The position numbers and the translations under genes are program-made. Shown piece by piece: positions 1 to 64,000 of a stretch of DNA of 64,000 bases. The stretch is taken from positions 992,001-1,056,000 of the forward strand of contig NZ_CP016804.1 in the NCBI RefSeq assembly GCF_001886955.1, written 5' to 3'. Each line of letters begins with the position of its first letter. Position 1 is the first letter of the stretch. The notes under the pieces are model-generated. The model saw only the letters and a list, made by a program, of their open reading frames with translations, was not told where the DNA came from and did not search any database. This DNA is from Halodesulfurarchaeum formicicum. Its GTDB lineage: Archaea; Halobacteriota; Halobacteria; Halobacteriales; Halobacteriaceae.

Positions 1-267
1 GTCGTGGTTCCCCAGGCGCTTCGGCGTTCCATGCCGGGATTTCAGAACGAGTTTACCATCGTTCTGAAGGACACGTCCCTGGCGTATGCGATCGGCATGG
101 CGGAGCTTCTGACCCGAACACATGACCTCTTCGTCCAGCAGACCACTGCCGTGCTGGAACTGTTCCTATTCGCGAGTGCGATCTATTTCGCCCTGACCTT
201 CAGCACCAATCGGGCACTGGATGCCCTACAGAATTACTTCGCGATCCCCGACGGTGATATCAGATGA
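1..267 (+). CDS. Polar amino-acid ABC transporter permease, C-terminal part (5' truncated)
   Basis: This is the last 88 residues of an inner-membrane permease of the HisM/GlnP family. The frame is open from base 1, so the start lies outside the window. The visible part begins inside the conserved EAA loop that contacts the ATPase (VPQALRRSMPGF), followed by the usual FTIVLKDTSLAYAIG segment and one last transmembrane helix (ELFLFASAIYFALTF). Its stop overlaps the start of the ATPase gene by four bases (ATGA), so the two are translationally coupled. A second permease follows the ATPase, which suggests a heteromeric permease pair. No solute-binding protein is in the window; it may lie upstream. 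Confidence 0.9.
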   Translation, partial: VVVPQALRRSMPGFQNEFTIVLKDTSLAYAIGMAELLTRTHDLFVQQTTAVLELFLFASAIYFALTFSTNRALDALQNYFAIPDGDIR

Positions 268-1022
268 GCGAGCCACTCCTTCGGATCGAGAACCTGCAGA
301 AAAGCTACGGCGACGAGGAAGTGTTACACGACATCTCCTTCGAGATGGAGGAAAGCGACGCTTTCGTGCTGATCGGTCCCAGTGGCAGCGGCAAGTCCAC
401 GCTGCTGCGCTGTGTCAACCGCCTGACTGAACCTGATGGCGGCGACATCTATCTCGATGGCACCCGTACGAGTGATCCCGAGTACGATGTCAATCACCTC
501 CGTCGCGAGGTCGGCATGGTGTTCCAGGACATCAACCTCTTTGCACACCTCACGGCTCTCGAGAACATCACGCTGGGCCTGAAGAAGGTCGCCGGAATGG
601 ACGAGTCAAGCGCCGAAGCCAGGGCACGGGCCGAACTCGAACAGGTTGGACTGGCCGACCAGGCTGACTCCTACCCCGCAGAACTCTCCGGCGGCCAGCA
701 ACAGCGTGTGGGGATCGCCCGCGCGCTGGCGATGGATCCCAAGCTGATGCTTTTTGACGAACCGACGAGTTCGTTGGACCCGGAACTCACCGGAGAGGTC
801 GTCGAGGTGATGCGCCAACTGGCCGAGGAAGGGATGACCATGCTCGTGGTCACCCACGAGATGGGTTTCGCCCGGTCCGCAGCGACGCAGATGCTGTTCC
901 TCGAAGACGGGAGTCTCGTCGAACAGGGGCCCCCAGAACAACTCTTCGACGCGCCCGAAGAAGAGCGGACCGGCCAGTTCCTCAAACGGATCACCGAGGC
1001 CGAGTCCTCGGGCTCACTCTAA
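264..1022 (+). CDS. Polar amino-acid ABC transporter ATP-binding protein
   Basis: The 252-residue ATPase powers uptake through the flanking permeases. It has all the nucleotide-binding motifs in order: Walker A (GPSGSGKST, about residue 38), Q-loop (VFQDINLF), ABC signature (LSGGQQQR), Walker B with the catalytic glutamate (LMLFDEPTS), and the switch histidine (VVTHEMGF). The spacing and sequence match the GlnQ/HisP group that serves polar amino acids. The exact substrate cannot be read from the sequence. It overlaps the upstream permease by four bases and stops one base before the next permease, so all three genes are one operon. Confidence 0.95.
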   Translation: MSEPLLRIENLQKSYGDEEVLHDISFEMEESDAFVLIGPSGSGKSTLLRCVNRLTEPDGGDIYLDGTRTSDPEYDVNHLRREVGMVFQDINLFAHLTALENITLGLKKVAGMDESSAEARARAELEQVGLADQADSYPAELSGGQQQRVGIARALAMDPKLMLFDEPTSSLDPELTGEVVEVMRQLAEEGMTMLVVTHEMGFARSAATQMLFLEDGSLVEQGPPEQLFDAPEEERTGQFLKRITEAESSGSL

Positions 1023-1023
1023 C

Positions 1024-1923
1024 ATGTCGGGGGCCCAGGAGGACTTCCGAACCCCGGGAATCGAGGTCTCGGTCAGGGGCGGCATCGAACTGGTCCCCTA
1101 CGCGGTGTTCTGGGGCTGGTTGCTCTCCCGCTGGATCAACGACTTCCTCCTGCCAGATGGAATGGGCGTGCCGGATGGGACTCCGTATCTCGATCCGGCA
1201 GTCGTCGAGCCGGTCTCCGAGTCACTCGCCTTCGCGGTTCGGTACCTGCCGGAACTCGCCGCGGGGGCCTGGGCAACGGTGGTCATCACCCTCATTTCGA
1301 TCACGCTTGGCTTTCTGCTCGCGGTCCCGGTAAGTGTCGCGCGGGTGTACGGCCAAGGGACCGCCTGGGTCGCCCTCGTGTTCACCGAACTCATCAGGGG
1401 AACACCGCTACTGGCCCAGCTGTTCGTCCTTTACTACGGGCTCCAGCTCTCCTCCTGGATTCGGGAGTTGCCCCTCGTTGGGGTCGGTATCGTGCCGTCC
1501 CAGGCCTTTTGGGTAGCGATTATCGGCTTCACGATCAACAGCGCGGCCTATCAGGCCGAGTACATCCGCTCCGCACTGCTATCCGTCGACCGCGGACAGT
1601 ACCAGGCGGGCCGGGCCATCGGGTTCTCGAAACTCGCGGCAATTCGTCATGTCGTCCTCCCCCAGGCATTGCGGTTTGCGATTCCGGGGTGGTCGAACGA
1701 ACTGGTCTACCTGATCAAGTACTCCTCGCTCGCGGCGTTCATCACGGTCCCCGAACTCTTCGAGATGGGGCGACAAATCGCTGCGGACAACTTCGCGTAC
1801 ACCTCGATTTTCGTCCTCGTGGCGCTGTTCTACCTGGCGATTATCATCTCGGCCTCGAACGTCATGGGACTCGTCGAGCGCCGGGTCCATATTCCAGGGC
1901 TCGGGCGAGGGACTGACCGCTAG
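1024..1923 (+). CDS. Polar amino-acid ABC transporter permease
   Basis: The 299-residue membrane protein belongs to the HisM/GlnP permease family. It carries the typical TELIRGTPLLAQLFVLYYG segment and the EAA loop GQYQAGRAIGF followed by VVLPQALRFAIPG, which docks on the ATPase. The N-terminus is about 80 residues longer than in minimal permeases of this family and includes one extra hydrophobic stretch (YAVFWGWLL) before the core helices. It follows the ATPase by one base and is the last gene of the operon. The permease-ATPase-permease order suggests a heterodimeric channel with the truncated gene at the window start. Confidence 0.93.
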   Translation: MSGAQEDFRTPGIEVSVRGGIELVPYAVFWGWLLSRWINDFLLPDGMGVPDGTPYLDPAVVEPVSESLAFAVRYLPELAAGAWATVVITLISITLGFLLAVPVSVARVYGQGTAWVALVFTELIRGTPLLAQLFVLYYGLQLSSWIRELPLVGVGIVPSQAFWVAIIGFTINSAAYQAEYIRSALLSVDRGQYQAGRAIGFSKLAAIRHVVLPQALRFAIPGWSNELVYLIKYSSLAAFITVPELFEMGRQIAADNFAYTSIFVLVALFYLAIIISASNVMGLVERRVHIPGLGRGTDR

Positions 1924-1966
1924 TGGTACCCATACTGTTTTGCCCTGCCGGCTCCCGGATTCGAAC

Positions 1967-3232
1967 ATGACAGACCATCAGGTCGCCGTCGTCGGGGCCG
2001 GGCTGGCCGGGCTCGAAACTGCGCGGCTGCTCGCCGAAGCCGGTCGGGACGTTGCCGTTTACGAGGCCGACTCGTCAGTCGGCGGTCGTATCAGGACCGA
2101 TAAACGAGACGGCTACACCCTCGATCGTGGGTTCCAGGTACTCTTTACGGCCTACCCGGAGGCTCGACGGGCACTGGATTTTGACGAGTTAGATCTCGAA
2201 CGGTTCCCGCCAGGTGCGATTATCTGCCGGGCGAACCATCGCGGCGTGGTAGCCGACCCGCTTCGAGACCCAGTCGGTGGGCTTGAGACTGCCTTCTCGA
2301 CTGACCTTTCCATTGGAGACAAACTCCGAGTACTTAGACTCAGACAGGCCCTGTCGGGGCGCTCTCGCGAGGACATCTACGCCGGGACGGACGAATCGAT
2401 CGAGTCACTGTTGGACCGACTCGGGTTCTCCGAGCGGTTCGTGGATTCGTTCGCGCGTCCCTTCTACGGGGGAATCACGCTCGACCGCTCGCTTGCCACC
2501 TCGGCGCGGGTCTTCGAGTTTACGTTCAAGATGCTCACAGCGGGGGCCGCCGCGATTCCGGCTGCGGGCATGCAGGCGATCCCGGAGCAACTCGCACGCC
2601 GTGCCCGGGAGCACGGTGCAGAGATCGAGACGAACACACCGGTCGAGACAATCGACGGCACCGGGCCGGTGACGCTCGAAATCGACGGGGAATCGATCAC
2701 GGCCGATACCGCCGTCGTCGCTGCTGGGCCACGAGCGAGTCACTCGTTGACCGGTATCGATGCCATTCCAACCCAGGGCCGTGGCGTCCTCACACAGTAC
2801 TTCTCGCTTCCGGGTGGGAACCCGATTGGCGAGCAGGCCCGGATTCATCTGCACGCCGACGGCGATGCCCCCAACCAGGTCGTGAACCTCTCCGCGGTCG
2901 CACCGTCGTATGCTCCCGACGACGAAATTCTCCTGAGTGCGAGCACGCCCGGGCAACCGGAAGTCGATCACGAGACCCTTGCCGAGGATACCCGTCGGGC
3001 CCTCCAATCCTGGTATCCCGCCGCCTCCTTCGAGGCGCTGGAGTTGCTCGACACCGTTCAGGTGTCCTTCGCGCAGTTCGAACAGCCACCGGGGGTCCAC
3101 GAGTCGCTGCCGTCGGTCACCGAACCGGCAGGGGCAGTCTTCCTTGCTGGGGACTATACCGAGGACTCCTCGATCAACGGCGCGTTACGGAGCGGCCGCC
3201 TGGCGGCCGCAGCCGTCCTCGACTCCTCGTAG
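1967..3232 (+). CDS. FAD-dependent amine oxidase / phytoene-desaturase-like oxidoreductase
   Basis: The 421-residue protein has an N-terminal dinucleotide-binding fold (VAVVGAGLAGLETARLL, about residues 6-22), a GGRIRTD motif about 25 residues later, and a C-terminal FAD-closing motif (VFLAGDYTEDSSINGALRSG). This layout is shared by flavin amine oxidases, protoporphyrinogen oxidases and carotenoid desaturases. The substrate cannot be assigned. I chose the ATG at 1967 because the Rossmann motif then begins at residue 6, as usual; an in-frame ATG at 1940 would add nine unrelated residues. Its stop abuts the stop of the convergent phosphoesterase gene with no spacer. Confidence 0.88.
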   Translation: MTDHQVAVVGAGLAGLETARLLAEAGRDVAVYEADSSVGGRIRTDKRDGYTLDRGFQVLFTAYPEARRALDFDELDLERFPPGAIICRANHRGVVADPLRDPVGGLETAFSTDLSIGDKLRVLRLRQALSGRSREDIYAGTDESIESLLDRLGFSERFVDSFARPFYGGITLDRSLATSARVFEFTFKMLTAGAAAIPAAGMQAIPEQLARRAREHGAEIETNTPVETIDGTGPVTLEIDGESITADTAVVAAGPRASHSLTGIDAIPTQGRGVLTQYFSLPGGNPIGEQARIHLHADGDAPNQVVNLSAVAPSYAPDDEILLSASTPGQPEVDHETLAEDTRRALQSWYPAASFEALELLDTVQVSFAQFEQPPGVHESLPSVTEPAGAVFLAGDYTEDSSINGALRSGRLAAAAVLDSS

Positions 3233-3925
3233 TCAGAGATGGGGACGCAATTCGCCGAGTGGGGGGAATTCAAGCGGTCCGTCGGCGGTCGATACAATCG
3301 GTCGGCAGCGATCGAGCCCCGTCAACAGTGGTGACATGGTATCCGCAGCCGTCTGTCCGTTCACGATCGTGCCACTGGCGACACGACTGAACGCGGGGAG
3401 TACCAGGACCGCCGCTCCGTCTAATTGATCCGGACAGGCAAGCGTACAGGGGTGTCGAACCCCTTCGATCCGGATAGCCGGGTGCTCGTGGCCGATGATG
3501 TACCGGTCGGCATCGATCGTCGGTCGCTCGTGGCCGTGGAGGACGACCGTGTCCCCGAATTGGGCGGCCGGAACCGGGTCGATCGAGTCGTGGTGATCGA
3601 GCAGGCCGTCGTGATTGCCAGTGGTTACGGTAAGGGTCGCCCCAGTCGTTGTGACCGTCCGCGTGAGTGTGTCCACCGCGTCTTGGACCGTAATCGAGAG
3701 CGTGTCGAAACTGTGAATCAGATCGCCAGCGACGACGACCTCCGACGGCTGATACGTTTCGAGCAGGCCGTCGATTCGATCCATGAGGTCTGCCTGCTCG
3801 CCCAGCGGGAGTTCGACTCGCGAGGACCGGACACGGCCCAGATGCAGGTCTGCGAGGACGAGTGTGTCCTGGGATGGGAGTGACACCGCCCGATTCGTGA
3901 CGACAACATCCTGAAACGGGTCCAC
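3233..3925 (-). CDS. Calcineurin-like metallophosphoesterase (COG1407 type)
   Basis: The protein of about 230 residues has the full set of metal-binding motifs of the calcineurin-like phosphoesterase fold in order: VLADLHLGR (DxH), VVVAGDLIHS (GD), TVTTGNHDG (GNHD), VVLHGHERP and YIIGHEHP (GHxH). Family members hydrolyse phosphodiesters or phosphomonoesters; the substrate of this archaeal subgroup is unsettled. I chose the GTG at 3925, giving VDPFQDVVVTNRAV as the N-terminus. The longer frame to 4024 would overlap the divergent regulator gene and adds cysteine-rich sequence unlike the family. The promoter region is shared with the divergent winged-helix gene. Confidence 0.88.
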   Translation of the reverse strand: MDPFQDVVVTNRAVSLPSQDTLVLADLHLGRVRSSRVELPLGEQADLMDRIDGLLETYQPSEVVVAGDLIHSFDTLSITVQDAVDTLTRTVTTTGATLTVTTGNHDGLLDHHDSIDPVPAAQFGDTVVLHGHERPTIDADRYIIGHEHPAIRIEGVRHPCTLACPDQLDGAAVLVLPAFSRVASGTIVNGQTAADTMSPLLTGLDRCRPIVSTADGPLEFPPLGELRPHL

Positions 3926-4001
3926 ACCATCTCGTTCGTGGCGTCCGCAAAAGGTGTGCTGGTACCGGTGCTGTTTTGATTGCCCCAGCCAAGTCCCTGG
4001 T

Positions 4002-4778
4002 ATGGTTGAGGTACTCGATGACAAACGCGAGGCGACGCGATTTCGGATCCTCGTGGAGATCGCCGATCGCCAGCCAGCCGTGAGTCAGGGCGAGATCGCC
4101 GACGAGGTCGGCGTGACCAGTCAGGCGGTCTCGGAGTACATTCGCGAACTCGTCGCGGACGGCCTGGTCCTCAAGGACGGCCGATCGCGCTATCAGGTGA
4201 CAAACGAGGGTGTGGACTGGCTTTTGAGTCACACGAACGACATCCGGCGGTTCACCGATCGAGTCGCCGAGGACGTGCTCGGGGGCGTCCAGGAGGACGC
4301 GGCCATCGCCGTCGAAGACATCGAGGCTGGAGAAACCGTGACCCTCGAAATGCGGTCGGGTATACTCCATGCCATTCCGGGATCGGACGGGCCGGCAACC
4401 GGTACGGCGACGACCGACGCCACTGCGGGCATGGAGGTCGGTGTCTCCGGGTTCGAGGGCGTCATCGACTTTACGCCGGGCGAGGTCGCCGTCCACCAGG
4501 TTCCGCCCGTTCGCGCTGGCGGCAGCCGGAACGTCGACCTCGACGCGTTGGCCGCGGCATGTGCGGCGACCCCCCTTGTCCTTGCTGCGGGAGTGGAGGC
4601 GACGGTGGCTCTCGAACAGGCGGGCATTACTCCAACCGTCCAGTTTGCCGTGGGCGAAGTGGCGGCCCGGGCGGCCGAACGTGGCGTGGACGTGACTGTC
4701 GTGGCCACGGCTGACGAAGTCGGACGGGTAACAGATCCGCTCCGCGAGGCCGGGACGTCCTACACGGTCAAAGAGTGA
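4002..4778 (+). CDS. Winged-helix transcriptional regulator with C-terminal sensory-like domain
   Basis: The 258-residue protein starts with a MarR/ArsR-like winged helix (about residues 10-75): a recognition-helix region (SQGEIADEVGVTSQAVSEYIRELVADGLV) is followed by a wing (LKDGRSRYQVTNEG). The rest (about 90-258) is a mixed alpha/beta region with repeated Gly/Ala-rich segments. It carries no motif that I recognise and may bind an effector. This architecture is common and uncharacterised in haloarchaea. The ATG at 4002 fits the HTH spacing better than the in-frame ATG at 3954, which would overlap the divergent phosphoesterase promoter. The divergent arrangement suggests it may regulate that gene, which is inference. 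Confidence 0.85.
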   Translation: MVEVLDDKREATRFRILVEIADRQPAVSQGEIADEVGVTSQAVSEYIRELVADGLVLKDGRSRYQVTNEGVDWLLSHTNDIRRFTDRVAEDVLGGVQEDAAIAVEDIEAGETVTLEMRSGILHAIPGSDGPATGTATTDATAGMEVGVSGFEGVIDFTPGEVAVHQVPPVRAGGSRNVDLDALAAACAATPLVLAAGVEATVALEQAGITPTVQFAVGEVAARAAERGVDVTVVATADEVGRVTDPLREAGTSYTVKE

Positions 4779-4779
4779 C

Positions 4780-5535
4780 TTAGCCGATGTACCGCAGGTC
4801 CTCGCCGCTTCCGGGACTCTGGGCCTCTTCCATGTCCTGAAGGCGGTTGATGACCTCCTCCATCTCTTCGGCACGATCGTCGAGTGCCTCGAACGGAACT
4901 TCGAAGTTCAGTCGATCCTGCAGGATTTCGAGCACTGCCCGCGCGCTTTTGGGATCGACCAGGTACCCACTGGTTTCACCCATCAGGCAGGCAGCGTCGA
5001 ACCCTCGACGACCTCCCAGGCCGAGGAGCAGGCCGCTCGTTCCGACGATGCCGCCGGTCGGTTCCTCGGATCGGAACTCCACGCCAACCGCTTCGAGTTC
5101 TTCTCGGATCGATTCCTCGGAGACGGCACCGAGGACGCTGTACTCCTCGATCAACTCACCGGTCGGAACGCCGCCCAGGGCGTAGACGGTATCCGCGCCC
5201 TGGCGTTCGGCCTCGTCGAGAAACGCTGCGGCGAGGTGATAGTGTCCCATGCTGTCCCCTGCCTGGTGGTCACCGGTGAGCACGACCAGGTCCCGCCCCT
5301 CGGTTTCGATAGCATATATCTCGGCGTGGGCCAGACTCGCCACACCGTCCTCGTCGATGCCGACCTGCGGCGGGAAGTGTTCGGAGTACACCCGTGCGAT
5401 GCGGGTACTGTCTGCCTCCTCGATCAGGTGCTCGGCGACCAGTTTGCCCACGTGACCCACACCGGGGAGCCCCTCGACGAAAACCGGGTCGTCGAGGTCG
5501 GCTTCGGTGCAATACTCGACCTCGATCTCGTCCAT
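4780..5535 (-). CDS. PAC2-family protein (proteasome assembly chaperone-like)
   Basis: The 251-residue protein belongs to the PAC2 family (DUF75, PF09754). It shows the typical FVEGLPGVGHVGKLVAEHLIEE N-terminus (quoted in part), VVLTGDHQ, YALGGVPTG and a GIVGTSGLLLGLG core. A C-terminal helix rich in charged residues (about 215-240) may form a coiled coil. Archaeal relatives (PbaB) are linked to proteasome assembly, although the biochemical role of this branch is not settled. It is the last gene of the L44e-S27e-aIF2-alpha-Nop10 operon, starting four bases after the nop10 stop. The ATG at 5535 is preferred because the 34 residues encoded upstream lie inside nop10 sequence. Confidence 0.9.
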   Translation of the reverse strand: MDEIEVEYCTEADLDDPVFVEGLPGVGHVGKLVAEHLIEEADSTRIARVYSEHFPPQVGIDEDGVASLAHAEIYAIETEGRDLVVLTGDHQAGDSMGHYHLAAAFLDEAERQGADTVYALGGVPTGELIEEYSVLGAVSEESIREELEAVGVEFRSEEPTGGIVGTSGLLLGLGGRRGFDAACLMGETSGYLVDPKSARAVLEILQDRLNFEVPFEALDDRAEEMEEVINRLQDMEEAQSPGSGEDLRYIG

Positions 5536-5539
5536 GGTC

Positions 5540-5722
5540 CTACCCTTGGCGACGCTCCTTAAGAGCGCGTCGGTACTCGCCGTATGGATCAGCCGGATCG
5601 AAGCCGGCCGGAGCGCTGTTGACTGCCTTGGCGCCACAGATCGGACACGCCGACTTGAGCGTGTACACGGGGCGGTCGTGTTCGGACTCCCACGCAGAAC
5701 AGACCCGAATGTCGGATTTCAC
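5540..5722 (-). CDS. nop10: H/ACA RNA-protein complex component Nop10
   Basis: This 60-residue protein is the small H/ACA ribonucleoprotein subunit that bridges Cbf5 and the guide RNA during pseudouridylation. The family signature is clear: KSDIRVC near the start, YTLKSACPICGAKAVNSAP in the middle and the C-terminal FDPADPYGEYRRALKERR, which binds Cbf5. The N-terminal mini-domain normally has four zinc-binding cysteines; here C8, C26 and C29 are visible but the position near C11 is not a cysteine, so zinc binding may be weakened. It starts five bases after aIF2-alpha ends and sits four bases upstream of the PAC2 gene, the conserved archaeal order. Confidence 0.95.
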   Translation of the reverse strand: MKSDIRVCSAWESEHDRPVYTLKSACPICGAKAVNSAPAGFDPADPYGEYRRALKERRQG

Positions 5723-5727
5723 GATGT

Positions 5728-6528
5728 TTACTCGTCGTCTGTGCGGCGCTCGCGGTGGAACTCCCCGCTCCCGCCGGCGTCCTCGATGGTCGCGATCGCC
5801 CGTTCGGCGGCCCGTTCGAGCTCCGATTCGGCGGTCTTGTAGGTCGGGGCCTGAATCCGGATGCGATACTCCGGGGCGCCGACGTAGGTCACTTCCATGT
5901 CGACTTCCTCGGGGATCTCGCCGTTCCCCTCGGCTGCCTTCAGCGCGTCCTGCACGTCATCGACGCCGCTGGGGTTCGGGGACTCGATGTCCACGTAGCC
6001 CGTGACCGTCACGTACGGAACCGAGACGTTTTCACGAGCAGTCTCGACGATGGCAGTGATATCTGATTCGGGCAGGTCCACGTCTTCGAGAGCCGGCTGA
6101 CCGTGGATCGCCGCCTGTTCGAAGCCATCATAGAGGCTGCCGAACTCGTCCAGCAGTTCGTCGACGACCTCGCGGAACCGGTCGTCAGCCATGTCCTCGC
6201 CGAAGGCGAGGGTCAGCCACTTGTCAGCTTTCTGCTCGTTCTTCCAGCGCTGGATCGTCTCGGAGCGCTGGTGGTCGTTCACGTCCTTTATCGAGAGGTC
6301 GATCTGCTGGGAGGAGGTATCGACATCCAGAACCTTCGCGACGACGGTCTGGCCCTCTTTGACGTGGTCGCTAATGTTCTTGATCCAGCCGGAGGCGACC
6401 TCGCTGATGTGGGCCAACCCGCGCTTTCCCTCGTACTCCTCGAGGTCGACGAAGACCCCGAAGTCTTCGATCTCGTCGACCTTTCCGACCACCAGTTCGC
6501 CGGGATCGGGCCAGCCCTCGTATTTCAT
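5728..6528 (-). CDS. Translation initiation factor 2 subunit alpha (aIF2-alpha)
   Basis: The 266-residue factor is the alpha subunit of aIF2, which delivers initiator Met-tRNA to the small ribosomal subunit. An S1-type OB fold occupies about residues 10-85 ([41 protein letters not shown]). A helical middle domain follows, and the C-terminal alpha/beta domain ([17 protein letters not shown] onward) contacts the gamma subunit. The start codon at 6528 overlaps the S27e stop by four bases. The longer frame to 6615 only reads S27e sequence in another frame. It is a fixed member of the archaeal L44e-S27e-aIF2-alpha-Nop10 operon. Confidence 0.96.
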
Positions 6529-6698
6529 CGCTGTTCGACGACTTCGAGCACCTCGCCCTCGATCTCGGCCTTCCCGCCGGTCGGGGAGGCAAGCGTGGTG
6601 CCACAGACCGCACACGTCACCTCGGAGGCGGCCTTCTCGAAGAGGGTCTGTTCGTTCTCACAGTCCGGACACTGGACGCGGATGAAGCTTCCTGCCAT
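6525..6698 (-). CDS. rps27e: 30S ribosomal protein S27e
   Basis: This small 57-residue protein carries a C4 zinc ribbon: CPDC at about residues 10-13 and CAVC at about residues 29-32. The N-terminal [13 protein letters not shown] and C-terminal [12 protein letters not shown] are characteristic of archaeal S27e, a small-subunit protein shared with eukaryotes. The ATG at 6698 gives the usual family length. The gene starts five bases after the L44e stop and overlaps the aIF2-alpha start by four bases, so the three genes are coupled. Confidence 0.96.
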
Positions 6699-6703
6699 CA
6701 AAA

Positions 6704-6985
6704 TCACTCCGTGAGCTCCAGCCGACCGGCACGCCACCCTTTGCGGAGATGGGCCTTGCCACAGTCCGAGCAGCGGTACTTGAGATTGGTCTTCTTGGTG
6801 GGTTTGTCTCCACCAGGCACCTTCGAGAACTTGCCGGCGTTCCCGATGGTGGACTTGCCGCGTTTCTGCTGGCGGGCGGCCCACTTCATGCCGGTCTCCC
6901 GGCCGCGGCGGACTTTCTCGACCTCGTGTTCGGTGTGTGTATCACAATGCGGACAGTACGTATTGATTCGACGTGGCATCTCCAT
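6704..6985 (-). CDS. rpl44e: 50S ribosomal protein L44e
   Basis: The 93-residue large-subunit protein has the two zinc-binding CxxC pairs of the family (CPHC near residue 11 and CSDC near residue 72), with the conserved [22 protein letters not shown] core between them. It binds near the E site of the 50S subunit. It is the first gene of the minus-strand translation operon; a TATA-like element lies at 7025-7033, which would give a short leader of about 15-20 bases. Confidence 0.97.
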
Positions 6986-7024
6986 GGAGGATCGACTCTG
7001 TTGAAGATTGGTTGGTGAGGGGGA

Positions 7025-7033
7025 GTTAAAATG
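7025..7033 (-). promoter_or_regulatory. TATA-like element for the L44e operon
   Basis: Reading on the minus strand, CATTTTAAC lies 40-48 bases upstream of the L44e ATG. It is the only AT-rich element in the spacer facing this way. Its position predicts a start site about 15-20 bases before the gene. Confidence 0.5.
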
Positions 7034-7070
7034 CGTTTGGTTCCACGGCCTGCAGTTGGGGCGGCTTCGA

Positions 7071-7080
7071 AACGTTTACT
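7071..7080 (+). promoter_or_regulatory. TATA-like element for the HAH_0734-like gene
   Basis: AACGTTTACT lies 25-34 bases upstream of the ATG at 7105, the spacing expected for a leaderless haloarchaeal transcript. Confidence 0.5.
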
Positions 7081-7104
7081 CCCCGGTCCGTCGAAGACAA
7101 AGTC

Positions 7105-7371
7105 ATGAAGCGGCTCATCATCCACGGCGACCCGGGCGTGCGCAAGGACGGCATCGTCGAGGTCGACGGCGAGGAGTACACGCTCTTCCAGGTCACCCGG
7201 AACGGTGACTGGCACGGGCCGGACCGCGTCCAGCTGTGGTGTATCGGCGGTGACGAAAGCGAGCAGGAGGACTTCGAGAAGCGGAACTTCATCCCGCACT
7301 TCCTGGATGTGGAGGCCGTCGACGCCGAGGATGTCGAGGTCAAGAAGCGGGCTGGGGAACTGGCTGTTTGA
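7105..7371 (+). CDS. HAH_0734 family protein (function unknown)
   Basis: The 88-residue acidic protein (MKRLIIHGDPGVRKDG start, LWCIGGDE and NFIPHFLDVE motifs) matches the small haloarchaeal family often annotated HAH_0734, which I recall lying next to L44e genes. No catalytic or nucleic-acid motif is apparent and no function is known to me. It is divergent from the L44e operon and has its own TATA-like box. The last 32 bases overlap the 3' end of the convergent DUF2298 gene, so the two mRNAs must be complementary at their ends. Confidence 0.8.
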   Translation: MKRLIIHGDPGVRKDGIVEVDGEEYTLFQVTRNGDWHGPDRVQLWCIGGDESEQEDFEKRNFIPHFLDVEAVDAEDVEVKKRAGELAV

Positions 7372-9712
7372 TCGCGTCGAGATCGACCCGGTAGATCGTC
7401 ACGTTCGGGTCCGTGTACGCCGTGTGAATACCTGATTCTTCCCCGTAGTCGACCGTCCCGAATCGTTCCCGTTCGGTCGGGCCGACGTAGATGTAGGTCA
7501 CGTCGTACAGCCCGAGCAACGCCGCTCTCGATTCGGGCTCGCTCGTCTCGTAGATGATCCTTACGTCCCGAACCCGATCCCAGTACGGCTCCTCGCCACG
7601 ATACCCGACCTCGTGTGACCAGCCGGCGACCGTCGGGATGCCGGTCATGCTCGATGGAGCGTTCACCCATCGGTAGATTTCGGTCCCGGGGGCGGAGACC
7701 ATCGTTGGCTGCCCAGGCTGGTCGCGGAGCCAGTGGATTGCCGCGGCCTCCTCCGGATGCTCGGCTTCGATGTACGCGTGGGCGTCGAGTGTCGGATCGT
7801 CTGTCCCACCACCGACCGCCCATGCCAGCCCGAAGGCGGGGTAAATCGAGAGCGCGAGAAGTAACATGACGAGGCCGATGCTCGCCAGTCTGTGTCGGCC
7901 TTCGTTGGTCCCGGGGCTGGCCGCCTTCCTATTCGCGGTTTGTTCACCACGAGCCAGCCACGATCGAAACCGATCACGAACTCCCCGAACCGTCCCCCGA
8001 ATCCACGCGAGTGGTCCTGCAGAGCCGACAAGACGAGTCAGCATCACTCCGGCTGCGACTGACCAGAGTGCCCACACCTGCGCGGCGATCTTGAAGACGG
8101 TGTTCATCCGTCCGGGACCGGCCTGTTCGATCACGTAGACGAACTCCACGAGGAGTACCAGGCCGAGCGCGCCGACGGCGAGGACGGTCTCGAAACCCGC
8201 CTCTCGCGTCCGGAGCAGGTACCAGCCGCCCAGGAGAAGCGGCCCGAAGAGAGCCACAGCGCTCGCTCGGACGAGCGTGCTCACGAGCAGGAGAACGAGG
8301 GATGTGAGGAACGCGACCACCCAGATCCGCCGGCGAACTCGACTGGCTAGATAACTGGCCGTGAGGGCGAGGAAGACCCCATACACGGTCAGTAGCCCGC
8401 CCAGGTCGCTTCGTGGGGTCGGGAGTAGCCCGACGGACCGGCCCGATGCGGCCCCTGTCAGGAACGGAAACACGGTCAGCGCGCCACCCACGGCAAGGAG
8501 CGATGCGATCGCCAGCGCGAGGCCGAGTCGTGCCGATTCGGTTCGCAGTCGGCTTGTGTCCGTCCAGGTCCCGATTCGTTCGGCCCAACCGTCAGGTAGG
8601 AGCGTCCAGGGAGCGGCTGGGGCGAAGAGCACGGTCAGCCACGCCACCCCGAAAACTGCCGGGGCACTCCACGTGTTCGTAAGCACCAGGAGCCCACCGA
8701 CAGGGGCCCCGAGGAGGAGCCGACCGAGTCGTCCACGGCGGTCTGCAGCCGGTCGCATCCAGTAGGCGGCCGCCAGACCCGCACCCAACAGTAGAAACAC
8801 CGGACTCATCATATGGCCGTGGAGGTCCCCGTTCAGGAACGCGAAAAACGGGAACTCGGTGATGAGTTCCCACTCGCCCGGTTCGCGGCCCGCGTCGATC
8901 ACTCGGCTAGCGAACCAGTAGTTGAACTCGAAGGGGCCCCGAGCGAGGCCCGCGAATTCGAGCCCCACCCCCTCGACGAGCCGGCGACCCAGCGGTTCGG
9001 GAAGCACCCAGCCGAGAAACCGGATCGGTGTCGAGAGGTTGCTCGCGAGGCCCACCAGGAACGCCGCGATCCCACCACCGAGTCGATACGACCCACCCCG
9101 GTGGGCCGTGATCGCACCGGCGAGGCCCCACGCGGCGGTGACGTAGGCCGCGTAGTAGCCCGCGAGCGCCGTGTTGTACGCGAATCGCGGGGCAGTGTCG
9201 GTCAGCAGGGCGAACACCGCGGCGAGCATGTGTCCCCCGTAGTAGTACTGCACCGACTCGCCCGCGAACCACATGTCCTGTGGCGGCAGGGCCGTCGCCC
9301 GGAGCACGGAGGCGAGCAGGCCGAAATCCAGGAACTTCTCGCCACCGCCGGGGACGGCCCCGGGTCGGTACAGTCGGATCAGGATCAGGAGGAGATAGGC
9401 GAGCGTGAAGACGACCGCGGCATCCCGAAACCGCGACCGGTCGATCGAGACGCCGCTTCGAAGCGCCAAAACCGAACCAGTCAGGAGGGCAAGCACGGCG
9501 AAGAGGGCCGTCACCAGGCCGAACCGGACCTGGCCGAGCCAGTAGGTGCTAACGGCGATTACCGCGAAGGCGACCGGGATCGCGAGGCCCGCGCCACGGT
9601 CCGGAAAGTCCTCGAAGAGCTGACTCGCAAGCGGGAGCGCCAGGACTCCGAGCCCCAGGTAGAGGACCAGCCACGTGAGGACGATGCCCAGTTCCACATC
9701 GGGAGATTCCAC
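7340..9712 (-). CDS. DUF2298 (Chlor_Arch_YYY-type) polytopic membrane protein
   Basis: The 790-residue protein has many hydrophobic segments along most of its length and a hydrophilic C-terminal domain (about 640-790). It carries the family hallmarks ESVQYYYGGHMLAAVF, FNGDLHGHM-type motif (here LNGDLHGHMMSPVFLLLG) and GTEIYRWVNAPS. DUF2298 proteins resemble GT-C glycosyltransferases of the oligosaccharyltransferase/PMT fold, so a lipid-linked sugar transferase role is plausible, but no activity is established. It is divergent from a GT2-GtrA pair that could supply a polyprenyl-phosphate sugar donor and its flippase. The 3' end overlaps the HAH_0734-like gene by 32 bases. Confidence 0.88.
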   Translation of the reverse strand: MESPDVELGIVLTWLVLYLGLGVLALPLASQLFEDFPDRGAGLAIPVAFAVIAVSTYWLGQVRFGLVTALFAVLALLTGSVLALRSGVSIDRSRFRDAAVVFTLAYLLLILIRLYRPGAVPGGGEKFLDFGLLASVLRATALPPQDMWFAGESVQYYYGGHMLAAVFALLTDTAPRFAYNTALAGYYAAYVTAAWGLAGAITAHRGGSYRLGGGIAAFLVGLASNLSTPIRFLGWVLPEPLGRRLVEGVGLEFAGLARGPFEFNYWFASRVIDAGREPGEWELITEFPFFAFLNGDLHGHMMSPVFLLLGAGLAAAYWMRPAADRRGRLGRLLLGAPVGGLLVLTNTWSAPAVFGVAWLTVLFAPAAPWTLLPDGWAERIGTWTDTSRLRTESARLGLALAIASLLAVGGALTVFPFLTGAASGRSVGLLPTPRSDLGGLLTVYGVFLALTASYLASRVRRRIWVVAFLTSLVLLLVSTLVRASAVALFGPLLLGGWYLLRTREAGFETVLAVGALGLVLLVEFVYVIEQAGPGRMNTVFKIAAQVWALWSVAAGVMLTRLVGSAGPLAWIRGTVRGVRDRFRSWLARGEQTANRKAASPGTNEGRHRLASIGLVMLLLALSIYPAFGLAWAVGGGTDDPTLDAHAYIEAEHPEEAAAIHWLRDQPGQPTMVSAPGTEIYRWVNAPSSMTGIPTVAGWSHEVGYRGEEPYWDRVRDVRIIYETSEPESRAALLGLYDVTYIYVGPTERERFGTVDYGEESGIHTAYTDPNVTIYRVDLDAIKQPVPQPAS

Positions 9713-9766
9713 TGGATTCCCCTATACACCTTGTGGACCACACCGACTCGGCGACGGGTATCGAAC

Positions 9767-9776
9767 CCTTTTACTC
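9767..9776 (+). promoter_or_regulatory. TATA-like element for the GT2-GtrA operon
   Basis: CCTTTTACTC lies 24-33 bases upstream of the ATG at 9800. It supports 9800 as the start of a leaderless GT2 transcript rather than any upstream in-frame start. Confidence 0.5.
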
Positions 9777-9799
9777 GCTGGGTGGGAGACTTCCGAGAA

Positions 9800-10561
9800 A
9801 TGAGTCGGTCCGTCGGCGTCGTGGTTCCAGCCTATCGGCCGGACCGCTCCGTGCTCGTGACATATCTCGGGGCGCTTCAGGCGGAGATCGACCCGGCGGT
9901 CCTGCGCGTGGAGTTGGACCAACCGGACGAACGAACGGTGGAGGAACTCAAAGCAACGGGGGCGACGGTCAACACCGTCGAAAGTCGACGAGGGAAGGGA
10001 CAGGCCCTCACCGACGGGTTCGAGGCACTGGATACCGACGTGTTGGCCTTCGCGGACGCCGACGGAAGCACCCCTGCCGAGTCTGTTCGGAACGTTATCG
10101 ACCAGGTACGTCTGGGCGAGGTCGACCTGGCTGCTGGGTCCCGGCGACACCCAGACGCCGACGTACAGTCCCACCAGACCGTATTTCGCCAGCACCTCGG
10201 GGATGTCTTTGCCTGGCTGGCTCGTCGTCTGCTCGATGTGTCCCTCCGGGATTATCAGTGTGGAGCGAAGGCGATGACCCGAGAGACCTGGCAAGCGATC
10301 CGCCCGCATCTCTACCAGCCGGGGTTCGCCTGGGACATCGAGGTCCTGGCGATGGCAGACACATTGGGGTACACGATCGGGGAGGTCCCAGTGACCTGGA
10401 TCGATCACCCGGACTCCACAGTGACGACGACCGATGCAGTGCCGGAACTGCTGCGGGCGCTCGTGGCGACCAGACGCCGTGCTCGACGCCTGGGGGCGGG
10501 GACAGAACCGGTCGCCAGTGGTCGAACCGAGCAGGTTCCACTGATCAATCGGAACAGATGA
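9800..10561 (+). CDS. Family 2 glycosyltransferase (DPM1-like)
   Basis: The 253-residue cytoplasmic enzyme has a GT-A fold: VGVVVPAYRPD at the N-terminus, GKGQALTDGFE, the metal/nucleotide-binding DAD at residues 86-88 (LAFADADGST), and QCGAKAMTRETW near the acceptor site. The pattern is closest to dolichyl-phosphate mannose/glucose synthases, which load a sugar onto a polyprenyl phosphate. It overlaps the GtrA gene by four bases (ATGA), the classic GT2-GtrA arrangement. The frame remains open for almost 1 kb upstream, but that part is antisense to the DUF2298 gene, and the true start at 9800 has its own TATA-like box. Confidence 0.88.
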   Translation: MSRSVGVVVPAYRPDRSVLVTYLGALQAEIDPAVLRVELDQPDERTVEELKATGATVNTVESRRGKGQALTDGFEALDTDVLAFADADGSTPAESVRNVIDQVRLGEVDLAAGSRRHPDADVQSHQTVFRQHLGDVFAWLARRLLDVSLRDYQCGAKAMTRETWQAIRPHLYQPGFAWDIEVLAMADTLGYTIGEVPVTWIDHPDSTVTTTDAVPELLRALVATRRRARRLGAGTEPVASGRTEQVPLINRNR

Positions 10562-11034
10562 TTGGAATAGAAGCGTTTGTCGAGGCGGTTCAGGCCAGAA
10601 CCCGGGCCCTCGCCTCGGGGGCCAGAATCGGGCAGTTCGTCTCGGTGGGGTTGGCAGGCGCGGGCCTGGAGACGATCATCGTCTTCCTGCTCACTGGCCT
10701 GGCGACGGTCCCACCGCTCGGAGCGAAAGCCGTGGGGGCCGAAGCGTCGATTTCGCTCATGTTTCTGCTCAACGATCGGGTTACCTTCGCCGGCGAAGGA
10801 GAACGTGGGATCCGCTTGACGGGGCGTCGCTATCTCAAGTCACACACGGTTCGGCTCGGTGGCCTGGCCGTGGCCTTCACGACACTGTACGTGCTGACTG
10901 CCTGGACCGAGATCACGCTCCAGGTTTCCGGCGCGGATGTCTGGCCCACACTCGCGAACGTGATCGGTATCGGTGTGGGCATGACGATCAACTACGTGGC
11001 CGAGAGCCTGATCACCTGGCGGGTCCACCGGTGA
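10558..11034 (+). CDS. GtrA-family membrane protein
   Basis: The 158-residue protein has four predicted membrane helices (FVSVGLAGAGLETIIVFLL, ASISLMFLLND, LGGLAVAFTTLYVLTAW and VIGIGVGMTINYVAE), the GtrA/DPMS pattern. Relatives are thought to flip or position polyprenyl-phosphate sugars made by the partner GT2. It overlaps the GT2 gene by four bases, so they are coupled. Its stop abuts the convergent hpt stop with no spacer. Confidence 0.88.
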   Translation: MIGIEAFVEAVQARTRALASGARIGQFVSVGLAGAGLETIIVFLLTGLATVPPLGAKAVGAEASISLMFLLNDRVTFAGEGERGIRLTGRRYLKSHTVRLGGLAVAFTTLYVLTAWTEITLQVSGADVWPTLANVIGIGVGMTINYVAESLITWRVHR

Positions 11035-11589
11035 TTACTCTTCGACGATGACGACTTCCCCGTCCTCGACTTCGACGGTGATCAGGGTCTTCACGTCGTG
11101 ACCGGTCTCGTCCAGTTCCGTTGGGCCGGCCTTCTTGATCACGGCCACCGTGTCGACCACATCGGCGCCGATGTACTCCAGCGCCTCGATGATCGCCCGG
11201 AGCGTGCCACCGGTCGAGAGCACGTCGTCGAGAACCAGCACGCGGTCGCCCTCGGAAACGTCGTTGATGTACATCTCCTCCTCGGAGTACCCCGTCTCCT
11301 GGGTGAGTGCGACTTCGCCATCCAGGCCGTACTGGCGCTTGCGGATGACCACGAGTGGAATGTCCGTCATGAGCGAGACGGCCGTCGAGATGTGAATTCC
11401 CATCGCGGCCGGCGTGACGATCTTGTCGACGTCTTCGAGTTCGGCCTTCCGAATGATCTTGATGACGATCTCGCGCAACAATTGGGGTTTCAGCATCGGC
11501 ACGCCGTCACTGATCGGGTGGACGAAGTACTGGTAATCGCCCTTCTGGATGATCGGGGCCTCGAGAAGCGACCGTTCGAGTTGATCCAT
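11035..11589 (-). CDS. hpt: Hypoxanthine/guanine phosphoribosyltransferase-type enzyme
   Basis: The 184-residue purine-salvage enzyme belongs to the archaeal Hpt/Apt-like group. The PRPP-binding loop [13 protein letters not shown] is intact, and the conserved blocks [36 protein letters not shown] and [18 protein letters not shown] (given in part) are typical. It should convert hypoxanthine or guanine and PRPP to IMP or GMP in the cytoplasm; base preference in haloarchaea is uncertain. I chose the ATG at 11589 over a GTG at 11604 because a TATA-like box sits 23-30 bases upstream of 11589, as for a leaderless mRNA. Confidence 0.92.
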
Positions 11590-11611
11590 GTCGCCCGTAT
11601 CCACGGTCGGG

Positions 11612-11619
11612 AATAAAAT
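11612..11619 (-). promoter_or_regulatory. TATA-like box of hpt
   Basis: On the minus strand ATTTTATT lies 23-30 bases upstream of the ATG at 11589. This is near-ideal archaeal TATA sequence and spacing for a leaderless mRNA, and it decides the start codon. Confidence 0.65.
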
Positions 11620-11842
11620 GTGGCGGTTCGAGTCCCCCTGATCGGTGTGCCAACACCCGACCAGCAGTGAGACTGTATTTCAATACTCCGAGAATTCGTC
11701 TGGGCCTTCTGCGGGCAGCGGTGTGATCCGAAGTTATGTTTTGCACGGGAAAACGGTCCGTTTCGGCGTTCAACATGCCGTTACGATTGGATTTCGCCCG
11801 TCGGACGAAGAGCGGAAATGGTTTTGTCTCCCATTCGCAAGG

Positions 11843-11862
11843 GGAGCATAGTACGATGCTCC
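11843..11862 (+). promoter_or_regulatory. Inverted repeat upstream of the Mrp operon
   Basis: GGAGCAT-N6-ATGCTCC is a perfect 7-bp inverted repeat 42 bases upstream of the mrpE ATG. It could be an RNA hairpin in the leader or an operator for a dimeric regulator. A strong Shine-Dalgarno-like stretch follows it, which argues for a leadered mRNA containing the hairpin. Confidence 0.5.
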
Positions 11863-11904
11863 GACGATTGAGATGCCGCCTGTCGAGTGGTATGGGGGTG
11901 ACAT

Positions 11905-13014
11905 ATGGCTGAGTCGAGTGCCCGTATTCTCGTTCCGGTCGGGGACTCCAGCACGTTACGAAACACCGTCGCCCACGCCGTTCGAGAGGGCCTTGAAGGT
12001 GAGCCCAGCCAGGCCCGAGCAATTCACTTCGTCTACCCGATTCGGTGGCGGCCGGTCGAAGGGACCCAGGCCGTCCCAGAGGACGCCCAGGAACTGCTCG
12101 AACGCGTCGCGGTCTGGGCTCGGGAAGACCTCGAAGACGTGGACGGAACCGTCGAGGTCGTCACTGATACCGTCGGGGCCGATCGATACCTGTTCTCCCC
12201 CGACGATTACGCCACCGTCCTTCAGCACTACGCCGCGGAAAACGACCTTGATCGGGTTATCCTGGATCCCGAGTACGTGCCGACCGGTGGCGCACCGATG
12301 CTCGCGCCGCTCAAGACGGCGCTGTCGGGCGATGTGCTCACTGTCGAAGAAGCGCCGGTAACCCGCCCGGCCCAGCGGACTCCACTCCCGAGCCGTGCGA
12401 CACTCTCGAAGACGGGGATCGTCTTCGGATCTGCCTACGGGTTCTATCTCCTGATCGCCGGCTCGCTGAGTCAATTCAACCTCCTGACCGGCGCCCTGGC
12501 TGCCGGGCTGGTCGCCGCGATCTTTGGAAGCATTGCGGTTACTGGCCGCCAGTCGATCACCACGCTATTCGCCCGTCTCGGGCGGATGGCGACCTACGTC
12601 CCCTACCTGCTCTGGGAGATCGCGAAGGCGAACTTGACGGTCGCGTACATCATCTTGCATCCCCGACTGCCCATCGATCCGGGCATGCAGCGCTTCGAAG
12701 CCGCCGTCTGGGGTGACATGTCGGTCACGACGCTGGCGAACAGCATCACGCTCACGCCGGGGACGCTCACGGTGGACGTGCGCCACGACAGTCTCTTCGT
12801 CCACTCGTTGAACCAGTCTGCCCGGGACGGCCTCGCGTCGGGCGACCTGGAACGGGCGGTCCGATACGTCTTCTGGGGGCCCAGCGGTCGGGAGCTGAAA
12901 TCGCCGGTCTCACGGGGCGCCATCGAGACATTCACGCCCAACTTCGAGGAGGAGCCCGATCAGTCGCCCCGGGCTGACGGTGGGAAGTTGCTAACGGCGG
13001 GTGAGCGCAAATGA
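11905..13014 (+). CDS. mrpE: UspA-like domain fused to Mrp antiporter subunit E
   Basis: The 369-residue protein has a universal-stress-protein-like domain (about residues 6-150, starting ILVPVGDSSTLRNTVAHAV) fused to an MrpE subunit (about 165-330). The MrpE part has the two membrane helices and the conserved LTPGTLTVDVRHDSLFVHSL stretch (given in part). MrpE belongs to the multi-subunit Na+/H+ antiporter. The extra Usp domain could bind ATP or another adenylate and tie the transporter to energy state; this is inference. The ATG at 11905 follows a Shine-Dalgarno-like GGGGGTGA. Its stop overlaps the mrpF start. Confidence 0.88.
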   Translation: MAESSARILVPVGDSSTLRNTVAHAVREGLEGEPSQARAIHFVYPIRWRPVEGTQAVPEDAQELLERVAVWAREDLEDVDGTVEVVTDTVGADRYLFSPDDYATVLQHYAAENDLDRVILDPEYVPTGGAPMLAPLKTALSGDVLTVEEAPVTRPAQRTPLPSRATLSKTGIVFGSAYGFYLLIAGSLSQFNLLTGALAAGLVAAIFGSIAVTGRQSITTLFARLGRMATYVPYLLWEIAKANLTVAYIILHPRLPIDPGMQRFEAAVWGDMSVTTLANSITLTPGTLTVDVRHDSLFVHSLNQSARDGLASGDLERAVRYVFWGPSGRELKSPVSRGAIETFTPNFEEEPDQSPRADGGKLLTAGERK

Positions 13015-13292
13015 TGGGTCTGACGCTTGATACCGCGCTGCTCGGGGCCGCCGTGGCGATCGTGCTGTTCGCGGTGGCACTGCTCTACCGTGTGGCCCGC
13101 GGGCCGACGATGGAAGACCGCGTCATCGCGATCAACGGGGTCGGTACGAGCACGGTCGTCGTTCTGGCCTTGCTCGCGGCGGCCCTCGATCGACCCGCGT
13201 TCCTCGACATCGCGATCGTCTACGCGCTGCTAAACTTCCTCGCGAGCGTCGCGATCTCCAAGTTCATCGTCGAGCGGGGTGGTGTGCTATGA
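13011..13292 (+). CDS. mrpF: Mrp Na+/H+ antiporter subunit F
   Basis: The 93-residue protein has three predicted membrane helices and the MrpF signature RVARGPTMEDRVIAINGVGT and LDIAIVYALLNFL. It is a small structural subunit of the Mrp complex. The ATG at 13011 overlaps the mrpE stop by four bases, and a second ATG follows at once at 13014. It overlaps mrpG by four bases. Confidence 0.93.
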   Translation: MMGLTLDTALLGAAVAIVLFAVALLYRVARGPTMEDRVIAINGVGTSTVVVLALLAAALDRPAFLDIAIVYALLNFLASVAISKFIVERGGVL

Positions 13293-13597
13293 CGCCGCTG
13301 GAGTATCTGATCGTGCTGCTCGTCGCGGCGGGGGTGTTCTTCTCCTTCGTCGCCGTGGTCGGCATTATCCGGTTACCGGACCTCTACGCGCGGGCCCACG
13401 CGACCTCGAAGAGTGACACGCTCGGGACGGTCCTCTCGCTTGCCGGCGTGGCACTCGTCTTCGGGGCGGACGTGGCGACGGTCAAGACCGTCTTCCTGCT
13501 TCTGTTCATGTTCATCACGAACCCAACTGCCGCACACGCGATCACCAGAGCCGCTTACGACCAGGAGATCGAACCGTGGACGGAGGGTGAGGACTGA
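13289..13597 (+). CDS. mrpG: Mrp Na+/H+ antiporter subunit G
   Basis: The 102-residue protein has three membrane helices and the MrpG motif GIIRLPDLYARAHATSKSDTLG, here quoted in part, which is diagnostic for the family. The C-terminal ITNPTAAHAITRAAY is also conserved. It overlaps mrpF by four bases, and its stop shares one base with the next start. Confidence 0.93.
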   Translation: MTPLEYLIVLLVAAGVFFSFVAVVGIIRLPDLYARAHATSKSDTLGTVLSLAGVALVFGADVATVKTVFLLLFMFITNPTAAHAITRAAYDQEIEPWTEGED

Positions 13598-14133
13598 TGG
13601 AGTTCTCACTCTTCCTCGCGTTACTGGTCTTCGTTATGATTTCGGCGGTCATCTCGGTCACGCTGCGGGACGTGCTCAGCGCGATCATCGCGCTTGCGGG
13701 CTTCAGCTTCGGGGCTGCGGTGGTCTACGTGTTGCTCCGCGCGCCGGACGTGGCGCTGACCGAGGCAGCGGTCGGAGCCGGGGCGACCACAGTGTTGTTC
13801 CTGGTGACGATCGTGAAGACGGTCCGCCCCGCCGGCGAGCGGGTCTTCGAACGAATCCGATGGGGTCCGGCCGCGCTCGCGCTGGCGTTTCTGGGCACGA
13901 TCTCGCTAACGATACCCTCGATTCCGCGAGTTGGAGCCCCCGACTCCGCGGTCGTGGCTGGTGACGTGACCAGGTACTACCTGGAGATGGCGACACCCGA
14001 AACTGGCGTCGAAAACGTCGTTACCGCGGTCCTGGCGGCCTACCGTGGGTTCGATACATTGGGTGAGGCCGTTGTCGTCATCGCGGCGGGGATGGCGGTG
14101 CTGCTCGTCCTCCGCCGGGAGGTGTATGTATGA
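13597..14133 (+). CDS. DUF4040 Mrp subunit (MrpA C-terminal / MbhD-like)
   Basis: The 178-residue membrane protein corresponds to the DUF4040/MbeD-MbeE region that bacteria carry at the C-terminus of MrpA. The conserved core is LRAPDVALTEAAVGAGATTVLFLVT, given in part, with the glutamate of ALTEA in a membrane helix. The later half adds helices up to AAGMAVLLVLRREVY. Having this module as a free gene shows that MrpA is split in this operon. It shares one base with the mrpG stop and overlaps the MrpB gene by four bases. Confidence 0.85.
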   Translation: MEFSLFLALLVFVMISAVISVTLRDVLSAIIALAGFSFGAAVVYVLLRAPDVALTEAAVGAGATTVLFLVTIVKTVRPAGERVFERIRWGPAALALAFLGTISLTIPSIPRVGAPDSAVVAGDVTRYYLEMATPETGVENVVTAVLAAYRGFDTLGEAVVVIAAGMAVLLVLRREVYV

Positions 14134-14588
14134 GTGAACGAATCCCGACCTACGTCGAGAGTACGATCATCATGACGACCGTCCGGATCATCAGCCCGTT
14201 TGCCTTCACGTACGGGCTCTTCGTGATGCTTCACGGCGCGGAATCGGCTGGTGGCGGGTTCCAGGGCGGTGTAATCCTGGCGGCGAGTCTGATACTCGTC
14301 GCTTTCGCCTACGGCATCGAGCCGACTCGTGACTGGATCACCGACCGCCCCGCCAGAATTCTGATCGGGACCGGCGGTGCGACCTTCGTGTTGATCGGGT
14401 TGGTCCCGATGGCACTGGGCTACCGGTTCCTGGAATACGAGGCGTACGCGTTCCATCATGGGACCAAGTACGGTATCGAGCTGGTGGAGCTGGGAATCGG
14501 CGCAATCGTCTTCGGCGTCATCCTCTCGCTCTTCATGAGCCTCGCCGCCGGTCACGACTTCGACGAGAACGGAGGTGAGAACGCGTGA
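14130..14588 (+). CDS. mrpB: Mrp Na+/H+ antiporter subunit B
   Basis: The 152-residue protein has four predicted membrane helices and the MnhB signature (SPFAFTYGLFVMLHG followed by SAGGGFQGGVILAASLIL, and GIELVELGIGAIVFG). It is a structural subunit of the antiporter membrane arm. It overlaps both neighbours by four bases. Confidence 0.93.
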   Translation: MSERIPTYVESTIIMTTVRIISPFAFTYGLFVMLHGAESAGGGFQGGVILAASLILVAFAYGIEPTRDWITDRPARILIGTGGATFVLIGLVPMALGYRFLEYEAYAFHHGTKYGIELVELGIGAIVFGVILSLFMSLAAGHDFDENGGENA

Positions 14589-14944
14589 TCGAACTGCTCG
14601 CTTCGCATTACACGTACCTGACAGCAATGGTGATCCTCGCCGTCGGTCTCTATGGCGTCGTCGCCAGCCCGAACCTCGTGAAGAAGATCGTCGCCCTGAA
14701 CGTCTTCCAGGTCGGCATCTTCCTGTTTTTCATCAGCAGCGCGTTCGTCCTCGACGGCGTGCCGGCGATCGGCACGCACGGGCCGGGCCCTTACGTCAGC
14801 CCGCTCCCGCACGTGTTGATCCTGACAGCCATCGTCGTCGGGGTGAGCCTCACAGCGGTGGGGCTCGCCCTGGTGGTCAGGATCTACGACGGCTACGGAT
14901 CGTTAAACGAACAGGTGATCCGGGAGGTGCAAGCCGATGACTGA
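14585..14944 (+). CDS. mrpC: Mrp Na+/H+ antiporter subunit C
   Basis: The 119-residue protein is homologous to NuoK and has three membrane helices. It shows the MrpC motifs SPNLVKKIVALNVFQVGIFL and DPLPHVLILTAIVVG-like sequence (here PLPHVLILTAIVVGVSLTAV). NuoK-type subunits contribute to proton transfer between the antiporter modules. It overlaps mrpD by eight bases. Confidence 0.93.
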   Translation: MIELLASHYTYLTAMVILAVGLYGVVASPNLVKKIVALNVFQVGIFLFFISSAFVLDGVPAIGTHGPGPYVSPLPHVLILTAIVVGVSLTAVGLALVVRIYDGYGSLNEQVIREVQADD

Positions 14945-16418
14945 CGCGCTTGTCCTCCTGGTGGTCGCACCGATCGTGGCTGCGCTCTTGCCCCTCGGAA
15001 TCGGGCTGTTCATCCGGGGAAGCGGGCAGTACATCGCACTCGCGATGGCGGTCCTGCAGGTCGCCCTCTCCCTGCTGGTCCTCGAAGAAGTCCTCACTGC
15101 GGGTGCGTTCTCTTATGATGTCGCGGGGTATGCGCCGCCCTTCGGGATCGAACTGATCGGGGATGGCGTCTCCGCACCACTGCTGGTCCTGATCGCCTCG
15201 GTTACCCTCGCCGTGGTGCTTTACTCCTTCAGGTCCGGTCCGCAGGGCGATTCGTTCTACGGCGAACTGGCCTTCCTCACGGCCGGCCTCTCCGGGCTCG
15301 TCGCCACGGGCGACGTGTTCAACCTGTACGTATTCCTGGAGATCACGGGCCTGGCGACCTACGCGCTGGTCGCGAGTGACAGTTCGCCCGCTGCCGCGTA
15401 CGCGAGTCTCAAGTACCTGATCGTCGGGACGATCGGGGCCTCGTTCTATCTCCTGGGGGTCGGGTACCTGCTCGTGGCGACCGGTACGCTCAACATGGCC
15501 GACCTCGCGAGTTCCATCCCCGAGGTCGGCTACACGTCGCCGTTAATCCTCGCGGCGTTCGGACTCATCGTGGTGGGGCTGGGTGTCAAGGTGGCGCTGT
15601 TCCCGCTTCACACCTGGCAGCCGGATGCGTACGCCGAATCACCCCACACGATCAGTGCGCACATCGCGGCACTCGTGTCCACGGCGGCGGCCTACGCGCT
15701 GTTCCGGATCGTCTACGGCGTCTTCACCGTGGACTTCCTGGCGGCGGTGCCCATAGCTCGTGACACCTTGTTGGCCGCGGCTGGCATCAGCGTGATCGTC
15801 GGGGCTGTGCTCGCGGTCGTTCAGCGGGACCTCAAACGCATGCTCGCGTACTCGTCGGTCTCGCACTTCGGCCTGGTCGTCCTCGGGGTCAGCATCGGCA
15901 ACGAGACGGCCCTCGCAGGCGGCCTGATCCACCTCGTCGGCCACGGTGTCATGAAGGCTGGGCTCTTCCTGGCCGTCGGCGTGTTCGCTATGGGTGCGGG
16001 CGTGAAGACCGTTCAGGATCTTTCAGGGCTGGGAACTCGCTACCCGATCACGAGTGCCGCTTTCGGGGTGCTCGCCTTCTCGATGGTCGGGGTTCCCCCG
16101 GCGATCGGCTTCCCGGGGAAGTGGAACATCATCATGGGTGCAGTCCAGGCCGGAGAGTGGATCGTCGCCGTGATCGTCGTCACGAGTGCCCTGCTCACGC
16201 TGGGGTACTTCGGACGCCTGCTCGAACGGCTCTACTTCACCGAATCGATTACGAACACCGATCAGTCGGTCAAAGCTGACGGGGGACACCCCGAGGACGT
16301 GTCGGTCCTGTTGCGAACCATCGTCGTCGTCGCCGCGCTCGCGGCGGTTGGGCTCGGTTTCTGGGCCACAGAGCTCATTGACGTCTTCCAGCCGGTGATG
16401 GAGGTGTACTTTACATGA
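14937..16418 (+). CDS. mrpD: Mrp antiporter subunit D (NuoN/NuoM-like), first copy
   Basis: The 493-residue protein has about 14 membrane helices and is an antiporter-type proton channel subunit. The conserved blocks are FLEITGLATYALVAS with the buried glutamate, KVALFPLHTWQPDAYAESPH with its lysine and histidines, and KRMLAYSSVSHFGLVVLG. It belongs to the proton-conducting transporter family (PF00361) and is the one most like true MrpD. It overlaps mrpC by eight bases and the next subunit by four. Confidence 0.92.
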   Translation: MTDALVLLVVAPIVAALLPLGIGLFIRGSGQYIALAMAVLQVALSLLVLEEVLTAGAFSYDVAGYAPPFGIELIGDGVSAPLLVLIASVTLAVVLYSFRSGPQGDSFYGELAFLTAGLSGLVATGDVFNLYVFLEITGLATYALVASDSSPAAAYASLKYLIVGTIGASFYLLGVGYLLVATGTLNMADLASSIPEVGYTSPLILAAFGLIVVGLGVKVALFPLHTWQPDAYAESPHTISAHIAALVSTAAAYALFRIVYGVFTVDFLAAVPIARDTLLAAAGISVIVGAVLAVVQRDLKRMLAYSSVSHFGLVVLGVSIGNETALAGGLIHLVGHGVMKAGLFLAVGVFAMGAGVKTVQDLSGLGTRYPITSAAFGVLAFSMVGVPPAIGFPGKWNIIMGAVQAGEWIVAVIVVTSALLTLGYFGRLLERLYFTESITNTDQSVKADGGHPEDVSVLLRTIVVVAALAAVGLGFWATELIDVFQPVMEVYFT

Positions 16419-18094
16419 CAACTGAATCCTCGTTGCTGCCGCTGCTGGCAGTCCTGATCCCGTTTGCGGGCCTGTTCGCCATCGTGGCGACTGGCTCGCG
16501 ACCGAACGTTCGCGAAACAGCGACCATCGCGACCGCGCTCGCCACACTCGGGACGGTCGCGAGCATGGTGCCGACGGTGCTCCAGGGTGTCGTGCCCACG
16601 ACCGACCTCGGGGCGTTCGTCCCGGGCATCTCGCTGGTCCTGCAGGCCGACCCGCTCGGGATGGTCTTCGGCCTCATCGCGAGTTTCCTCTGGCTGGTCA
16701 CCAGCTTCTACAGCATCGGGTACATGCGCGGCCTGGACGAACTCTCCCAGACCCGGTACTTCGCGGCCTTCGCTGGCAGCATCGCGTCTGCGGTCGGTGT
16801 GGCCTTTGCGGCCAACTTGATCGTCCTCTACGTGTTCTACGAACTCCTCACAGTTGCGACGTACCCCCTCGTCGCCCACGACGAGACCCAGGAAGCCCGG
16901 ACGGCCGGGCGAAAGTACCTGGCCTATACCTTCGGCGGTGGGGTTGCGGCCCTCGCCGGGACCGCGCTCATCTACGTCGCAACCGGGACGGTGACCTTTA
17001 CACCTGGTGGGATCACGGGTCTGGCGACCGCCGACCCGCTCATCGGGCGGGTCGCGTTTGCGCTGTTGGTGGTCGGCTTCGGCGTGAAGGCCGCGCTCAT
17101 GCCGATCCACTCCTGGCTCCCCGACGCGATGGTTGCGCCGACTCCGGTCTCGGGGCTCCTCCACGCCGTGGCAGTCGTCAAGAGCGGCGTGTTCGCCATC
17201 GCGCGGGTCGTGCTTGACGTGTTTGGTCCGGAACCGATGGCTGAACTCGGACTGGGCCTGCCACTTGCGGCCGTCGCCGGCTTCACCATCGTCGCCGCGA
17301 GCGTGATCGCCTTGCGCCAGGACAATCTCAAGCGTCGACTGGCCTACTCGACGATCAGTCAGCTATCCTACATCGTGCTGGGACTGGGCCTGCTCTCGCC
17401 GGCGGCACTGGTCGGTGGCCTGCTCCACATCCCCGCTCACGCGTTCATGAAACTCACCCTGTTCTTCGTGGCCGGGGCGATCCACGTCGAAACACATACC
17501 GACGACATCAGCGACATGGCCGGGATCGGCCGCCGGATGCCCCTGGCGATGATCGCCTTCGCCGTGGCGAGTGTCGGGATGGCCGGGCTCCCGCTCGTGG
17601 CCGGGTTCGTGAGCAAGTGGTATCTCCTCATCGGGAGTCTTGACGCCGGTCAAACGGTGTTCGTGCTCGTGCTCCTGCTCTCGGGGCTGCTCAATATCGG
17701 ATACTTCTGGCCCATCGTCTACCAGGCGTTCTTCCAGACGCCGGCGGATGCCGATTCGAAACCGGTGATCGAAGGGCCGTTCGGTGGGAAACAGGCTCGC
17801 GCCGACGGCGGCACGGCCGATGGGCTGGCCGTGGACCGAAATCCGAGCGATCACACTCGTAGTGAGTCCCACGAGGCGACAGCCGACAACCACGAGGACC
17901 ACGACCACCATGGCGGCCCGCCAGCAGGTGGCTGGGAACGCCGTGCGCTCGGTGCCGAGAGTACGTGGTTCATGATCGGACCGATTCTCGTGGCTGCGAC
18001 CGGGGCGGTCGTCCTCGGAATCGATCCTGAAGGGGCGATCTTCCTGCAACTGATCCAGCAGATCGTCGAGAACGCAACGGGGGTGGCCTTCTGA
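16415..18094 (+). CDS. Mrp proton-conducting subunit, second MrpD/MrpA-like copy with His-rich loop
   Basis: The 559-residue protein is a second member of the proton-conducting transporter family. It has VLYVFYELLTVATYPLVAHDE with the conserved glutamate, KAALMPIHSWLPDAMVAPTPVS and KRRLAYSTISQLSYIVLG. It resembles the NuoL/MrpA N-terminal domain as well as MrpD. Between the last two helices there is a long hydrophilic insert (about residues 448-510) ending in a histidine-rich stretch, DNHEDHDHHGG (about 490-500), which could bind metal. It overlaps the upstream gene by four bases and the downstream start by one. Confidence 0.88.
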   Translation: MTTESSLLPLLAVLIPFAGLFAIVATGSRPNVRETATIATALATLGTVASMVPTVLQGVVPTTDLGAFVPGISLVLQADPLGMVFGLIASFLWLVTSFYSIGYMRGLDELSQTRYFAAFAGSIASAVGVAFAANLIVLYVFYELLTVATYPLVAHDETQEARTAGRKYLAYTFGGGVAALAGTALIYVATGTVTFTPGGITGLATADPLIGRVAFALLVVGFGVKAALMPIHSWLPDAMVAPTPVSGLLHAVAVVKSGVFAIARVVLDVFGPEPMAELGLGLPLAAVAGFTIVAASVIALRQDNLKRRLAYSTISQLSYIVLGLGLLSPAALVGGLLHIPAHAFMKLTLFFVAGAIHVETHTDDISDMAGIGRRMPLAMIAFAVASVGMAGLPLVAGFVSKWYLLIGSLDAGQTVFVLVLLLSGLLNIGYFWPIVYQAFFQTPADADSKPVIEGPFGGKQARADGGTADGLAVDRNPSDHTRSESHEATADNHEDHDHHGGPPAGGWERRALGAESTWFMIGPILVAATGAVVLGIDPEGAIFLQLIQQIVENATGVAF

Positions 18095-19833
18095 TGGATC
18101 CGATGACGAGTGTGCCGCCGGCCGTTGTGGTCTTGGCCGTGGCAATCGCCCTTCCCTTCCTCCCGCGACGTCTGGGACATGCCCTGGGCGTGCTCGCAAC
18201 TGGTGGGGCCTCGATCTGGGCGTTTCTCGCTCCCGCCGGAGTACATCTCCCGGTTCGGTTCCTGGGCTTCGAGGCGGTGCTGCTCCAGGTCGATACCCTC
18301 TCCCGGCTCATGGGGATCATCTTCGGCCTCATCGCGGCCGCCGCAGTCCTCTACTCGTATTCCTCAGGGGCATCGAACCGACAGACGGCTTTCGCCCTGG
18401 GATATGTCGGCACCAGTCTGGGGGCCGTCTTCGCCGGCGACTGGCTCACGATGGTGTTCTTCTGGGAGCTCATGGCCGTCACCAGCACGCTGCTGGTCTG
18501 GGATTATGGCGGTGAGGCCATTCGAGCCGGCTTCCGCTATGCCTTCTATCACGGGCTCGGCGGGAGTCTGCTCATGGCAGCAGTCGTCTGGCATTACACC
18601 GTCGTCGACTCGTTCCTCTTCAGTGCGAGTTCGGGGCTCGTGGCCGGGATTCCGACGGCGCTCGCCGCGGTCGGGATCGGCGTCAACGTCGGGTTCGTCG
18701 GGCTCCACGCCTGGCTGCCGGACACCTATCCGCGGCCCCAGATCGCGGCCAGTGTCTTCCTCTCGGTCTACACCACGAAGACCGGTGTGTATGGCCTGGC
18801 CCGGGCCTTCCCGGACGGCCACATCGCGATCGCGTACATGGGCGCGGCGATGGCGATGATCGGTGTCATCTACGCGCTGTTCCAACATGACATGCGACGC
18901 CTCCTCTCCTATCACATCCAGTCTCAGGTAGGATACATGGTCGCCGGCGTCGGGATCGGGACGGCGATGGCGACGGCCGGGGCCTTCGCTCACGTGTTCA
19001 ACCACATCCTCTACAAGGCGTTGCTCTTCATGACTGCCGGCGTGGTCATCGCCCGGACCGGAACCGAGCGTCTGGACGATCTGGGCGGGCTTGCCAAGCA
19101 CCTGCCCTTTACGGCACTCGCGTTCACGATTGCCGCGCTCTCGATTTCCGGGTTCCCCGGGTTCAACGGCTTCGTGAGCAAGGGCCTGCTCACCGTCGCG
19201 GCCCACGAGGAACACCTCACGGTGATCTACTACCTGCTTATGGCGGCCGGTGTGGGCACGTTCATGTCCTTCATCAAGTTCGGCTACTATGCCTTCTTCC
19301 GTGATCTGGATCGGGAGTGGGACGTCGACTGGTCGAACTGGGGCCAGCGGGTCGCCATGCTTGGCGTCTCCGCACTGCTGGTGCTGTTCGGCCTCTTCCC
19401 ACAGACTCTCTTCGCAGTGCTGCCCGGGAGTACCGCCCACGCCCACACCTTCGCCCCGAGTCATATTCTCGAAGGGCTGATTCTGGCAGCACTGGGGCTG
19501 GTCGGCTTCGCAGTCGTCAAAAAGCCGCTGTCCAGGATCGCCCACGTGCCGGACGTGGATGCGATCATCAACCCCGTCATGTTCTACGGGACGAGGGGAC
19601 TGGTCCGGGGGCTCACCGAACTGTATGCAGCCGTGGATCGTGTCGTTGCCGGTGGGGCCTATGCCATCGCCCGACGGCTCTCCCATCCGTATCCGGTACT
19701 TAACTGGCTGCGTGTCAGGGCGACCAGCGTGGAGCGTGAGTTCCGACCCGGAAGCCTGCGGGCGACGATCGCCGCGAGCATCGCGCTGATGGTCGTGGTA
19801 CTGAGCGGCGTCCTGCTCGGACTCCTATTCTAG
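18094..19833 (+). CDS. Mrp proton-conducting subunit, third MrpD/MrpA-like copy
   Basis: The 579-residue protein is the third proton-conducting transporter subunit of the operon. Key blocks are MVFFWELMAVTSTLLVWDY, GFVGLHAWLPDTYPRPQIA and RRLLSYHIQSQVGYMVAGVG. It has about 14 core helices plus a C-terminal amphipathic region with a final helix (ALMVVVLSGVLLGLLF). The large Mrp subunit seems to be replaced by separate D-like and DUF4040 proteins. It ends the nine-gene operon, and its last nine bases overlap the convergent coaBC gene. Confidence 0.88.
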   Translation: MDPMTSVPPAVVVLAVAIALPFLPRRLGHALGVLATGGASIWAFLAPAGVHLPVRFLGFEAVLLQVDTLSRLMGIIFGLIAAAAVLYSYSSGASNRQTAFALGYVGTSLGAVFAGDWLTMVFFWELMAVTSTLLVWDYGGEAIRAGFRYAFYHGLGGSLLMAAVVWHYTVVDSFLFSASSGLVAGIPTALAAVGIGVNVGFVGLHAWLPDTYPRPQIAASVFLSVYTTKTGVYGLARAFPDGHIAIAYMGAAMAMIGVIYALFQHDMRRLLSYHIQSQVGYMVAGVGIGTAMATAGAFAHVFNHILYKALLFMTAGVVIARTGTERLDDLGGLAKHLPFTALAFTIAALSISGFPGFNGFVSKGLLTVAAHEEHLTVIYYLLMAAGVGTFMSFIKFGYYAFFRDLDREWDVDWSNWGQRVAMLGVSALLVLFGLFPQTLFAVLPGSTAHAHTFAPSHILEGLILAALGLVGFAVVKKPLSRIAHVPDVDAIINPVMFYGTRGLVRGLTELYAAVDRVVAGGAYAIARRLSHPYPVLNWLRVRATSVEREFRPGSLRATIAASIALMVVVLSGVLLGLLF

Positions 19834-20973
19834 GACGGTTGCCAGTTCGGTGGCCACTTTCTCGCCGAGAGCGGTTTTGGAGCCCTCGAACTGTGCCGTT
19901 CGCTCCTCGAAGACGAATTCGACTGCGGTCTCCGGCCCGCCCATCGCGTCGACGTGATTCGCGACGACGAAGGCCATGTCCACCCGGTCAAGGAGTTCGT
20001 GGGCTCCATCGAGCAGTGTGTCTCGATCGCTCTCGACTTTGAACCCGACGATGGGGAGATCTGGGTACGAATCCCGGATGGTGTCCACCAGTTTCGGTGT
20101 GGGCTCCAGTTCGAGCGTGCGCGACTCGCCGGAAGATAGTTTCTCGGCGGCGGGGTCGACGGTGTAGTCCGAGATCGCGGCCGCAGAGACAAAGGCGTCC
20201 GCGTCCTCGGCGGCTTCGAGGGCCGCCTCGGTCATCTCGGCGGCCGTCTCGACGGACTGCACTTCGGCATAAGGAACTGACCCTCCGTTGTGCAAGAGTG
20301 TGACCGATCCGCCCCGGACGTAGATGGCACGGGCGACCGCCCGGCCGGTTCGGCCGCTCGCGCGATTCGTGAGGACCCGGACCGGATCGATCGGTTCCGC
20401 GGTGGCCCCACTCGTGACCACCACGTGTGAGCCGGTGAGCGGCGAATCAGTCGCTGCCCGAGCCGTTTCGAGCGCGATCGTATCGGCCGTCGCGATCTTG
20501 GCCTTGCCCTCCTCGATCCGGGGTGGAACGACCGAGACGCCCCACTCTGCGATCGTCTCGATGTTGCGTGCGACCCCTGGGTGATCGAACATCCCCTCGT
20601 GCATCGCCGGTGCGAGCACGACCGGAATTCCGGCCCCGAGAGCGGTGGTAACCCCAGTCGTCACGGGGGTGTCGTCGATGCCACCCGCGATCTTGCCGAT
20701 CGTGTTGGCCGTCGCGGGGGCCACCAGGCAAACATCCGCCCAGCCGTCTTTCCCACAGAGCTCGACGTGCTCGACGGCCCCTGTCAGGTCCGTTACGACC
20801 GGTTCGTCCGTCGCGTAGGTGACCGCATCGGGGTGGACGATCCCCTGGGCGGATTCAGTCATGAGCGCCCGGACCGTCGCCCCGCGACGCCGGAGTTCGT
20901 GGGCCAGTTCGACGACCGTCACGGCGGCGACACTTCCGGTCACTCCCAGTGCCACGTTCGTCCCGTCGAGCAT
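19825..20973 (-). CDS. coaBC: Bifunctional CoaBC: phosphopantothenoylcysteine decarboxylase / phosphopantothenate-cysteine ligase
   Basis: The 382-residue bifunctional enzyme makes 4'-phosphopantetheine for coenzyme A. The N-terminal flavoprotein half (CoaC, about residues 1-175) has VALGVTGSVAAVTVVEL, LVAPATANTIGKIAGGI and the HEGMFDHPGV region around the active site. The C-terminal half (CoaB, about 180-382) starts with VVVTSGATAEPIDPVRVLTN, followed by RASGRTGRAVA. The ATG at 20973 puts the flavin motif at the usual place; the longer frame to 21114 would overlap the divergent SRPBCC gene. It overlaps the convergent Mrp gene by nine bases. Confidence 0.95.
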   Translation of the reverse strand: MLDGTNVALGVTGSVAAVTVVELAHELRRRGATVRALMTESAQGIVHPDAVTYATDEPVVTDLTGAVEHVELCGKDGWADVCLVAPATANTIGKIAGGIDDTPVTTGVTTALGAGIPVVLAPAMHEGMFDHPGVARNIETIAEWGVSVVPPRIEEGKAKIATADTIALETARAATDSPLTGSHVVVTSGATAEPIDPVRVLTNRASGRTGRAVARAIYVRGGSVTLLHNGGSVPYAEVQSVETAAEMTEAALEAAEDADAFVSAAAISDYTVDPAAEKLSSGESRTLELEPTPKLVDTIRDSYPDLPIVGFKVESDRDTLLDGAHELLDRVDMAFVVANHVDAMGGPETAVEFVFEERTAQFEGSKTALGEKVATELATVLE

Positions 20974-21055
20974 CGTCCGTGATTCGACGGGGACGGGGAT
21001 AAACCTGGGCGATGTGGGCGGCACGCTCTTCTGCCGGGCCCGACTACGATCGATC

Positions 21056-21535
21056 GTGAACGAGATCGCTGTCTCTCGGGACCTGAACCAGCCGCCTCCG
21101 GTGGTGTTCGACACCGTCCGGGACTTCCAGGCCTACCCACGCTATTCGAAGTACCTGCAGTCGGTTTCGGCGACCGCGGATACGCGGGCGACCGAGTACG
21201 AGTTCCAGTTCGGCTGGTGGAAACTCGCCTACGAGACCCAGGCCCAGGTGACCGCGTGTGAGCCACCACATACGATCGACTGGACGATCACACAGGATCT
21301 CGAGGCCGAGGGTCGCTGGGTCGTCGAAGAGCGGTCCGACGGGTCACAGCTCCACTTTCAGGTCGCCTACGACCCGGACTCGCTCGGTTCGGATGCAGTC
21401 TCGTTGCCGTTTGGCGTCTCCCTGGACTGGGTTCGGGATCGAGCGACGGATCTGATCGAGTCGGAAGCAAAGCGCGTGCTGGATCGAATCGCGAGAGCGG
21501 TGGACGATCGACCGAAATCCGAAGCTATCGAGTAG
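21056..21535 (+). CDS. SRPBCC (polyketide cyclase/START-like) protein
   Basis: The 159-residue protein has the helix-grip pattern of the SRPBCC superfamily: IAVSRDLNQPPPVVFDTVRDFQAYPRY at the N-terminus (shown in family form VF-TVRDF-AYPRYSKYL), a central antiparallel sheet (EYEFQFGWWKLAYETQAQV) and a long C-terminal helix. Relatives bind lipids or aromatic ligands, or act like COQ10. No ligand can be assigned. I chose the GTG at 21056, as the frame upstream runs antisense through coaBC. Its stop is three bases from the convergent polyprenyl synthase stop. Confidence 0.8.
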   Translation: MNEIAVSRDLNQPPPVVFDTVRDFQAYPRYSKYLQSVSATADTRATEYEFQFGWWKLAYETQAQVTACEPPHTIDWTITQDLEAEGRWVVEERSDGSQLHFQVAYDPDSLGSDAVSLPFGVSLDWVRDRATDLIESEAKRVLDRIARAVDDRPKSEAIE

Positions 21536-21538
21536 GAT

Positions 21539-22603
21539 TCAACGATCGCGTTCGATCACGTAGCGGGTGAAATCCTCGAGTTCGGCCTGCACCTCGGGAT
21601 CGATGTCCACTTCACCTAGCTGTGAGCGGGCGTCGGCAGCGAGCCGTTCGGCGGTTTCCAGGGCGAACTCCACGCTGTCGGTCTCCTGGAGAATCGAGAG
21701 GACGAATTCGATCTCCTCGTCGGTGACCTCCTCGGCCGTGAGAATCGACTCCAGGCGGTCCCGATCGGCCGGGTCAGCTTTTTTGAGGGCGTGAATCACG
21801 AGCAGCGTGCGTTTGCCCTCCCGGATGTCGTTTCCGAAAGCCTTGCCGAACTCCCCGGCCTGATCGAGTGAGTGTTTCACGTCGAGGACGTCGTCGCCGA
21901 TCTGGAAGGCGATCGAGAGGGACTCGGCGTAGGCGGCGAAGGCATCCTCGACAGCATCGGAGCTGTCCGTCACGAGTGCGGCCAGGCGGCCCGCTATCCG
22001 CCCCAGACAGCCGGTCTTGCAGGCGCTCATCTCCAGGTATTGGGCCTCGGTGATGTCGATCTCGCTCTCGTTGTGCCAGACGATATCCGTGCCCTGGCCC
22101 AGATGGGTCCGGTTCAGTTCGAAGGTCAACATCTCGTAGATCCCGAGTTGCTGGGACGGATCGAGGTCTCCGGGATTCGCCGAGATTACCTTCAGAGGCA
22201 CGAAGTAGAGCGCGTTCCCGGCGTTCAACGCGATGTCGGTTCCATAGCGGAGGTGAATCGCCTCTTCGCCCCGACGTAACGTCGCGTCGTCTTCCACGTC
22301 GTCGACGATAATCGTCCCGGTGTGGAGAATTTCGGGGATCGTGGCGTAGGGGAGATACTGCTCGGGATCCTCCCCCAAAGCGTCCACGAGTTCGAGAAAG
22401 AGGACCGGTCGCCAGCGCTTGCCACCCCGATCGAGCAGATCCCAGACTGGTTCGAAGAGGGCCTGCGCGATCGCCTCAGTATCGTATTCGTATCGCGGCG
22501 GCCCGAACAGGTCGGCCAACGTCTCCTCGGTGATCGTCCGTGGCAGGAGCTGTTCGATCTCCCGATCGATCGGCTCCCGCCACTCGGTCAACGCGTCCCG
22601 CAT
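21539..22603 (-). CDS. Polyprenyl (geranylgeranyl-type) diphosphate synthase
   Basis: The 354-residue prenyltransferase extends isoprenoid chains from DMAPP/IPP, giving precursors of archaeal lipids, carotenoids and quinones. It shows GGKRWRP (about residue 60), the first aspartate-rich motif DDVEDD (residues 101-106, followed by LRRGE), KTGCL (about 196) and the second motif GDDVLDV (236-242), then FGNDIREGKRTL. Product length cannot be fixed from the sequence. It lies 2 kb from the mevalonate gene cluster but on the opposite strand. Confidence 0.9.
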   Translation of the reverse strand: MRDALTEWREPIDREIEQLLPRTITEETLADLFGPPRYEYDTEAIAQALFEPVWDLLDRGGKRWRPVLFLELVDALGEDPEQYLPYATIPEILHTGTIIVDDVEDDATLRRGEEAIHLRYGTDIALNAGNALYFVPLKVISANPGDLDPSQQLGIYEMLTFELNRTHLGQGTDIVWHNESEIDITEAQYLEMSACKTGCLGRIAGRLAALVTDSSDAVEDAFAAYAESLSIAFQIGDDVLDVKHSLDQAGEFGKAFGNDIREGKRTLLVIHALKKADPADRDRLESILTAEEVTDEEIEFVLSILQETDSVEFALETAERLAADARSQLGEVDIDPEVQAELEDFTRYVIERDR

Positions 22604-22695
22604 GTGTCGGGAGTGACTGGGTGAGACTAAAAAACTTGAGTTCCGGTCACCCGGCGATGCACAACCCTTTTTTGGCCGCCCATAAACTCACGACC

Positions 22696-22950
22696 ATGAG
22701 TACCGAAGCCGAACTCCGCGAGGAGTTCATAACGGCTTTCGAGGACGCGGAGTACCCCGTTACCGGACAGATGGACCTCGTTCCGGCCCTCCCGAAGGGT
22801 CCCCGGACGAAATTCGAGGCCGGCGGCGTGAGTTTCTCCGTGATGGAGCTGGCCTCGAAGCTCGGCTCCCACGCTGATTTCCCCTATGAAGACGTCGAGT
22901 CCCTGGTCGATGACATCATGGACGCGTTGCGCGAAGAAGACGAGATCTAG
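22696..22950 (+). CDS. MTH865-family protein (function unknown)
   Basis: The 84-residue acidic protein matches the MTH865 family (PF07747), an EF-hand-like helical fold known from a Methanothermobacter structure. The pattern LREEFITAFEDAEYPVTGQMDLVPALP is typical (only part quoted: AFEDAEYPVTGQMDLVPALP). No calcium-binding loop is convincing and no function is known. The ATG at 22696 is preceded by CCCTTTTTTGG about 30 bases upstream, a plausible TATA-like element. Its stop overlaps the convergent NAD-kinase-like gene by four bases. Confidence 0.85.
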   Translation: MSTEAELREEFITAFEDAEYPVTGQMDLVPALPKGPRTKFEAGGVSFSVMELASKLGSHADFPYEDVESLVDDIMDALREEDEI

Positions 22951-23690
22951 TTCTCCGGGTCGTTCGCGAGCGGCGGGATCGTCTCTTCGAGGACGGCGAT
23001 CTCGACCGGCTCGCCCCAGTCAAGTTTCACCGGCGCTCCGGCCGGTACGCGCTCGACCGGGTCGTCATCGACGACCAGCGAGACCGGGACCGACTCGCGG
23101 ACGACCTCGAACTCGATCGGTGGGGCCAACACCCACTGCGGGCGTTCGGTCCGGAACGGACCGACTGGCACGACTGCGAGGCCATCGAGTTCCGGATCGA
23201 GAATCGGACCGCCCGCAGCCGTTCCATACCCGGGAGTTCCGGCCGGCGCTGCGGCCACGATTCCATCGGCTCGGACCTGATCGACCACGACATCGGTTTC
23301 GACTTTGCGGGTCCGGAACTCCGAGATTCGGGCCGGCTCCGCCGTCACTACCATGACATCCATCAGGGCGCGATAGGTGTTCTCGCCCAGTGAGACCGCT
23401 ATCGTCGGCACTGTCTCGATGGTCGACTCACCAGCCACCAGGGCCGAAATGGCGGCCGTCAGGTCGGGCAGGGAAACAGTCGGCAGCCCCGCATCGACGG
23501 CGACTGGCACGATTGGCACCTGGACCCCCGCCGTCACGGCCGAGAGCAGGGCCGATTCGCCGACGGTGACGAGGAAATCGCTCTCCGGTGGATCCTCGGC
23601 TGAAACGCGCTGGATGTGCTCGATATCGGCTGTTCCACCGGATTCGATTCCCGCAGGTACGCGCTCCGCCGGCCCGACGATCGTCACGCG
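22947..23690 (-). CDS. NAD-kinase-like protein lacking the GGDG catalytic motif
   Basis: The protein of about 247 residues aligns with the NAD kinase family. Its C-terminal half has RADGIVAAAPAGTPGYGTAAGG followed by PILDPELDGLAVVPVGPF, the NADK pattern DGLIVATPTGSTAY-AGGPI. The N-terminal half has VTVGESALLSAV where active kinases have the GGDGTLL loop, and ALMDVMVV where they have ALNE/D. The catalytic aspartate loop is therefore degenerate, so this may be a non-catalytic or altered paralog. The GTG at 23690 keeps the start outside the upstream nth gene. It lies 70 bases downstream of nth in the same direction. Confidence 0.75.
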   Translation of the reverse strand, partial: RVTIVGPAERVPAGIESGGTADIEHIQRVSAEDPPESDFLVTVGESALLSAVTAGVQVPIVPVAVDAGLPTVSLPDLTAAISALVAGESTIETVPTIAVSLGENTYRALMDVMVVTAEPARISEFRTRKVETDVVVDQVRADGIVAAAPAGTPGYGTAAGGPILDPELDGLAVVPVGPFRTERPQWVLAPPIEFEVVRESVPVSLVVDDDPVERVPAGAPVKLDWGEPVEIAVLEETIPPLANDPEN

Positions 23691-23760
23691 CACGGATACC
23701 GCCCCCTGGCCATCAACGGGGAGTCGCCCCCGACGGGCAAAAGGCTGCGGGGTGCGGCAG

Positions 23761-24411
23761 CTATTCCAATCGGGAGGACGGACAGATGTCTTCGAGGAAA
23801 CAGGTCTCACAATCGGGTGAGCGGGCCGTGCAGACGGCCCGGCCGTGGGCGATCAACCAGTGAGTGAACAGCTTCCAGTCTTCCTCGGGCAGGATCTCCT
23901 GCAGGTCGGCTTCGATCTTCTCCGGTCGCTCCTCGTCCGTGAGTCCCAGCCGGCGCGAGAGACGCTGGACGTGGGTATCGACCACGATCCCCGCGACGGT
24001 GTCGTGGCCGTGTTGTAACACCACGTTTGCGGTCTTTCGCCCGACGCCAGGCAGATCGGTCAGTTCGTCCATCGAGTCCGGCACCGCACCGTCGTGTTCC
24101 GCGAGTAGTTGCTCGCCGATGCCCACGAGGTACTCGGCTTTGTTGTTCGGGTAGGTGCACGAACCGATGATGTCGGCGATGTCATCCGGGTCGGCCGCGG
24201 CGTAGTCTGCCGGCGTTCGGTACTGCTCGAACAGCGTCTCGGTGACCTCGTTGACCCGTTCGTCCGGACACTGAGCCGAGAGCACGACCGCGATCAGCAG
24301 TTCGAGGCGGTTCTCGAAGTCGAGCGAGATCGTCGCCTCCGGGTACGCCTCGCGCAGTCGGTCGATGACGACAGCCGCCTGTTCGCTTCGAGAGTCCCGC
24401 GGGATGCCCAT
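23761..24411 (-). CDS. nth: Endonuclease III (DNA glycosylase/AP lyase)
   Basis: The 216-residue base-excision-repair enzyme removes oxidised pyrimidines and nicks abasic sites. The helix-hairpin-helix LPGVGRKTANVV contains the catalytic lysine (K126), and VDTHVQRLSRRLGL carries the catalytic aspartate (D145). The iron-sulfur loop is complete, C194-x6-C201-x2-C204-x5-C210. The ATG at 24411 gives the family's normal N-terminus. It is divergent from the UbiD-led isoprenoid operon. Confidence 0.96.
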   Translation of the reverse strand: MGIPRDSRSEQAAVVIDRLREAYPEATISLDFENRLELLIAVVLSAQCPDERVNEVTETLFEQYRTPADYAAADPDDIADIIGSCTYPNNKAEYLVGIGEQLLAEHDGAVPDSMDELTDLPGVGRKTANVVLQHGHDTVAGIVVDTHVQRLSRRLGLTDEERPEKIEADLQEILPEEDWKLFTHWLIAHGRAVCTARSPDCETCFLEDICPSSRLE

Positions 24412-24465
24412 AGGCGAACTTCTCGTGGGTCGCCTTGAGCGATTCGACACGGGCCGTGGATCGCG

Positions 24466-24475
24466 AGTACTTAGT
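24466..24475 (+). promoter_or_regulatory. TATA-like element of the UbiD-AcnX-UbiX operon
   Basis: AGTACTTAGT lies 24-33 bases upstream of the ATG at 24499. It fits a leaderless start for the four-gene operon. Confidence 0.45.
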
Positions 24476-24498
24476 GCGCGGGTCGGGTAGGGGCCGCT

Positions 24499-25800
24499 AT
24501 GGGACTGCGAAGCGTGCTTTCGGGGTCGCCGGTCACGGAACTCACCGAACCGGTCGATCCCAGATTCGAACTCGCGGCACTCTCGGTACAGGACGAGTCA
24601 CAGCCCCTCGTCTTCGACTCGGTCGCGGGGTATCCGGACCTCTCGGCCGTGACGAACGTCGTCTCCTCCCGGGAGCGGATCGCCGGTGCACTCGATGTCG
24701 ACCGGGGCGAGATCGTCGACGCGATGACTCGGGCGACGACTGACCCGGTCCCCCTGGATGGAACGACGGCGGCGACCTTTGAATACGTCGCGACGTCGCC
24801 GACCGTCGACGACCACGTTCCGATTCCGACCTACTACGACGAACACGAACGCCAGTATATCGCCTCGGGAATCGTGATCGCGAAGGACCCCGATACCGGG
24901 GTGCAGAACCTCTCCTTCCACCGGTTGATGTACGACGGCGAAAACGAGTTCGTCATGCGCCTTGTCGAGCGCCACCTCCATGACATCCGCTCGCGGACCG
25001 ATGGCCCACTCGACGTGGCCATCGTCGTTGGGGTCCATCCGGCCGTGGAACTGGCGGCGGCGACCTCGGGCAGCCCCGAGATGGACGAACTCGAAGTCGC
25101 CAACGCCCTGCTCGACGGGGACCTGGCCGTCACGAAGTTGGATGGGTTGACGGTGCCCGCCGAGGCCGAACTGGTGATGACGGCGACGATTCGCGACGAG
25201 ACCCGTGCGGAGGGGCCCTTCGTGGACCTCTCGCGCACCTGGGATACGGTCCGCCAGCAGCCGGTCGTCGAGGTTCGGGACCTCTACCTGCGCCCGGACC
25301 CGATGATCCGGGTCGTCGTCCCAGGGAAGCGAGAACACGCCCACCTCATGGGGCTCCCCCAGGAGCCGCGGATCAAGCGAATCGTAGAGAACACCGTTCC
25401 CACCGTGCAGGAGGTCGTCCTGACCCCTGGTGGCTGTTCCTGGCTTCACGGGGTCGTTTCGATCGAGAAGCGGACCGAGGGTGACGCGAAAAACGCCGGC
25501 CTGGCGGCACTCGCAGCCCATCCCTCGATGAAACGGGTGGTCGTGGTCGACGAGGACATCGACCCGGCCGACCCCGACGCGGTCGAGTGGGCCGTGGCCA
25601 CGCGGGTTCAGGCCGATCAGGACATCGAAACCGTCGAGAATGCGAAGGGCTCCTCGCTCGATCCGTCCCAGGACTTCGAGACGGGCACGCTCACCAAGTG
25701 GCTCGTGGACGCGACCGTGCCATCGAATCGTGATCGCGCCGAATTCACCGAAGCAACGGTGCCGGGCGCGGCGGAGATCTCACTCGCGGAGTACCAGTAA
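24499..25800 (+). CDS. UbiD-family decarboxylase, probable trans-anhydromevalonate 5-phosphate decarboxylase
   Basis: The 433-residue enzyme belongs to the UbiD family of prenylated-FMN decarboxylases. Residues matching the catalytic set are visible: the arginine in VQNLSFHRLMY (R142), E238 in EGPFVD and, at the position of the second catalytic glutamate, D243. The C-terminal SSLDPSQDFETGTLTKW loop is also typical. It heads an operon with both aconitase X subunits and UbiX. In the archaeal mevalonate pathway that set converts phosphomevalonate via trans-anhydromevalonate phosphate to isopentenyl phosphate, so this is probably the decarboxylase of that route. Aromatic-acid decarboxylase remains an alternative. 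Confidence 0.82.
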   Translation: MGLRSVLSGSPVTELTEPVDPRFELAALSVQDESQPLVFDSVAGYPDLSAVTNVVSSRERIAGALDVDRGEIVDAMTRATTDPVPLDGTTAATFEYVATSPTVDDHVPIPTYYDEHERQYIASGIVIAKDPDTGVQNLSFHRLMYDGENEFVMRLVERHLHDIRSRTDGPLDVAIVVGVHPAVELAAATSGSPEMDELEVANALLDGDLAVTKLDGLTVPAEAELVMTATIRDETRAEGPFVDLSRTWDTVRQQPVVEVRDLYLRPDPMIRVVVPGKREHAHLMGLPQEPRIKRIVENTVPTVQEVVLTPGGCSWLHGVVSIEKRTEGDAKNAGLAALAAHPSMKRVVVVDEDIDPADPDAVEWAVATRVQADQDIETVENAKGSSLDPSQDFETGTLTKWLVDATVPSNRDRAEFTEATVPGAAEISLAEYQ

Positions 25801-25802
25801 CG

Positions 25803-26987
25803 ATGCCAATGGATCTCACCACCGACGAACAGGCACTGCTCGAATCAGACAATCCGGCCGTCCGAAAGTCGATGGAGTTGCTCGTGCGTCTCGGAGACAT
25901 CTACGGGGCCGAGGAGTTCGTCGAGATCGGCTCCGCCCAGGCCTCGGGCATCTCCTACAAGTCGATCGGTGACCCGGGGGTGGAGTTCCTCGAAGGGTTC
26001 GCCGCGGAGGGTGCGGAAGTGCAGGTTCAGACCTTCGCCAACCCGGCGGGGATGGACATCGACCGCTGGGAGGAGATGGGGGTCGATCCGGAGTTCGCAA
26101 AACAACAGCGCCGAATCGTGGGCGCACTTCGCGAAATGGGTGTGACCGTCTCCTTTACCTGTACGCCGTATCTCGCGGGGAACCTTCCCGGGCCGAACGA
26201 ACACATCGCCTGGGCGGAGTCCTCGGCGGTGTCATTCGCGAACAGCGTGGTCGGGGCGCGCACCAACCGCGAGGGCGGTCCCTCCGCGCTCGCGGCGGCG
26301 ATCACGGGGCGCACCCCGAAGTACGGGTTGCACCTCGCGGAAAACCGTGTCCCAACCCACCGAATCGACGTCGACGTCGAACTGCAGAACCAGGCCGATT
26401 TCGCCGCGCTCGGCTCCTGGGCGGGCCGGATCGTGGAGGACGGCCGTCCCTACTTCGCCGGCGTGGATGGGGCGACAACGGACGAACTGAAGGCCCTCGG
26501 CGCGGCGATGGCCGCAACCGGGGCGGTGGCGATGCACTTCGTCGGCGGGGTCACCACCGATGAGGAGCCACCGACTGATCTGGAAACCCTGGAGTTCGGT
26601 TCGGCGGAACTCGAGGCCGAGTACGGCGAACTCAACTCGACGGAGGACACCGACCTCATCGTCTTCGGCTGTCCACACGCCTCCGTCGACGAGATCGGGC
26701 AGGTGGCCGACCGGCTGGACGGCGAATCCCTCGATCGGGATCTCTGGGTCTGTGCCAGCGGCGCTGTCAAGTCCCAGGCCGACCGGATGGGGTACACGGA
26801 GACGATCGAAGACGCCGGCGGGATGGTCCTCAGCGACACCTGCAACGTCGTCGCCCCGATCGAGGAGATGGGCTATGAATCGACGGCCACCGACTCCGCG
26901 AAAGCGGCGGCCTACCTCCCGGGATTCGGTGAACAGGACGTGCACTTCGACGACAAACTCTCCCTGCTCGAGGAGGCGATCGAATGA
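25803..26987 (+). CDS. Aconitase X large subunit, probable phosphomevalonate dehydratase large subunit
   Basis: The 394-residue protein is the large (DUF521, PF04412) subunit of aconitase X. It shows YGAEEFVEIGSAQASGISYK, CTPYLAGNLPGPNEHIAWAE, FANSVVGARTNREGGPSALA (each motif is conserved) and SDTCNVVAP. Likely iron-sulfur ligands are C120, C290 and C347. In archaea the two-subunit AcnX dehydrates (R)-mevalonate 5-phosphate to trans-anhydromevalonate 5-phosphate; bacterial relatives act on hydroxyprolines. The flanking UbiD and UbiX genes favour the mevalonate role. It starts two bases after ubiD and overlaps the small subunit by four bases. Confidence 0.88.
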   Translation: MPMDLTTDEQALLESDNPAVRKSMELLVRLGDIYGAEEFVEIGSAQASGISYKSIGDPGVEFLEGFAAEGAEVQVQTFANPAGMDIDRWEEMGVDPEFAKQQRRIVGALREMGVTVSFTCTPYLAGNLPGPNEHIAWAESSAVSFANSVVGARTNREGGPSALAAAITGRTPKYGLHLAENRVPTHRIDVDVELQNQADFAALGSWAGRIVEDGRPYFAGVDGATTDELKALGAAMAATGAVAMHFVGGVTTDEEPPTDLETLEFGSAELEAEYGELNSTEDTDLIVFGCPHASVDEIGQVADRLDGESLDRDLWVCASGAVKSQADRMGYTETIEDAGGMVLSDTCNVVAPIEEMGYESTATDSAKAAAYLPGFGEQDVHFDDKLSLLEEAIE

Positions 26988-27394
26988 GCGAGACAGTCGA
27001 GGGGCGGACGATCGCCGAGGGGGTCGCGGAGGGCGAGGTGCTGGTCTCCCCCGAGCCCATCAGTTTCTACGGTGCGGTCGACACCGACACGGGCGAGTTC
27101 ATCGAGGCCGATCATCACCTCACCGGTGAGACGATCGCGGGCAAGGTCCTTGTCTTCCCCAAGGGAAAGGGGTCGACAGTCGGTTCGTATGTCATCTACG
27201 GGCTGGCCCAGGAGGGGACCGGCCCCGCTGCGATCATCAACCACGAGACCGAAACCATCGTGGCGACCGGGGCCATCCTCGGCGAGGTTCCCTGTGTGGA
27301 CGGCATCGAGGACGCCGTGGAGCGGTTCGAGGACGGCGACCGGGTTCGTGTCGACGCGACCGAGGGGACGGTCACGCTGCTCGCCGATGACTGA
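26984..27394 (+). CDS. Aconitase X small subunit, probable phosphomevalonate dehydratase small subunit
   Basis: The 136-residue protein is the swivel-domain (DUF126, PF01989) subunit of aconitase X. The core FPKGKGSTVGSYVIYGLA contains the serine pair expected at the active site, and AIINHETETIVATGAILGEVPCVDG is typical of the family (only GAILGEVPCVDG needed to recognise it). Two-gene AcnX is the archaeal form; bacterial AcnX is often fused. It overlaps the large subunit by four bases and ubiX by eight, so the two subunits and the cofactor enzyme are translationally coupled. Confidence 0.9.
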   Translation: MSETVEGRTIAEGVAEGEVLVSPEPISFYGAVDTDTGEFIEADHHLTGETIAGKVLVFPKGKGSTVGSYVIYGLAQEGTGPAAIINHETETIVATGAILGEVPCVDGIEDAVERFEDGDRVRVDATEGTVTLLADD

Positions 27395-27959
27395 ACGTGA
27401 AACGGTGGTCGTCGGGCTCTCCGGGGCCTCCGGAACGCGACTCGGTGTCGCAACCGTCGAGGCACTCGCCGAGCACTTCTCGGTGCACGCCGTGGTCACC
27501 GACGGCGCCAGGGCCGTGATGGACCACGAGACGGATTCCCGCGCTGAGACGATGGCGGCACTCGAATCGATGGCGACAGTCCACGATGGCGAGGACCTGA
27601 GCGCCCCGATCGCGTCGGGATCAGTCCCGACGGCGGGTATGGTCGTGGTCCCTGCCTCGATGAAGTCGGTCGCGGCCATCGCGAACGGCTACGCCGAGAA
27701 TCTGCTCGTTCGAGCCGCCGACGTGACCCTCAAGGAGGATCGAACACTCGTGGTGGTGCCGCGGGAATCGCCACTCAATGAGGCTCACCTGGAGAACCTG
27801 CTCGCCCTCCGCAAGCGTGGCGTTGCCGTCGTGCCACCTGTGCTCGGCTTTTACTACGACCCACAGGACATCCAGGACGTGATCGACCGGACCGTGGGCA
27901 CCATTCTCGATCGCTTCGACGTCGAACACGACCGGTACGAGCCCTGGGATCCGGTCTGA
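27387..27959 (+). CDS. ubiX: Flavin prenyltransferase UbiX
   Basis: The 190-residue enzyme makes the prenylated FMN needed by UbiD decarboxylases, from FMN and dimethylallyl (pyro)phosphate. It has VVVGLSGASGTRLGV at the flavin site, VVVPASMKSVAAIANGYAENL in part and RTLVVVPRESPLNEAHLENL in part, all diagnostic. Its start at 27387 lies inside the AcnX small-subunit gene (eight-base overlap). The frame is open further upstream, but that part is antiphase to AcnX. Being in the same operon supports UbiD being a prFMN enzyme. Confidence 0.93.
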   Translation: MTERETVVVGLSGASGTRLGVATVEALAEHFSVHAVVTDGARAVMDHETDSRAETMAALESMATVHDGEDLSAPIASGSVPTAGMVVVPASMKSVAAIANGYAENLLVRAADVTLKEDRTLVVVPRESPLNEAHLENLLALRKRGVAVVPPVLGFYYDPQDIQDVIDRTVGTILDRFDVEHDRYEPWDPV

Positions 27960-28000
27960 CTGGCCAAGTTTCGTTCCAAGCAGGGGTGCAGGGATGCGGT

Positions 28001-28010
28001 GTGTTTATCC
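28001..28010 (+). promoter_or_regulatory. TATA-like element of the phosphomevalonate decarboxylase gene
   Basis: GTGTTTATCC lies 24-33 bases upstream of the ATG at 28034. It suggests that this gene has its own promoter rather than being read only from the UbiD operon, and it supports the start at 28034. Confidence 0.5.
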
Positions 28011-28033
28011 GGTGGCCGGTCCCCTTCCACAGC

Positions 28034-29014
28034 ATGAAAGCGACCGCCAGGGCCCACCCCATCCAGGGGCTGGTCAAGTATCACGGGTTGCGAGACGCCG
28101 AGTTGCGCTACCCGTATCACGACAGCATCAGCGTGGCGACCGCGCCCGCGGAGACCGTCACGACGGTAGAGTTCGACCCGGAACTGGACGAATCTACGTA
28201 CGTCGTCGACGGCGAGGAACTCACGGGCGAGGCCGCCGACCGGGTCGAACGGGTCCTGGATCGCGTGCGAACCATCGCTGAGGATCCGGCCGTCGAGGCC
28301 CCAGTGAAACTGGTAAGCGAGAACTCCATGCCCACGAACGTCGGTTTGGGCTCCTCTTCCTCCGGCTTTGCGGCTGCCGCGATGGCCGCGGTCGAAGCTG
28401 CCGGACTCGATCTCTCACGCCCGGAGATCTCGACGATCGCCCGACGTGGCTCGGCCTCGGCGGCCAGGTCAGTGACTGGCGGATTTTCGGACCTGCGAGC
28501 GGGAACGACCGACGAGGACTGTCGCTCCACCCGGATCGAGTCGCCCCTCGAAGACGACCTGCGGATCGTCGTCGGGATCGTCCCGGCGTACAAGGAGACC
28601 GGCTGGGCCCACGAAGAGGCGACCCAGAGCCACCTCTGGCAATCGCGGCTGGCCCACGTCCACGATCAGCTCGCGGCGATGCGGCAGGCGCTTCGTGAGG
28701 GGGACTTCGAGACGGCCTTCGAGGTGACCGAGCGGGACACCCTGAGCCTGGCCGCGACGACGATGACCGGCCCGGAGGCATGGATTTACTGGCAGCCCGA
28801 GACCCTGGAAATCTTCGAGACAGTCCGGGGACTGCGTGAGGAGGGCGTACCGGTTTACTTCTCCACTGATACCGGCGCGACCGTCTACGTGAACACCCGG
28901 ACCGAACACGTCGACGAGGTCGAGGCGGCAATTGCCGATCTGGGCGTCGAAACCCGTGTCTGGGAGGCCGGCGGCCCCGCGACTATGCTCCCGGAGACCG
29001 AAGCCCTGTTCTGA
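28034..29014 (+). CDS. Phosphomevalonate decarboxylase, haloarchaeal type (MvaD homolog)
   Basis: The 326-residue GHMP-fold enzyme is homologous to mevalonate diphosphate decarboxylase. It starts MKATARAHPIQGLVKYHG and has the nucleotide loop TNVGLGSSSSGFAAAA (about 101-116) and RRGSASAARSVTGGF (about 137-151), the active-site Arg/Ser block. In Haloferax volcanii the orthologous family decarboxylates mevalonate 5-phosphate to isopentenyl phosphate in an ATP-dependent step. The sequence here looks complete. It begins 74 bases after ubiX and has its own TATA-like box. Together with the preceding operon it would give two routes from phosphomevalonate to isopentenyl phosphate. Confidence 0.9.
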   Translation: MKATARAHPIQGLVKYHGLRDAELRYPYHDSISVATAPAETVTTVEFDPELDESTYVVDGEELTGEAADRVERVLDRVRTIAEDPAVEAPVKLVSENSMPTNVGLGSSSSGFAAAAMAAVEAAGLDLSRPEISTIARRGSASAARSVTGGFSDLRAGTTDEDCRSTRIESPLEDDLRIVVGIVPAYKETGWAHEEATQSHLWQSRLAHVHDQLAAMRQALREGDFETAFEVTERDTLSLAATTMTGPEAWIYWQPETLEIFETVRGLREEGVPVYFSTDTGATVYVNTRTEHVDEVEAAIADLGVETRVWEAGGPATMLPETEALF

Positions 29015-29065
29015 GCGGTTTTCCAGTACCCCATCACTTACCGTCCAGGGCGTCGATATAGAGGT

Positions 29066-30241
29066 ATGCGAGTCGTCGTGTTCGGCGGCGGGTACGCGGG
29101 CATCGTCGCAGTGACGCGGCTCGAACGCCGCCTCCCGGAATCGGCCGAGATCGTGCTCGTGGATCAGCGGCCGACCCATCTCATCAAACACGAGTTGCAT
29201 CGGGTGATCAGACGGCCCGAGTTCGCGGCGGAACTCCAAATTCCCTTCGCGGACATCCTGAAACGGGCCCAGTTCGACCAGCGAACCATCGCGTCGATCG
29301 ACTTTGACGCGGGCGCTGTCACCTTCGAAGACGGGGAGCAGCTATCCTACGACGCGGGAATCGTTGCGCTCGGTTCACGGCCGAATTACTACGGACTGGA
29401 CGGCGTCGAGGAACACAGCGTCCCGATCGCGACGCCGGCGGATGCCACAGCCATCGCCGATTCGATGGCCGACCTACTCGAAGACAGATCGGGCACGGTT
29501 GTCGTTGCCGGGGCCGGGTTGGCCGGTGTCCAGGTCGCGGGTGAACTCGCGGCCGTCCGAAACGACACGGATGTGACTGACGTCTCGATCATCCTCATCG
29601 AGCGGGCTTCCGAAATCGTTCCTGGGTCCTCGGCCCGATTCCAGGAGGCGATTCGGCAGGCCCTCACCGAGCGGAACGTCGAGATCCGGACCGATACGAC
29701 CGTCTCGGGCGCGGACGACTCGGTCGTCGGCCTGGCCGATACACTCGACATTCCCGCAGACCTCTTTGTCTGGGCGGGCGGCATCCAGGGCCAGGCACTC
29801 TTCGACGGGGATCGCCCCCGGGTGCGGGCCGATCTCAGGCTTGGCGATCGAACGTTCGGCGCAGGTGACGCAGTCCAGGCGATCGACGAGGACGGGAGTC
29901 TCGTCGAGCCAACGGCCCAGGCGGCGGTCGGAATGGCGACCGTGGCTGCCGACAACGCGATTCTCCGGGCTCAGGCCGACGACCAGACCGGGTTTCGGCC
30001 GGCCTATCACCGTTACCGCGAGACGGGCGAGAGCCGCATCGTCACGGTTGGCGATACAGCCGTCGCACAGCTCGGGCCGACGGTGGTGACTGGGCCAGCA
30101 GCGAGAGCGCTCAAATCTGTCGTCGGAGTCCGGTATCTCTCCGCGGCCGGGGCGATCGAGAACGCCCTGACGGTGTTCCGCAGCGAGTTCGATCTGGCTC
30201 ATCCGCGGGCCGGCCGCGAACTCGACCGGGACCGCCTCTGA
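29066..30241 (+). CDS. NDH-2-like FAD/NAD(P)-dependent oxidoreductase
   Basis: The 391-residue flavoprotein has an FAD-binding N-terminus (VVVFGGGYAGIVAVTRL), a second dinucleotide fold (VVVAGAGLAGVQVAGELA, about residue 150) and a C-terminal GAGDA-type FAD motif (FGAGDAVQAIDEDG). It resembles type II NADH dehydrogenases and sulfide:quinone reductases. I do not see the paired redox cysteines of a true sulfide:quinone reductase. It probably transfers electrons to a quinone at the membrane. It starts 51 bases after the decarboxylase gene, on the same strand. Confidence 0.82.
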   Translation: MRVVVFGGGYAGIVAVTRLERRLPESAEIVLVDQRPTHLIKHELHRVIRRPEFAAELQIPFADILKRAQFDQRTIASIDFDAGAVTFEDGEQLSYDAGIVALGSRPNYYGLDGVEEHSVPIATPADATAIADSMADLLEDRSGTVVVAGAGLAGVQVAGELAAVRNDTDVTDVSIILIERASEIVPGSSARFQEAIRQALTERNVEIRTDTTVSGADDSVVGLADTLDIPADLFVWAGGIQGQALFDGDRPRVRADLRLGDRTFGAGDAVQAIDEDGSLVEPTAQAAVGMATVAADNAILRAQADDQTGFRPAYHRYRETGESRIVTVGDTAVAQLGPTVVTGPAARALKSVVGVRYLSAAGAIENALTVFRSEFDLAHPRAGRELDRDRL

Positions 30242-30277
30242 CCACCCAGAACCGTCTTTGGGAGTCGGTGCATAGGG

Positions 30278-31339
30278 ATGGGTATGACGACCTCGGAGCC
30301 CGGTACTGATCAAGCGCTTACGGGGGTGAAAGCGACGCTCGCTCGCGACCGTGATGGCGGTGATGTCGAGTGTACGGCCTGTGCCCATCGGTGTGTCCTT
30401 TCCCCAGGCCAGCGGGGCGTGTGTCGGGTCCGGGAGAACGTCGATGGGAAACTCAGACTGCTCACCTACGGGCTGGTGTACGACCCCACTCCCGGCCCAC
30501 CCGGAACGCTCGACCCGATCGAGAAGAAACCGCTCTATCACTTCCATCCCGGGACCGACGTGCTGAGCTTCGGCGGCGCGGCGTGTAACTTCCGCTGTGC
30601 GTTCTGCCAGAACCATCATCTGGCCTTTGCCGACCCGGAGACGATCGAACTTCGAGAGGTGAGCCCCGAGGCGGCGGTCGAGAGTGCGCTCGAACAGGGG
30701 GCGGCCGGCATCGCCTGGACGTACAACGAACCCACGATCTACGCCGAGTACGTCCGTGACGGTGCCAAAGCGGCTACCGAGGCAGGGTTGTACACGGTGA
30801 TGGTTTCGAACGGCTACTTCACCGAGGAGTTCCTCGCTGCGGTGGGGCCGTACCTCGACGCGATCAACATCGATGTCAAGGGGTTCCGCGAGGGCCCACA
30901 CCTGGAGTACATGGGCAGCCGACTCCAGCCCACGCTGGATTCGGTAAAGCGGGTCCACGAACAGGGCATTCACATCGAAGTCACCTATCTCGTCATTCCG
31001 GACCTGAACGACGACCCCGAGGAGATCCGGGACTTCGCCGAGTGGGTCGCGAGTATCGATTCGTCGATTCCCGTCCACTTCTCCCGGTTCCACCCCGACT
31101 TCGAGATGCAAGACCGCCCGCCCACGCCGATCGAGCGCCTTGAACAGGCCCACGAGATCGCCGTCGAGTCCGGGCTGGAGTTCGTCTACGTCGGCAACGT
31201 CCGGGACCAGCGGTTCAACTCGACTCTCTGTCCGGACTGTGGCCGAACCTGGATCCGCCGGGCGGGCTTTGATTCCACCATTGTCAGCGACCTGGAGGGT
31301 CAGTGTGCGTGCGGCCGGCCGATCGACATCGAAATCTGA
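30278..31339 (+). CDS. amrS: AmmeMemoRadiSam-system radical SAM enzyme AmrS
   Basis: The 353-residue protein is a radical SAM enzyme with the cluster motif C103-x3-C107-x2-C110 in AACNFRCAFCQNHHL. N-terminal cysteines (ECTACAHRC, RGVC) and C-terminal pairs (CPDC, CACG) suggest extra metal sites. The segments YHFHPGTDVLSFGG and TYNEPTIYAEYVRDGA are typical of AmrS, which co-occurs with Memo and AMMECR1 proteins; the reaction is not established. No AMMECR1 or Memo gene is in the window. A second in-frame ATG lies two codons later, at 30284. Confidence 0.9.
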   Translation: MGMTTSEPGTDQALTGVKATLARDRDGGDVECTACAHRCVLSPGQRGVCRVRENVDGKLRLLTYGLVYDPTPGPPGTLDPIEKKPLYHFHPGTDVLSFGGAACNFRCAFCQNHHLAFADPETIELREVSPEAAVESALEQGAAGIAWTYNEPTIYAEYVRDGAKAATEAGLYTVMVSNGYFTEEFLAAVGPYLDAINIDVKGFREGPHLEYMGSRLQPTLDSVKRVHEQGIHIEVTYLVIPDLNDDPEEIRDFAEWVASIDSSIPVHFSRFHPDFEMQDRPPTPIERLEQAHEIAVESGLEFVYVGNVRDQRFNSTLCPDCGRTWIRRAGFDSTIVSDLEGQCACGRPIDIEI

Positions 31340-31374
31340 GTTAGGTTCAATGTGCCGGGCGCCGGAGGTCCGGT

Positions 31375-32049
31375 ATGACCGATTCGAAGAGTGACGAAGC
31401 GAGGGAAGGCGAGTTGCGGACGGCCATCGCCACGGGCGTCCCCGAAATCGCGGCGATGACACCCGGACGGACCGGCAATCTGAGCGCTCGGTCGGGCGAC
31501 CGGGTGGCGATCACGCCGTCCGGTGTCCCTTACGAGGAGATCCAGCCGGGGTCCGTGCCAGTCCTTTCACTCGACGGTGAGTCCGTCATTGGCGACCTCG
31601 CCCCCAGCAGCGAGACCCCGATGCACCTCGGGATTTACCGCTCGCTCGACGTCGGGGCCATCGCCCACGTCCACTCTCCCTGGGCCACCACGCTTGCGGT
31701 ACTCGGTGAGGAACTCCCGCCGGTGCACTACATGGTCGCGGCCGCGGGTGGACCAATTCCCGTTGCCCCATACGAACCCTTCGGCACAGTCGAACTGGCC
31801 GAGGCCGCAGTCTCGACGATGGAGTCGGCGGGAACGACCGCCTGTATCCTCGCGAATCACGGGCTTGTCGCGGGCGGCGAGGACGTTCAGGACGCCATCG
31901 AGACGGCCGTCGCGGTGGAGTCGACGGCCCAGGTGTACCTGCAGGCCAAGGCCGTCGGGGACCCGGTCGAGCTGACCCCAGCGCAGTTCGAAGGGGCAAT
32001 GGCGCAGTTCGACAGTTACGGACAGCCAGAACGAAACGACGCCGACTGA
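31375..32049 (+). CDS. Class II aldolase (fuculose-phosphate-aldolase-like)
   Basis: The 224-residue enzyme belongs to the class II aldolase/adducin family. Zinc and catalytic residues are visible: the glutamate in SSETPMHLGIYR, the HxH of AIAHVHSPWATTL and the third histidine in ILANHGLVAGGEDV. NLSAR near residue 37 binds phosphate. It is followed, 35 bases later, by mtnA. In the DHAP shunt this pair degrades 5-methylthioribose or 5-deoxyribose phosphates: MtnA makes the ribulose-1-phosphate and the aldolase cleaves it to DHAP plus an aldehyde. Fuculose-phosphate aldolase is the alternative. Confidence 0.85.
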   Translation: MTDSKSDEAREGELRTAIATGVPEIAAMTPGRTGNLSARSGDRVAITPSGVPYEEIQPGSVPVLSLDGESVIGDLAPSSETPMHLGIYRSLDVGAIAHVHSPWATTLAVLGEELPPVHYMVAAAGGPIPVAPYEPFGTVELAEAAVSTMESAGTTACILANHGLVAGGEDVQDAIETAVAVESTAQVYLQAKAVGDPVELTPAQFEGAMAQFDSYGQPERNDAD

Positions 32050-32084
32050 CCACATTCTTGAGCACTCACGACATACCCGCAGTC

Positions 32085-33146
32085 ATGCGAACGATCTCCT
32101 GGGACGAGGACTGTGACTGCATCGAGATGGTCGATCAGACCAAACTCCCCGGTGAGTTCACGACCTATCACGCCGAGACAGTCGACGAACTCATCGAGAG
32201 CATCCAGATGCTGCGCGTCCGGGGGGCCCCTGCCCTGGGAGCGGCGGGGGCCTACGGCGTCGCGCTGGCGACCCGCCAGCACCAACTGAAACAGGCCGAG
32301 TCGTTACTCACGGCGGTCAAGGCCGACGCTCAGCGGATCGCGAGTGCCAGGCCGACGGCGGTGAACCTGGAGCGGGGCGTCTCCGAGGCCTTCGACGAGG
32401 CCCAGTTGGGGATGACCGTCGGGGAGGTCCGGGAGACGGCCCTTTCGGCGGCCGAAGACCTGGCCGATCGCGACGTGGAGCGGAACAAACAGATCGGCGA
32501 CGCGGGGGCGAAGCTACTGGGAGACCAGGACACCGTGATGACTCACTGTAACGCGGGGGCGCTGGCCACCGTGGACTGGGGGACGGCTCTCGGCGTCGTC
32601 TACTCGGCCCGGGAAGCGGGGAAGGAAATCGACGTGGTCGTGAACGAGACCCGGCCGCTCAACCAGGGCTCCCGGATCTCTACCGTCGAACTGATGGAGC
32701 GAGACGTGCCAACCACCCTGATCCCGGACAACGCGAGCGGCCTGCTCATGCAGGAGGGTGAGGTCGACGCGGTCGTGGTCGGGGCTGACCGGGTGGTTTT
32801 GGACGGCGGCGACCAGTTCGGCGACCAGGGCGTGGTTTACAACAAGGTCGGGACCTACAAGCAGGCGGTGCTGGCCGACCGTCACGATATTCCGTTCGTC
32901 GTCGCAGCACCCACCTCAACCGTCGACGCGAACACCAGCGCCGACCGCGTAACGATCGAGGAGCGGGACCCGGTCGAACTCCGAGAGATCTACGGTTCGC
33001 AGAACGCCCCCGCGGACGTCCCGGTTCGCAACCCGGCCTTCGACGCGACGCCGATGGAACTGGTCGACTATCTGGTGACCGAGGACGGGGCCTTCGAGCC
33101 GCCGATCGAGCTGACTGACGTCGTCGAAAACCGCTCGCGGCACTGA
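32085..33146 (+). CDS. mtnA: S-methyl-5-thioribose-1-phosphate isomerase
   Basis: The 353-residue isomerase of the eIF2B-like superfamily converts methylthioribose 1-phosphate (or 5-deoxyribose 1-phosphate) to the ribulose form. It has LRVRGAPALGAAGAYGVAL, THCNAGALATVDWGTALGV, NETRPLNQGSRIS and VGADRVVLDGGDQFGDQ followed by NKVGTYKQAVLA. The conserved cysteine (in THCNAG) and aspartate (in ADRV) are present. Ribose-1,5-bisphosphate isomerase is the main alternative in archaea, but the RGAPALG motif and overall length favour MtnA. The ATG at 32085 is preferred over one at 32058. Confidence 0.88.
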   Translation: MRTISWDEDCDCIEMVDQTKLPGEFTTYHAETVDELIESIQMLRVRGAPALGAAGAYGVALATRQHQLKQAESLLTAVKADAQRIASARPTAVNLERGVSEAFDEAQLGMTVGEVRETALSAAEDLADRDVERNKQIGDAGAKLLGDQDTVMTHCNAGALATVDWGTALGVVYSAREAGKEIDVVVNETRPLNQGSRISTVELMERDVPTTLIPDNASGLLMQEGEVDAVVVGADRVVLDGGDQFGDQGVVYNKVGTYKQAVLADRHDIPFVVAAPTSTVDANTSADRVTIEERDPVELREIYGSQNAPADVPVRNPAFDATPMELVDYLVTEDGAFEPPIELTDVVENRSRH

Positions 33147-33199
33147 CCTTTCGGACCGATCCCGGCAGGTACAAGGCCGCACACATTCGAGAATAGGCC

Positions 33200-34174
33200 A
33201 TGCTTGGGAAGGTTTCGCCAGACGACCTGGCGGCCCACGTGTTTCAGCGACAGGGCGCGGATCTAGAGTCGGTGCTCCAGGGGCCAGCCTACGGAGAGGA
33301 CGCGGCTGCAATTGAGGTGCCCGAAGGAACGCTCGTCGTGAGCTCCGACCCGCTCTGGTTCGCCGTCGATCGAGTAGGGACACTGGGTGTCCACGTCGCC
33401 TGCAACGACGTCGCCGCCTCTGGCGGGGATCCGACCTGGATGACCAACGTCGTCTTCCTGCCCGCAGACGCCGACTCCGCCACGCTTGAACGTATTACCA
33501 CTCAGATCGACGAAGCGGCCGAATCCATCGGCGTCGCCGTCGTGGGAGGCCACTCGGAATACAATCAACAACTCGATCGGCCGCTGCTCATGATGACCTG
33601 CATGGGGATGGGCGACCCCTACGTGCCGACCGGCGGCGCGAGTCCGGGCGACGAACTAATCTTGACCCAAGGGGCCGCCATCGAAGGGACGGCCATCCTC
33701 GCCTCGGACTTCGAGTCGGAACTTCGTGAGAAAGGGGTCGACCCGGCACTCATAGCGGACGGTGTAAGTTTCTTCGAGGACATCGGGGTAACCGACGACG
33801 CGGCCGTATTACGTTCCTTTGCGACCGGAATGCACGACCCGACCGAGGGTGGGCTTATCGACGCGCTGCTCGAGATGGCGAGCGCTTCCGATGCCTCGAT
33901 CGAGGTCGATCCCGACGCCGTCCCGATCCGGGAAGCGACGGCCGTGCTGACCGATGCGATGGGCGTCGACCCGTTCCGGATTTTCGGGTCCGGTGCGCTA
34001 CTCGCCACTGTCTCTGCTGCTGATCTCGACGATGCACTCGCGGCCCTGCAAGCGGCGGGCATCGAGGCGGCTCACATCGGTTCCGTCGTCGAGGGAACAC
34101 CCTCGACGCTGACTCTTGGTGAACGGGTTTTCACTGAGCCGGTCCGTGACGACATGTACCAACTCTGGGAGTAG
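33200..34174 (+). CDS. AIR synthase-family protein (HypE/PurM-like fold)
   Basis: The 324-residue protein has the two-domain PurM/HypE/ThiL/SelD fold. Conserved segments are YGEDAAAIEV, DPLWFAVDRVGTLGVHVACND, VVGGHSEYN and GMHDPTEGGLIDALLEMA. It lacks the C-terminal cysteine tail (PRIC-type) that HypE needs to present thiocyanate, so it is unlikely to be a hydrogenase maturation factor. No hydrogenase genes are nearby. Its substrate, presumably ATP plus another small molecule, is unknown. It ends 34 bases before the convergent tRNA gene. Confidence 0.82.
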   Translation: MLGKVSPDDLAAHVFQRQGADLESVLQGPAYGEDAAAIEVPEGTLVVSSDPLWFAVDRVGTLGVHVACNDVAASGGDPTWMTNVVFLPADADSATLERITTQIDEAAESIGVAVVGGHSEYNQQLDRPLLMMTCMGMGDPYVPTGGASPGDELILTQGAAIEGTAILASDFESELREKGVDPALIADGVSFFEDIGVTDDAAVLRSFATGMHDPTEGGLIDALLEMASASDASIEVDPDAVPIREATAVLTDAMGVDPFRIFGSGALLATVSAADLDDALAALQAAGIEAAHIGSVVEGTPSTLTLGERVFTEPVRDDMYQLWE

Positions 34175-34208
34175 CGACCGTTCTGATTCGGAAGGGAACG
34201 GAAAGAAG

Positions 34209-34283
34209 TAGCGGGAGGTGGATTTGAACCACCGCTCTCCGGCTCATGAGGCCGGCGGAATCTCCAGGCTATCCCATCCCGCT
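34209..34283 (-). tRNA. tRNA-Met(CAT), initiator type
   Basis: The 75-base cloverleaf has a perfect acceptor stem AGCGGGA/TCCCGCT with an A1:U72 pair, anticodon stem CCGGC/GCCGG around the loop CTCATGA (anticodon CAT, plus-strand 34246-34248), and T-stem GGTGG/CCACC with loop TTCAAAT. The A1:U72 acceptor and D-arm GGGATAGCCTGGAGATTCC match haloarchaeal initiator tRNA as I remember it, not the elongator. Two features are odd: the base 3' of the anticodon is G37 instead of A, and the three anticodon-stem pairs next to the loop read GGC/GCC rather than GGG/CCC. No intron and no encoded CCA are seen. Confidence 0.9.
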
Positions 34284-34496
34284 ATCATCACGTATGGTGG
34301 GGGACGGAAAGAGGGTTGTGATTTCCCTCCGGGCGTGACAACGCGTAACGACCCGCACAATTGGGTGACGGCGGCCGTTTTTCCCCAACTAATCACTCGT
34401 TTCCGCCGGTAATCCAACACAAACCCGATCGAAAGGGCGGACAAACGAACTCGAATTCGGGTTAACAGAGCGAAACCGGCGTTGAGCGTCCTGCGG

Positions 34497-34504
34497 GTAT
34501 ATGG
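34497..34504 (+). promoter_or_regulatory. TATA-like box for the secreted-protein pair
   Basis: GTATATGG lies 27-34 bases upstream of the ATG at 34531. It supports that codon as the start, which also gives a clean signal peptide. Confidence 0.5.
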
Positions 34505-34530
34505 CCCTGTGTGGCCTCTACTCGGCTGTC

Positions 34531-35277
34531 ATGAAACAGGCACTGTCGATTCTCGTCGTCCTGTCGGTAGTCGCCGCAGGCGTCGTACCGGCAATGGCCG
34601 TCGCCGGGTCGGCCAGCCTCGACGCGACCGCGGAACAAGCCCAGACCACGACCGCTGAGCCAATCGCGCCGGGCGCAGTCCTCTCGGGCTCGATCGGTGC
34701 ACAACAGGCTGAATTGCAGGGCGCAGTCGAACAGCGAGCTTTCGCCCTGAAGATCGCGGCCGGTGGCGGAAACGAGACACGGGCCCGATTGCTCGCGACG
34801 GAACAGCGGGCACTGGAAAACCGCTCACAGCATCTCGAACAGCGACTCCAGGAAATGCAGCGAGCCCACCAGAACGGGACCATCTCGACGGCTCGCTACC
34901 AGGGCGAAGTGACCGGGCTGGTCGCCCAGACCCGGACCCTGGAGCAGTACGCGAACCTCACGGAGCGAACGGCCCGGAATATCCCCGCTGATATCCTCGA
35001 ACAACAGGGCGTCGACGTCCAGGCGCTCGCCCAGATGCAGGAGCGTGCCAGAACGATGGCCGGTCCAGAAGCCGCTGCGATGGCCCAGCGTATCGCCGGG
35101 CCATCGACGGGCCACTCGTACGGCCCACCCCAGCACGCGCCTGGCGGTCCATCTCACGGGGACGGAATGAACCGGCCGGACGGATCGACACGAACACCCA
35201 TGATGGGAGCGAACACGACTGACGATCGAACGACTTCGCCAACTGACATCGCCGGCGGTACGACCACAGACCGCTAA
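34531..35277 (+). CDS. Secreted, coiled-coil-rich protein of unknown function
   Basis: The 248-residue protein begins with a Sec signal peptide (MKQALSILVVLSVVAAGVVP, cleavage perhaps after AMAVA). A Gln/Glu/Arg-rich helical region (about residues 50-180) is likely to form coiled coil. The tail (about 190-248) is disordered, with several Met, His, Pro, Gly and Thr residues, and there is no C-terminal anchor. Several NxS/T sites (for example NETRA, NRSQH, NGTIS, NTTDD) could be N-glycosylated. I do not recognise the family. It is followed six bases later by a PGF-CTERM protein, so the two are probably one operon and may form a surface complex. Confidence 0.78.
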   Translation: MKQALSILVVLSVVAAGVVPAMAVAGSASLDATAEQAQTTTAEPIAPGAVLSGSIGAQQAELQGAVEQRAFALKIAAGGGNETRARLLATEQRALENRSQHLEQRLQEMQRAHQNGTISTARYQGEVTGLVAQTRTLEQYANLTERTARNIPADILEQQGVDVQALAQMQERARTMAGPEAAAMAQRIAGPSTGHSYGPPQHAPGGPSHGDGMNRPDGSTRTPMMGANTTDDRTTSPTDIAGGTTTDR

Positions 35278-35283
35278 AATCCC

Positions 35284-35988
35284 ATGACAACGGACTCACG
35301 CTGGGCGAACGCGCACCGAGTTGGAACGATAACCCTCGCGGTAACGCTCGTGCTCTCCCTGGGAATCGGGTCGAGCGTGGTCGCCGCCCAGGAGGCCCCC
35401 TCCGAGCCATCAGTCGTCGTGGACCTCAAGGCCGACGGGACCGGTGACCTGACCCTGGTCCTCACGCGAGACCTCACGAGCGACGTGGAAAAGCAGGCCT
35501 TCGAGTCTATCAGCGAGAACGAAACGGCCCGGGCAGCGATCGAAGCGCGATTCGCCGACCGAATCGGGGCCCTGGCCGAGTCGATCAGCACCTCGGTCGA
35601 GAGGGAGGTGACGGTGTCCGAGACGAGTATCGACCTCGCGACGACCCAGGACGGTGAGACCGGTGTCATCCGCCTCTCGGCGACCATCGAGGGACTCGCG
35701 CTCGTCGATGGGGATCGACTGGTCCTCACCGAACCCTTCGCCAGTGGCTTCTCCGCTGACCGACCGATTATCGTGCATGTGCCGGAGGGCTACACCGTCG
35801 AGCAGGTCCAGCCGACCCCTGATGCCCAGAACGGGACGACACTCGAATGGACGGCTGGGGCTGACGTTACTGATTTCGAACTCGAGCTAACCGCCGACTC
35901 GTCAGCGACTTCGACCCCCGGATTTGGCTTCGCCGCGGCGAGCATCGCACTCCTCGGGGCAGCCCTCCTCGGTTATCGACGTCGCTGA
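35284..35988 (+). CDS. PGF-CTERM-anchored secreted protein
   Basis: The 234-residue protein has an N-terminal signal peptide (about residues 14-36, ending VVAAQEAP) and a C-terminal sorting signal: TSTPGFGFA, a hydrophobic helix and a YRRR end. This PGF-CTERM arrangement is processed by archaeosortase A, which swaps the C-terminus for a lipid. The ectodomain (about 40-200) looks beta-rich with one helical section and has NxS/T sites (NETAR, NGTTL). Function is unknown. It starts six bases after the coiled-coil secreted protein, with which it may act at the cell surface. Confidence 0.82.
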   Translation: MTTDSRWANAHRVGTITLAVTLVLSLGIGSSVVAAQEAPSEPSVVVDLKADGTGDLTLVLTRDLTSDVEKQAFESISENETARAAIEARFADRIGALAESISTSVEREVTVSETSIDLATTQDGETGVIRLSATIEGLALVDGDRLVLTEPFASGFSADRPIIVHVPEGYTVEQVQPTPDAQNGTTLEWTAGADVTDFELELTADSSATSTPGFGFAAASIALLGAALLGYRRR

Positions 35989-36030
35989 TCAGCCACAAAC
36001 TCTTACGTTGCTCCCAGTCTCGGTTCCAGT

Positions 36031-36543
36031 ATGGACGCGGGCGCAGAGCGGACACAATTCGAGACGGCCGCCGCAGATCACGACGTGACGGTCACGCGGA
36101 CACGAGCAGCGAACTTCGCGTCGACCCTCGAAGGGGTTGTCGAATATCCGGCCGTGGGTGTCTCACTCCCCATCGATGGGGTGTCACTCGCAGATACAGC
36201 AGTGGAAACCACGTTGACGCCCGCGAAACTCGACACCGCGCGAACCGGCGTCACCCCCGTTTCGTTCGGAATCGCAACGCTCGGAACGGTATTCATCGAA
36301 AGCACTACTGACGGGGCCGAACCGGTGAGTCTGTTCCCCGAACGGCATGTCGCCGTGCTGGCAGCGAGTGACGTGTGTCCGGACCTGGCCGCAGCCGTCG
36401 ATCGATTCGGCGAAGAGTTGGCCGCAGGCCCGTCGAGTGGGATTTTCGCCACTGGTCCGAGTGCGACCGCCGATATGGGCGGACACGTCCAGGGCGTCCA
36501 CGGTCCGAGTGACGTGCACGTAATCGTGGTGGACGACCGATGA
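36031..36543 (+). CDS. lutC: LutC-like LUD-domain protein
   Basis: The 170-residue protein has a LUD domain (PF02589). The late part has VSFGIATLGTVFIEST and LFPERHVAVL, followed by ATGPSATADMGGHVQGVHGPSDVHVIVV, of which SATADMGG-VQGVHGP is the LUD hallmark. It is shorter than bacterial LutC (about 240). With the next gene it should form the iron-sulfur lactate dehydrogenase LutABC that oxidises L-lactate to pyruvate. It overlaps the fused lutAB-type gene by four bases. Confidence 0.86.
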   Translation: MDAGAERTQFETAAADHDVTVTRTRAANFASTLEGVVEYPAVGVSLPIDGVSLADTAVETTLTPAKLDTARTGVTPVSFGIATLGTVFIESTTDGAEPVSLFPERHVAVLAASDVCPDLAAAVDRFGEELAAGPSSGIFATGPSATADMGGHVQGVHGPSDVHVIVVDDR

Positions 36544-38741
36544 CGGAGGAATCGAGGGGACAGACGGCTGCCCACATCAGGGACGTGATGACCACCGATG
36601 GGGCGGCCGTCAACGAGCAGATCCGAAATCTCAACGCCAATCGATACGAGTCTGTCGCGGCGTTCGATGATTACGAAACCTGCCGAGAGCGTGCGCGGGA
36701 AATCAAGGAACGAGCAATCGAGAACCTCCCGACGTTGATCGAGACGGTGACGGAGCAAGTGGAGGCAAACGGCGGGCACGTCCACGTCGCGACGGATGGG
36801 GCTGCAGCGAACCGCTACGTACAGGACGTGCTCGACGAGCAGGCGGGAGAGACGGTCGTCAAGTCGAAATCGATGACGACCGAGGAGATCGGGTTGCGAG
36901 AACACCTCGCCGAGGCGGGTGCAGACGTCTTCGAGACGGACCTGGGGGAGTTCGTGATCCAGCTCGCCGAGGAGTCCCCATCCCACATCGTCGGGCCGTC
37001 GCTTCACAAGTCCCGCGAGGAGATTGCGACCCTCTTCAACGAACAGTTCGATCCTGACTCCCCACTGGAGACCCCAGCCGAACTGACTGCGTTCGCCCGG
37101 GAATACTTGGGGGAGCGGATGAAGGAGGCGGATCTGGGGATTACCGGCGCGAACTTCGTGCTCGCCGAGAGCGGGTCGGTCGTCCTCGTCACAAACGAGG
37201 GGAACGCCCGCAAATCCGCCGTGGTTCCGGACACGCACGTGGCGGTGGCAGGCATCGAGAAGCTCATTCCCTCGATCGAGGAATTACACCCGTTCCTCGA
37301 ACTCATCGCGCGCTCCGCGACCGGCCAGGACATCGCACAGTACGTTTCGCTGTTGACTCCCCCTGTCGAATCACCGACACTGGATTTCGACCGACCGGAC
37401 CAACCGATCGACGCGACCGACGACGACCGGGAGTTCCACCTCGTGCTCCTCGACAACGGGCGCACGGCAATGCGAGAGGATCCCCACCTCCGGGAGACAC
37501 TCTACTGTATCCGGTGTGGGGCGTGTCTGAACTCCTGTGCGAACTTCCAGCAGGTCGGGGGGCACGCCTTCGGCGGTGACACCTACACCGGCGGGATCGG
37601 AACCGGCTGGGTAGCCGGACTCGACGGCCCGGACGCCACGGCGGCGTTCAATGATCTCTGCACTTCCTGTTCGCGGTGTGTGCCGAACTGTCCGGTGAAA
37701 ATCGACATCCCGTGGATCAACACAGTGGTCCGGGATCGCCGAAATAATGGTAACACCCCGGACGCAGTCGATCATTTGATCGATCCGCTCGTCCCCGATC
37801 AAGAGTCCACGGGCCTGGATCGCCAGAAGCGTTTCTTCGGGAACATCGATACCGTCCTTCGGCTGGGGTCAGCCCTTGCGCCGGTCTCGAACTGGGCGCT
37901 CTCCCTGCCGGGCGTGGATCGGCTCCTCGAATCGACTGTTGGGATCGACCGTCGGCGCTCCTTGCCACAGCTGGCGACCGAGACGTTTCGTTCTTGGTGG
38001 GCGGACCACCATGAGGACCCGGATTCGGCCGACACGACGGTCCACCTCTTCGTGGACCTTTACACGAACTACCTGTATCCGGAACGGGGGAAGGCAGCGG
38101 TTCGACTCCTCCGGGAACTCGATCTATCGGTCGAGGTAACTCCGGTTCTCCCCTCCGGGCGGGCCCCGCTCTCACAGGGGATGATCACCACGGCGACTGA
38201 GCAGGCAAATGAGGTCGCCGAGGCCCTCGAATCGCCAATCGCTGCGGATGAACCCGTTCTCGTGATCGAGCCGAGTGACCTGGCCCTGTTTCGCTCCGAG
38301 TACTCGAAACTCCTCCCGACCGAGACGGCCGCAAAGATCGACGCCGGTACGGCTGGGATTCTGGAGTACGTTTCACCCCTGATCAAATCCCACACCGAGA
38401 TTGAATCCGGAGCAAGTGGCGAAATCGTCTTTCACAGCAACTGTCAGCAGCGGACGGCCGGGTTCGAGGAACCGACCGTCGAGGCGCTCGAAGCGCTCGG
38501 GTACGACGTTCGAACGACCGACGTGGAGTGCTGTGGGATGGCCGGGAGTTTCGGCTACAAATCCCAGTATTACGAGCTAAGCATGGCTGTTGGCGACGAC
38601 CTGGAACCGCAGGTCGCCGATACAGACGTCCTGGCGAGTGGAACCTCCTGTGTGGCCCAGATCGGGTCGCTTACTGATGGGGACGAGCCGCCGCACCCGG
38701 TCGAACTTGTCGAGCGGGCCTGGGCGGAACACCGGTCCTGA
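36540..38741 (+). CDS. LutB-LutA-type fusion: LUD domain, 2x[4Fe-4S] and CCG domain
   Basis: The 733-residue protein combines two bacterial subunits. Residues 1 to about 290 are a LUD domain like LutB (GITGANFVLAESGSVVLVTNEGN, in part). About 320-400 is a ferredoxin-like region with two cluster motifs, CIRCGACLNSC and CTSCSRCVPNCP. About 490-733 resembles LutA, with a first degenerate CCG half (DLYTNYLYPERG) and a second half (FHSNCQQ and ECCGMAGSFGYK). Together with LutC it should oxidise lactate and pass electrons to a membrane carrier. Its start overlaps lutC by four bases. Confidence 0.88.
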   Translation: MTEESRGQTAAHIRDVMTTDGAAVNEQIRNLNANRYESVAAFDDYETCRERAREIKERAIENLPTLIETVTEQVEANGGHVHVATDGAAANRYVQDVLDEQAGETVVKSKSMTTEEIGLREHLAEAGADVFETDLGEFVIQLAEESPSHIVGPSLHKSREEIATLFNEQFDPDSPLETPAELTAFAREYLGERMKEADLGITGANFVLAESGSVVLVTNEGNARKSAVVPDTHVAVAGIEKLIPSIEELHPFLELIARSATGQDIAQYVSLLTPPVESPTLDFDRPDQPIDATDDDREFHLVLLDNGRTAMREDPHLRETLYCIRCGACLNSCANFQQVGGHAFGGDTYTGGIGTGWVAGLDGPDATAAFNDLCTSCSRCVPNCPVKIDIPWINTVVRDRRNNGNTPDAVDHLIDPLVPDQESTGLDRQKRFFGNIDTVLRLGSALAPVSNWALSLPGVDRLLESTVGIDRRRSLPQLATETFRSWWADHHEDPDSADTTVHLFVDLYTNYLYPERGKAAVRLLRELDLSVEVTPVLPSGRAPLSQGMITTATEQANEVAEALESPIAADEPVLVIEPSDLALFRSEYSKLLPTETAAKIDAGTAGILEYVSPLIKSHTEIESGASGEIVFHSNCQQRTAGFEEPTVEALEALGYDVRTTDVECCGMAGSFGYKSQYYELSMAVGDDLEPQVADTDVLASGTSCVAQIGSLTDGDEPPHPVELVERAWAEHRS

Positions 38742-38761
38742 CCGCGGGCGAGTTCGAAGTC

Positions 38762-38769
38762 CATATATT
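38762..38769 (+). promoter_or_regulatory. TATA-like box of the proCBA operon
   Basis: CATATATT lies 27-34 bases upstream of the proC ATG at 38796. It is one of the clearest TATA sequences in the window and fits a leaderless mRNA. Confidence 0.6.
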
Positions 38770-38795
38770 CACCACAGGCAACATCTACACAGAGA

Positions 38796-39569
38796 ATGGT
38801 CCATGTAAGTGTAATCGGTTGCGGGCACCTCGGCAGTGCCGTAATCAGGGGGCTGGCACGATCCGGGGCACACGAGATCACAGCGTGTGACGTGAGTGAG
38901 GCCGCACTCGCCGGCGTGAGCGAGGCGGCCGACCAAACGACCACGGATCTGACGACGGCCGCCGAGGCTGAAGTCGTCGTGCTGGCCGTCAAGCCGGGAA
39001 CGGTCGGGACTGTGCTGGACGAGTTGACGCTCTCGTCCGATCAAACGTTGCTCTCCTTTGCGGCCGCGGTGCCGGTCGAATTCCTCGAATCACGAACCCA
39101 GGCCACGGTCGTTCGGGGAATGCCGAACCTGGCCGCCGAAACCGCGACGATGGCCTGTGCAGTCACGCCGACAGCAACCGACCAGGTGGCTGCGATCCTC
39201 TCAGATCTCGGCGAGTTCGTCGAGATCGAAGAGGCCCAGATGGACATCGCCACTGCCGTCAACGGCAGCGGCCCGGCCTTTGTCTTCTATCTGATCAAGG
39301 CTCTTGCAGCGGCCGGGGTCGAGAGTGGGCTTGACGAGGCCGAGGCCCGTGTGCTTGCGGCCCAGACGTTCAAAGGGGCCGCAGAGACCGTCCTCCAGTC
39401 CGAGGAAAGCCTGGAGGCACTCATCGACGCTGTCAGCTCGGATGGTGGCACGACCATCGAGGGCATGGAGGTCCTGTGGGACAGCGACGTAGACACCGTG
39501 CTCGGCGACGCCGTCAGGGCCGCCGAGGACCGTTCGATCGAGATTTCGAGGGAGTTTCAACATGACTGA
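38796..39569 (+). CDS. proC: Pyrroline-5-carboxylate reductase
   Basis: The 257-residue enzyme performs the last step of proline synthesis, reducing pyrroline-5-carboxylate with NAD(P)H. It has [17 protein letters not shown] at the cofactor site, [33 protein letters not shown] in part and the C-terminal [15 protein letters not shown]. It opens the proC-proB-proA operon and overlaps proB by eight bases. Most archaea lack this glutamate route or use ornithine; haloarchaea commonly have it, perhaps linked to osmotic needs. Confidence 0.95.
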
Positions 39570-40416
39570 CCGACCAAATACTGAACTGATCGAGGAGACC
39601 CGCCGGCTCGCTGCCGAGGCCGACCGCGTGGTGGTCAAAGCAGGGACGAACTCACTGACTGACGAGGAGTCGAATCTCGACGACGAGAAACTCGACAAAC
39701 TCGTCGATGACATCATGGACCTCCGCGAGCGAGGCAAGGAGGTCATGCTCGTCTCGTCGGGGGCAATCGGGGCCGGCAAGGGGCGGGTCGATCAGCCGGC
39801 CGAAACCGTCGAGGACATGCAGGCGGCCTCGACCGTGGGCCAGAGCCACCTCATGCGCCGGTACACCGAGAGCTTCGAGCGCTACGACCAGAAGATCGCC
39901 CAGATCCTGCTGACCCAGGAGGACCTGGTCGATACGGACCGGTTCTCGAACTTCCGGAACAGTCTGGAGACGCTGCTGGAGTGGGGTGTCGTCCCAATCA
40001 TCAACGAGAACGACGCCATCGCCATCGAGGAGATCAAGATCGGCGACAACGACATGATTTCGTCCTCGGTGGCAGTCGGGGTCGACGCGGATCTGCTGGT
40101 CACGCTGACCGACGTCGGCGGCGTGTATACGGGCAATCCAAAGGAGGACCCGGGGGCCGAGAAAATCGAGGCCGTCGGGGAAAACTACGCCGAGGTCCAG
40201 CAAATCGTCCAGCACAGTTCGACCGCCGAGTTCGGGGGCATCAGGACGAAGGTTCAGGGGGCTCGGGAGGCCAACGAACACGGCATTCCGGCCATCATCG
40301 CCGAGTCGACGGAGCCGGACGTCTTGAAGAAGATCGCGAGCGGAACGGCCGTCGGGACGCTGTTCCTCCCCGTAAACGGCAAGACCTCGGAAACAGTGGG
40401 TGAAACCGATGAGTGA
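39562..40416 (+). CDS. proB: Glutamate 5-kinase
   Basis: The 284-residue amino-acid kinase phosphorylates glutamate, the first step of proline synthesis. It has [45 protein letters not shown] and the [18 protein letters not shown] block, here [14 protein letters not shown]. It contains only the kinase domain; the C-terminal PUA domain of the E. coli enzyme is absent. It overlaps proC and proA by eight bases each. Confidence 0.95.
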
Positions 40417-41740
40417 GTACGACACCGAAGCGAAAGTCAGTGCGGCGGAAAGTGCCGCTCTCGAACTGGCACAGACCTCGAATGAGACCCGCAGCGACGG
40501 ACTGCGGGCGATCGCCGACGCCATTCTAGAACGCGAGTCCGAGATCCTCGAAGCGAACGAGAAAGACGTCGCCGAGGCCGAGGCGATGCTCGAGGCCGGG
40601 GAGTACAGTCAGGCACTCGTCGATCGACTGAAGCTCGATTCGACCAAGCTGGAGAGCATCGCTGAGATGGTACGCAGCGTCGCTGACCAGGAGGATCCGC
40701 TCGGCAAGACCCTGGCGGCACGCGAACTGGACCAGGACCTCGAACTCTACAAGGTCGCGGTCCCGATCGGCGTCCTCGGGACGGTCTTCGAGTCCCGTCC
40801 CGACGCGCTGGTGCAGATCGCCGCGCTCAGTCTGAAATCCGGCAACTCCGTCATCCTGAAGGGCGGTAGCGAGGCCCTGCACTCCAATCGGGTCCTCTAT
40901 GACATCATCGAGGAGGTCACCGCGGACATCGCGGATGGCTGGGTCCAACTCATCGAGGCCCACGCCGAGGTCGATGCCGTTCTAGAGATGGACGAGCAGA
41001 TCGACCTCCTGATGCCCCGGGGGAGCACCGAGTTCGTCCAGTACATCCAGGACAACACGAAGATCCCGGTGCTCGGCCACACCGAGGGGATCTGTCACGT
41101 CTACGTCGACGACGCGGCGGACCTGGAGATGGCGACCGACATCGCCTTCGACGCGAAGGTCCAGTATCCGGCCGTCTGTAACGCCGTCGAGACGCTACTG
41201 GTCCACGAACAGGTCGCCGAATCGTTCCTCCCCGAGATGGTCGAGCAGTACGAGTCCGCTGACGTGGAAGTTCGAGGCGACGAGCGAACTCGCGAGATCG
41301 TTGACGTGAACGCCGCCACCGCGAGCGACTGGGAGACCGAATACGGCGATTTAATCATCTCGGTCAAGGTGGTCGAGGAACTCCCCGAGGCCATCGATCA
41401 CGTCAACACCTACGGCTCGAAACACACCGAGTCCATCGTGACCGAAAACGCCGACAGCGCGGCAAAATTCATGCAGTCCATCGACGCGTCGAGTGTCTTT
41501 CACAACGCCTCGACGCGCTTTGCGGACGGCTACCGCTACGGCCTCGGTGCGGAGGTCGGCATCAGCACGGGCAAGATCCACGCCCGCGGTCCCGTGGGGC
41601 TGGAGGGGCTCACGACGACGAAATACTACCTCGAAGGCGACGGCCAACTCGTCGCGACCTACGCTGGCGACAACCCACGGCCGTTCACCCACGAGGAGTT
41701 CGACGGCGAGTGGGTTCCCGGAACGCGCTCCCGGAACTGA
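40409..41740 (+). CDS. proA: Glutamate-5-semialdehyde dehydrogenase (gamma-glutamyl phosphate reductase)
   Basis: The 443-residue NADPH-dependent enzyme reduces glutamyl 5-phosphate to the semialdehyde. It belongs to the aldehyde dehydrogenase superfamily, with the catalytic cysteine C257 in [14 protein letters not shown]. Other hallmarks are [31 protein letters not shown] and [19 protein letters not shown] chose the ATG at 40409 over an upstream GTG at 40400. It overlaps proB by eight bases and completes the proline operon. Confidence 0.95.
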
Positions 41741-41786
41741 CGGAACGACACCGGGAATTTTGGTCCGCTGACTCGTTTTCGAGGCC

Positions 41787-42179
41787 ATGAGTGCACAGTC
41801 CCTGACTGTGGAGACGACACAACGGCTCGAAGTCACAGACGTTACCGACCAGGTTCGGGCGGCAATTCCGGAAGGAGCGACCGGGACTGTGACCGTCTTC
41901 AGCAACCATACGACCACCGGAATCACGGTCAACGAAGGAGAGGAACGGCTTCTGAACGACTTCGAATCCGCGCTCGATTCACTCGTCCCGGACAGCGGCT
42001 GGGAGCACGATCAAATCGATGCCAACGCCGACAGCCACATCCGGGCCATGCTGGTTGGCCCGAGCGAAACGATTCCCGTCGCAGATGGCAAGTTGCAACT
42101 GGGAACCTGGCAGTCGGTCCTCCTCGTGGAATGTGACGGGCCGCGAACTCGCACGATCCAGGTCCTCAGCAGCGAGTGA
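41787..42179 (+). CDS. YjbQ family protein (UPF0047)
   Basis: The 130-residue protein belongs to the YjbQ/UPF0047 family. It shows VFSNHTTTGITVNEGE, HIRAMLVGPSETIPVADGKL and LGTWQSVLLVECDGPRTR. Some members have weak thiamine-phosphate-synthase activity, but the physiological role is not established. It is 46 bases after proA and 39 bases before thrC, on the same strand. Confidence 0.9.
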   Translation: MSAQSLTVETTQRLEVTDVTDQVRAAIPEGATGTVTVFSNHTTTGITVNEGEERLLNDFESALDSLVPDSGWEHDQIDANADSHIRAMLVGPSETIPVADGKLQLGTWQSVLLVECDGPRTRTIQVLSSE

Positions 42180-42218
42180 CGAGGCCAAGAACAAAGTCAG
42201 TCGACCCGAACTGAGCCT

Positions 42219-43454
42219 ATGGCGATGGATCACGTCGAGGCCCTGGAGTGTACTGTCTGTGGGGAGACCTACGACCCGGACGCGCCGATCTACACCTGTC
42301 CGAACCACGATGGCGTCACCGGAATCCTCGAAGTCGTCTACGACTATGACCTGATCGACGAACGGTTCGATGCTGACCTCGACGGCCACATCGAGAGCCA
42401 GTGGAAGTACGAGGCTTTCCTCCCGGTCGACGAGGAGGCCGAGATCGTCACGCTCGGGGAGGGCGGAACCGACCTCTTCGAAGCCCCGAATCTGAGCGCC
42501 GAACTCGGGGTCGAGACGCTCGTCAAAGACGATGGACGAAATCCCACAGGCTGTCTCAAGGATCGGGCGACGAGCGTGGCTGTGACCAAAGCCGTCCATG
42601 CCGACCAGGACGTCCTCACCTGCGCCTCGACGGGGAACGCTGCCGCGTCGCTCGCGGGGTACGCCGCGAGAGCCGGCCTCGAGGCCCGGATCTTCGTCCC
42701 CGAAGACGCGCCGGCTGGCAAACTCGCCCAGCCGCTCGTCTACGGGGCCGACGTCCTCGCAGTCGAGGGTTCCTACGACGAGGCCTACGATCTCAGCGTC
42801 GCGGTCACCGAGGCCTACGGGTGGTACAACCGCAATGCTGCTATCAATCCCTTCCAGGTCGAGGGCAAACGAACGGTCGGTCACGAACTGGCCGAACAAC
42901 TCCACGTTCGTGGAGAGATGGCCGATTGGGTCGCCTTCTCGATGGGCGATGGCTGTACCATTGCAGGCGCGTGGAAAGGGCTCAAAGAGTTCGCCGACCT
43001 GGGCTACGTCGAGGATACCCCGAAGCTGCTCGGTGTGCAGGCTACGGGAGCCGCTGCCATCCACGACGCGTTTCACGACCTGCCCGAGGGCGAACCCGTC
43101 GCGGAAACCCTCGCGGACAGCATCGCCGTTGGTCGCCCTCGGAACACGGTGAAAGCCGTCCGTGCGCTCAAGGAGAGTGAGGGCACGGCCGTCCGCGTCT
43201 CCGACCAGGAGATCCTCGAGGCCGAAGTGCTCCTTGGCAGCACTGAGGGGATCTACACCGAACCAGCAGGCGGAACTGCACTGGCGGGAGTCAAAGCCGC
43301 CATCGCGGACGGACCCATCGAACCGGACGAAACAGTTGTCGTCGTCTCGACTGGCTTCGGGCTGAAAGACACGGAGAGCGCGAGGCGTGCGACGGGTGAA
43401 GTCACACGGATCGAACCCAGCATCGAGGAGGTAAACGCCCTGTATCGCGAGTGA
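42219..43454 (+). CDS. thrC: Threonine synthase
   Basis: The 411-residue PLP enzyme converts O-phosphohomoserine to threonine. The PLP lysine is K114 in NPTGCLKDRATS, and the phosphate-binding STGNAAASLAGYAARAG follows. The N-terminus has a small Cys cluster (CTVCGETYDPDAPIYTC) typical of this archaeal/bacterial subgroup. FQVEGKRTVGHELAEQL and MGDGCTIAGAWKGLKEF are also conserved. A second in-frame ATG at 42225 is a possible start. Confidence 0.93.
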   Translation: MAMDHVEALECTVCGETYDPDAPIYTCPNHDGVTGILEVVYDYDLIDERFDADLDGHIESQWKYEAFLPVDEEAEIVTLGEGGTDLFEAPNLSAELGVETLVKDDGRNPTGCLKDRATSVAVTKAVHADQDVLTCASTGNAAASLAGYAARAGLEARIFVPEDAPAGKLAQPLVYGADVLAVEGSYDEAYDLSVAVTEAYGWYNRNAAINPFQVEGKRTVGHELAEQLHVRGEMADWVAFSMGDGCTIAGAWKGLKEFADLGYVEDTPKLLGVQATGAAAIHDAFHDLPEGEPVAETLADSIAVGRPRNTVKAVRALKESEGTAVRVSDQEILEAEVLLGSTEGIYTEPAGGTALAGVKAAIADGPIEPDETVVVVSTGFGLKDTESARRATGEVTRIEPSIEEVNALYRE

Positions 43455-43522
43455 TTTCGCTCGGTCAAATTCTGCTTTGACCGTCCAAAGACGTATTGGT
43501 GATTCGACCTGAAGCTGTGTCA

Positions 43523-44143
43523 ATGACTCCCATCACACGCCGCGAGACGCTCGCGGCGGCGACGACCGGCTTAGTCGCGCTGGCTGGGTGTACCGGGTCT
43601 CGGGAAGTAGAATCTGAACCCGATCCGGACGAAAAGCCCGTCGACTTCGAATTCCAGTCCGCCAGACTGGCCACTGGAGAACCGATCGTCGAGCCCGAAA
43701 AGCGAGCGGAGACGACAGTTCGGCCACAGCGGGCCCGGCATTATTCGGATTACCTCGCGACGGCCGAGGATCTCGATGCCGTCGACTTCGCCACGAACGA
43801 GGCAGCAACAAAACTTCGAGATTACGCCCGCGAGACGAACTTCGAGACCGAATCGATCTTCCTGTGGATCAGCGGTGTAAACGAGTGTCACGAAATCGTC
43901 CTTCGGCAGGCGACCGTCGACGATGATGGGGACCCTCACTTCGATTTCTGTCGAGCGGTTCGATCTGCAGACGTCGCTTGTTCGAGCGAGCGAACGCACA
44001 CGGTCGGGTTCGCGGTTCGATTACCGGTCGATGGGCGTGGCGTTTCCGGACATGGAAGCGGGATGAGCAGCCGTTGTCGAGGTCGACCGGACCCAACCAT
44101 CTTCGACGGCACTGTGACGGTCCAATCGGGTGATGCGGAATGA
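43523..44143 (+). CDS. Tat-exported lipoprotein of unknown function (first of pair)
   Basis: The 206-residue protein starts with a twin-arginine signal (ITRRETLAAATTG) ending in a lipobox LAGC, so it should be exported folded by Tat and lipid-anchored outside the membrane. The mature part is acidic and has conserved-looking cysteines (NECHE, DFCRA, VACSSE, SSRCRG) that could pair. I do not recognise a family. The ATG at 43523 gives the best signal peptide. Its stop overlaps the next lipoprotein gene by four bases, so the two are coupled. Confidence 0.78.
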   Translation: MTPITRRETLAAATTGLVALAGCTGSREVESEPDPDEKPVDFEFQSARLATGEPIVEPEKRAETTVRPQRARHYSDYLATAEDLDAVDFATNEAATKLRDYARETNFETESIFLWISGVNECHEIVLRQATVDDDGDPHFDFCRAVRSADVACSSERTHTVGFAVRLPVDGRGVSGHGSGMSSRCRGRPDPTIFDGTVTVQSGDAE

Positions 44144-45426
44144 AAAGTCGGCGTCAGTTCCTCGGCAGCCTGGGACTGGGGGCGGTGGCCGGTCTCGCTG
44201 GGTGTCTATCGCTCGATGGTGGGTCCGATGATTCAGATTCCGGGATCGAGGCCGAGGATCTGCAGGGGTGGGAGCCCGACACGTTGCCGACCCAGACGGT
44301 GCTTCCATTCGACCTGGCGCCCGACCTACAGGAAGCCCATCAAACTCGTGCGAGCGCGCTCGTCGAATCGGTCCCGGCCGATCCATCGATCCCCAACGGC
44401 CACATCGCCCAGCAGATCACCACGGACCGGGAGCACGTTCGCTCCCGGCTGGAGACGGAGCCGGATGGGAGACCATTGGAGACCCTCGAAAACAGGCAAC
44501 GAACTCGGACCAGTGCGGCCGAACTGTACGGTGCCTATCGGGCGGCCACTGGCAACGACGACGGTGGGGCGGTCTCGCGCCGTCGCCGGGAGAGCCGCGA
44601 AGCGTGGTCCTCAGTTTCTACCGCGATCGAATACGAGGCGAGCACGCCCGTCGAAGCGGTGCTCGTCTACGCCCCGATCGAACGTCGACTCGAACAGGCC
44701 CGCCACGAGAGCGAACCACAGGAGGCGTATCCCGATCGACCGCTGTCGAACGTCGAACAGGCCGGAAACGCGTTCGAAGCCGTCGAAACGGCCATCGCTA
44801 CGGTCGAATCGGCCCGCGGGATCCGGAATCAGTACCTCGAAACCCGACCGAACGCCTCGCCACAGTGGAACCGGCTGCTTCGCAGCCTCAGAGACCTCGA
44901 AATCTCGGTGAGTCGAACCCAAAGCGAGCGTGTCGACCTTCCCGAGAACCCGTCGATGGACGAGTTCGATGGGATCGAGCTATCCGACATTCAACGCGAG
45001 TTGCTACACACCGCGGACCGTGAGCTCCGATACAGGGGCGACTCCATTCGGAATCGAGAGACCAACGGACAGCCAGCGTTCGCCGTCCTGGAAGCCGGCC
45101 GGACGCTGGCAGGAATCGCCGCCTACGAGGCGGTGGCCGAAGGTATCCGAGATGGGACGATACCAGACGCCTCGACCGAGACGTCCGTCAAGACGGCTGC
45201 AGAGACGGCGGTGACGGCTATCGAAACCCTCCTGGACGGTGATTATCCACGGCTTGGATTCGCGGTCGCAAGACCTGCCCGGATCGCCTACGAATCAGCG
45301 GTTCGACGGCTGGATGACGGCTATTACGATGTCGAGGGGATCGAAGCCCAGTTCAGGTTTGCGACGGTGTCCGCCCATGCCGTGGCCGAAGCCGTCCCAT
45401 TCGTCGTGTCGGCCCTCGGGGACTGA
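44140..45426 (+). CDS. Tat-exported lipoprotein of unknown function (second of pair)
   Basis: The 428-residue protein has a Tat signal (KSRRQFLGSLGLGAVAG) with lipobox LAGC, then an acidic Ser/Asp linker. The mature region (about 50-428) is mostly helical, with repeated Arg/Glu-rich helices, and looks like an all-alpha extracytoplasmic domain. No catalytic motif is visible. It overlaps the first lipoprotein gene by four bases and lies convergent to the small wHTH gene. It could be a ligand-binding or scaffolding surface protein. Confidence 0.78.
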   Translation: MKSRRQFLGSLGLGAVAGLAGCLSLDGGSDDSDSGIEAEDLQGWEPDTLPTQTVLPFDLAPDLQEAHQTRASALVESVPADPSIPNGHIAQQITTDREHVRSRLETEPDGRPLETLENRQRTRTSAAELYGAYRAATGNDDGGAVSRRRRESREAWSSVSTAIEYEASTPVEAVLVYAPIERRLEQARHESEPQEAYPDRPLSNVEQAGNAFEAVETAIATVESARGIRNQYLETRPNASPQWNRLLRSLRDLEISVSRTQSERVDLPENPSMDEFDGIELSDIQRELLHTADRELRYRGDSIRNRETNGQPAFAVLEAGRTLAGIAAYEAVAEGIRDGTIPDASTETSVKTAAETAVTAIETLLDGDYPRLGFAVARPARIAYESAVRRLDDGYYDVEGIEAQFRFATVSAHAVAEAVPFVVSALGD

Positions 45427-45487
45427 TAACCAACCACAAGGAGAAAGGAAAAGAGGGGAAGATCGCTGGTCCCCACTCTGGTCCCGA

Positions 45488-45751
45488 TCAGGCGACCGAG
45501 GCCTGTCGTTCCTCACGAGCGCGCTCGTCGGACGATTTCAGGCGGTAGAGGCGAAGTTTCCCGTGGGAGTAGATGATTTCCTCGATCAGATTGCACTCTT
45601 TGAGGGTCTCGGTGGCATCACGGACTGCCAGAAACGGCAGATGCGTTCCTTCGATCAGGTCGTCCTGGGTCATGAACGGCTGTTCAGCCAGTTTTTCGTA
45701 GACGATCTCGGTGTGGGGCGCGAAATCCTGGGCACAGTCGGGTCGTTCCAT
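45488..45751 (-). CDS. Small winged-helix-like protein
   Basis: The 87-residue protein looks like a free-standing winged helix: helices HTEIVYEKLAEQPFMTQDDLI, a recognition-helix region LPFLAVRDATETLKECNLIEE (both in part), and a beta wing IIYSHGKLRLYRL. A short charged tail follows. The ATG at 45751 gives MERPDCAQDF; a start at 45811 would add 20 residues of less typical sequence. It lies between the convergent lipoprotein pair and the multicopper oxidase gene. A regulatory role is inferred from the fold only. Confidence 0.7.
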   Translation of the reverse strand: MERPDCAQDFAPHTEIVYEKLAEQPFMTQDDLIEGTHLPFLAVRDATETLKECNLIEEIIYSHGKLRLYRLKSSDERAREERQASVA

Positions 45752-45863
45752 ACCTACTGAAAGGCCAAAGAAGGGGGTAAACCCGTTGGCCAACTGATTG
45801 GGTACGTTCAAAAGCAGTCTGGATTCGATATCGCTGCTCGTGCCGACGTGTGTTTGTGGCCGG

Positions 45864-47270
45864 TTAATCGACGTATTCTATGACCCGGGCCATTCCTGCT
45901 TCGAGATGATAGAGGTTGTGACAGTGGAACAGCCAGTCACCAGGATTGTCGGCCACGAAGTCGAACGTCTCCTGGCCCATGTGGCCGGGGACGACGACGG
46001 TGTCTTTGACTGCATCACCCACCTGGAAGAAGTGCCCGTGGAGATGCATCGGATGGGGGACCGGGCTTTGATTGGTCATCCGGACCCGCACGTGTTCGCC
46101 GGACCGAATTTGAAGCGGATCCGCCTCCGGGTAGGCCTGGCCGTCGATCAACCACTGGCCGGATGGACCGCCGGGCGAGAGCGACAGGTCGAACGTCCGA
46201 TCCGGATTGCCACTGACACCGGAAAGCGGCGAGCGGGCCCGGAGATCGCCGTAGGAAAGCAGGTTATTGCTTTGGGACGGCCCAACTGGCGAACTCGGCT
46301 CGACGCCGTCGTACGTGATCGCTGCTCGTGCCGGCGGTTCGGATCCATTGAGGGGCGTGGCACGAATCTCCCAGGTTCCCGGATTCGTCGCTTCAAGGAT
46401 CGTGTCGTATCGCTCGCCGGAGCCGAATTGAAAGCCGTCGACGGTGACTGGGTCGACGGGCCGTCCATCGGCATGTGATACCGTCATCGGGTGGCCACCC
46501 AGTTGGACCTGAAAGAGTGTGGCGCTGCTCGCGTTGATGAACCGAAGGCGGACACGCTCTCCCTCGCGAACGTCGAATACCGCTGGATCGGCGGCCGATC
46601 GCCCGTTGACCAGCAACCCGGCATAGGGTGGTCGCTGGGTGCCCATCATCCCCCCGGAGCCAAACGAGTCTTCGCCGAAGAGCGGTTGGGGTTCGCGAGT
46701 CAGGTAGTCATCGAGGACGATCGTGTATTCCCGGTCGTATTCGACGTGCGGGTCAGACTCCTCGATGATGAGCGGCCCGAAGAGTCCCCGGTCGAGTTGG
46801 AGGCCGACGTGGCTGTGATAGAAGTACGTCCCTGGTGGCTCGGCCCGGAATTTGTAGGTGAACGACTCACCGCCTGCAACTGGCTGTTGTGTGACCTGCG
46901 GAACGCCGTCCATCTCGTTGGCCACGGGGACGCCGTGCCAGTGGATCGTCGTCTCCGCCGGCAGTTCGTTTTGCAATTCGAAAGCGACCACGTCCCCCGC
47001 TTTCGCCCGAAGTTCCGGGCCCGGAAACTGGTCGTTGTAGACCCAGGTTTCCGAGGCGAGGTCGCCACCCGGCTGAACCGTTCCACTCGCTGCACGAACG
47101 GTGGCCTCGTAATCTGCCGGGTCTGCAGGCGGCGTTTTGGAGGTAATTGAAGGGGTATCTCCGTCCTGGGATGGCCCGTCGAGGCTTGCACACCCCGCGA
47201 GTGCCCCAAGCCCCGCTGCACCGAGTGTCTGGAGGAGTCGTCTGCGTGTGCGCGAGGGCTGTTCACTCAT
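45864..47270 (-). CDS. Tat-exported multicopper oxidase (laccase/CueO-like)
   Basis: The 468-residue enzyme begins with a Tat lipoprotein signal (RTRRRLLQTLG, lipobox LAGC with C27). All copper ligands are present: T2/T3 centre H110, H112 (IHWHGVP), H152, H154 (YHSHVG), H409, H411 (HPMHLHGH), H449, H451; T1 centre H406, C450, H455 and M460 (HCHNLYHLEAGM). The methionine axial ligand resembles bacterial CueO-type and haloarchaeal laccases. It should couple oxidation of Cu(I), Mn or phenols to oxygen reduction outside the membrane. The ATG at 47270 starts the Tat signal; the upstream extension reads noncoding DNA. Confidence 0.9.
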   Translation of the reverse strand: MSEQPSRTRRRLLQTLGAAGLGALAGCASLDGPSQDGDTPSITSKTPPADPADYEATVRAASGTVQPGGDLASETWVYNDQFPGPELRAKAGDVVAFELQNELPAETTIHWHGVPVANEMDGVPQVTQQPVAGGESFTYKFRAEPPGTYFYHSHVGLQLDRGLFGPLIIEESDPHVEYDREYTIVLDDYLTREPQPLFGEDSFGSGGMMGTQRPPYAGLLVNGRSAADPAVFDVREGERVRLRFINASSATLFQVQLGGHPMTVSHADGRPVDPVTVDGFQFGSGERYDTILEATNPGTWEIRATPLNGSEPPARAAITYDGVEPSSPVGPSQSNNLLSYGDLRARSPLSGVSGNPDRTFDLSLSPGGPSGQWLIDGQAYPEADPLQIRSGEHVRVRMTNQSPVPHPMHLHGHFFQVGDAVKDTVVVPGHMGQETFDFVADNPGDWLFHCHNLYHLEAGMARVIEYVD

Positions 47271-47575
47271 TGTACACCAGGCCTGTGTGTCGACACCGAT
47301 TCCCCGTCGCCGCCCGAATCGCGTTTCGTCCGAGCGGGGTGGCACTGCGTTCTCATTCAGTAAACACAGGGGCGTCACGAATATACGTGGTGTGGCCGCC
47401 GAACCAGGTCCCAACAAACTCAATCCAACTGGTCGAACGGCTGCTGGATGGAAGTTGTGATCAGCACGAGGTCGAAAAGCGGGTATTGAATCAGTATCCA
47501 CTCACGTGGCCACACTGCCCACGTTAAAATCTACCAGTGGTTCGTCAGCGCTGGTCGTTCAGCAGAGCCAACGGG
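47271..47575. other. 305-base spacer upstream of the multicopper oxidase gene
   Basis: No gene is supported. There is a dyad CACG-N6-CGTG at 47376-47389 with an AT core, and on the minus strand a TATA-like ATTTTAAC at 47523-47530. Either could serve the multicopper oxidase, but both would give long leaders (about 85 or 230 bases). No TATA-like element at the leaderless distance from 47270 is clear. Confidence 0.5.
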
Positions 47576-47833
47576 TCACTCGCTGGCTGTTGGATCGGGC
47601 TCCATCGCGTCTGAGGATGTCACCGAAACGGTCCCATCGCCACTAACCTGGACGTTGTATCCGTTGTACTTGAAGCTCACACGAACGTCCTCCGAGGAGT
47701 GGGCCATGAGTGCGTCTAGTGCATCCGGATCAATCACGTCGTAAAGCGGCGGTGAGAGTGACTCAGGGGATTTGCCCGATTTCTGGGCCACCGCCTCGAT
47801 TACACGATATGCCAATCCCTCGTTGTCCATCAT
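47576..47833 (-). CDS. HalOD1 output-domain protein
   Basis: The 85-residue protein matches the stand-alone HalOD1 output domain (PF18545), common in haloarchaea and often attached to receiver domains. The pattern LAYRVIEAVAQKSGKSPESLSPPLYDVIDPDALDALM is typical (core: SPPLYDVIDPDALDAL), followed by VSFKYNGYNVQVSGDGTVSV. The function is thought to be signalling, but no partner is established. There are two start codons in a row (47833 and 47830). A TATA-like CTTTAAGA at 47853-47860 sits at the spacing for a leaderless mRNA. Confidence 0.85.
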   Translation of the reverse strand: MMDNEGLAYRVIEAVAQKSGKSPESLSPPLYDVIDPDALDALMAHSSEDVRVSFKYNGYNVQVSGDGTVSVTSSDAMEPDPTASE

Positions 47834-48220
47834 GGCTGAGTATTGGCTAGATTCTTAAAGCCGTTTTGTTATCATCGAGGAATCACCGGCGAATCAGTGG
47901 AAATTTGGAGATTCATAGCTGTTTTCGTGAAATATTTTGAGCTTGGCAAATGGATATCACCCACTCGTGGAATCGTCCCATTGAGCACCTAACTCGGATC
48001 CTGTGTGGGGGGGTCGGGGTGTCATTGGAGATGCAATCTATTTCCCGCAGATCAACTTCGAGTGGACGAACGTTCCGGGATTTCGCGAGCAGGGACCAAG
48101 ACGATTCGAAAAATGCGGACGAAAACTGCCGCGTAGATCCCATAATGGTTACCGAAATCACAAGTTATTTCCTGGCATGCATGCTATTCATTAGCGGGGG
48201 AAAGGGGAAATACCGACTCC
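47834..48220. other. 387-base AT-richer intergenic region between divergent regulator genes
   Basis: This spacer is visibly lower in GC than the flanks. It holds the minus-strand TATA-like box of the HalOD1 gene (47853-47860) and, near 48183-48192, an AT-rich CTATTCATTA about 30 bases before the DUF7344-like gene. Open frames of about 80-100 codons exist on both strands but lack family resemblance, start signals or coding-like composition. I see no tRNA, repeat or known RNA. Confidence 0.55.
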
Positions 48221-48565
48221 ATGAATTCACAATCCGGACAGGCCCAGACTGACAAGAACGACCTGGTATTCGAGACGCTTTGTGATCGGTATCGTCGCCA
48301 CATACTGTGTTTGCTTGCGGAGTCCGATTCGGGGCCAGGCAAGGACCGATACGATCTCGACCAGCGTCTCGACATCGATGCGGATTCCGAAACGATTCGC
48401 ACAGCGCTCCATCATACCCACCTGCCACGGCTTGCCGACGCCGGGTATATCGAGTGGGACCGAAAGAGCAGTTCGATTGCCAGGGGACCACAGTTCGACG
48501 AAATCAAGCCCGTCGTGACACTGTTGGACGAGCATCGTGATCGGCTTCCTGCTGAATGGCCGTAG
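48221..48565 (+). CDS. DUF7344-like small wHTH protein
   Basis: The 114-residue protein resembles the haloarchaeal DUF7344 group of small winged-helix proteins. It has LVFETLCDRYRRHILCLLAE (helix 1-2), a recognition region TIRTALHHTHLPRLADAGYIEWD and a short beta hairpin SSSIARGP, then a tail DEIKPVVTLLDEHRDRLP. The DRYRRHIL motif is characteristic. A DNA-binding regulatory role is inferred. It is transcribed away from the HalOD1 gene. Confidence 0.82.
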   Translation: MNSQSGQAQTDKNDLVFETLCDRYRRHILCLLAESDSGPGKDRYDLDQRLDIDADSETIRTALHHTHLPRLADAGYIEWDRKSSSIARGPQFDEIKPVVTLLDEHRDRLPAEWP

Positions 48566-48692
48566 AAGTTGTTTTCGCTTGCCAAATTGAGGTGAAAGCT
48601 AGACGATGGAACCAGTGTCCGAGATGCCATAAGGCGGATGCAAATTTGACATCCTTTCACCCCTGAAAGAGTGGGCTTCCGCTCGCTACGTG

Positions 48693-49502
48693 TCAGAGCA
48701 ACGCGACCTGCACGAGTGAAAGCACTACGAGAGGAATGTGGAACGAGGCGTGGCTCACCATCGCCGCTTCGAGACTTTTCTGCCAGTAGAGCCAACCAAA
48801 CAGGATTCCAGCGATTGCGTTCAGAAGGATTGTTCGAGCGATCAGTGCCGGTGTGAGTGTGATAGACTGTGCGAGTGCCGGGAGGTGCCCGACGCCGAAC
48901 AACACGGCCGAAACCACGATCGCAGTCCACATGACACCCGGACCAGGGTTGTTCGTTCGACGGCCGGTGACTCGCCAGGCCACGAACGCAACCATGGACA
49001 GCAGCCCAAACCGGAGCATGAGTTCCTCGGTAATTCCTCCATAGAGAATTCGAACGGGAACGTACGCGAGAACGGACATCACGGTCGGTCTGTTCGCCCC
49101 GATCACAGTTTGGGGCAGATCCTGGGCGATAAATGGCATCAGCATTGTGTCGAGGACGACGATTGTGACTCCGCCGATGACCCCGATTCCGACCGCCAGC
49201 AAGACTTCCTCACGGAGCTGTCGCCAGATTCCCGCATCGGTTCCCAGCTGGTTGATGAGATACGATTGTAATCCCACTCGCGGGGCTGCATACGCGCCGA
49301 GCAGACACGCGACGCTGAGGAGAAGCAAGGGATTGATGGCAGAGAGAACCGCGAGGAGCGGCAGCGAGAGCCCGGTCGGAACGGCAGTCGGCGGCGTTGA
49401 GACGTAGATGTATCCGACAAGCGCGACGATCCCGGGGATCCCAGCTAGCAGGGTTACGCCAAAGCGTTTGCCGAAGGAGACACCGTACGTTGTAGACGAC
49501 AT
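48693..49502 (-). CDS. CPBP-family intramembrane metalloprotease
   Basis: The 269-residue membrane protein has about seven to eight helices and the CPBP (Abi, PF02517) active-site motifs: EELMLR with E159, E160 and R164 (EExxxR), FGVGH with H206 (FxxxH) and SHASFH with H251/H255. Eukaryotic relatives (Rce1) process prenylated proteins; archaeal and bacterial substrates are mostly unknown. It stands alone between the wHTH gene and tRNA-Thr. Confidence 0.88.
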   Translation of the reverse strand: MSSTTYGVSFGKRFGVTLLAGIPGIVALVGYIYVSTPPTAVPTGLSLPLLAVLSAINPLLLLSVACLLGAYAAPRVGLQSYLINQLGTDAGIWRQLREEVLLAVGIGVIGGVTIVVLDTMLMPFIAQDLPQTVIGANRPTVMSVLAYVPVRILYGGITEELMLRFGLLSMVAFVAWRVTGRRTNNPGPGVMWTAIVVSAVLFGVGHLPALAQSITLTPALIARTILLNAIAGILFGWLYWQKSLEAAMVSHASFHIPLVVLSLVQVALL

Positions 49503-49654
49503 ACGTACGGAAACACTCGGTACCGAAATAACAGTTGTGTCACATTTGGACGCCGAGTTTCCAACCGGTCACGTTTCTACCACTGACTCGGGCCGTTCAT
49601 AACCACTCCAAATTTCAGTAGTTACCGACCGTTCGGCTTTGAATTTGAGAACGA

Positions 49655-49728
49655 AGCCGGTGAAGGGATTTGAACCCTTGACCTAATCCTTACGAAGGAT
49701 TCGCTCTACCAGTCTGAGCTACACCGGC
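49655..49728 (-). tRNA. tRNA-Thr(CGT)
   Basis: The 74-base cloverleaf has the acceptor stem GCCGGTG/CACCGGC, anticodon stem AATCC/GGATT around loop TTCGTAA (anticodon CGT, reads ACG), and T-arm AAGGG-TTCAAAT-CCCTT. Discriminator base is T. There is no intron and no encoded CCA. It lies 63 bases downstream of the Trm5-type gene in the same direction. Confidence 0.95.
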
Positions 49729-49791
49729 ACGCAACCATCCGTATTCGCAGTGAATGAATAAGACTTGCGATCGATTCGACCGACGGCGGGC

Positions 49792-50778
49792 TCAGTCGAC
49801 CCGGTCCAGGTCCACGTCGAGGACCACGTTTACCTCGTGTGGGGCGTACGTTCGAACCTCGTGGCGGGTCCGAACGGTGACCTGGTACTCGGGTTCGGCA
49901 GCGTCTCGGATCGCCGCCTCGCCCGGTTCGAACGGGGCCGACTCGTGCTGGATGTCATAATAGTGAAGCCGGGCATGGTCGCTGGCGAGTGACACGGCAG
50001 TGTCGAGAAACTCGTCTGCGGAGTGGGGCAGGTTCATGACCAGGCGATCGGCCCAGTTCTCGTACTCCGGGGCCACCTTCCGGACGTCTCCGGCGATAGC
50101 AGTCACTCGATCTTCGACGCCGTTCCGCCGGGCATTCTCGCGGAGGAAATCGATCGCGACCTCGTTGACGTCAGTGCCGATCACCGTCGCGCCTCGTTTT
50201 GCCATCGGAATCACGAATGGTCCGACACCGGCGAACATGTCGAAGGCCTGTTCGTCCGGGGTGACCTGCGTGACGACCCGATGGCGTTCAGTCGCAAGTC
50301 GGGGCGAGAAGTACACCGAATCCACGTCCAGGAGGAACTCGGCGCCGTACTCGCGGTGGACCGTCTGTGTACTCGAACCCCGGAGGACATCCCAGTCACG
50401 GGTCCGGGTCTCACCTTTGACCTTCGAGGCCCGGTTGAGCACCCCATCGATCGGCAGGTCCGACTGCCAGAGGGCATCGGCGATCGCGTCTGCTCGGTCC
50501 GGGTCGTCCTCGTCGATGATCGCCAGATCGCCAAGTCGTTCGTAGCTGGGCTCCCAGCCCAACAGGTCCGCCGGCATTTGCTGTGTCTGTCGTTCGGGGG
50601 CGTCGTGAGAGACAACGTGCAGGTCCCCTGGGACCGCCGTCGGATCGGTGACGGGGATGTAGACCTGGTCCCCGTCGACGTCGATGTCCCACTCGGTCGC
50701 GAGCAGCCCAGCCTCGGCGAGTCGCTGTCTGGTAGCCTCCCCAGCCTGACGCTCGACAGCGACACAGGGGACGGTCAT
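49792..50778 (-). CDS. trm5: tRNA (guanine-37-N1)-methyltransferase, Trm5 family
   Basis: The 328-residue class I SAM-dependent methyltransferase resembles archaeal Trm5/Taw2. The SAM site is FDMFAGVGPFVIPMAKRG, TDVNEVAIDFLRENARRNGV is next to it, and the catalytic NLPHSADEFLDTA contains the N-P motif used by Trm5. An N-terminal domain (about 1-150) for tRNA recognition precedes it. It should methylate G37 next to the anticodon, preventing frameshifts. Trm5 and Taw2 paralogs are hard to separate by eye. I chose the ATG at 50778 over one at 50805, which leads into the divergent dphB promoter. Confidence 0.88.
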   Translation of the reverse strand: MTVPCVAVERQAGEATRQRLAEAGLLATEWDIDVDGDQVYIPVTDPTAVPGDLHVVSHDAPERQTQQMPADLLGWEPSYERLGDLAIIDEDDPDRADAIADALWQSDLPIDGVLNRASKVKGETRTRDWDVLRGSSTQTVHREYGAEFLLDVDSVYFSPRLATERHRVVTQVTPDEQAFDMFAGVGPFVIPMAKRGATVIGTDVNEVAIDFLRENARRNGVEDRVTAIAGDVRKVAPEYENWADRLVMNLPHSADEFLDTAVSLASDHARLHYYDIQHESAPFEPGEAAIRDAAEPEYQVTVRTRHEVRTYAPHEVNVVLDVDLDRVD

Positions 50779-50863
50779 ACTCCACGCTCCACGCCCGCCG
50801 GACATACACGTGGCGTTTTCCGTGGGTCGAAACGCCTACTGCCCTGGGTCCCCCAGCGTAACC

Positions 50864-51634
50864 ATGCTCACTTTCGTCGGCCTGGGGCTGTACGACGAGC
50901 GCTCTGTCACCATCGAGGGACGGGACGCCATTCGAGACGCCGAGGCCGTCTTTGCCGAGTTTTACACCAGTCGACTCGTCGCGGCGACAGTCGAAGATCT
51001 GGAGGCCTACCACGACGTGACCATTCAGGTTCGGGACCGGGCTGGGGTCGAACAGGATCCGGAGCCGATCCTGGAAGCGGCCGAGACGGGGCCCGCAGTC
51101 TTCCTGACCGCTGGCGATCCGACCGTCTCCACGACGCACGTCGACCTCCGACTGCGCGCCCACGATCGAGATATCGAAACCCGGATCGTCCACGCGCCAA
51201 CGGCCCAGACCGCGGCCAGCGGGCTGACCGGACTCCAGAACTACCGCTTTGGCAAATCGACGACGATCCCGTTTCCGTGGGCCCACGGGGCCGATGGCGT
51301 GCCCGACTCGGTCATCGAAACCATCGAGGCAAATCGGGAACGAGGGCTGCACACACTCGCGTACCTGGACATCAAGGCTGAATCAGCGGAGTTGATGGAC
51401 GGCGCGACGGCGGCCGAACTTCTGACCGAACACTGGAACGGTGACGTGCTGGGTGTCGTGGTGGGCCGTGCTGGCAGTCCCGAGCCGACAGTCAAAGCGG
51501 CTAGTCTCGAAGCGCTCTCGGAACTGTCATTCGGTCCACCACCACACATGTTGCTCATCCCCGGAGACTTACACCCGATCGAAGTCGACGCACTGGCAGC
51601 ATTCGGCGACGCGCCGAAAGACCAACTCGAATAG
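50864..51634 (+). CDS. dphB: Diphthine synthase
   Basis: The 256-residue SAM-dependent methyltransferase of the tetrapyrrole-methylase fold methylates the diphthamide precursor on elongation factor 2. It has MLTFVGLGLYDERSVTIEG at the start, VFLTAGDPTVSTTHVDLRL and the HAPTAQTAASGLTGLQNYRFG block, in part, plus TIPFPW and PPHMLLIPGDLH-EVDAL. The ATG at 50864 gives the standard start. Its stop abuts the convergent DRG stop. Confidence 0.95.
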   Translation: MLTFVGLGLYDERSVTIEGRDAIRDAEAVFAEFYTSRLVAATVEDLEAYHDVTIQVRDRAGVEQDPEPILEAAETGPAVFLTAGDPTVSTTHVDLRLRAHDRDIETRIVHAPTAQTAASGLTGLQNYRFGKSTTIPFPWAHGADGVPDSVIETIEANRERGLHTLAYLDIKAESAELMDGATAAELLTEHWNGDVLGVVVGRAGSPEPTVKAASLEALSELSFGPPPHMLLIPGDLHPIEVDALAAFGDAPKDQLE

Positions 51635-52750
51635 TCAGCGGCTGGCGACGATTCGCAACACGTCCTCGTCGGCAAGGGTGTGATCGCGACCGACCTGCTG
51701 TTCGTCGTGTTTCGCACTCGGACCCGTCACGCGAGCGAATCGGAAACGATCGTCGAAGGTCCCGCCGAGTTTCGAGAGCAGATCGCCGACCGTCTCGCCG
51801 GCGCGAAGGATCACTGGATCCTCGTAATCTACCCCTCGCCCCGGTTTGTCCATGTAGACCCGGATGAGTTCGAGTTCCTCCCACAGGCGTTCGACCAGGG
51901 CCTCGAGACCCTTCTCCTTCTCCGCGCTGATGAACACCGCATCATCCGGATCCACACCCACATCACGAAGGTTCGCCCGCATGGTGTCGGCGTAGCTCGG
52001 ATCGATGAGGTCGACCTTGTTTACGACGGTCAGGGAAGGCAGGTACACCCGGTTGTCCATGATCCCGTCGACGAGTTCGTCGAGGTCCGGATCCCCGCGG
52101 ATGGTGATGATCGCGTTGACGAAGCCGTGTTCCCGGAGCACGCCCTTGATCGTCTCCTCATCGAGGGAGAGTTCTGCGGAAGCGTTGACGTCGATCCCGT
52201 CCTTGCCTTTCTTTCGGACCGTGATCGACGGCGGTTCGGTATCCAGGCGGATGTCGTTGTGATAGAGTTCCTCGTCCAGCCGTTCGTACTGTTCGATCTC
52301 GAAGGCCGAGAGGAGAAAAACGATCAAGTCGGCCGTTCGAATGACCGAGAGCACCTCCCGGCCGCCACCTCGCCCACCGGCCGCCCCCTCGATGAGGCCC
52401 GGAACGTCGAGCAACTGGATGTTCGCCCCCCGATAATCGAGCATGCCGGGGTTGACATCGAGGGTCGTGAAATCATAGGAACCGACCTCGCTGTCGGCGT
52501 TGGTAAGCGCGTTTATCAGCGTCGATTTCCCCACGCTGGGAAAGCCCACGAGTGCCACGGTGGCGTCCCCGGACTGTTCGACGCCGTACCCGCCGCCTCC
52601 ACTGCCAGAGTCCTGCTGGGCTTCTAACTTCTCCCGTTTCTCCGCGAGTTTCGCCTTGAGACGGCCAATATGCGCTTCGGTGGACTTGTTGTACGGAGTC
52701 TCGGCGATCTCCGTCTCGAGTGCCTCGATCTCCTCCTCAAGTCCCATCAT
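51635..52750 (-). CDS. DRG-family GTP-binding protein
   Basis: The 371-residue GTPase belongs to the Obg/DRG family found on translating ribosomes. It has an N-terminal helical region (TPYNKSTEAHIGRLKAKLAE), P-loop GFPSVGKST (residues 69-77), G3 DVPGLIEGAAGGRGGGR, G4 NKVD and a C-terminal TGS domain (IRVYMDKPGRG through AKHDEQQVGRDHTL). The usual haloarchaeal start MMGLEEEIE is at 52750; the longer frame to 52840 would overlap the L11 promoter. It is divergent from the L11 gene. Confidence 0.93.
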   Translation of the reverse strand: MMGLEEEIEALETEIAETPYNKSTEAHIGRLKAKLAEKREKLEAQQDSGSGGGGYGVEQSGDATVALVGFPSVGKSTLINALTNADSEVGSYDFTTLDVNPGMLDYRGANIQLLDVPGLIEGAAGGRGGGREVLSVIRTADLIVFLLSAFEIEQYERLDEELYHNDIRLDTEPPSITVRKKGKDGIDVNASAELSLDEETIKGVLREHGFVNAIITIRGDPDLDELVDGIMDNRVYLPSLTVVNKVDLIDPSYADTMRANLRDVGVDPDDAVFISAEKEKGLEALVERLWEELELIRVYMDKPGRGVDYEDPVILRAGETVGDLLSKLGGTFDDRFRFARVTGPSAKHDEQQVGRDHTLADEDVLRIVASR

Positions 52751-52824
52751 CTCCCGGTATTCGGCAGGTGCCGAAAAGCTTGTCCCATCCGAGTCGGGGC
52801 CGGCGGGTGCCCGGAAAAGACAAG

Positions 52825-52832
52825 GGTTAAAC
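52825..52832 (+). promoter_or_regulatory. TATA-like box of rpl11
   Basis: GGTTAAAC lies 24-31 bases upstream of the L11 ATG at 52856, the spacing for a leaderless mRNA. Confidence 0.5.
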
Positions 52833-52855
52833 CCGATCATCGACTGGCTGGCAAT

Positions 52856-53332
52856 ATGGCTGATACGATCGAAATCCTCGTTTCTGGCGGCCAGGCTGAT
52901 CCGGGCCCACCGCTAGGACCGGAACTGGGTCCGACCCCAGTCGACGTGCAGGCGGTCGTCCAGGAGATCAACGACGAGACTGCTGCATTCGACGGCACCG
53001 AGGTCCCGGTCACCATCGAGTACGAGGAGGACGGCTCCTTTACCATCGAGGTCGGGGTCCCCCCGACGGCGGCACTCATCAAGGACGAAGCGGGCTTCGA
53101 GACGGGCAGTGGTGATCCCGAGACGAACTTCGTCGCCGACCTCTCCATCGAACAGGTCAAGAAGATCGCCGAGCAGAAGGTCTCCGATCTGCTCTCCTAC
53201 GAGGTCAAGGCCGCGGCAAAGGAAGTCGCCGGCACCTGTGTCTCGCTGGGCGTGACGATCGAGGGCGAGGACGCACGGACGTTCAAACAGCGTGTCGACG
53301 ACGGCGAGTACGACGACGTTCTCGAAGCCTGA
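52856..53332 (+). CDS. rpl11: 50S ribosomal protein L11 (uL11)
   Basis: The 158-residue stalk-base protein has the conserved GGQADPGPPLGPELGPTPVD N-terminus (PGPPLGP loop) and the C-terminal RNA-binding domain VAGTCVSLGVTIEG. It binds 23S rRNA at the GTPase centre together with L10 and P1. It has its own TATA-like box and is separated by 126 bases from the L1-L10-P1 operon, the arrangement known from haloarchaea. Confidence 0.97.
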   Translation: MADTIEILVSGGQADPGPPLGPELGPTPVDVQAVVQEINDETAAFDGTEVPVTIEYEEDGSFTIEVGVPPTAALIKDEAGFETGSGDPETNFVADLSIEQVKKIAEQKVSDLLSYEVKAAAKEVAGTCVSLGVTIEGEDARTFKQRVDDGEYDDVLEA

Positions 53333-53351
53333 ACGGGCGGGCGCTTCGACG

Positions 53352-53458
53352 GGTTTAAGTTGGCTTCGACACCTTTCTCCGAGCGAGACAGGCATCGCCT
53401 GTTTCACTGACCCGTAGGAGATCTGACCTGAGAGGGTCGTGGACTACGGAGGTGAAAA
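53352..53458 (+). promoter_or_regulatory. Promoter and structured leader of the L1-L10-P1 operon
   Basis: GGTTTAAG at 53352-53359 is a TATA-like box that would start transcription near 53384 and give a leader of about 75 bases. The leader has a 9-bp hairpin (53385-53405, ACAGGC/GCCTGT core) and a GACCC/GGGTC helix (53409-53413 with 53434-53438) around a purine-rich internal loop. Archaeal L1 represses its own mRNA by binding a 23S-like site, and this helix is the likely target. A strong Shine-Dalgarno sequence GGAGGTGA at 53449-53456 precedes the L1 ATG. Confidence 0.7.
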
Positions 53459-54097
53459 ATGGCAGACTCTGCTATCGAAGAGGCCGTCAATCGCGCACTG
53501 GAGGAGGCACCTGAGCGGGCGTTCCGCGAAACGGTAGACCTCGCCGTCAATCTGCGTGACATCGACCTCAATGACCCATCGAATCGTATCGACGAAAGCG
53601 TCGTCCTCCCGGAGGGGACCGGCCAGGACACCTCGATCGTGGTGTTCGCGACCGGCGAAACGGCCATCCAGGCCGCGGACGTCGCCGATCAGGTACTCGA
53701 CGACGACGATCTCGAGGACCTCGGCGACGACGACGATGCAGCAAAGGACCTCGCCGATGAAACTGACTTCTTCATCGCCGAGGCAGCGATGATGCAGGAC
53801 ATCGGTCGCTATCTCGGGACCGTCCTCGGTCCCCGGGGGAAGATGCCGACGCCCCTGCAGCCCGACGACGACGTCGTCGAAGTAGTGAACCGCATGAAAA
53901 ACAGCATCCAGCTTCGCAGTGGCGACCGCCGCACCTTCCACACCCGCGTGGGCGCGGCGGACATGTCTGCGGAGGAGATCGCCGAGAATATCGACGTCAT
54001 CCTCCGCCGACTGCACGCGGACCTGGAGAAAGGGCCGCTCAACGTGGACTCCGTGTACGTGAAGACCACGATGGGCCCCGCCGTCGAGGTGGCATAA
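53459..54097 (+). CDS. rpl1: 50S ribosomal protein L1 (uL1)
   Basis: The 212-residue protein forms the L1 stalk near the E site and in archaea also autoregulates its operon. Conserved blocks are [21 protein letters not shown] in part, [22 protein letters not shown] and the C-terminal [16 protein letters not shown]. The acidic insert [15 protein letters not shown] reflects haloarchaeal salt adaptation. It starts after a strong Shine-Dalgarno sequence, and the L10 gene begins immediately after its stop. Confidence 0.97.
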
Positions 54098-55141
54098 ATG
54101 ACGGCTGAAGCCGAACACACGACCGAACACGTCCCCGAATGGAAACAACAGGAGGTCGAGGACCTCGTTTCGGTCATCGAATCCTACGACAGCGTCGGCG
54201 TCGTCGACGTACAAGGGATTCCGAGCCGACAGCTCCAGGAGATGCGGGCGGACCTGTACGGGTCGGCCACGCTCCGGATGAGCCGGAACACGCTCCTCGA
54301 ACGAGCGCTGGAGCAGGTTGATGCGGGGCTCGAAGACCTCGTGCCGTTCCTTTCGGGCCACGTCGGCCTGATCGGAACGAACGACAACCCCTTCGCGCTC
54401 TACCGTCGACTCGAACAGTCCAAGACGGCCGCCCCGATCAGCGCTGGCGAGACTGCTCCGAACGACATCGTCATCGAGGAAGGCGACACGGGAATGGACC
54501 CCGGCCCCTTCGTCGGTGACCTGCAGAACGTCGGGGCCGCCGCTCGCATCGACGAGGGATCGATCAAGGTCCTCGAAGACAGCGTCGTGGCGGAAGCCGG
54601 CGATATCGTCAGCCAGGACCTGGCTGGCGTGCTCGGCGAACTCGGTATCGAGCCCAAGGAGGTCGGACTCGACCTCCGTGCCGTCTTCGCCGACGGCGTG
54701 CTCTTCGAGGCCGAGGAACTCGAGATCGACGTCGAGGCCTACCGGGCCGACTTCGAAGCCGCCGCAGCGGCCGGTCGGAACCTCGCGGTCAACGCCGCGA
54801 TCCCGACCACGGAGTCGATGCCCGCGCTGCTGGCGAAAGCCGAGGGCGAGGCCAAGAGCCTCGGCCTGCAGGCTTCGATCGAGAGCCCGGCCCTGATGGA
54901 CGACCTGGTTTCGACCGCGGACGCCCAGGTCAAGGCCCTGGCCGCACAGATCGAGGACGACGAGGCGCTCCCCGAGGAGCTCCGTGACCTCGAAGCCCCC
55001 GGTGGGGCCGAAACCACTGACACCGAAGAATCGATCGACGACCAACCAGAGGCAGACGCCGAACCGGAAGCCGCCGAAGACGACGATGACGACGAGGACG
55101 AAGACGCCGGTGGCGAGGGCCTCGGAGCGATGTTCGGATAA
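54098..55141 (+). CDS. rpl10: 50S ribosomal protein L10 (uL10/P0)
   Basis: The 347-residue stalk scaffold (P0) binds 23S rRNA with its N-terminal domain (about 1-110, [28 protein letters not shown]). Central and helical parts carry P1 dimers, and it ends in the same GLGAMFG motif as P1, which contacts translation GTPases. The tail just before it is a long run of Glu/Asp (about 310-340). The gene starts directly at the L1 stop. Confidence 0.97.
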
Positions 55142-55146
55142 CACCC

Positions 55147-55482
55147 ATGGAATACGTATACGCCGCACTCATCCTGAACGAGACCGACGCAGAGATCAAC
55201 GAAGACAACCTGACCGACGTGCTGGACGCCGCCGGCGTGGACGTGGAGGAGTCCCGCGTCAAGGCCCTGGTGGCCGCCCTCGAAGACGTCGACATCGAGG
55301 AGGCCGTCGAGCAGGCCGCAGCCGCCCCCGCAGCCCCCGCCGCGAGCGGTGGCTCGGAAGCCGAGGCCGAGGAGGCCGAGGAAGAGGAAGCTGAGGAAGA
55401 AGCCGAAGCTGAAGAAGAAGAAGAAGCCGAGGAAGAGGACGAAGAGGCCTCCGGCGAAGGTCTCGGCGACCTCTTCGGGTAA
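55147..55482 (+). CDS. rpl12: 50S ribosomal protein P1 (L12)
   Basis: The 111-residue stalk protein has the dimerisation domain [20 protein letters not shown] (first 20 residues), an Ala-rich hinge (AAAPAAPAA) and a very acidic low-complexity tail of Glu/Ala ending GEGLGDLFG. This tail recruits elongation factors. It is five bases after L10 and ends the operon; a T-rich run follows. Confidence 0.97.
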
Positions 55483-55498
55483 GCCGGTTCAGCGACCG

Positions 55499-55508
55499 AT
55501 TTTTCTTT
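55499..55508 (+). terminator. T-rich probable terminator after rpl12
   Basis: ATTTTTCTTT starts 17 bases after the P1 stop. T-rich tracts like this act as archaeal terminators, and it lies between two convergent genes. Confidence 0.55.
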
Positions 55509-55521
55509 GGCGACCAACGGA

Positions 55522-56223
55522 TCAGTCACAACGCCAGGACGTGTCCTGAGGAACGTCGGCGATCGATTCTCGCCGCCCGTCAAGGACCGGAAACTGCTCG
55601 TTTCGCCGGCGTTCGAGACATCCCAGCAACCGGGCCGCCCAGCGGAGTTTGTGAGCCTTTTCCGAAGACACGGTCGGGTCGTCGAAATCCCAGCCCGGGA
55701 ACCGAAGGGTGTCGGCACCCAGGTGATCAGCGAGGAACGCCGCCCGATCGCCGTCCGTGAACCCGCCGAAGTTGTAGACGTTGTCGAGCGGCTCGACCTG
55801 TGTGGTCCCGAAGACCGATTCGCCGTCGAAGCGGGGGACATACTCTCGGACTGCCGGCACGTTGTCCCCATGGGCATGGGCGGCGACCGGAACGCCTGCC
55901 CGGCTCAACGAAATTGCGGTTTCCGGTGTCTTATCGAGATCCGTCACGACCAGATCAGGTCGAATCCCGGCGGCTTCCATCACAGCCGCGGCGCCCGAGG
56001 CGGCGACCGTCCGGTCGGCATCCCTGAGGACGTCGAGTTCGGATTCGAGCGTGTCGCTGCCCCCGGCGACGGCGACAGTTCGCCCACGGAAATCCAGGCG
56101 GTCGAACTCGAAGGGCTCGACGAGCTCCGAGAGCACGTCACGTGCCGCCCGATCCTCGGTGGGGTCATACCCGAAGTCGGCGACGATCCGCTCGTAGATC
56201 GGTTCCCAGGCGGCGTAGTCCAT
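55522..56223 (-). CDS. 6-hydroxymethyl-7,8-dihydropterin pyrophosphokinase, MptE-like (DUF115)
   Basis: The 233-residue protein belongs to the archaeal DUF115 family to which MptE belongs. It has VAVAGGSDTLESEL, VAASGAAAVMEAAGIRPDLVVTDLD, of which RPDLVVTDLD is the hallmark, and VAAHAHGDNVPAVREYVPR. The enzyme transfers pyrophosphate from ATP to 6-hydroxymethyldihydropterin for folate or methanopterin-type cofactors. It is convergent with the ribosomal operon and divergent from the GalT-like gene. Confidence 0.9.
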   Translation of the reverse strand: MDYAAWEPIYERIVADFGYDPTEDRAARDVLSELVEPFEFDRLDFRGRTVAVAGGSDTLESELDVLRDADRTVAASGAAAVMEAAGIRPDLVVTDLDKTPETAISLSRAGVPVAAHAHGDNVPAVREYVPRFDGESVFGTTQVEPLDNVYNFGGFTDGDRAAFLADHLGADTLRFPGWDFDDPTVSSEKAHKLRWAARLLGCLERRRNEQFPVLDGRRESIADVPQDTSWRCD

Positions 56224-56396
56224 GGCCGTGGCTACGAGGTCAAAATATGTAGGAACCCTGGTTCGAGCCGGAGACCCCGACCGCGAGTACCCCTACCCAA
56301 GGGGTCCGGCCTCCAATCCCTCGGTTTACTCCCATCCGGTATAAGCTTTCTTGTTATTTACGACCCATCGCGGGGGAGTCAGGCGGTTGTCGGGCC

Positions 56397-56407
56397 GAAT
56401 ATTTTTT
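56397..56407 (+). promoter_or_regulatory. TATA-like element of the GalT-like gene
   Basis: GAATATTTTTT lies 24-34 bases upstream of the ATG at 56431, good spacing for a leaderless mRNA. An additional AT-rich stretch (TTGTTATTTA) occurs at 56351-56360. Confidence 0.55.
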
Positions 56408-56430
56408 GAACGGGCGACCGTGGAGTACCC

Positions 56431-57435
56431 ATGGCAATCGAGTTCGAACGCGAGGTGCAGACGGCCACCTTCTACAATCCGCTGGAGGATTTCGCGGAGA
56501 CGGCAGTCGAGGTCGAGATTCGCGAGGACCCACTCACCGGTCGACAGACCCGGATCGTCCCGGATGCCTTCGTCGAACCGGAGGACGAGGTGGAACTCGA
56601 CGAGTCGGTGACCGACGGGGAGGGCTGTTTCTTCTGTCCAGATATGGTCGGGGAGGCGACCCCGAAATATCCCGACTTCGTCGGGTTCGACCGGGGCTCA
56701 ATCGGCGAGGCGACCTCCTTTCCCAACCTGAACCCCTATGGCAGTCACTCCAATGTCGTGGTTCTCACGGCCGACCATTACGTTCCGATCGACGAACTTG
56801 CCGCCGAACGCTTCGCCGATGGCCTCCAGGCGGCACTCGAATACGTCGAGGCCGTTTTCGAGAGCGAGGAAACAACTTCCGTGGCCTCGGTGAACATGAA
56901 CTTCCTCCCGTCGGCCGGGTCGAGCATCGTCCATCCACACGTCCAGGCACTGGTCGACGACCGGGGGACAAACAGCCAGCAAGCCCGGATCGAGGGGGCT
57001 CGTGAGTATCAGGCCGGCGCTGAGACGGACTATTTCGGCGATTCAATCGGCGCGGCTCGGGACGGCGACCGCTATATCGGCTCGACCGGGGCCGTCGAAT
57101 GGCTCGCCCCGTTTGCACCACGCCACCACCGTCACGTCCGTGGAATCGCCCCCGAAACCGGGCGTTTGGAGCCCGAATCGCCCGTCGTCGAATCCTTCGC
57201 ACAGGGAATCGAGAACGTGTTGGCCCACTACGCGGACCAGGGACTGAACAGTTTCAATTTCGGGCTCCACGTCGTGGACGACGAGGCGGTGCGGCCACAC
57301 CTGGACATCGTCGCCCGGTCGGTCTTCCAGGAGTACGCCTGGAGTGACGCCACCTTCTTCGAGACGATTCACGACGAGAGCGTGGTCGATGTGCCACCGG
57401 AGACAATCAGCGAACAGGTCCGCGAGTTCTTCTGA
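56431..57435 (+). CDS. Galactose-1-phosphate uridylyltransferase-like (HIT superfamily) protein
   Basis: The 334-residue protein has two HIT-like halves in the GalT manner. CFFCPDMVG (about residue 66) may hold a metal. NPYGSHSNVVVLTADHYVPI leads to the active-site motif SSIVHPHVQAL (HPHxQ, about 170), and the second half has FNFGLHVVDDEA. GalT enzymes exchange UMP between sugar phosphates. No other Leloir-pathway gene is nearby, so an ADP- or UDP-sugar phosphorylase or nucleotidyltransferase role is also possible. Confidence 0.82.
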   Translation: MAIEFEREVQTATFYNPLEDFAETAVEVEIREDPLTGRQTRIVPDAFVEPEDEVELDESVTDGEGCFFCPDMVGEATPKYPDFVGFDRGSIGEATSFPNLNPYGSHSNVVVLTADHYVPIDELAAERFADGLQAALEYVEAVFESEETTSVASVNMNFLPSAGSSIVHPHVQALVDDRGTNSQQARIEGAREYQAGAETDYFGDSIGAARDGDRYIGSTGAVEWLAPFAPRHHRHVRGIAPETGRLEPESPVVESFAQGIENVLAHYADQGLNSFNFGLHVVDDEAVRPHLDIVARSVFQEYAWSDATFFETIHDESVVDVPPETISEQVREFF

Positions 57436-57477
57436 CTGTGTCAGGGGCTTTTTGCCCACTCACGACGAGATACGGCC

Positions 57478-58203
57478 ATGTCGGAGCAGACACCCGTCGT
57501 GGTGATCGTGGATGCCCAGACGCCGGGCAACGTGGGAACGATCGCCAGATCGATGAAGAACTTCGGGTTCAGCGAGTTGTTGCTCGTCGATCCGCCCGAA
57601 CTTGATCCGGACGGCGAAGCATACGGGTTCGCGGGCCAGGCTCGTGAGGACGTGCTCCCAAACGCCCGTGAGACGACCTTCGAGGCGGTACTCGAAGCCT
57701 ATCACACCGTCGGCTTCACGGCGGTCACGAACGAGGACGAAACCAGCCACGTCAGATTTCCCTTCAAAACACCGCGGGAGCTTGCAGAATCACTCGCTGA
57801 GCGGTCGGGGCCAACAGCACTCGTGTTCGGTCGGGAACCGACTGGACTGCACAACGAAGAGCTCGCCCAGCTAGACGAGATCTGTGCGATTCCAGCCAGC
57901 GAATCTTATCCGGTGTTGAACCTCGGGCAGGCAGCGACGATCGCCCTCTACGAACTCCGGAATGTGACACTCGGGGAGACACAGCTTCCGGACCGCACCG
58001 GCTCAGTCGCCGACCCCGCGGATGTCGAGCGATTTCACGAGCACGTCGCCCAATTCCTCGAATCGATCGAGTACGCTCCGGAAAAACGGGCCAAGACCCA
58101 GCGACTCGTCCGTCGGCTCCTCGGTCGGGCAAAGCCCACAGGCCAAGAACTGGTGACACTGCGTGGGGTTATGCGACAGGCGGTCACCCGAAATCGGGAG
58201 TGA
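57478..58203 (+). CDS. TrmJ-like RNA 2'-O-methyltransferase (SPOUT)
   Basis: The 241-residue SPOUT (SpoU/TrmH) methyltransferase resembles archaeal TrmJ, which methylates the ribose of residue 32 in the tRNA anticodon loop. Motif 1 is DAQTPGNVGTIARSMKNFGF, motif 2 LVFGREPTGLHNEEL, and motif 3 the knotted SAM site IPASESYPVLNLGQAATIALYEL, of which YPVLNLGQA is diagnostic. A C-terminal helical extension (about 180-241) may aid RNA binding. Its stop abuts the convergent EamA stop. Confidence 0.9.
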   Translation: MSEQTPVVVIVDAQTPGNVGTIARSMKNFGFSELLLVDPPELDPDGEAYGFAGQAREDVLPNARETTFEAVLEAYHTVGFTAVTNEDETSHVRFPFKTPRELAESLAERSGPTALVFGREPTGLHNEELAQLDEICAIPASESYPVLNLGQAATIALYELRNVTLGETQLPDRTGSVADPADVERFHEHVAQFLESIEYAPEKRAKTQRLVRRLLGRAKPTGQELVTLRGVMRQAVTRNRE

Positions 58204-59226
58204 CTACTTCTTCCGTGTATCGGTGAAATCCGTCTTAGTGCGGAACGGCCGATGCTCCTCGAGCGTCGCGGCGATCTCCTGGATTGTCTCGACGGCGCGC
58301 CCGTATGGGGCGTCCAATATCCGGACGACCAGATCGCGGCGGATCGCGGTGAATCCGGCCATGACCAGGAGGAAGCCCACGACGGTCGTGAGCGTGATCA
58401 TCTCACCCAGCAGAAGCCAGGCGACCAGGGCGGCGGCGATGGGTTCGAGATAGCTCACCAGGTTGAGCTGAGAGGGCCCGACTCGGTCGAGGAGGGTGAA
58501 GTACACCATGAACGCGATGATCCCCGAGAAGACGACCAAATAGCTCAGCGAGAGCAGCCCAGTCGTCGTGACCTCGACGCCAGCCCAGGACTCGCCTCGA
58601 AGAGAGCCAACTCCAAAGAGCATGCCCGACCCAATGAGCATCGCCCAGGCCTGGAGGCTCTTGAGCGGAAGGCCGGACCGAACGGTCCGTGAGAGAACCC
58701 CACCAGCGGCGAAACTCGCGGCGGCGAGGAGGACGAGACCGATCCCGAAGAGATGCCCCTGATCGAGGGAGGCTGGATTCGGCTGGGCGACGACCACCAC
58801 GCCGGCGATGCCAAGAACGAAGCCGATGATTTCGTTCATCCGGGGGAGCCCGCGCTCCAGGGTCAGACTTGCAAACAGCACCGTCAGAACCGGAGACAGG
58901 CTGATGATGATCGAGGCGATTGCCCCGGAGACGATCTGCTCGCCAAGGTAGAGGAACGCGTGATTCGCGAAGATGAGAAACAGCGCGACCACGCCGATTG
59001 CGAGGTAATCGGTCCGCCGCTGTGGCATGATTTCAGGCGCGGACATGACCGCCCAGGCCATGAGTAGCCCGCCAGCCAACAGGTACCGAATGCCGGCGAA
59101 GTAAAGCGGCGGGAAGACGTGAAGCCCGATCTCGATCGCGACGAACGAACTGCCCCAGAGCAGGCCCAGCAGGACGAACAGCGACGCTGTCGCCCGCGGC
59201 CCGGAGAGGAGATCCAAATGTGTCAT
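58204..59226 (-). CDS. EamA/DMT-family transporter
   Basis: The 340-residue protein has ten predicted helices in two EamA repeats (start LLGLLWGSSFVAIEIGLHVFPP, second repeat AWAMLIGSGMLFGVGSL). DMT proteins often export amino acids or metabolites. A cytoplasmic C-terminal tail of about 50 residues follows. A TATA-like CTTTAATC at 59251-59258 (minus) sits 25-32 bases upstream of the ATG. It is divergent from an Lrp-type regulator, a common exporter-regulator arrangement. Confidence 0.88.
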   Translation of the reverse strand: MTHLDLLSGPRATASLFVLLGLLWGSSFVAIEIGLHVFPPLYFAGIRYLLAGGLLMAWAVMSAPEIMPQRRTDYLAIGVVALFLIFANHAFLYLGEQIVSGAIASIIISLSPVLTVLFASLTLERGLPRMNEIIGFVLGIAGVVVVAQPNPASLDQGHLFGIGLVLLAAASFAAGGVLSRTVRSGLPLKSLQAWAMLIGSGMLFGVGSLRGESWAGVEVTTTGLLSLSYLVVFSGIIAFMVYFTLLDRVGPSQLNLVSYLEPIAAALVAWLLLGEMITLTTVVGFLLVMAGFTAIRRDLVVRILDAPYGRAVETIQEIAATLEEHRPFRTKTDFTDTRKK

Positions 59227-59439
59227 TAGTATCTACGAAATGGACGGGATGATTAAAGTCTTTCTACAAACTTTCGCGATTTTCCGGCCTCACCTGCGAC
59301 TTTGAGAATATTTGTGATAGAAAACTTTGGACACAGTTCGCAAAATCGGTCACAGACCGAACGGACTACAACGGAACGCATTCGATGACTCCCCGTCAGG
59401 AGACGAACTGGTAAGTGGACGGGTCGTGTCTCACTACGC
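59227..59439. promoter_or_regulatory. Divergent control region between the EamA exporter and Lrp regulator
   Basis: This 213-base AT-richer spacer has the EamA TATA-like box (59251-59258, minus) inside an inverted repeat AAAGT-N10-ACTTT (59255-59274). ACTTT recurs at 59299-59303 and 59324-59328. TCGGT-CACAG-ACCGA is a 5-bp inverted repeat at 59346-59360. These are candidate Lrp operator sites. Confidence 0.55.
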
Positions 59440-59922
59440 ATGGACGAGCGCGACGTCGCGATTCTCAAGGCGATCTCGGATCTCGGAACGGGAAGCCCCG
59501 ACCAGTTACACGAGGAGACCGGGATCCCAGTTTCGACGATCCACTACCGGTTGAACAACCTTCGGGAAGAGGGGATCATCACGAACGACCTCTATGACTT
59601 CGATCACGAGAAGTTGGGACTGGGAGTGACCATCATCGTCGAGGTCCTCGCCGAGTACGAGGGCTCGGCCGACGAGGTCGAAGACGCACTGTTCAACATC
59701 GAGGGGGTGACACAGGTCTTTTTCACCATGGGCGAGACTGATTTCATCGTGCTCGCTCGGCTCCCGGACTCGGACAGCGTCGAACGCTTGATCGCGGACT
59801 TCGAATCAATTCCAGAAGTCGATCGGACCAACTCGACCTTCGTCGTGTCGACCCTGCGAGACGAGAGTCGGGCCCCCGCGACCTACGATCTGGAAACACT
59901 GACCGACGCGCTTGTGGACTAA
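59440..59922 (+). CDS. Lrp/AsnC-family transcriptional regulator
   Basis: The 160-residue regulator has an N-terminal helix-turn-helix (about 1-50: DERDVAILKAISDLGTGSPDQ and VSTIHYRLNNLREEGII in part) and a C-terminal RAM/AsnC ligand domain (about 65-145, IIVEVLAEYEGSADEVEDAL; GVTQVFFTMGETDFIVLARL). It probably forms octamers and senses an amino acid. It is divergent from the EamA exporter, which is its most likely target. Its stop overlaps the convergent PsiE-like gene by four bases. Confidence 0.92.
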   Translation: MDERDVAILKAISDLGTGSPDQLHEETGIPVSTIHYRLNNLREEGIITNDLYDFDHEKLGLGVTIIVEVLAEYEGSADEVEDALFNIEGVTQVFFTMGETDFIVLARLPDSDSVERLIADFESIPEVDRTNSTFVVSTLRDESRAPATYDLETLTDALVD

Positions 59923-60404
59923 TCCAGGGACACGCCGAGTTTTCGCTCGACGTACAGGAGACTCACCAATCCGAGAATGATCACAGTGTACGCCATCGCC
60001 GCGAGAAGGGCATCCTGGACGGTCGTGTATTCGGAGGTCCGGAAGATGATCACCTTTCGGACCATCGCGATCACGCCGGTGTAGATCACCAGCCGGACGA
60101 TCTGCCGGGTATCGGTCTGTCGGACATAGGCCACGACGGTCTGGTAAACCTCAACGATTATGAGCAAGAGCAGGCCCGTCTCGATGAAACCGATGACCAC
60201 CAGGGGGTCGGTGATGGCTCCCGTGGGGACCGTCATCGCGATCTGGAGGGCCAGATCGACCACGCCGATGCCGAAGAGGAGCGCAAAGAGCCCGGCGGCG
60301 GCGAGTTCGACGGCCTGGACGAACTGACTGATGTGCCTGGAGATCTGACCCGCCATCTCTCCAGTCTCCGGGTTCCCGGATCCCTCGCCGGCTCCCTGTG
60401 ACAT
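59919..60404 (-). CDS. PsiE-family membrane protein
   Basis: The 161-residue protein has four predicted membrane helices in the phosphate-starvation-inducible PsiE pattern: AAAGLFALLFGIGVVDLALQI, DPLVVIGFIETGLLLLIIVEVY, RLVIYTGVIAMVRKVIIF (with the conserved R-K-I-I) and a final helix. Function is unknown. The start at 60404 sits within a perfect dyad; a second ATG at 60356 is possible, because a TTTATC element at 60418-60423 is too close for leaderless initiation from 60404. Confidence 0.85.
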   Translation of the reverse strand: MSQGAGEGSGNPETGEMAGQISRHISQFVQAVELAAAGLFALLFGIGVVDLALQIAMTVPTGAITDPLVVIGFIETGLLLLIIVEVYQTVVAYVRQTDTRQIVRLVIYTGVIAMVRKVIIFRTSEYTTVQDALLAAMAYTVIILGLVSLLYVERKLGVSLD

Positions 60405-60411
60405 TTGTCAC
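60398..60411. promoter_or_regulatory. Perfect dyad over the PsiE-like start codon
   Basis: GTGACA-TT-TGTCAC is a perfect 6-bp inverted repeat covering the proposed ATG (60404-60402, minus) of the PsiE-like gene. Its placement suggests an operator for a dimeric repressor. Confidence 0.45.
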
Positions 60412-60454
60412 CACGATAAACGGGTCCCCATGCCCTAAATCTGCGGGTCGTGGG

Positions 60455-62323
60455 TTACAGTTTGGCCTGGATCTCCTCGCGAAGCACCGAGGAGACGACT
60501 TCGCCGTCGGCTTTACCCCGAAGCGCGCCCATCGCCTCGCCCATCAGCGCCGAGAAGGCCTCCATACCCTCGTCCTCGACCTGGGATGCGTTCCGCTCGA
60601 CGACCTCCCGCACTGCTTCGCGAACCGCCGCCTCGTCGACGGCGCCGAGGCCGGCTTCCTCGATCGCTGTCGCCGCAGAGAGTTCGGGTTGCTCCGCGAG
60701 AACCGTCAATACCTCACCGACTCCCTCTTTCGCCAGGTCGCCAGCATCCACCTGTTCGAGCACGTCGAGAAAGTGTTCGTCGGTCAGATTCTCGACTGGG
60801 ACGTCGTCCCGACGGAGTTCGGTACTCGTCGATTCGACCGTCGTCGCGGCGAGGGCGGGGTCCACGCCCTGTTCGACCGCCTGCTCGAACGTCGTGAACC
60901 GCCGGCCGAAGGCCACCTGTTCGGCGAGTCCGGGATCGAGGTCGTAGGCCTCGACGTATCGGTCGACCTTCTCATCGAGGAGTTCGGGAGTCTCAACGGC
61001 CGCCGGATCGATATCGACCGGCGGCACGTCCGTCTCGGGATACATGCGTGCAGCCCCTGGAAGCGGGCGGAGATACGAGGTCGTTCCGTCCTCGTTCGCG
61101 TCCCGGGTCTCTTCGGGGACCCCCTCGATCGCGACTGCGGCTCGATCGGCTGCAGCCTCGATCGCGAGCTCAGCGGTTTCCGTGTCGGCCGCGACGATCG
61201 CGACGGCGTCTTCCTCGCCAGCGTCGACCGCGTCTCTGAGTGCCACGACTTCTTCCTCGGTTACGCCGTAGGCCGGGAGTTCGTCCGTGTGGAAGATCCC
61301 ACCCGCGCCGTGGCGTTTGGCGTGATCCGAGAGTTCGGTTCCCAATCGTCGGTCGGGCTGGATCTCACGCCCCACGAGCCCGTCGAATCCGAAGAGCGGA
61401 ACCGCTTTGACGGCTCCGCCGGCGTCGAGTGCGCCACGAATGACGCCGGAGTCGGTGTCCGCAAAGACATCACTGACAGCCTGAACGTCACCGACAGCGG
61501 CGTTGCGGTCCTGCAGTTCCTCGCTGATCTCCAGGAGTTCGGCCTGTCGGCGGACCTCCCCGCGGACGATGTTCTCGATCCCCTCTAGATCCTGGACGCC
61601 CTTGACCTCGACCCGGGCACCCTCCTCGATCGAGACGTTCACGTCCTGTCGAATCGTCCCCAGGCCACGCTTGACGCTGCCGGTGGAGCGCAGAATCATG
61701 CCGAGTCGACCCGCCGCCTCGCGGGCCTGTTTGGGGCTAGTGATGTCGGGTTCCGTCCCGATCTCTACGAGTGGAACCCCGAGCCGATCGAGAGAGAACA
61801 CGACCCCCGAATCGGTCTCCTCGACCCGTCGGGCCGACTCCTCTTCGAGCATCAGGTCCTCGATGCCGACTGGGCCCGCCTCGGTCTGGATCTCCCCGTC
61901 GGTCGCGATCAGCGATGTTCGCTGGAAGCCGGAGGTGTTCGAGCCGTCGATGACGACCTTTCGCATGACGTGGGCCTGATCGACGGGCGTCATCGAGAGC
62001 AGTTGGGCGATCTCCAGGCTGAGCTCCAGCGCCTCGTCGTCCATGGGGTGTGGAGGTTCGTCGTCCTCCTCGACCAGACAGGTCGAGTCGTATCCCAGGT
62101 ACTCGAACTCCCGTTCGACCTGGCTCTCCTCCAGGGCGGCCTCGTCGACCTCGCCGAGTTCGCTCGGCGTCGGGTGCAAATACCGCGTGAACGACCGGAC
62201 CGACTCCGCAGCCTCCCGTTGGGTCGTCGGACAGTTACAGAACAGCTTCGTCTCGGTATCGAGTTGCTGATGGATCTCCAGTCCCGCGACGAGGCCCAGC
62301 TCCTCGTAATCGAACTCGGTCAT
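60455..62323 (-). CDS. gatE: Glu-tRNA(Gln) amidotransferase subunit E
   Basis: The 622-residue subunit of the archaeal GatDE complex turns Glu-tRNA(Gln) into Gln-tRNA(Gln). The catalytic GatB-like core starts LGLVAGLEIHQQLDTETKLFC (in part) and continues with CNCPT, DGSNTSGFQRTSLIA and VSIEEGARVEVKGVQDL. The archaeal AspRS-like insert (about 280-410, GLVGREIQPDRRLGTELSDHAK) and a C-terminal YqeY-like tail domain follow. GatD is not in the window. Its downstream neighbour on this strand is the PsiE-like gene. Confidence 0.96.
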   Translation of the reverse strand: MTEFDYEELGLVAGLEIHQQLDTETKLFCNCPTTQREAAESVRSFTRYLHPTPSELGEVDEAALEESQVEREFEYLGYDSTCLVEEDDEPPHPMDDEALELSLEIAQLLSMTPVDQAHVMRKVVIDGSNTSGFQRTSLIATDGEIQTEAGPVGIEDLMLEEESARRVEETDSGVVFSLDRLGVPLVEIGTEPDITSPKQAREAAGRLGMILRSTGSVKRGLGTIRQDVNVSIEEGARVEVKGVQDLEGIENIVRGEVRRQAELLEISEELQDRNAAVGDVQAVSDVFADTDSGVIRGALDAGGAVKAVPLFGFDGLVGREIQPDRRLGTELSDHAKRHGAGGIFHTDELPAYGVTEEEVVALRDAVDAGEEDAVAIVAADTETAELAIEAAADRAAVAIEGVPEETRDANEDGTTSYLRPLPGAARMYPETDVPPVDIDPAAVETPELLDEKVDRYVEAYDLDPGLAEQVAFGRRFTTFEQAVEQGVDPALAATTVESTSTELRRDDVPVENLTDEHFLDVLEQVDAGDLAKEGVGEVLTVLAEQPELSAATAIEEAGLGAVDEAAVREAVREVVERNASQVEDEGMEAFSALMGEAMGALRGKADGEVVSSVLREEIQAKL

Positions 62324-62357
62324 TGTGGACTGGTCCGTGTGGGAGGGTTAAAACCGT

Positions 62358-63857
62358 TCAGTCTCTCGGCTCGGGTGGCTCCTTCAGGACCCCAACTGCG
62401 GTCAGAAGCTTCTCGGTGACAGCCGACCGCACCGCATCGGCTGTGGCCGTGCGAACGTCGATGACACTGGCCTCCTGGGAGGCAAAGCCACCGGAACTGG
62501 CGGTGTCGATCACGACCGTGCCAAGCCCCCACCGCCGCTGGAAGAGCGTCCGGCGGTCGATCACGGTCTGGACGCGGTCGCCGGGCACCACGTGGGTCCG
62601 CCGTCGCCAGAATCCGGTCCGTGTGATCACGTATCCGTCGACGATGTCCCAGCCTCGATGGGCCCATTTCTTCCGGGCCGCGATCGGGACCGCCGCGTAG
62701 AGCGCCACGAGGCCATACCACGGGACCGGTCCCACGAGCCAGCTCCCCAGGAAGCCAGCCCCCAATAGCGCCGTGACGACGATAGCGTACCGGACGGTGT
62801 ACCGCCGACGGGCCTCCGGGGCCGGCCGGGCAAATTCCACCTCGCCGAAGTCCTCGACGTCGCGTGCAAGTTCGAGGAGCCGGTCCCGTTTTGCGAGCGG
62901 GACGGCTGATTCGGCCCCGGACTCCGATCCCGGACCGTAGCCAGCCGTCTCGATCGTGAGCGACGCGTAGCCGAAGTGCCGCATGAGCACGTTCTCCTCG
63001 ATCACGATCGTCTGGATCTTGCCCGCGGGGATCGAGCCGTCGTACCGCTGGAGGAGGCCCCGTTCGTACCGGAGTTCGTCGCCGACGCGCGTGAGCGTGA
63101 ACCCGTAGTAGCCGACGAATCGACTGAATCCGCCGAGGATCCAGACGGCCAGCCCTGCAAGCACGAGTCCAAACAGACCGAGGACGAAGACGACTGCAGC
63201 CGCCCGGCCGGCGAGATACTCGGTTGCAAATGGGGCCACAGTTGGCACGAGGACAAAGACGATCGAGAACAGTCGCGGATCGAGGGAGAGGAGACTGTAG
63301 AGCACCAGATCCTCGTCCGAGAGCTCGAAGAGGCGTTCGTGGGACTCCCCAGACGTGTCTTCGGTGTCCGTGTGAATGGAATCGGACTCGTCGAGACTGC
63401 GCTTTCGGGTTCTGATCCCTTCCTGGAGTCGAGTTGCCTCGGCCCGGGAGACGAAATTGAGAGCTGCTTCCGTCGAACTGCCGCCCGCGGTCTCGATGCC
63501 GACGGCCCCGATACCCAGGGCCCGCTGGAAGATCGACCGGGTGATGTCCACGTTCTGAATGCGACCCAGGGGGATGTCCCGTTCACGCCTGAAGAGCACG
63601 CCCGAATGAATGTACAGGGAATCGTCGGTCAGTTCGTAGGCGAAAAACCGGTACCGCAGTATCTCGTATGCGAGCGCCCCAATGACGAACAGCACGGCCA
63701 ACACCATCCCGAGGGAAGGCATCCAGAACGGGAGCAGCCCTGCTGCACGCAACGGTTCCTGAACCATCGAACCGAGGACCGATCCGGCAATCGCCAGCCC
63801 GAGCGCTCGGCTCGCGCCACGAACCGGAACGGTCAGGGGGTGGAGCTTAGACGCCAT
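62358..63857 (-). CDS. PH-domain (bPH2, YdbT-like) membrane protein
   Basis: The 499-residue protein has three bacterial PH2 (DUF304-like) domains, each after a hydrophobic helix pair. Repeated motifs are [44 protein letters not shown] and [23 protein letters not shown] (given in family form), each followed by a V-I-TASS/G-like strand. The family is linked to membrane or stress functions without a defined role. It overlaps the upstream partial gene by 11 bases, the usual YdbS-YdbT pair. Confidence 0.87.
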
Positions 63858-64000
63858 CGTCTGCTTCGTGTTCGCCGGCGAGTGCCCGAAGCCGTTCCTG
63901 GAGTGACTCCGCCCGATCCGGTTTGAGTCCCGGAATCCTCACGTCCGCACCCCTGGAGCCCGCCGTGTAGACGACGACTCGGCTCAGGCCGAGTGCCCGC
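63847..64000 (-). CDS. PH-domain (YdbS-like) protein, C-terminal part (cut by window end)
   Basis: Fifty C-terminal residues are visible (first whole codon at 63999). The sequence [22 protein letters not shown] and then [17 protein letters not shown] is the end of a bPH2 domain, the partner of YdbT-like proteins. It overlaps the YdbT-like start by 11 bases, so the pair is translationally coupled. The start lies beyond base 64000. Confidence 0.8.

Follow-up and report, generated by a model that had tools for sequence, protein, structure and literature searches.

A predicted archaeal-type mevalonate branch in addition to phosphomevalonate decarboxylase in Halodesulfurarchaeum formicicum and other haloarchaea

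Why should a haloarchaeon carry genes for two branches of the mevalonate pathway next to each other? Halobacteria have been described as a class lacking the archaeal phosphomevalonate dehydratase route (PMC10040528), and the locus studied here, in a window of 64,000 nucleotides (the whole stretch of DNA that was analysed) from the strict anaerobe Halodesulfurarchaeum formicicum HSR6, contains candidates for exactly that route. An earlier note had proposed an operon of UbiD, AcnX large (AcnXL), AcnX small (AcnXS) and UbiX genes followed closely by a phosphomevalonate decarboxylase (PMD) gene. This arrangement is confirmed and all five reading frames are intact. The two AcnX genes overlap by 4 bases and AcnXS and UbiX by 8 bases, and 74 bases separate the end of UbiX from the start of PMD. 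In window coordinates, the features are:

23761–24450, minus strand: nth, endonuclease III (TIGR01083, 233.9 bits), left border of the insertion site
24468–24474, plus strand: TATA-like box TACTTAG, by resemblance to the consensus, its centre about 28 bases 5' of the UbiD start codon
24499–25800, plus strand: UbiD-family decarboxylase, predicted prenylated FMN (prFMN)-dependent trans-anhydromevalonate 5-phosphate decarboxylase (433 aa; TIGR00148, 312.9 bits)
25803–26987, plus strand: AcnX large, predicted phosphomevalonate dehydratase large subunit (394 aa; PF04412, 479 bits)
26984–27394, plus strand: AcnX small (swivel), predicted phosphomevalonate dehydratase small subunit (136 aa; AcnX_swivel, PF01989, 108 bits)
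27387–27959, plus strand: UbiX flavin prenyltransferase, predicted supplier of prFMN for UbiD (190 aa; TIGR00421, 192 bits)
28004–28009, plus strand: TATA-like box TTTATC of PMD, by resemblance to the consensus, about 28 bases 5' of the PMD start codon
28034–29014, plus strand: PMD/MvaD, phosphomevalonate decarboxylase of the ATP-dependent haloarchaeal route (326 aa; NF040704, 571.9 bits)
29066–30241, plus strand: pyridine nucleotide-disulphide oxidoreductase (PF07992), right neighbour of PMD, ancestral context

As the HSR6 genome (2,085,946 bp) is a single complete contig, and the same arrangement is found in independent genomes, the coexistence of the two routes is not an artefact of assembly or contamination. 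A chance arrangement is ruled out as well, because 18 haloarchaeal genomes and one further haloarchaeal MAG share the order UbiD-AcnXL-AcnXS-UbiX, which is also seen in DPANN MAGs.

Enzyme families and predicted reactions

The best PDB match of AcnX large is 7cnr_A, the phosphomevalonate dehydratase (PMDh) homologue of T. kodakarensis (336 bits, versus 185 bits for hydroxyproline dehydratase), and AcnX small matches 7cnr_B (TK1248) with 135 bits. All 66 near-invariant columns of the archaeal phosphomevalonate dehydratases are kept. The [4Fe-4S] cluster of the A. pernix enzyme is bound by C122, C297 and C356 (PMC10040528); their equivalents, C120, C290 and C347, assigned by alignment with TkPMDh and not with the A. 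pernix sequence itself, are conserved in all 19 haloarchaeal AcnX large rows. The pair has the features of type IIb AcnX, namely three cluster cysteines without the type I position C, tandem genes for the two subunits, and a place among archaeal PMDh in the tree. A further family profile, with a cut-off of 700 bits, scored 249.8 bits, the subunits here being separate. We predict that AcnX large and small form a phosphomevalonate dehydratase, rather than a hydroxyproline dehydratase.

The UbiD protein exceeds the TIGR00148 cut-off (244.9 bits) and stays below those of the aromatic-acid UbiD profiles, PRK10922 (88 bits, cut-off 788), VdcC (212, cut-off 650) and the menaquinone profile SCO4490 (105, cut-off 496). 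It falls inside an archaeal/DPANN clade, and in relatives the gene is linked to AcnX, MVK or IPK. It keeps all 56 near-invariant columns of its archaeal relatives and has the archaeal signature EGPFVD (residues 238-243). E238, D243, R142 and E289, residues with presumed individual roles in catalysis, are retained. Grouping away from the aromatic-acid enzymes, the protein is predicted to be a trans-anhydromevalonate 5-phosphate decarboxylase. UbiX scores above both family cut-offs (TIGR00421, 192.4 bits against 108.9; PRK06029, 203 bits); the only other PF02441 protein of HSR6 lies in a longer frame and is also found in non-carriers. UbiD and UbiX occur together in every carrier of the operon and are absent from the four non-carriers tested.

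The PMD exceeds the 475-bit cut-off of the IPP_alt_MvaD equivalog (NF040704), and an isopentenyl phosphate kinase is encoded elsewhere in the genome (183 bits, cut-off 120). The following scheme can be proposed. The AcnX pair, as a [4Fe-4S] enzyme, would dehydrate mevalonate 5-phosphate to trans-anhydromevalonate 5-phosphate, which UbiD, with prFMN made by UbiX, would decarboxylate to isopentenyl phosphate; PMD would reach this product from mevalonate 5-phosphate in a single ATP-consuming step, and the kinase would be common to both routes. The claim of the earlier note that two complete routes from mevalonate 5-phosphate to isopentenyl phosphate lie side by side is supported at the level of predicted function. 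AcnX falls with the phosphomevalonate dehydratases and UbiD with their decarboxylase partners, not with hydroxyproline or aromatic-acid enzymes.

With the archaeal pathway of Aeropyrum pernix and the methanogens, the HSR6 set shares the enzyme families, the type IIb subunit split, the cluster cysteines and the UbiD-UbiX pair, but it occurs in Halobacteria, next to a second complete route, and its origin looks DPANN-like rather than methanogen-lineage. The haloarchaea-type pathway of Haloferax volcanii, with its PMD equivalog and IPK, is also present, and the promoter-like box and neighbourhood of PMD are those of operon-less relatives; the difference in HSR6 is the UbiD-AcnX-UbiX operon inserted directly upstream.

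Distribution, insertion site and relatives

PMD is present in 392/392 Halobacteria sampled and the operon in 18. The carriers belong to only six genera, Halodesulfurarchaeum, Halanaeroarchaeum, Halorhabdus, Halapricum, Halalkaliarchaeum and one more. Those named genera whose way of life is documented in the literature are anaerobes, either strict or facultative, and COX1 was not found in the HSR6 genome. Restriction of the operon to obligate anaerobes is, however, unsupported, since COX1 is retained in 15 of the 18 carriers and is missing from one non-carrier (G128).

Purifying selection acts on both routes, with dN/dS of 0.04-0.15 for AcnXL, UbiD and PMD. PMD bit scores are lower in some carriers, but relaxed selection on PMD was discarded as an explanation, as scores just as low are seen in g3 and g6, which have no operon, and the dN/dS values are small. 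Halodesulfurarchaeum also has a second, diverged PMD copy. This copy lies far from the operon, convergent to cbiP, and no longer has 25 of the 112 invariant residues, and we do not count it as a member of the operon system.

The operon adjoins PMD only in two genera of Halobacteriaceae. In six operon-less members of the family the gap between nth and PMD measures 84-235 bp and contains no ORF, as compared to 3583 bp in HSR6; in operon-less Halobacterium, nth stands directly 5' of PMD, and the PF07992 oxidoreductase follows PMD in most of the operon-less genomes examined. The Halobacteriaceae operon looks like an insertion into this pre-existing gap, 5' of a resident PMD that would have retained its own promoter-like box. 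In this regard, the TTTATC box is found unchanged and at the same position in Halobacteriaceae without the operon, and is probably the ancestral PMD promoter. Most other aligned haloarchaeal copies of UbiD have an A/T-rich box at about -27.

Outside the haloarchaea, the closest relatives of AcnX and UbiD are soda-lake DPANN MAGs labelled Aenigmatarchaeota/Diapherotrites, whose AcnXL is 63-67% identical to the haloarchaeal one. MAGs with contigs spanning all four genes have them in the haloarchaeal order, within a larger cluster, MVK - DHS - Nudix - UbiD - HD - AcnXL - AcnXS - UbiX - IPK, whereas the haloarchaea have the four-gene module alone. PMD gave no match in any of the six halophilic DPANN relatives, which are incomplete MAGs. 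The trees unite the haloarchaeal rows (100/99) and these with halophilic DPANN (100/100), and both AcnXL and UbiD place the haloarchaeal copies beside or inside DPANN; a grouping with other Halobacteriota is rejected by the AU test (p 1e-5 for AcnXL, ~1e-83 for UbiD). The UbiD tree does not bring the two Halobacteriaceae genera together, despite their common insertion site. The sample of halophilic DPANN is small and its MAGs incomplete; the operon is a secondary acquisition, most likely by transfer from halophilic DPANN to haloarchaea, an unsampled donor common to both being conceivable.

Why both routes are kept

That the locus is an evolutionary intermediate, as suggested earlier, would mean that an ancestor had the archaeal pathway, that PMD arose beside it, and that these genera kept both. 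The published scheme does derive the haloarchaeal route from the archaeal one (PMC9254496, PMC11052028), and in two genera the operon adjoins PMD. This adjacency, however, resembles an insertion into an old gap, and a universal PMD together with a patchy, DPANN-linked operon, whose vertical placement is rejected, indicates secondary acquisition; we consider the intermediate very improbable. Hardly better are the chances that the AcnX/UbiD set has neofunctionalised towards another substrate unrelated to isoprenoids, another suggestion of the earlier note: a set made redundant by PMD would be free to diverge, but its near-invariant columns are unchanged and selection on it is strong, and the position of the same four genes between MVK and IPK in DPANN, with no PMD found, supports the assigned function.

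It could also be PMD that is dispensable, being repurposed or lost while the operon carries most of the flux. The diverged second PMD copy would fit, but the main PMD is above the family cut-off in HSR6, every carrier examined has it intact, and its dN/dS is about 0.1; we regard this reading as unlikely. A redundant or switchable pathway, also envisaged earlier, is plausible. In its condition-dependent form, an oxygen-sensitive dehydratase route that needs no ATP would serve when oxygen is absent or energy is limiting, and PMD when oxygen is present or the flux is high. In favour of this, PMDh is a [4Fe-4S] enzyme (PMC10040528), the ATP cost of the archaeal route is lower (PMC10040528, PMC11052028), the named carrier genera live without oxygen at least facultatively, and operon and PMD each appear to have their own promoter-like box. 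Nevertheless, PMD is kept under purifying selection even in strictly anaerobic carriers, so oxygen alone does not explain the retention of both routes, and we give such a switch somewhat less than an even chance.

Our preferred reading, of which we are fairly confident as a whole, is that of a complete archaeal-type branch, acquired secondarily and working in parallel with PMD; judged from the genes, the operon is probably a functional ATP-sparing branch, most likely for haloarchaea living partly or wholly without oxygen. Two mevalonate branches within a single archaeon have been published before, for the Asgard Hodarchaeales, known from MAGs only, where archaea-type genes (AMPD, AcnX) share a contig with eukaryote-type ones (PMK, DMD) (PMC11052028); their second branch is PMK/DMD, and no DPANN transfer has been described for them.

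The enzymes themselves are already known, but their combination in Halobacteria contradicts the picture published in the openly readable literature. Halobacteria were the supposed exception in which PMD replaces the archaeal branch, and no fewer than six haloarchaeal genera combine the two, the archaeal branch having been regained laterally, it appears from DPANN. DPANN archaea are usually seen as host-dependent receivers. More tentatively, anaerobic haloarchaea may have taken a lipid-precursor operon from halophilic DPANN, possibly their own episymbionts, and set it ahead of the PMD gene they already had, the two separately controlled and chemically different routes to one essential metabolite then forming an energy or oxygen switch. 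The type of mevalonate pathway should not be inferred from taxonomy, and in the culturable carriers one could compare, within one cell, what each of the two chemistries costs and what it is for.

Gene content and enzyme identity

Halodesulfurarchaeum formicicum HSR6 is a strictly anaerobic haloarchaeon that oxidises formate or hydrogen and respires sulfur (PMC5437934). In its single-contig genome (2,085,946 bp, completeness 99.97%), the five genes described in the earlier note are all intact at the positions claimed, with the 4- and 8-base overlaps and the 74-base gap between UbiX and phosphomevalonate decarboxylase (PMD), and family searches uphold each assignment:

24499-25800, UbiD
25803-26987, AcnX large subunit (AcnXL)
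26984-27394, AcnX small subunit (AcnXS)
27387-27959, UbiX
28034-29014, PMD

Judged from sequence, the first four genes most plausibly form an archaeal mevalonate branch that was re-acquired and is predicted to run parallel to PMD. The isopentenyl phosphate kinase (IPK) gene lies at chromosome position 744531-745178. Grouping of UbiD or AcnX with aromatic-acid or hydroxyproline enzymes, raised earlier as a possible objection, is not seen, the window proteins scoring far under the cut-offs of the equivalog models of those enzymes. AcnXL gives 336 bits against the Thermococcus kodakarensis phosphomevalonate dehydratase homologue (7cnr) and 185 bits against hydroxyproline dehydratase; AcnXS gives 135 bits against TK1248. 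AcnXL residues C120, C290 and C347 align with cysteines found in every archaeal row of our alignment, and a published alignment equates them with C122, C297 and C356, the ligand cysteines of the A. pernix enzyme (PMC10040528). AcnXL also keeps 66 of 66 near-invariant columns of non-haloarchaeal phosphomevalonate dehydratase-like sequences, and UbiD keeps 56 of 56 such columns of its own archaeal relatives, among them the archaeal EGPFVD segment, which reads EGPFGE in the closest solved relative, 6h6v. We take the latter to be the furan decarboxylase HmfF.

With low pairwise dN/dS within genera (0.04-0.14 for AcnXL and UbiD, 0.10-0.15 for PMD), neither branch has the look of a decaying remnant. 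The Halodesulfurarchaeum genomes and a Halodesulfurarchaeum MAG also contain another, diverged PMD gene, whose product of 323 aa is 54% identical and scores 389 bits, below the PMD cut-off. This copy lies on the minus strand at about 1800448-1801419 of the G000 chromosome (L088:9449-10420), facing cbiP in convergent orientation where a cobalamin gene cluster ends. Of the 112 residues invariant in PMD it lacks 25, while the KYHG and DTGA segments are kept.

Distribution and insertion site

All 392 Halobacteria genomes carry PMD, in 388 of them above the equivalog cut-off; AcnX over its cut-off occurs in 19 of the 392, of which 18 show the order UbiD-AcnXL-AcnXS-UbiX. The exception, G271, has a divergent AcnX (33% identity) and its UbiD on another contig; its AcnX pair (L057:7804-9494; large 33%, small 45% identical) probably has a different function. 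UbiD and UbiX were absent from all four non-carriers tested. The carriers fall in six genera.

Genomes with the operon, by genus (genus identity inferred)
Halodesulfurarchaeum, 2 of 2
Halanaeroarchaeum, 2 of 2
Halorhabdus, 7 of 7
Halapricum, 4 of 5
Halalkaliarchaeum, 2 of 2
Genus g7, 1 of 1

In operon-less genomes (five of the Halobacterium-type group g2, and G236), PMD and the endonuclease III gene nth lie next to each other in divergent orientation, separated by 84-235 bp that contain no ORF. The operon fills this gap in Halodesulfurarchaeum and Halanaeroarchaeum (3583 bp in the window), and lies elsewhere in the genome in Haloarculaceae and Halalkaliarchaeum. Carriers and non-carriers share an identical TATA-like box some 28 bases upstream of PMD, and a TATA-like box also precedes most copies of the operon. 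The ancestral promoter of PMD is therefore probably retained, and separate control of the two branches would be possible. A polyprenyl diphosphate synthase-like gene (21539-22603, minus strand), recognised by its sequence some 2 kb to the left of the operon, is found near nth-PMD in several operon-less relatives too; an isoprenoid gene neighbourhood may therefore predate the insertion.

Origin of the operon

The phylogenetic placement proposed earlier sets both UbiD and AcnX with archaeal/DPANN sequences, apart from other Halobacteriota. In the AcnXL tree (a quick tree was also made), the haloarchaeal rows fall into a single clade (100/99) whose sister is halophilic DPANN (100/100, stem 0.39). 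Both are placed amid other members of that DPANN phylum, with methanogens and Archaeoglobus in a separate clade. Constraining haloarchaea with other Halobacteriota is 96 log units worse for AcnXL (AU p 1e-5) and, in agreement, 135 log units worse for UbiD, whose haloarchaeal clade is nested in halophilic DPANN, with L035 outside (96/85). The simplest reading is transfer of the operon from halophilic DPANN to haloarchaea; an unsampled common donor is possible. Halodesulfurarchaeum and Halanaeroarchaeum are sisters for AcnXL and share an insertion site, yet split in the UbiD tree (94/95), possibly through UbiD replacement or composition bias. In both trees, AcnX and UbiD of G523, a MAG assigned to Halobacteriota (L061, L114), group with DPANN, through either a further transfer or contamination of the MAG.

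Outside Halobacteria, the nearest relatives (AcnXL identity 63-67%) come from DPANN MAGs of hypersaline soda lakes, as we read the sample names T1Sed10. Contigs of three carry, in order, mevalonate kinase, deoxyhypusine synthase, Nudix, UbiD, HD protein, AcnXL, AcnXS, UbiX and IPK. A family scan of L033 scored the mevalonate kinase at 176 bits (cut-off 163), and that of L033 and L039 the IPK at 224 bits (cut-off 120); none of the six halophilic DPANN genomes, all incomplete MAGs, had a PMD match. In these archaea the four genes thus most likely bridge mevalonate kinase and IPK, and this context supports the pathway assignment independently of similarity. Deoxyhypusine synthase, Nudix and the HD-domain protein are co-oriented between the pathway genes (L033:2573-6014, L034, L039).

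Retention of both branches

Halodesulfurarchaeum (PMC5437934) and Halanaeroarchaeum are strict anaerobes, and Halalkaliarchaeum is a facultative sulfur respirer. COX1 is missing from three carriers (G000, G001, G092) and found in fifteen, and the link between the operon and anaerobic life is therefore not strict and only suggestive. Aerobic capacity differs even within Halanaeroarchaeum, a genus known from strict anaerobes: COX1 is full-length in G347 and absent from H. sulfurireducens (G092). As strict anaerobes keep PMD, oxygen alone does not explain the retention of both branches.

The published work consulted treats the archaeal and haloarchaeal routes as alternatives, with the class Halobacteria given as an exception to the former (PMC10040528). 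Two branches have been reported together in Asgard MAGs (PMC11052028), where the second branch differs from that of the haloarchaeal carriers; the literature searched, which left out the original discovery paper, gave no report of the archaeal branch coexisting with PMD in haloarchaea. The archaeal branch costs one ATP fewer per isopentenyl unit (PMC11052028) but needs an iron-sulfur cluster, a pairing that fits life under energy limitation and low oxygen. The enzymes themselves were already known; what appears to be new is their combination, and its history, in haloarchaea.
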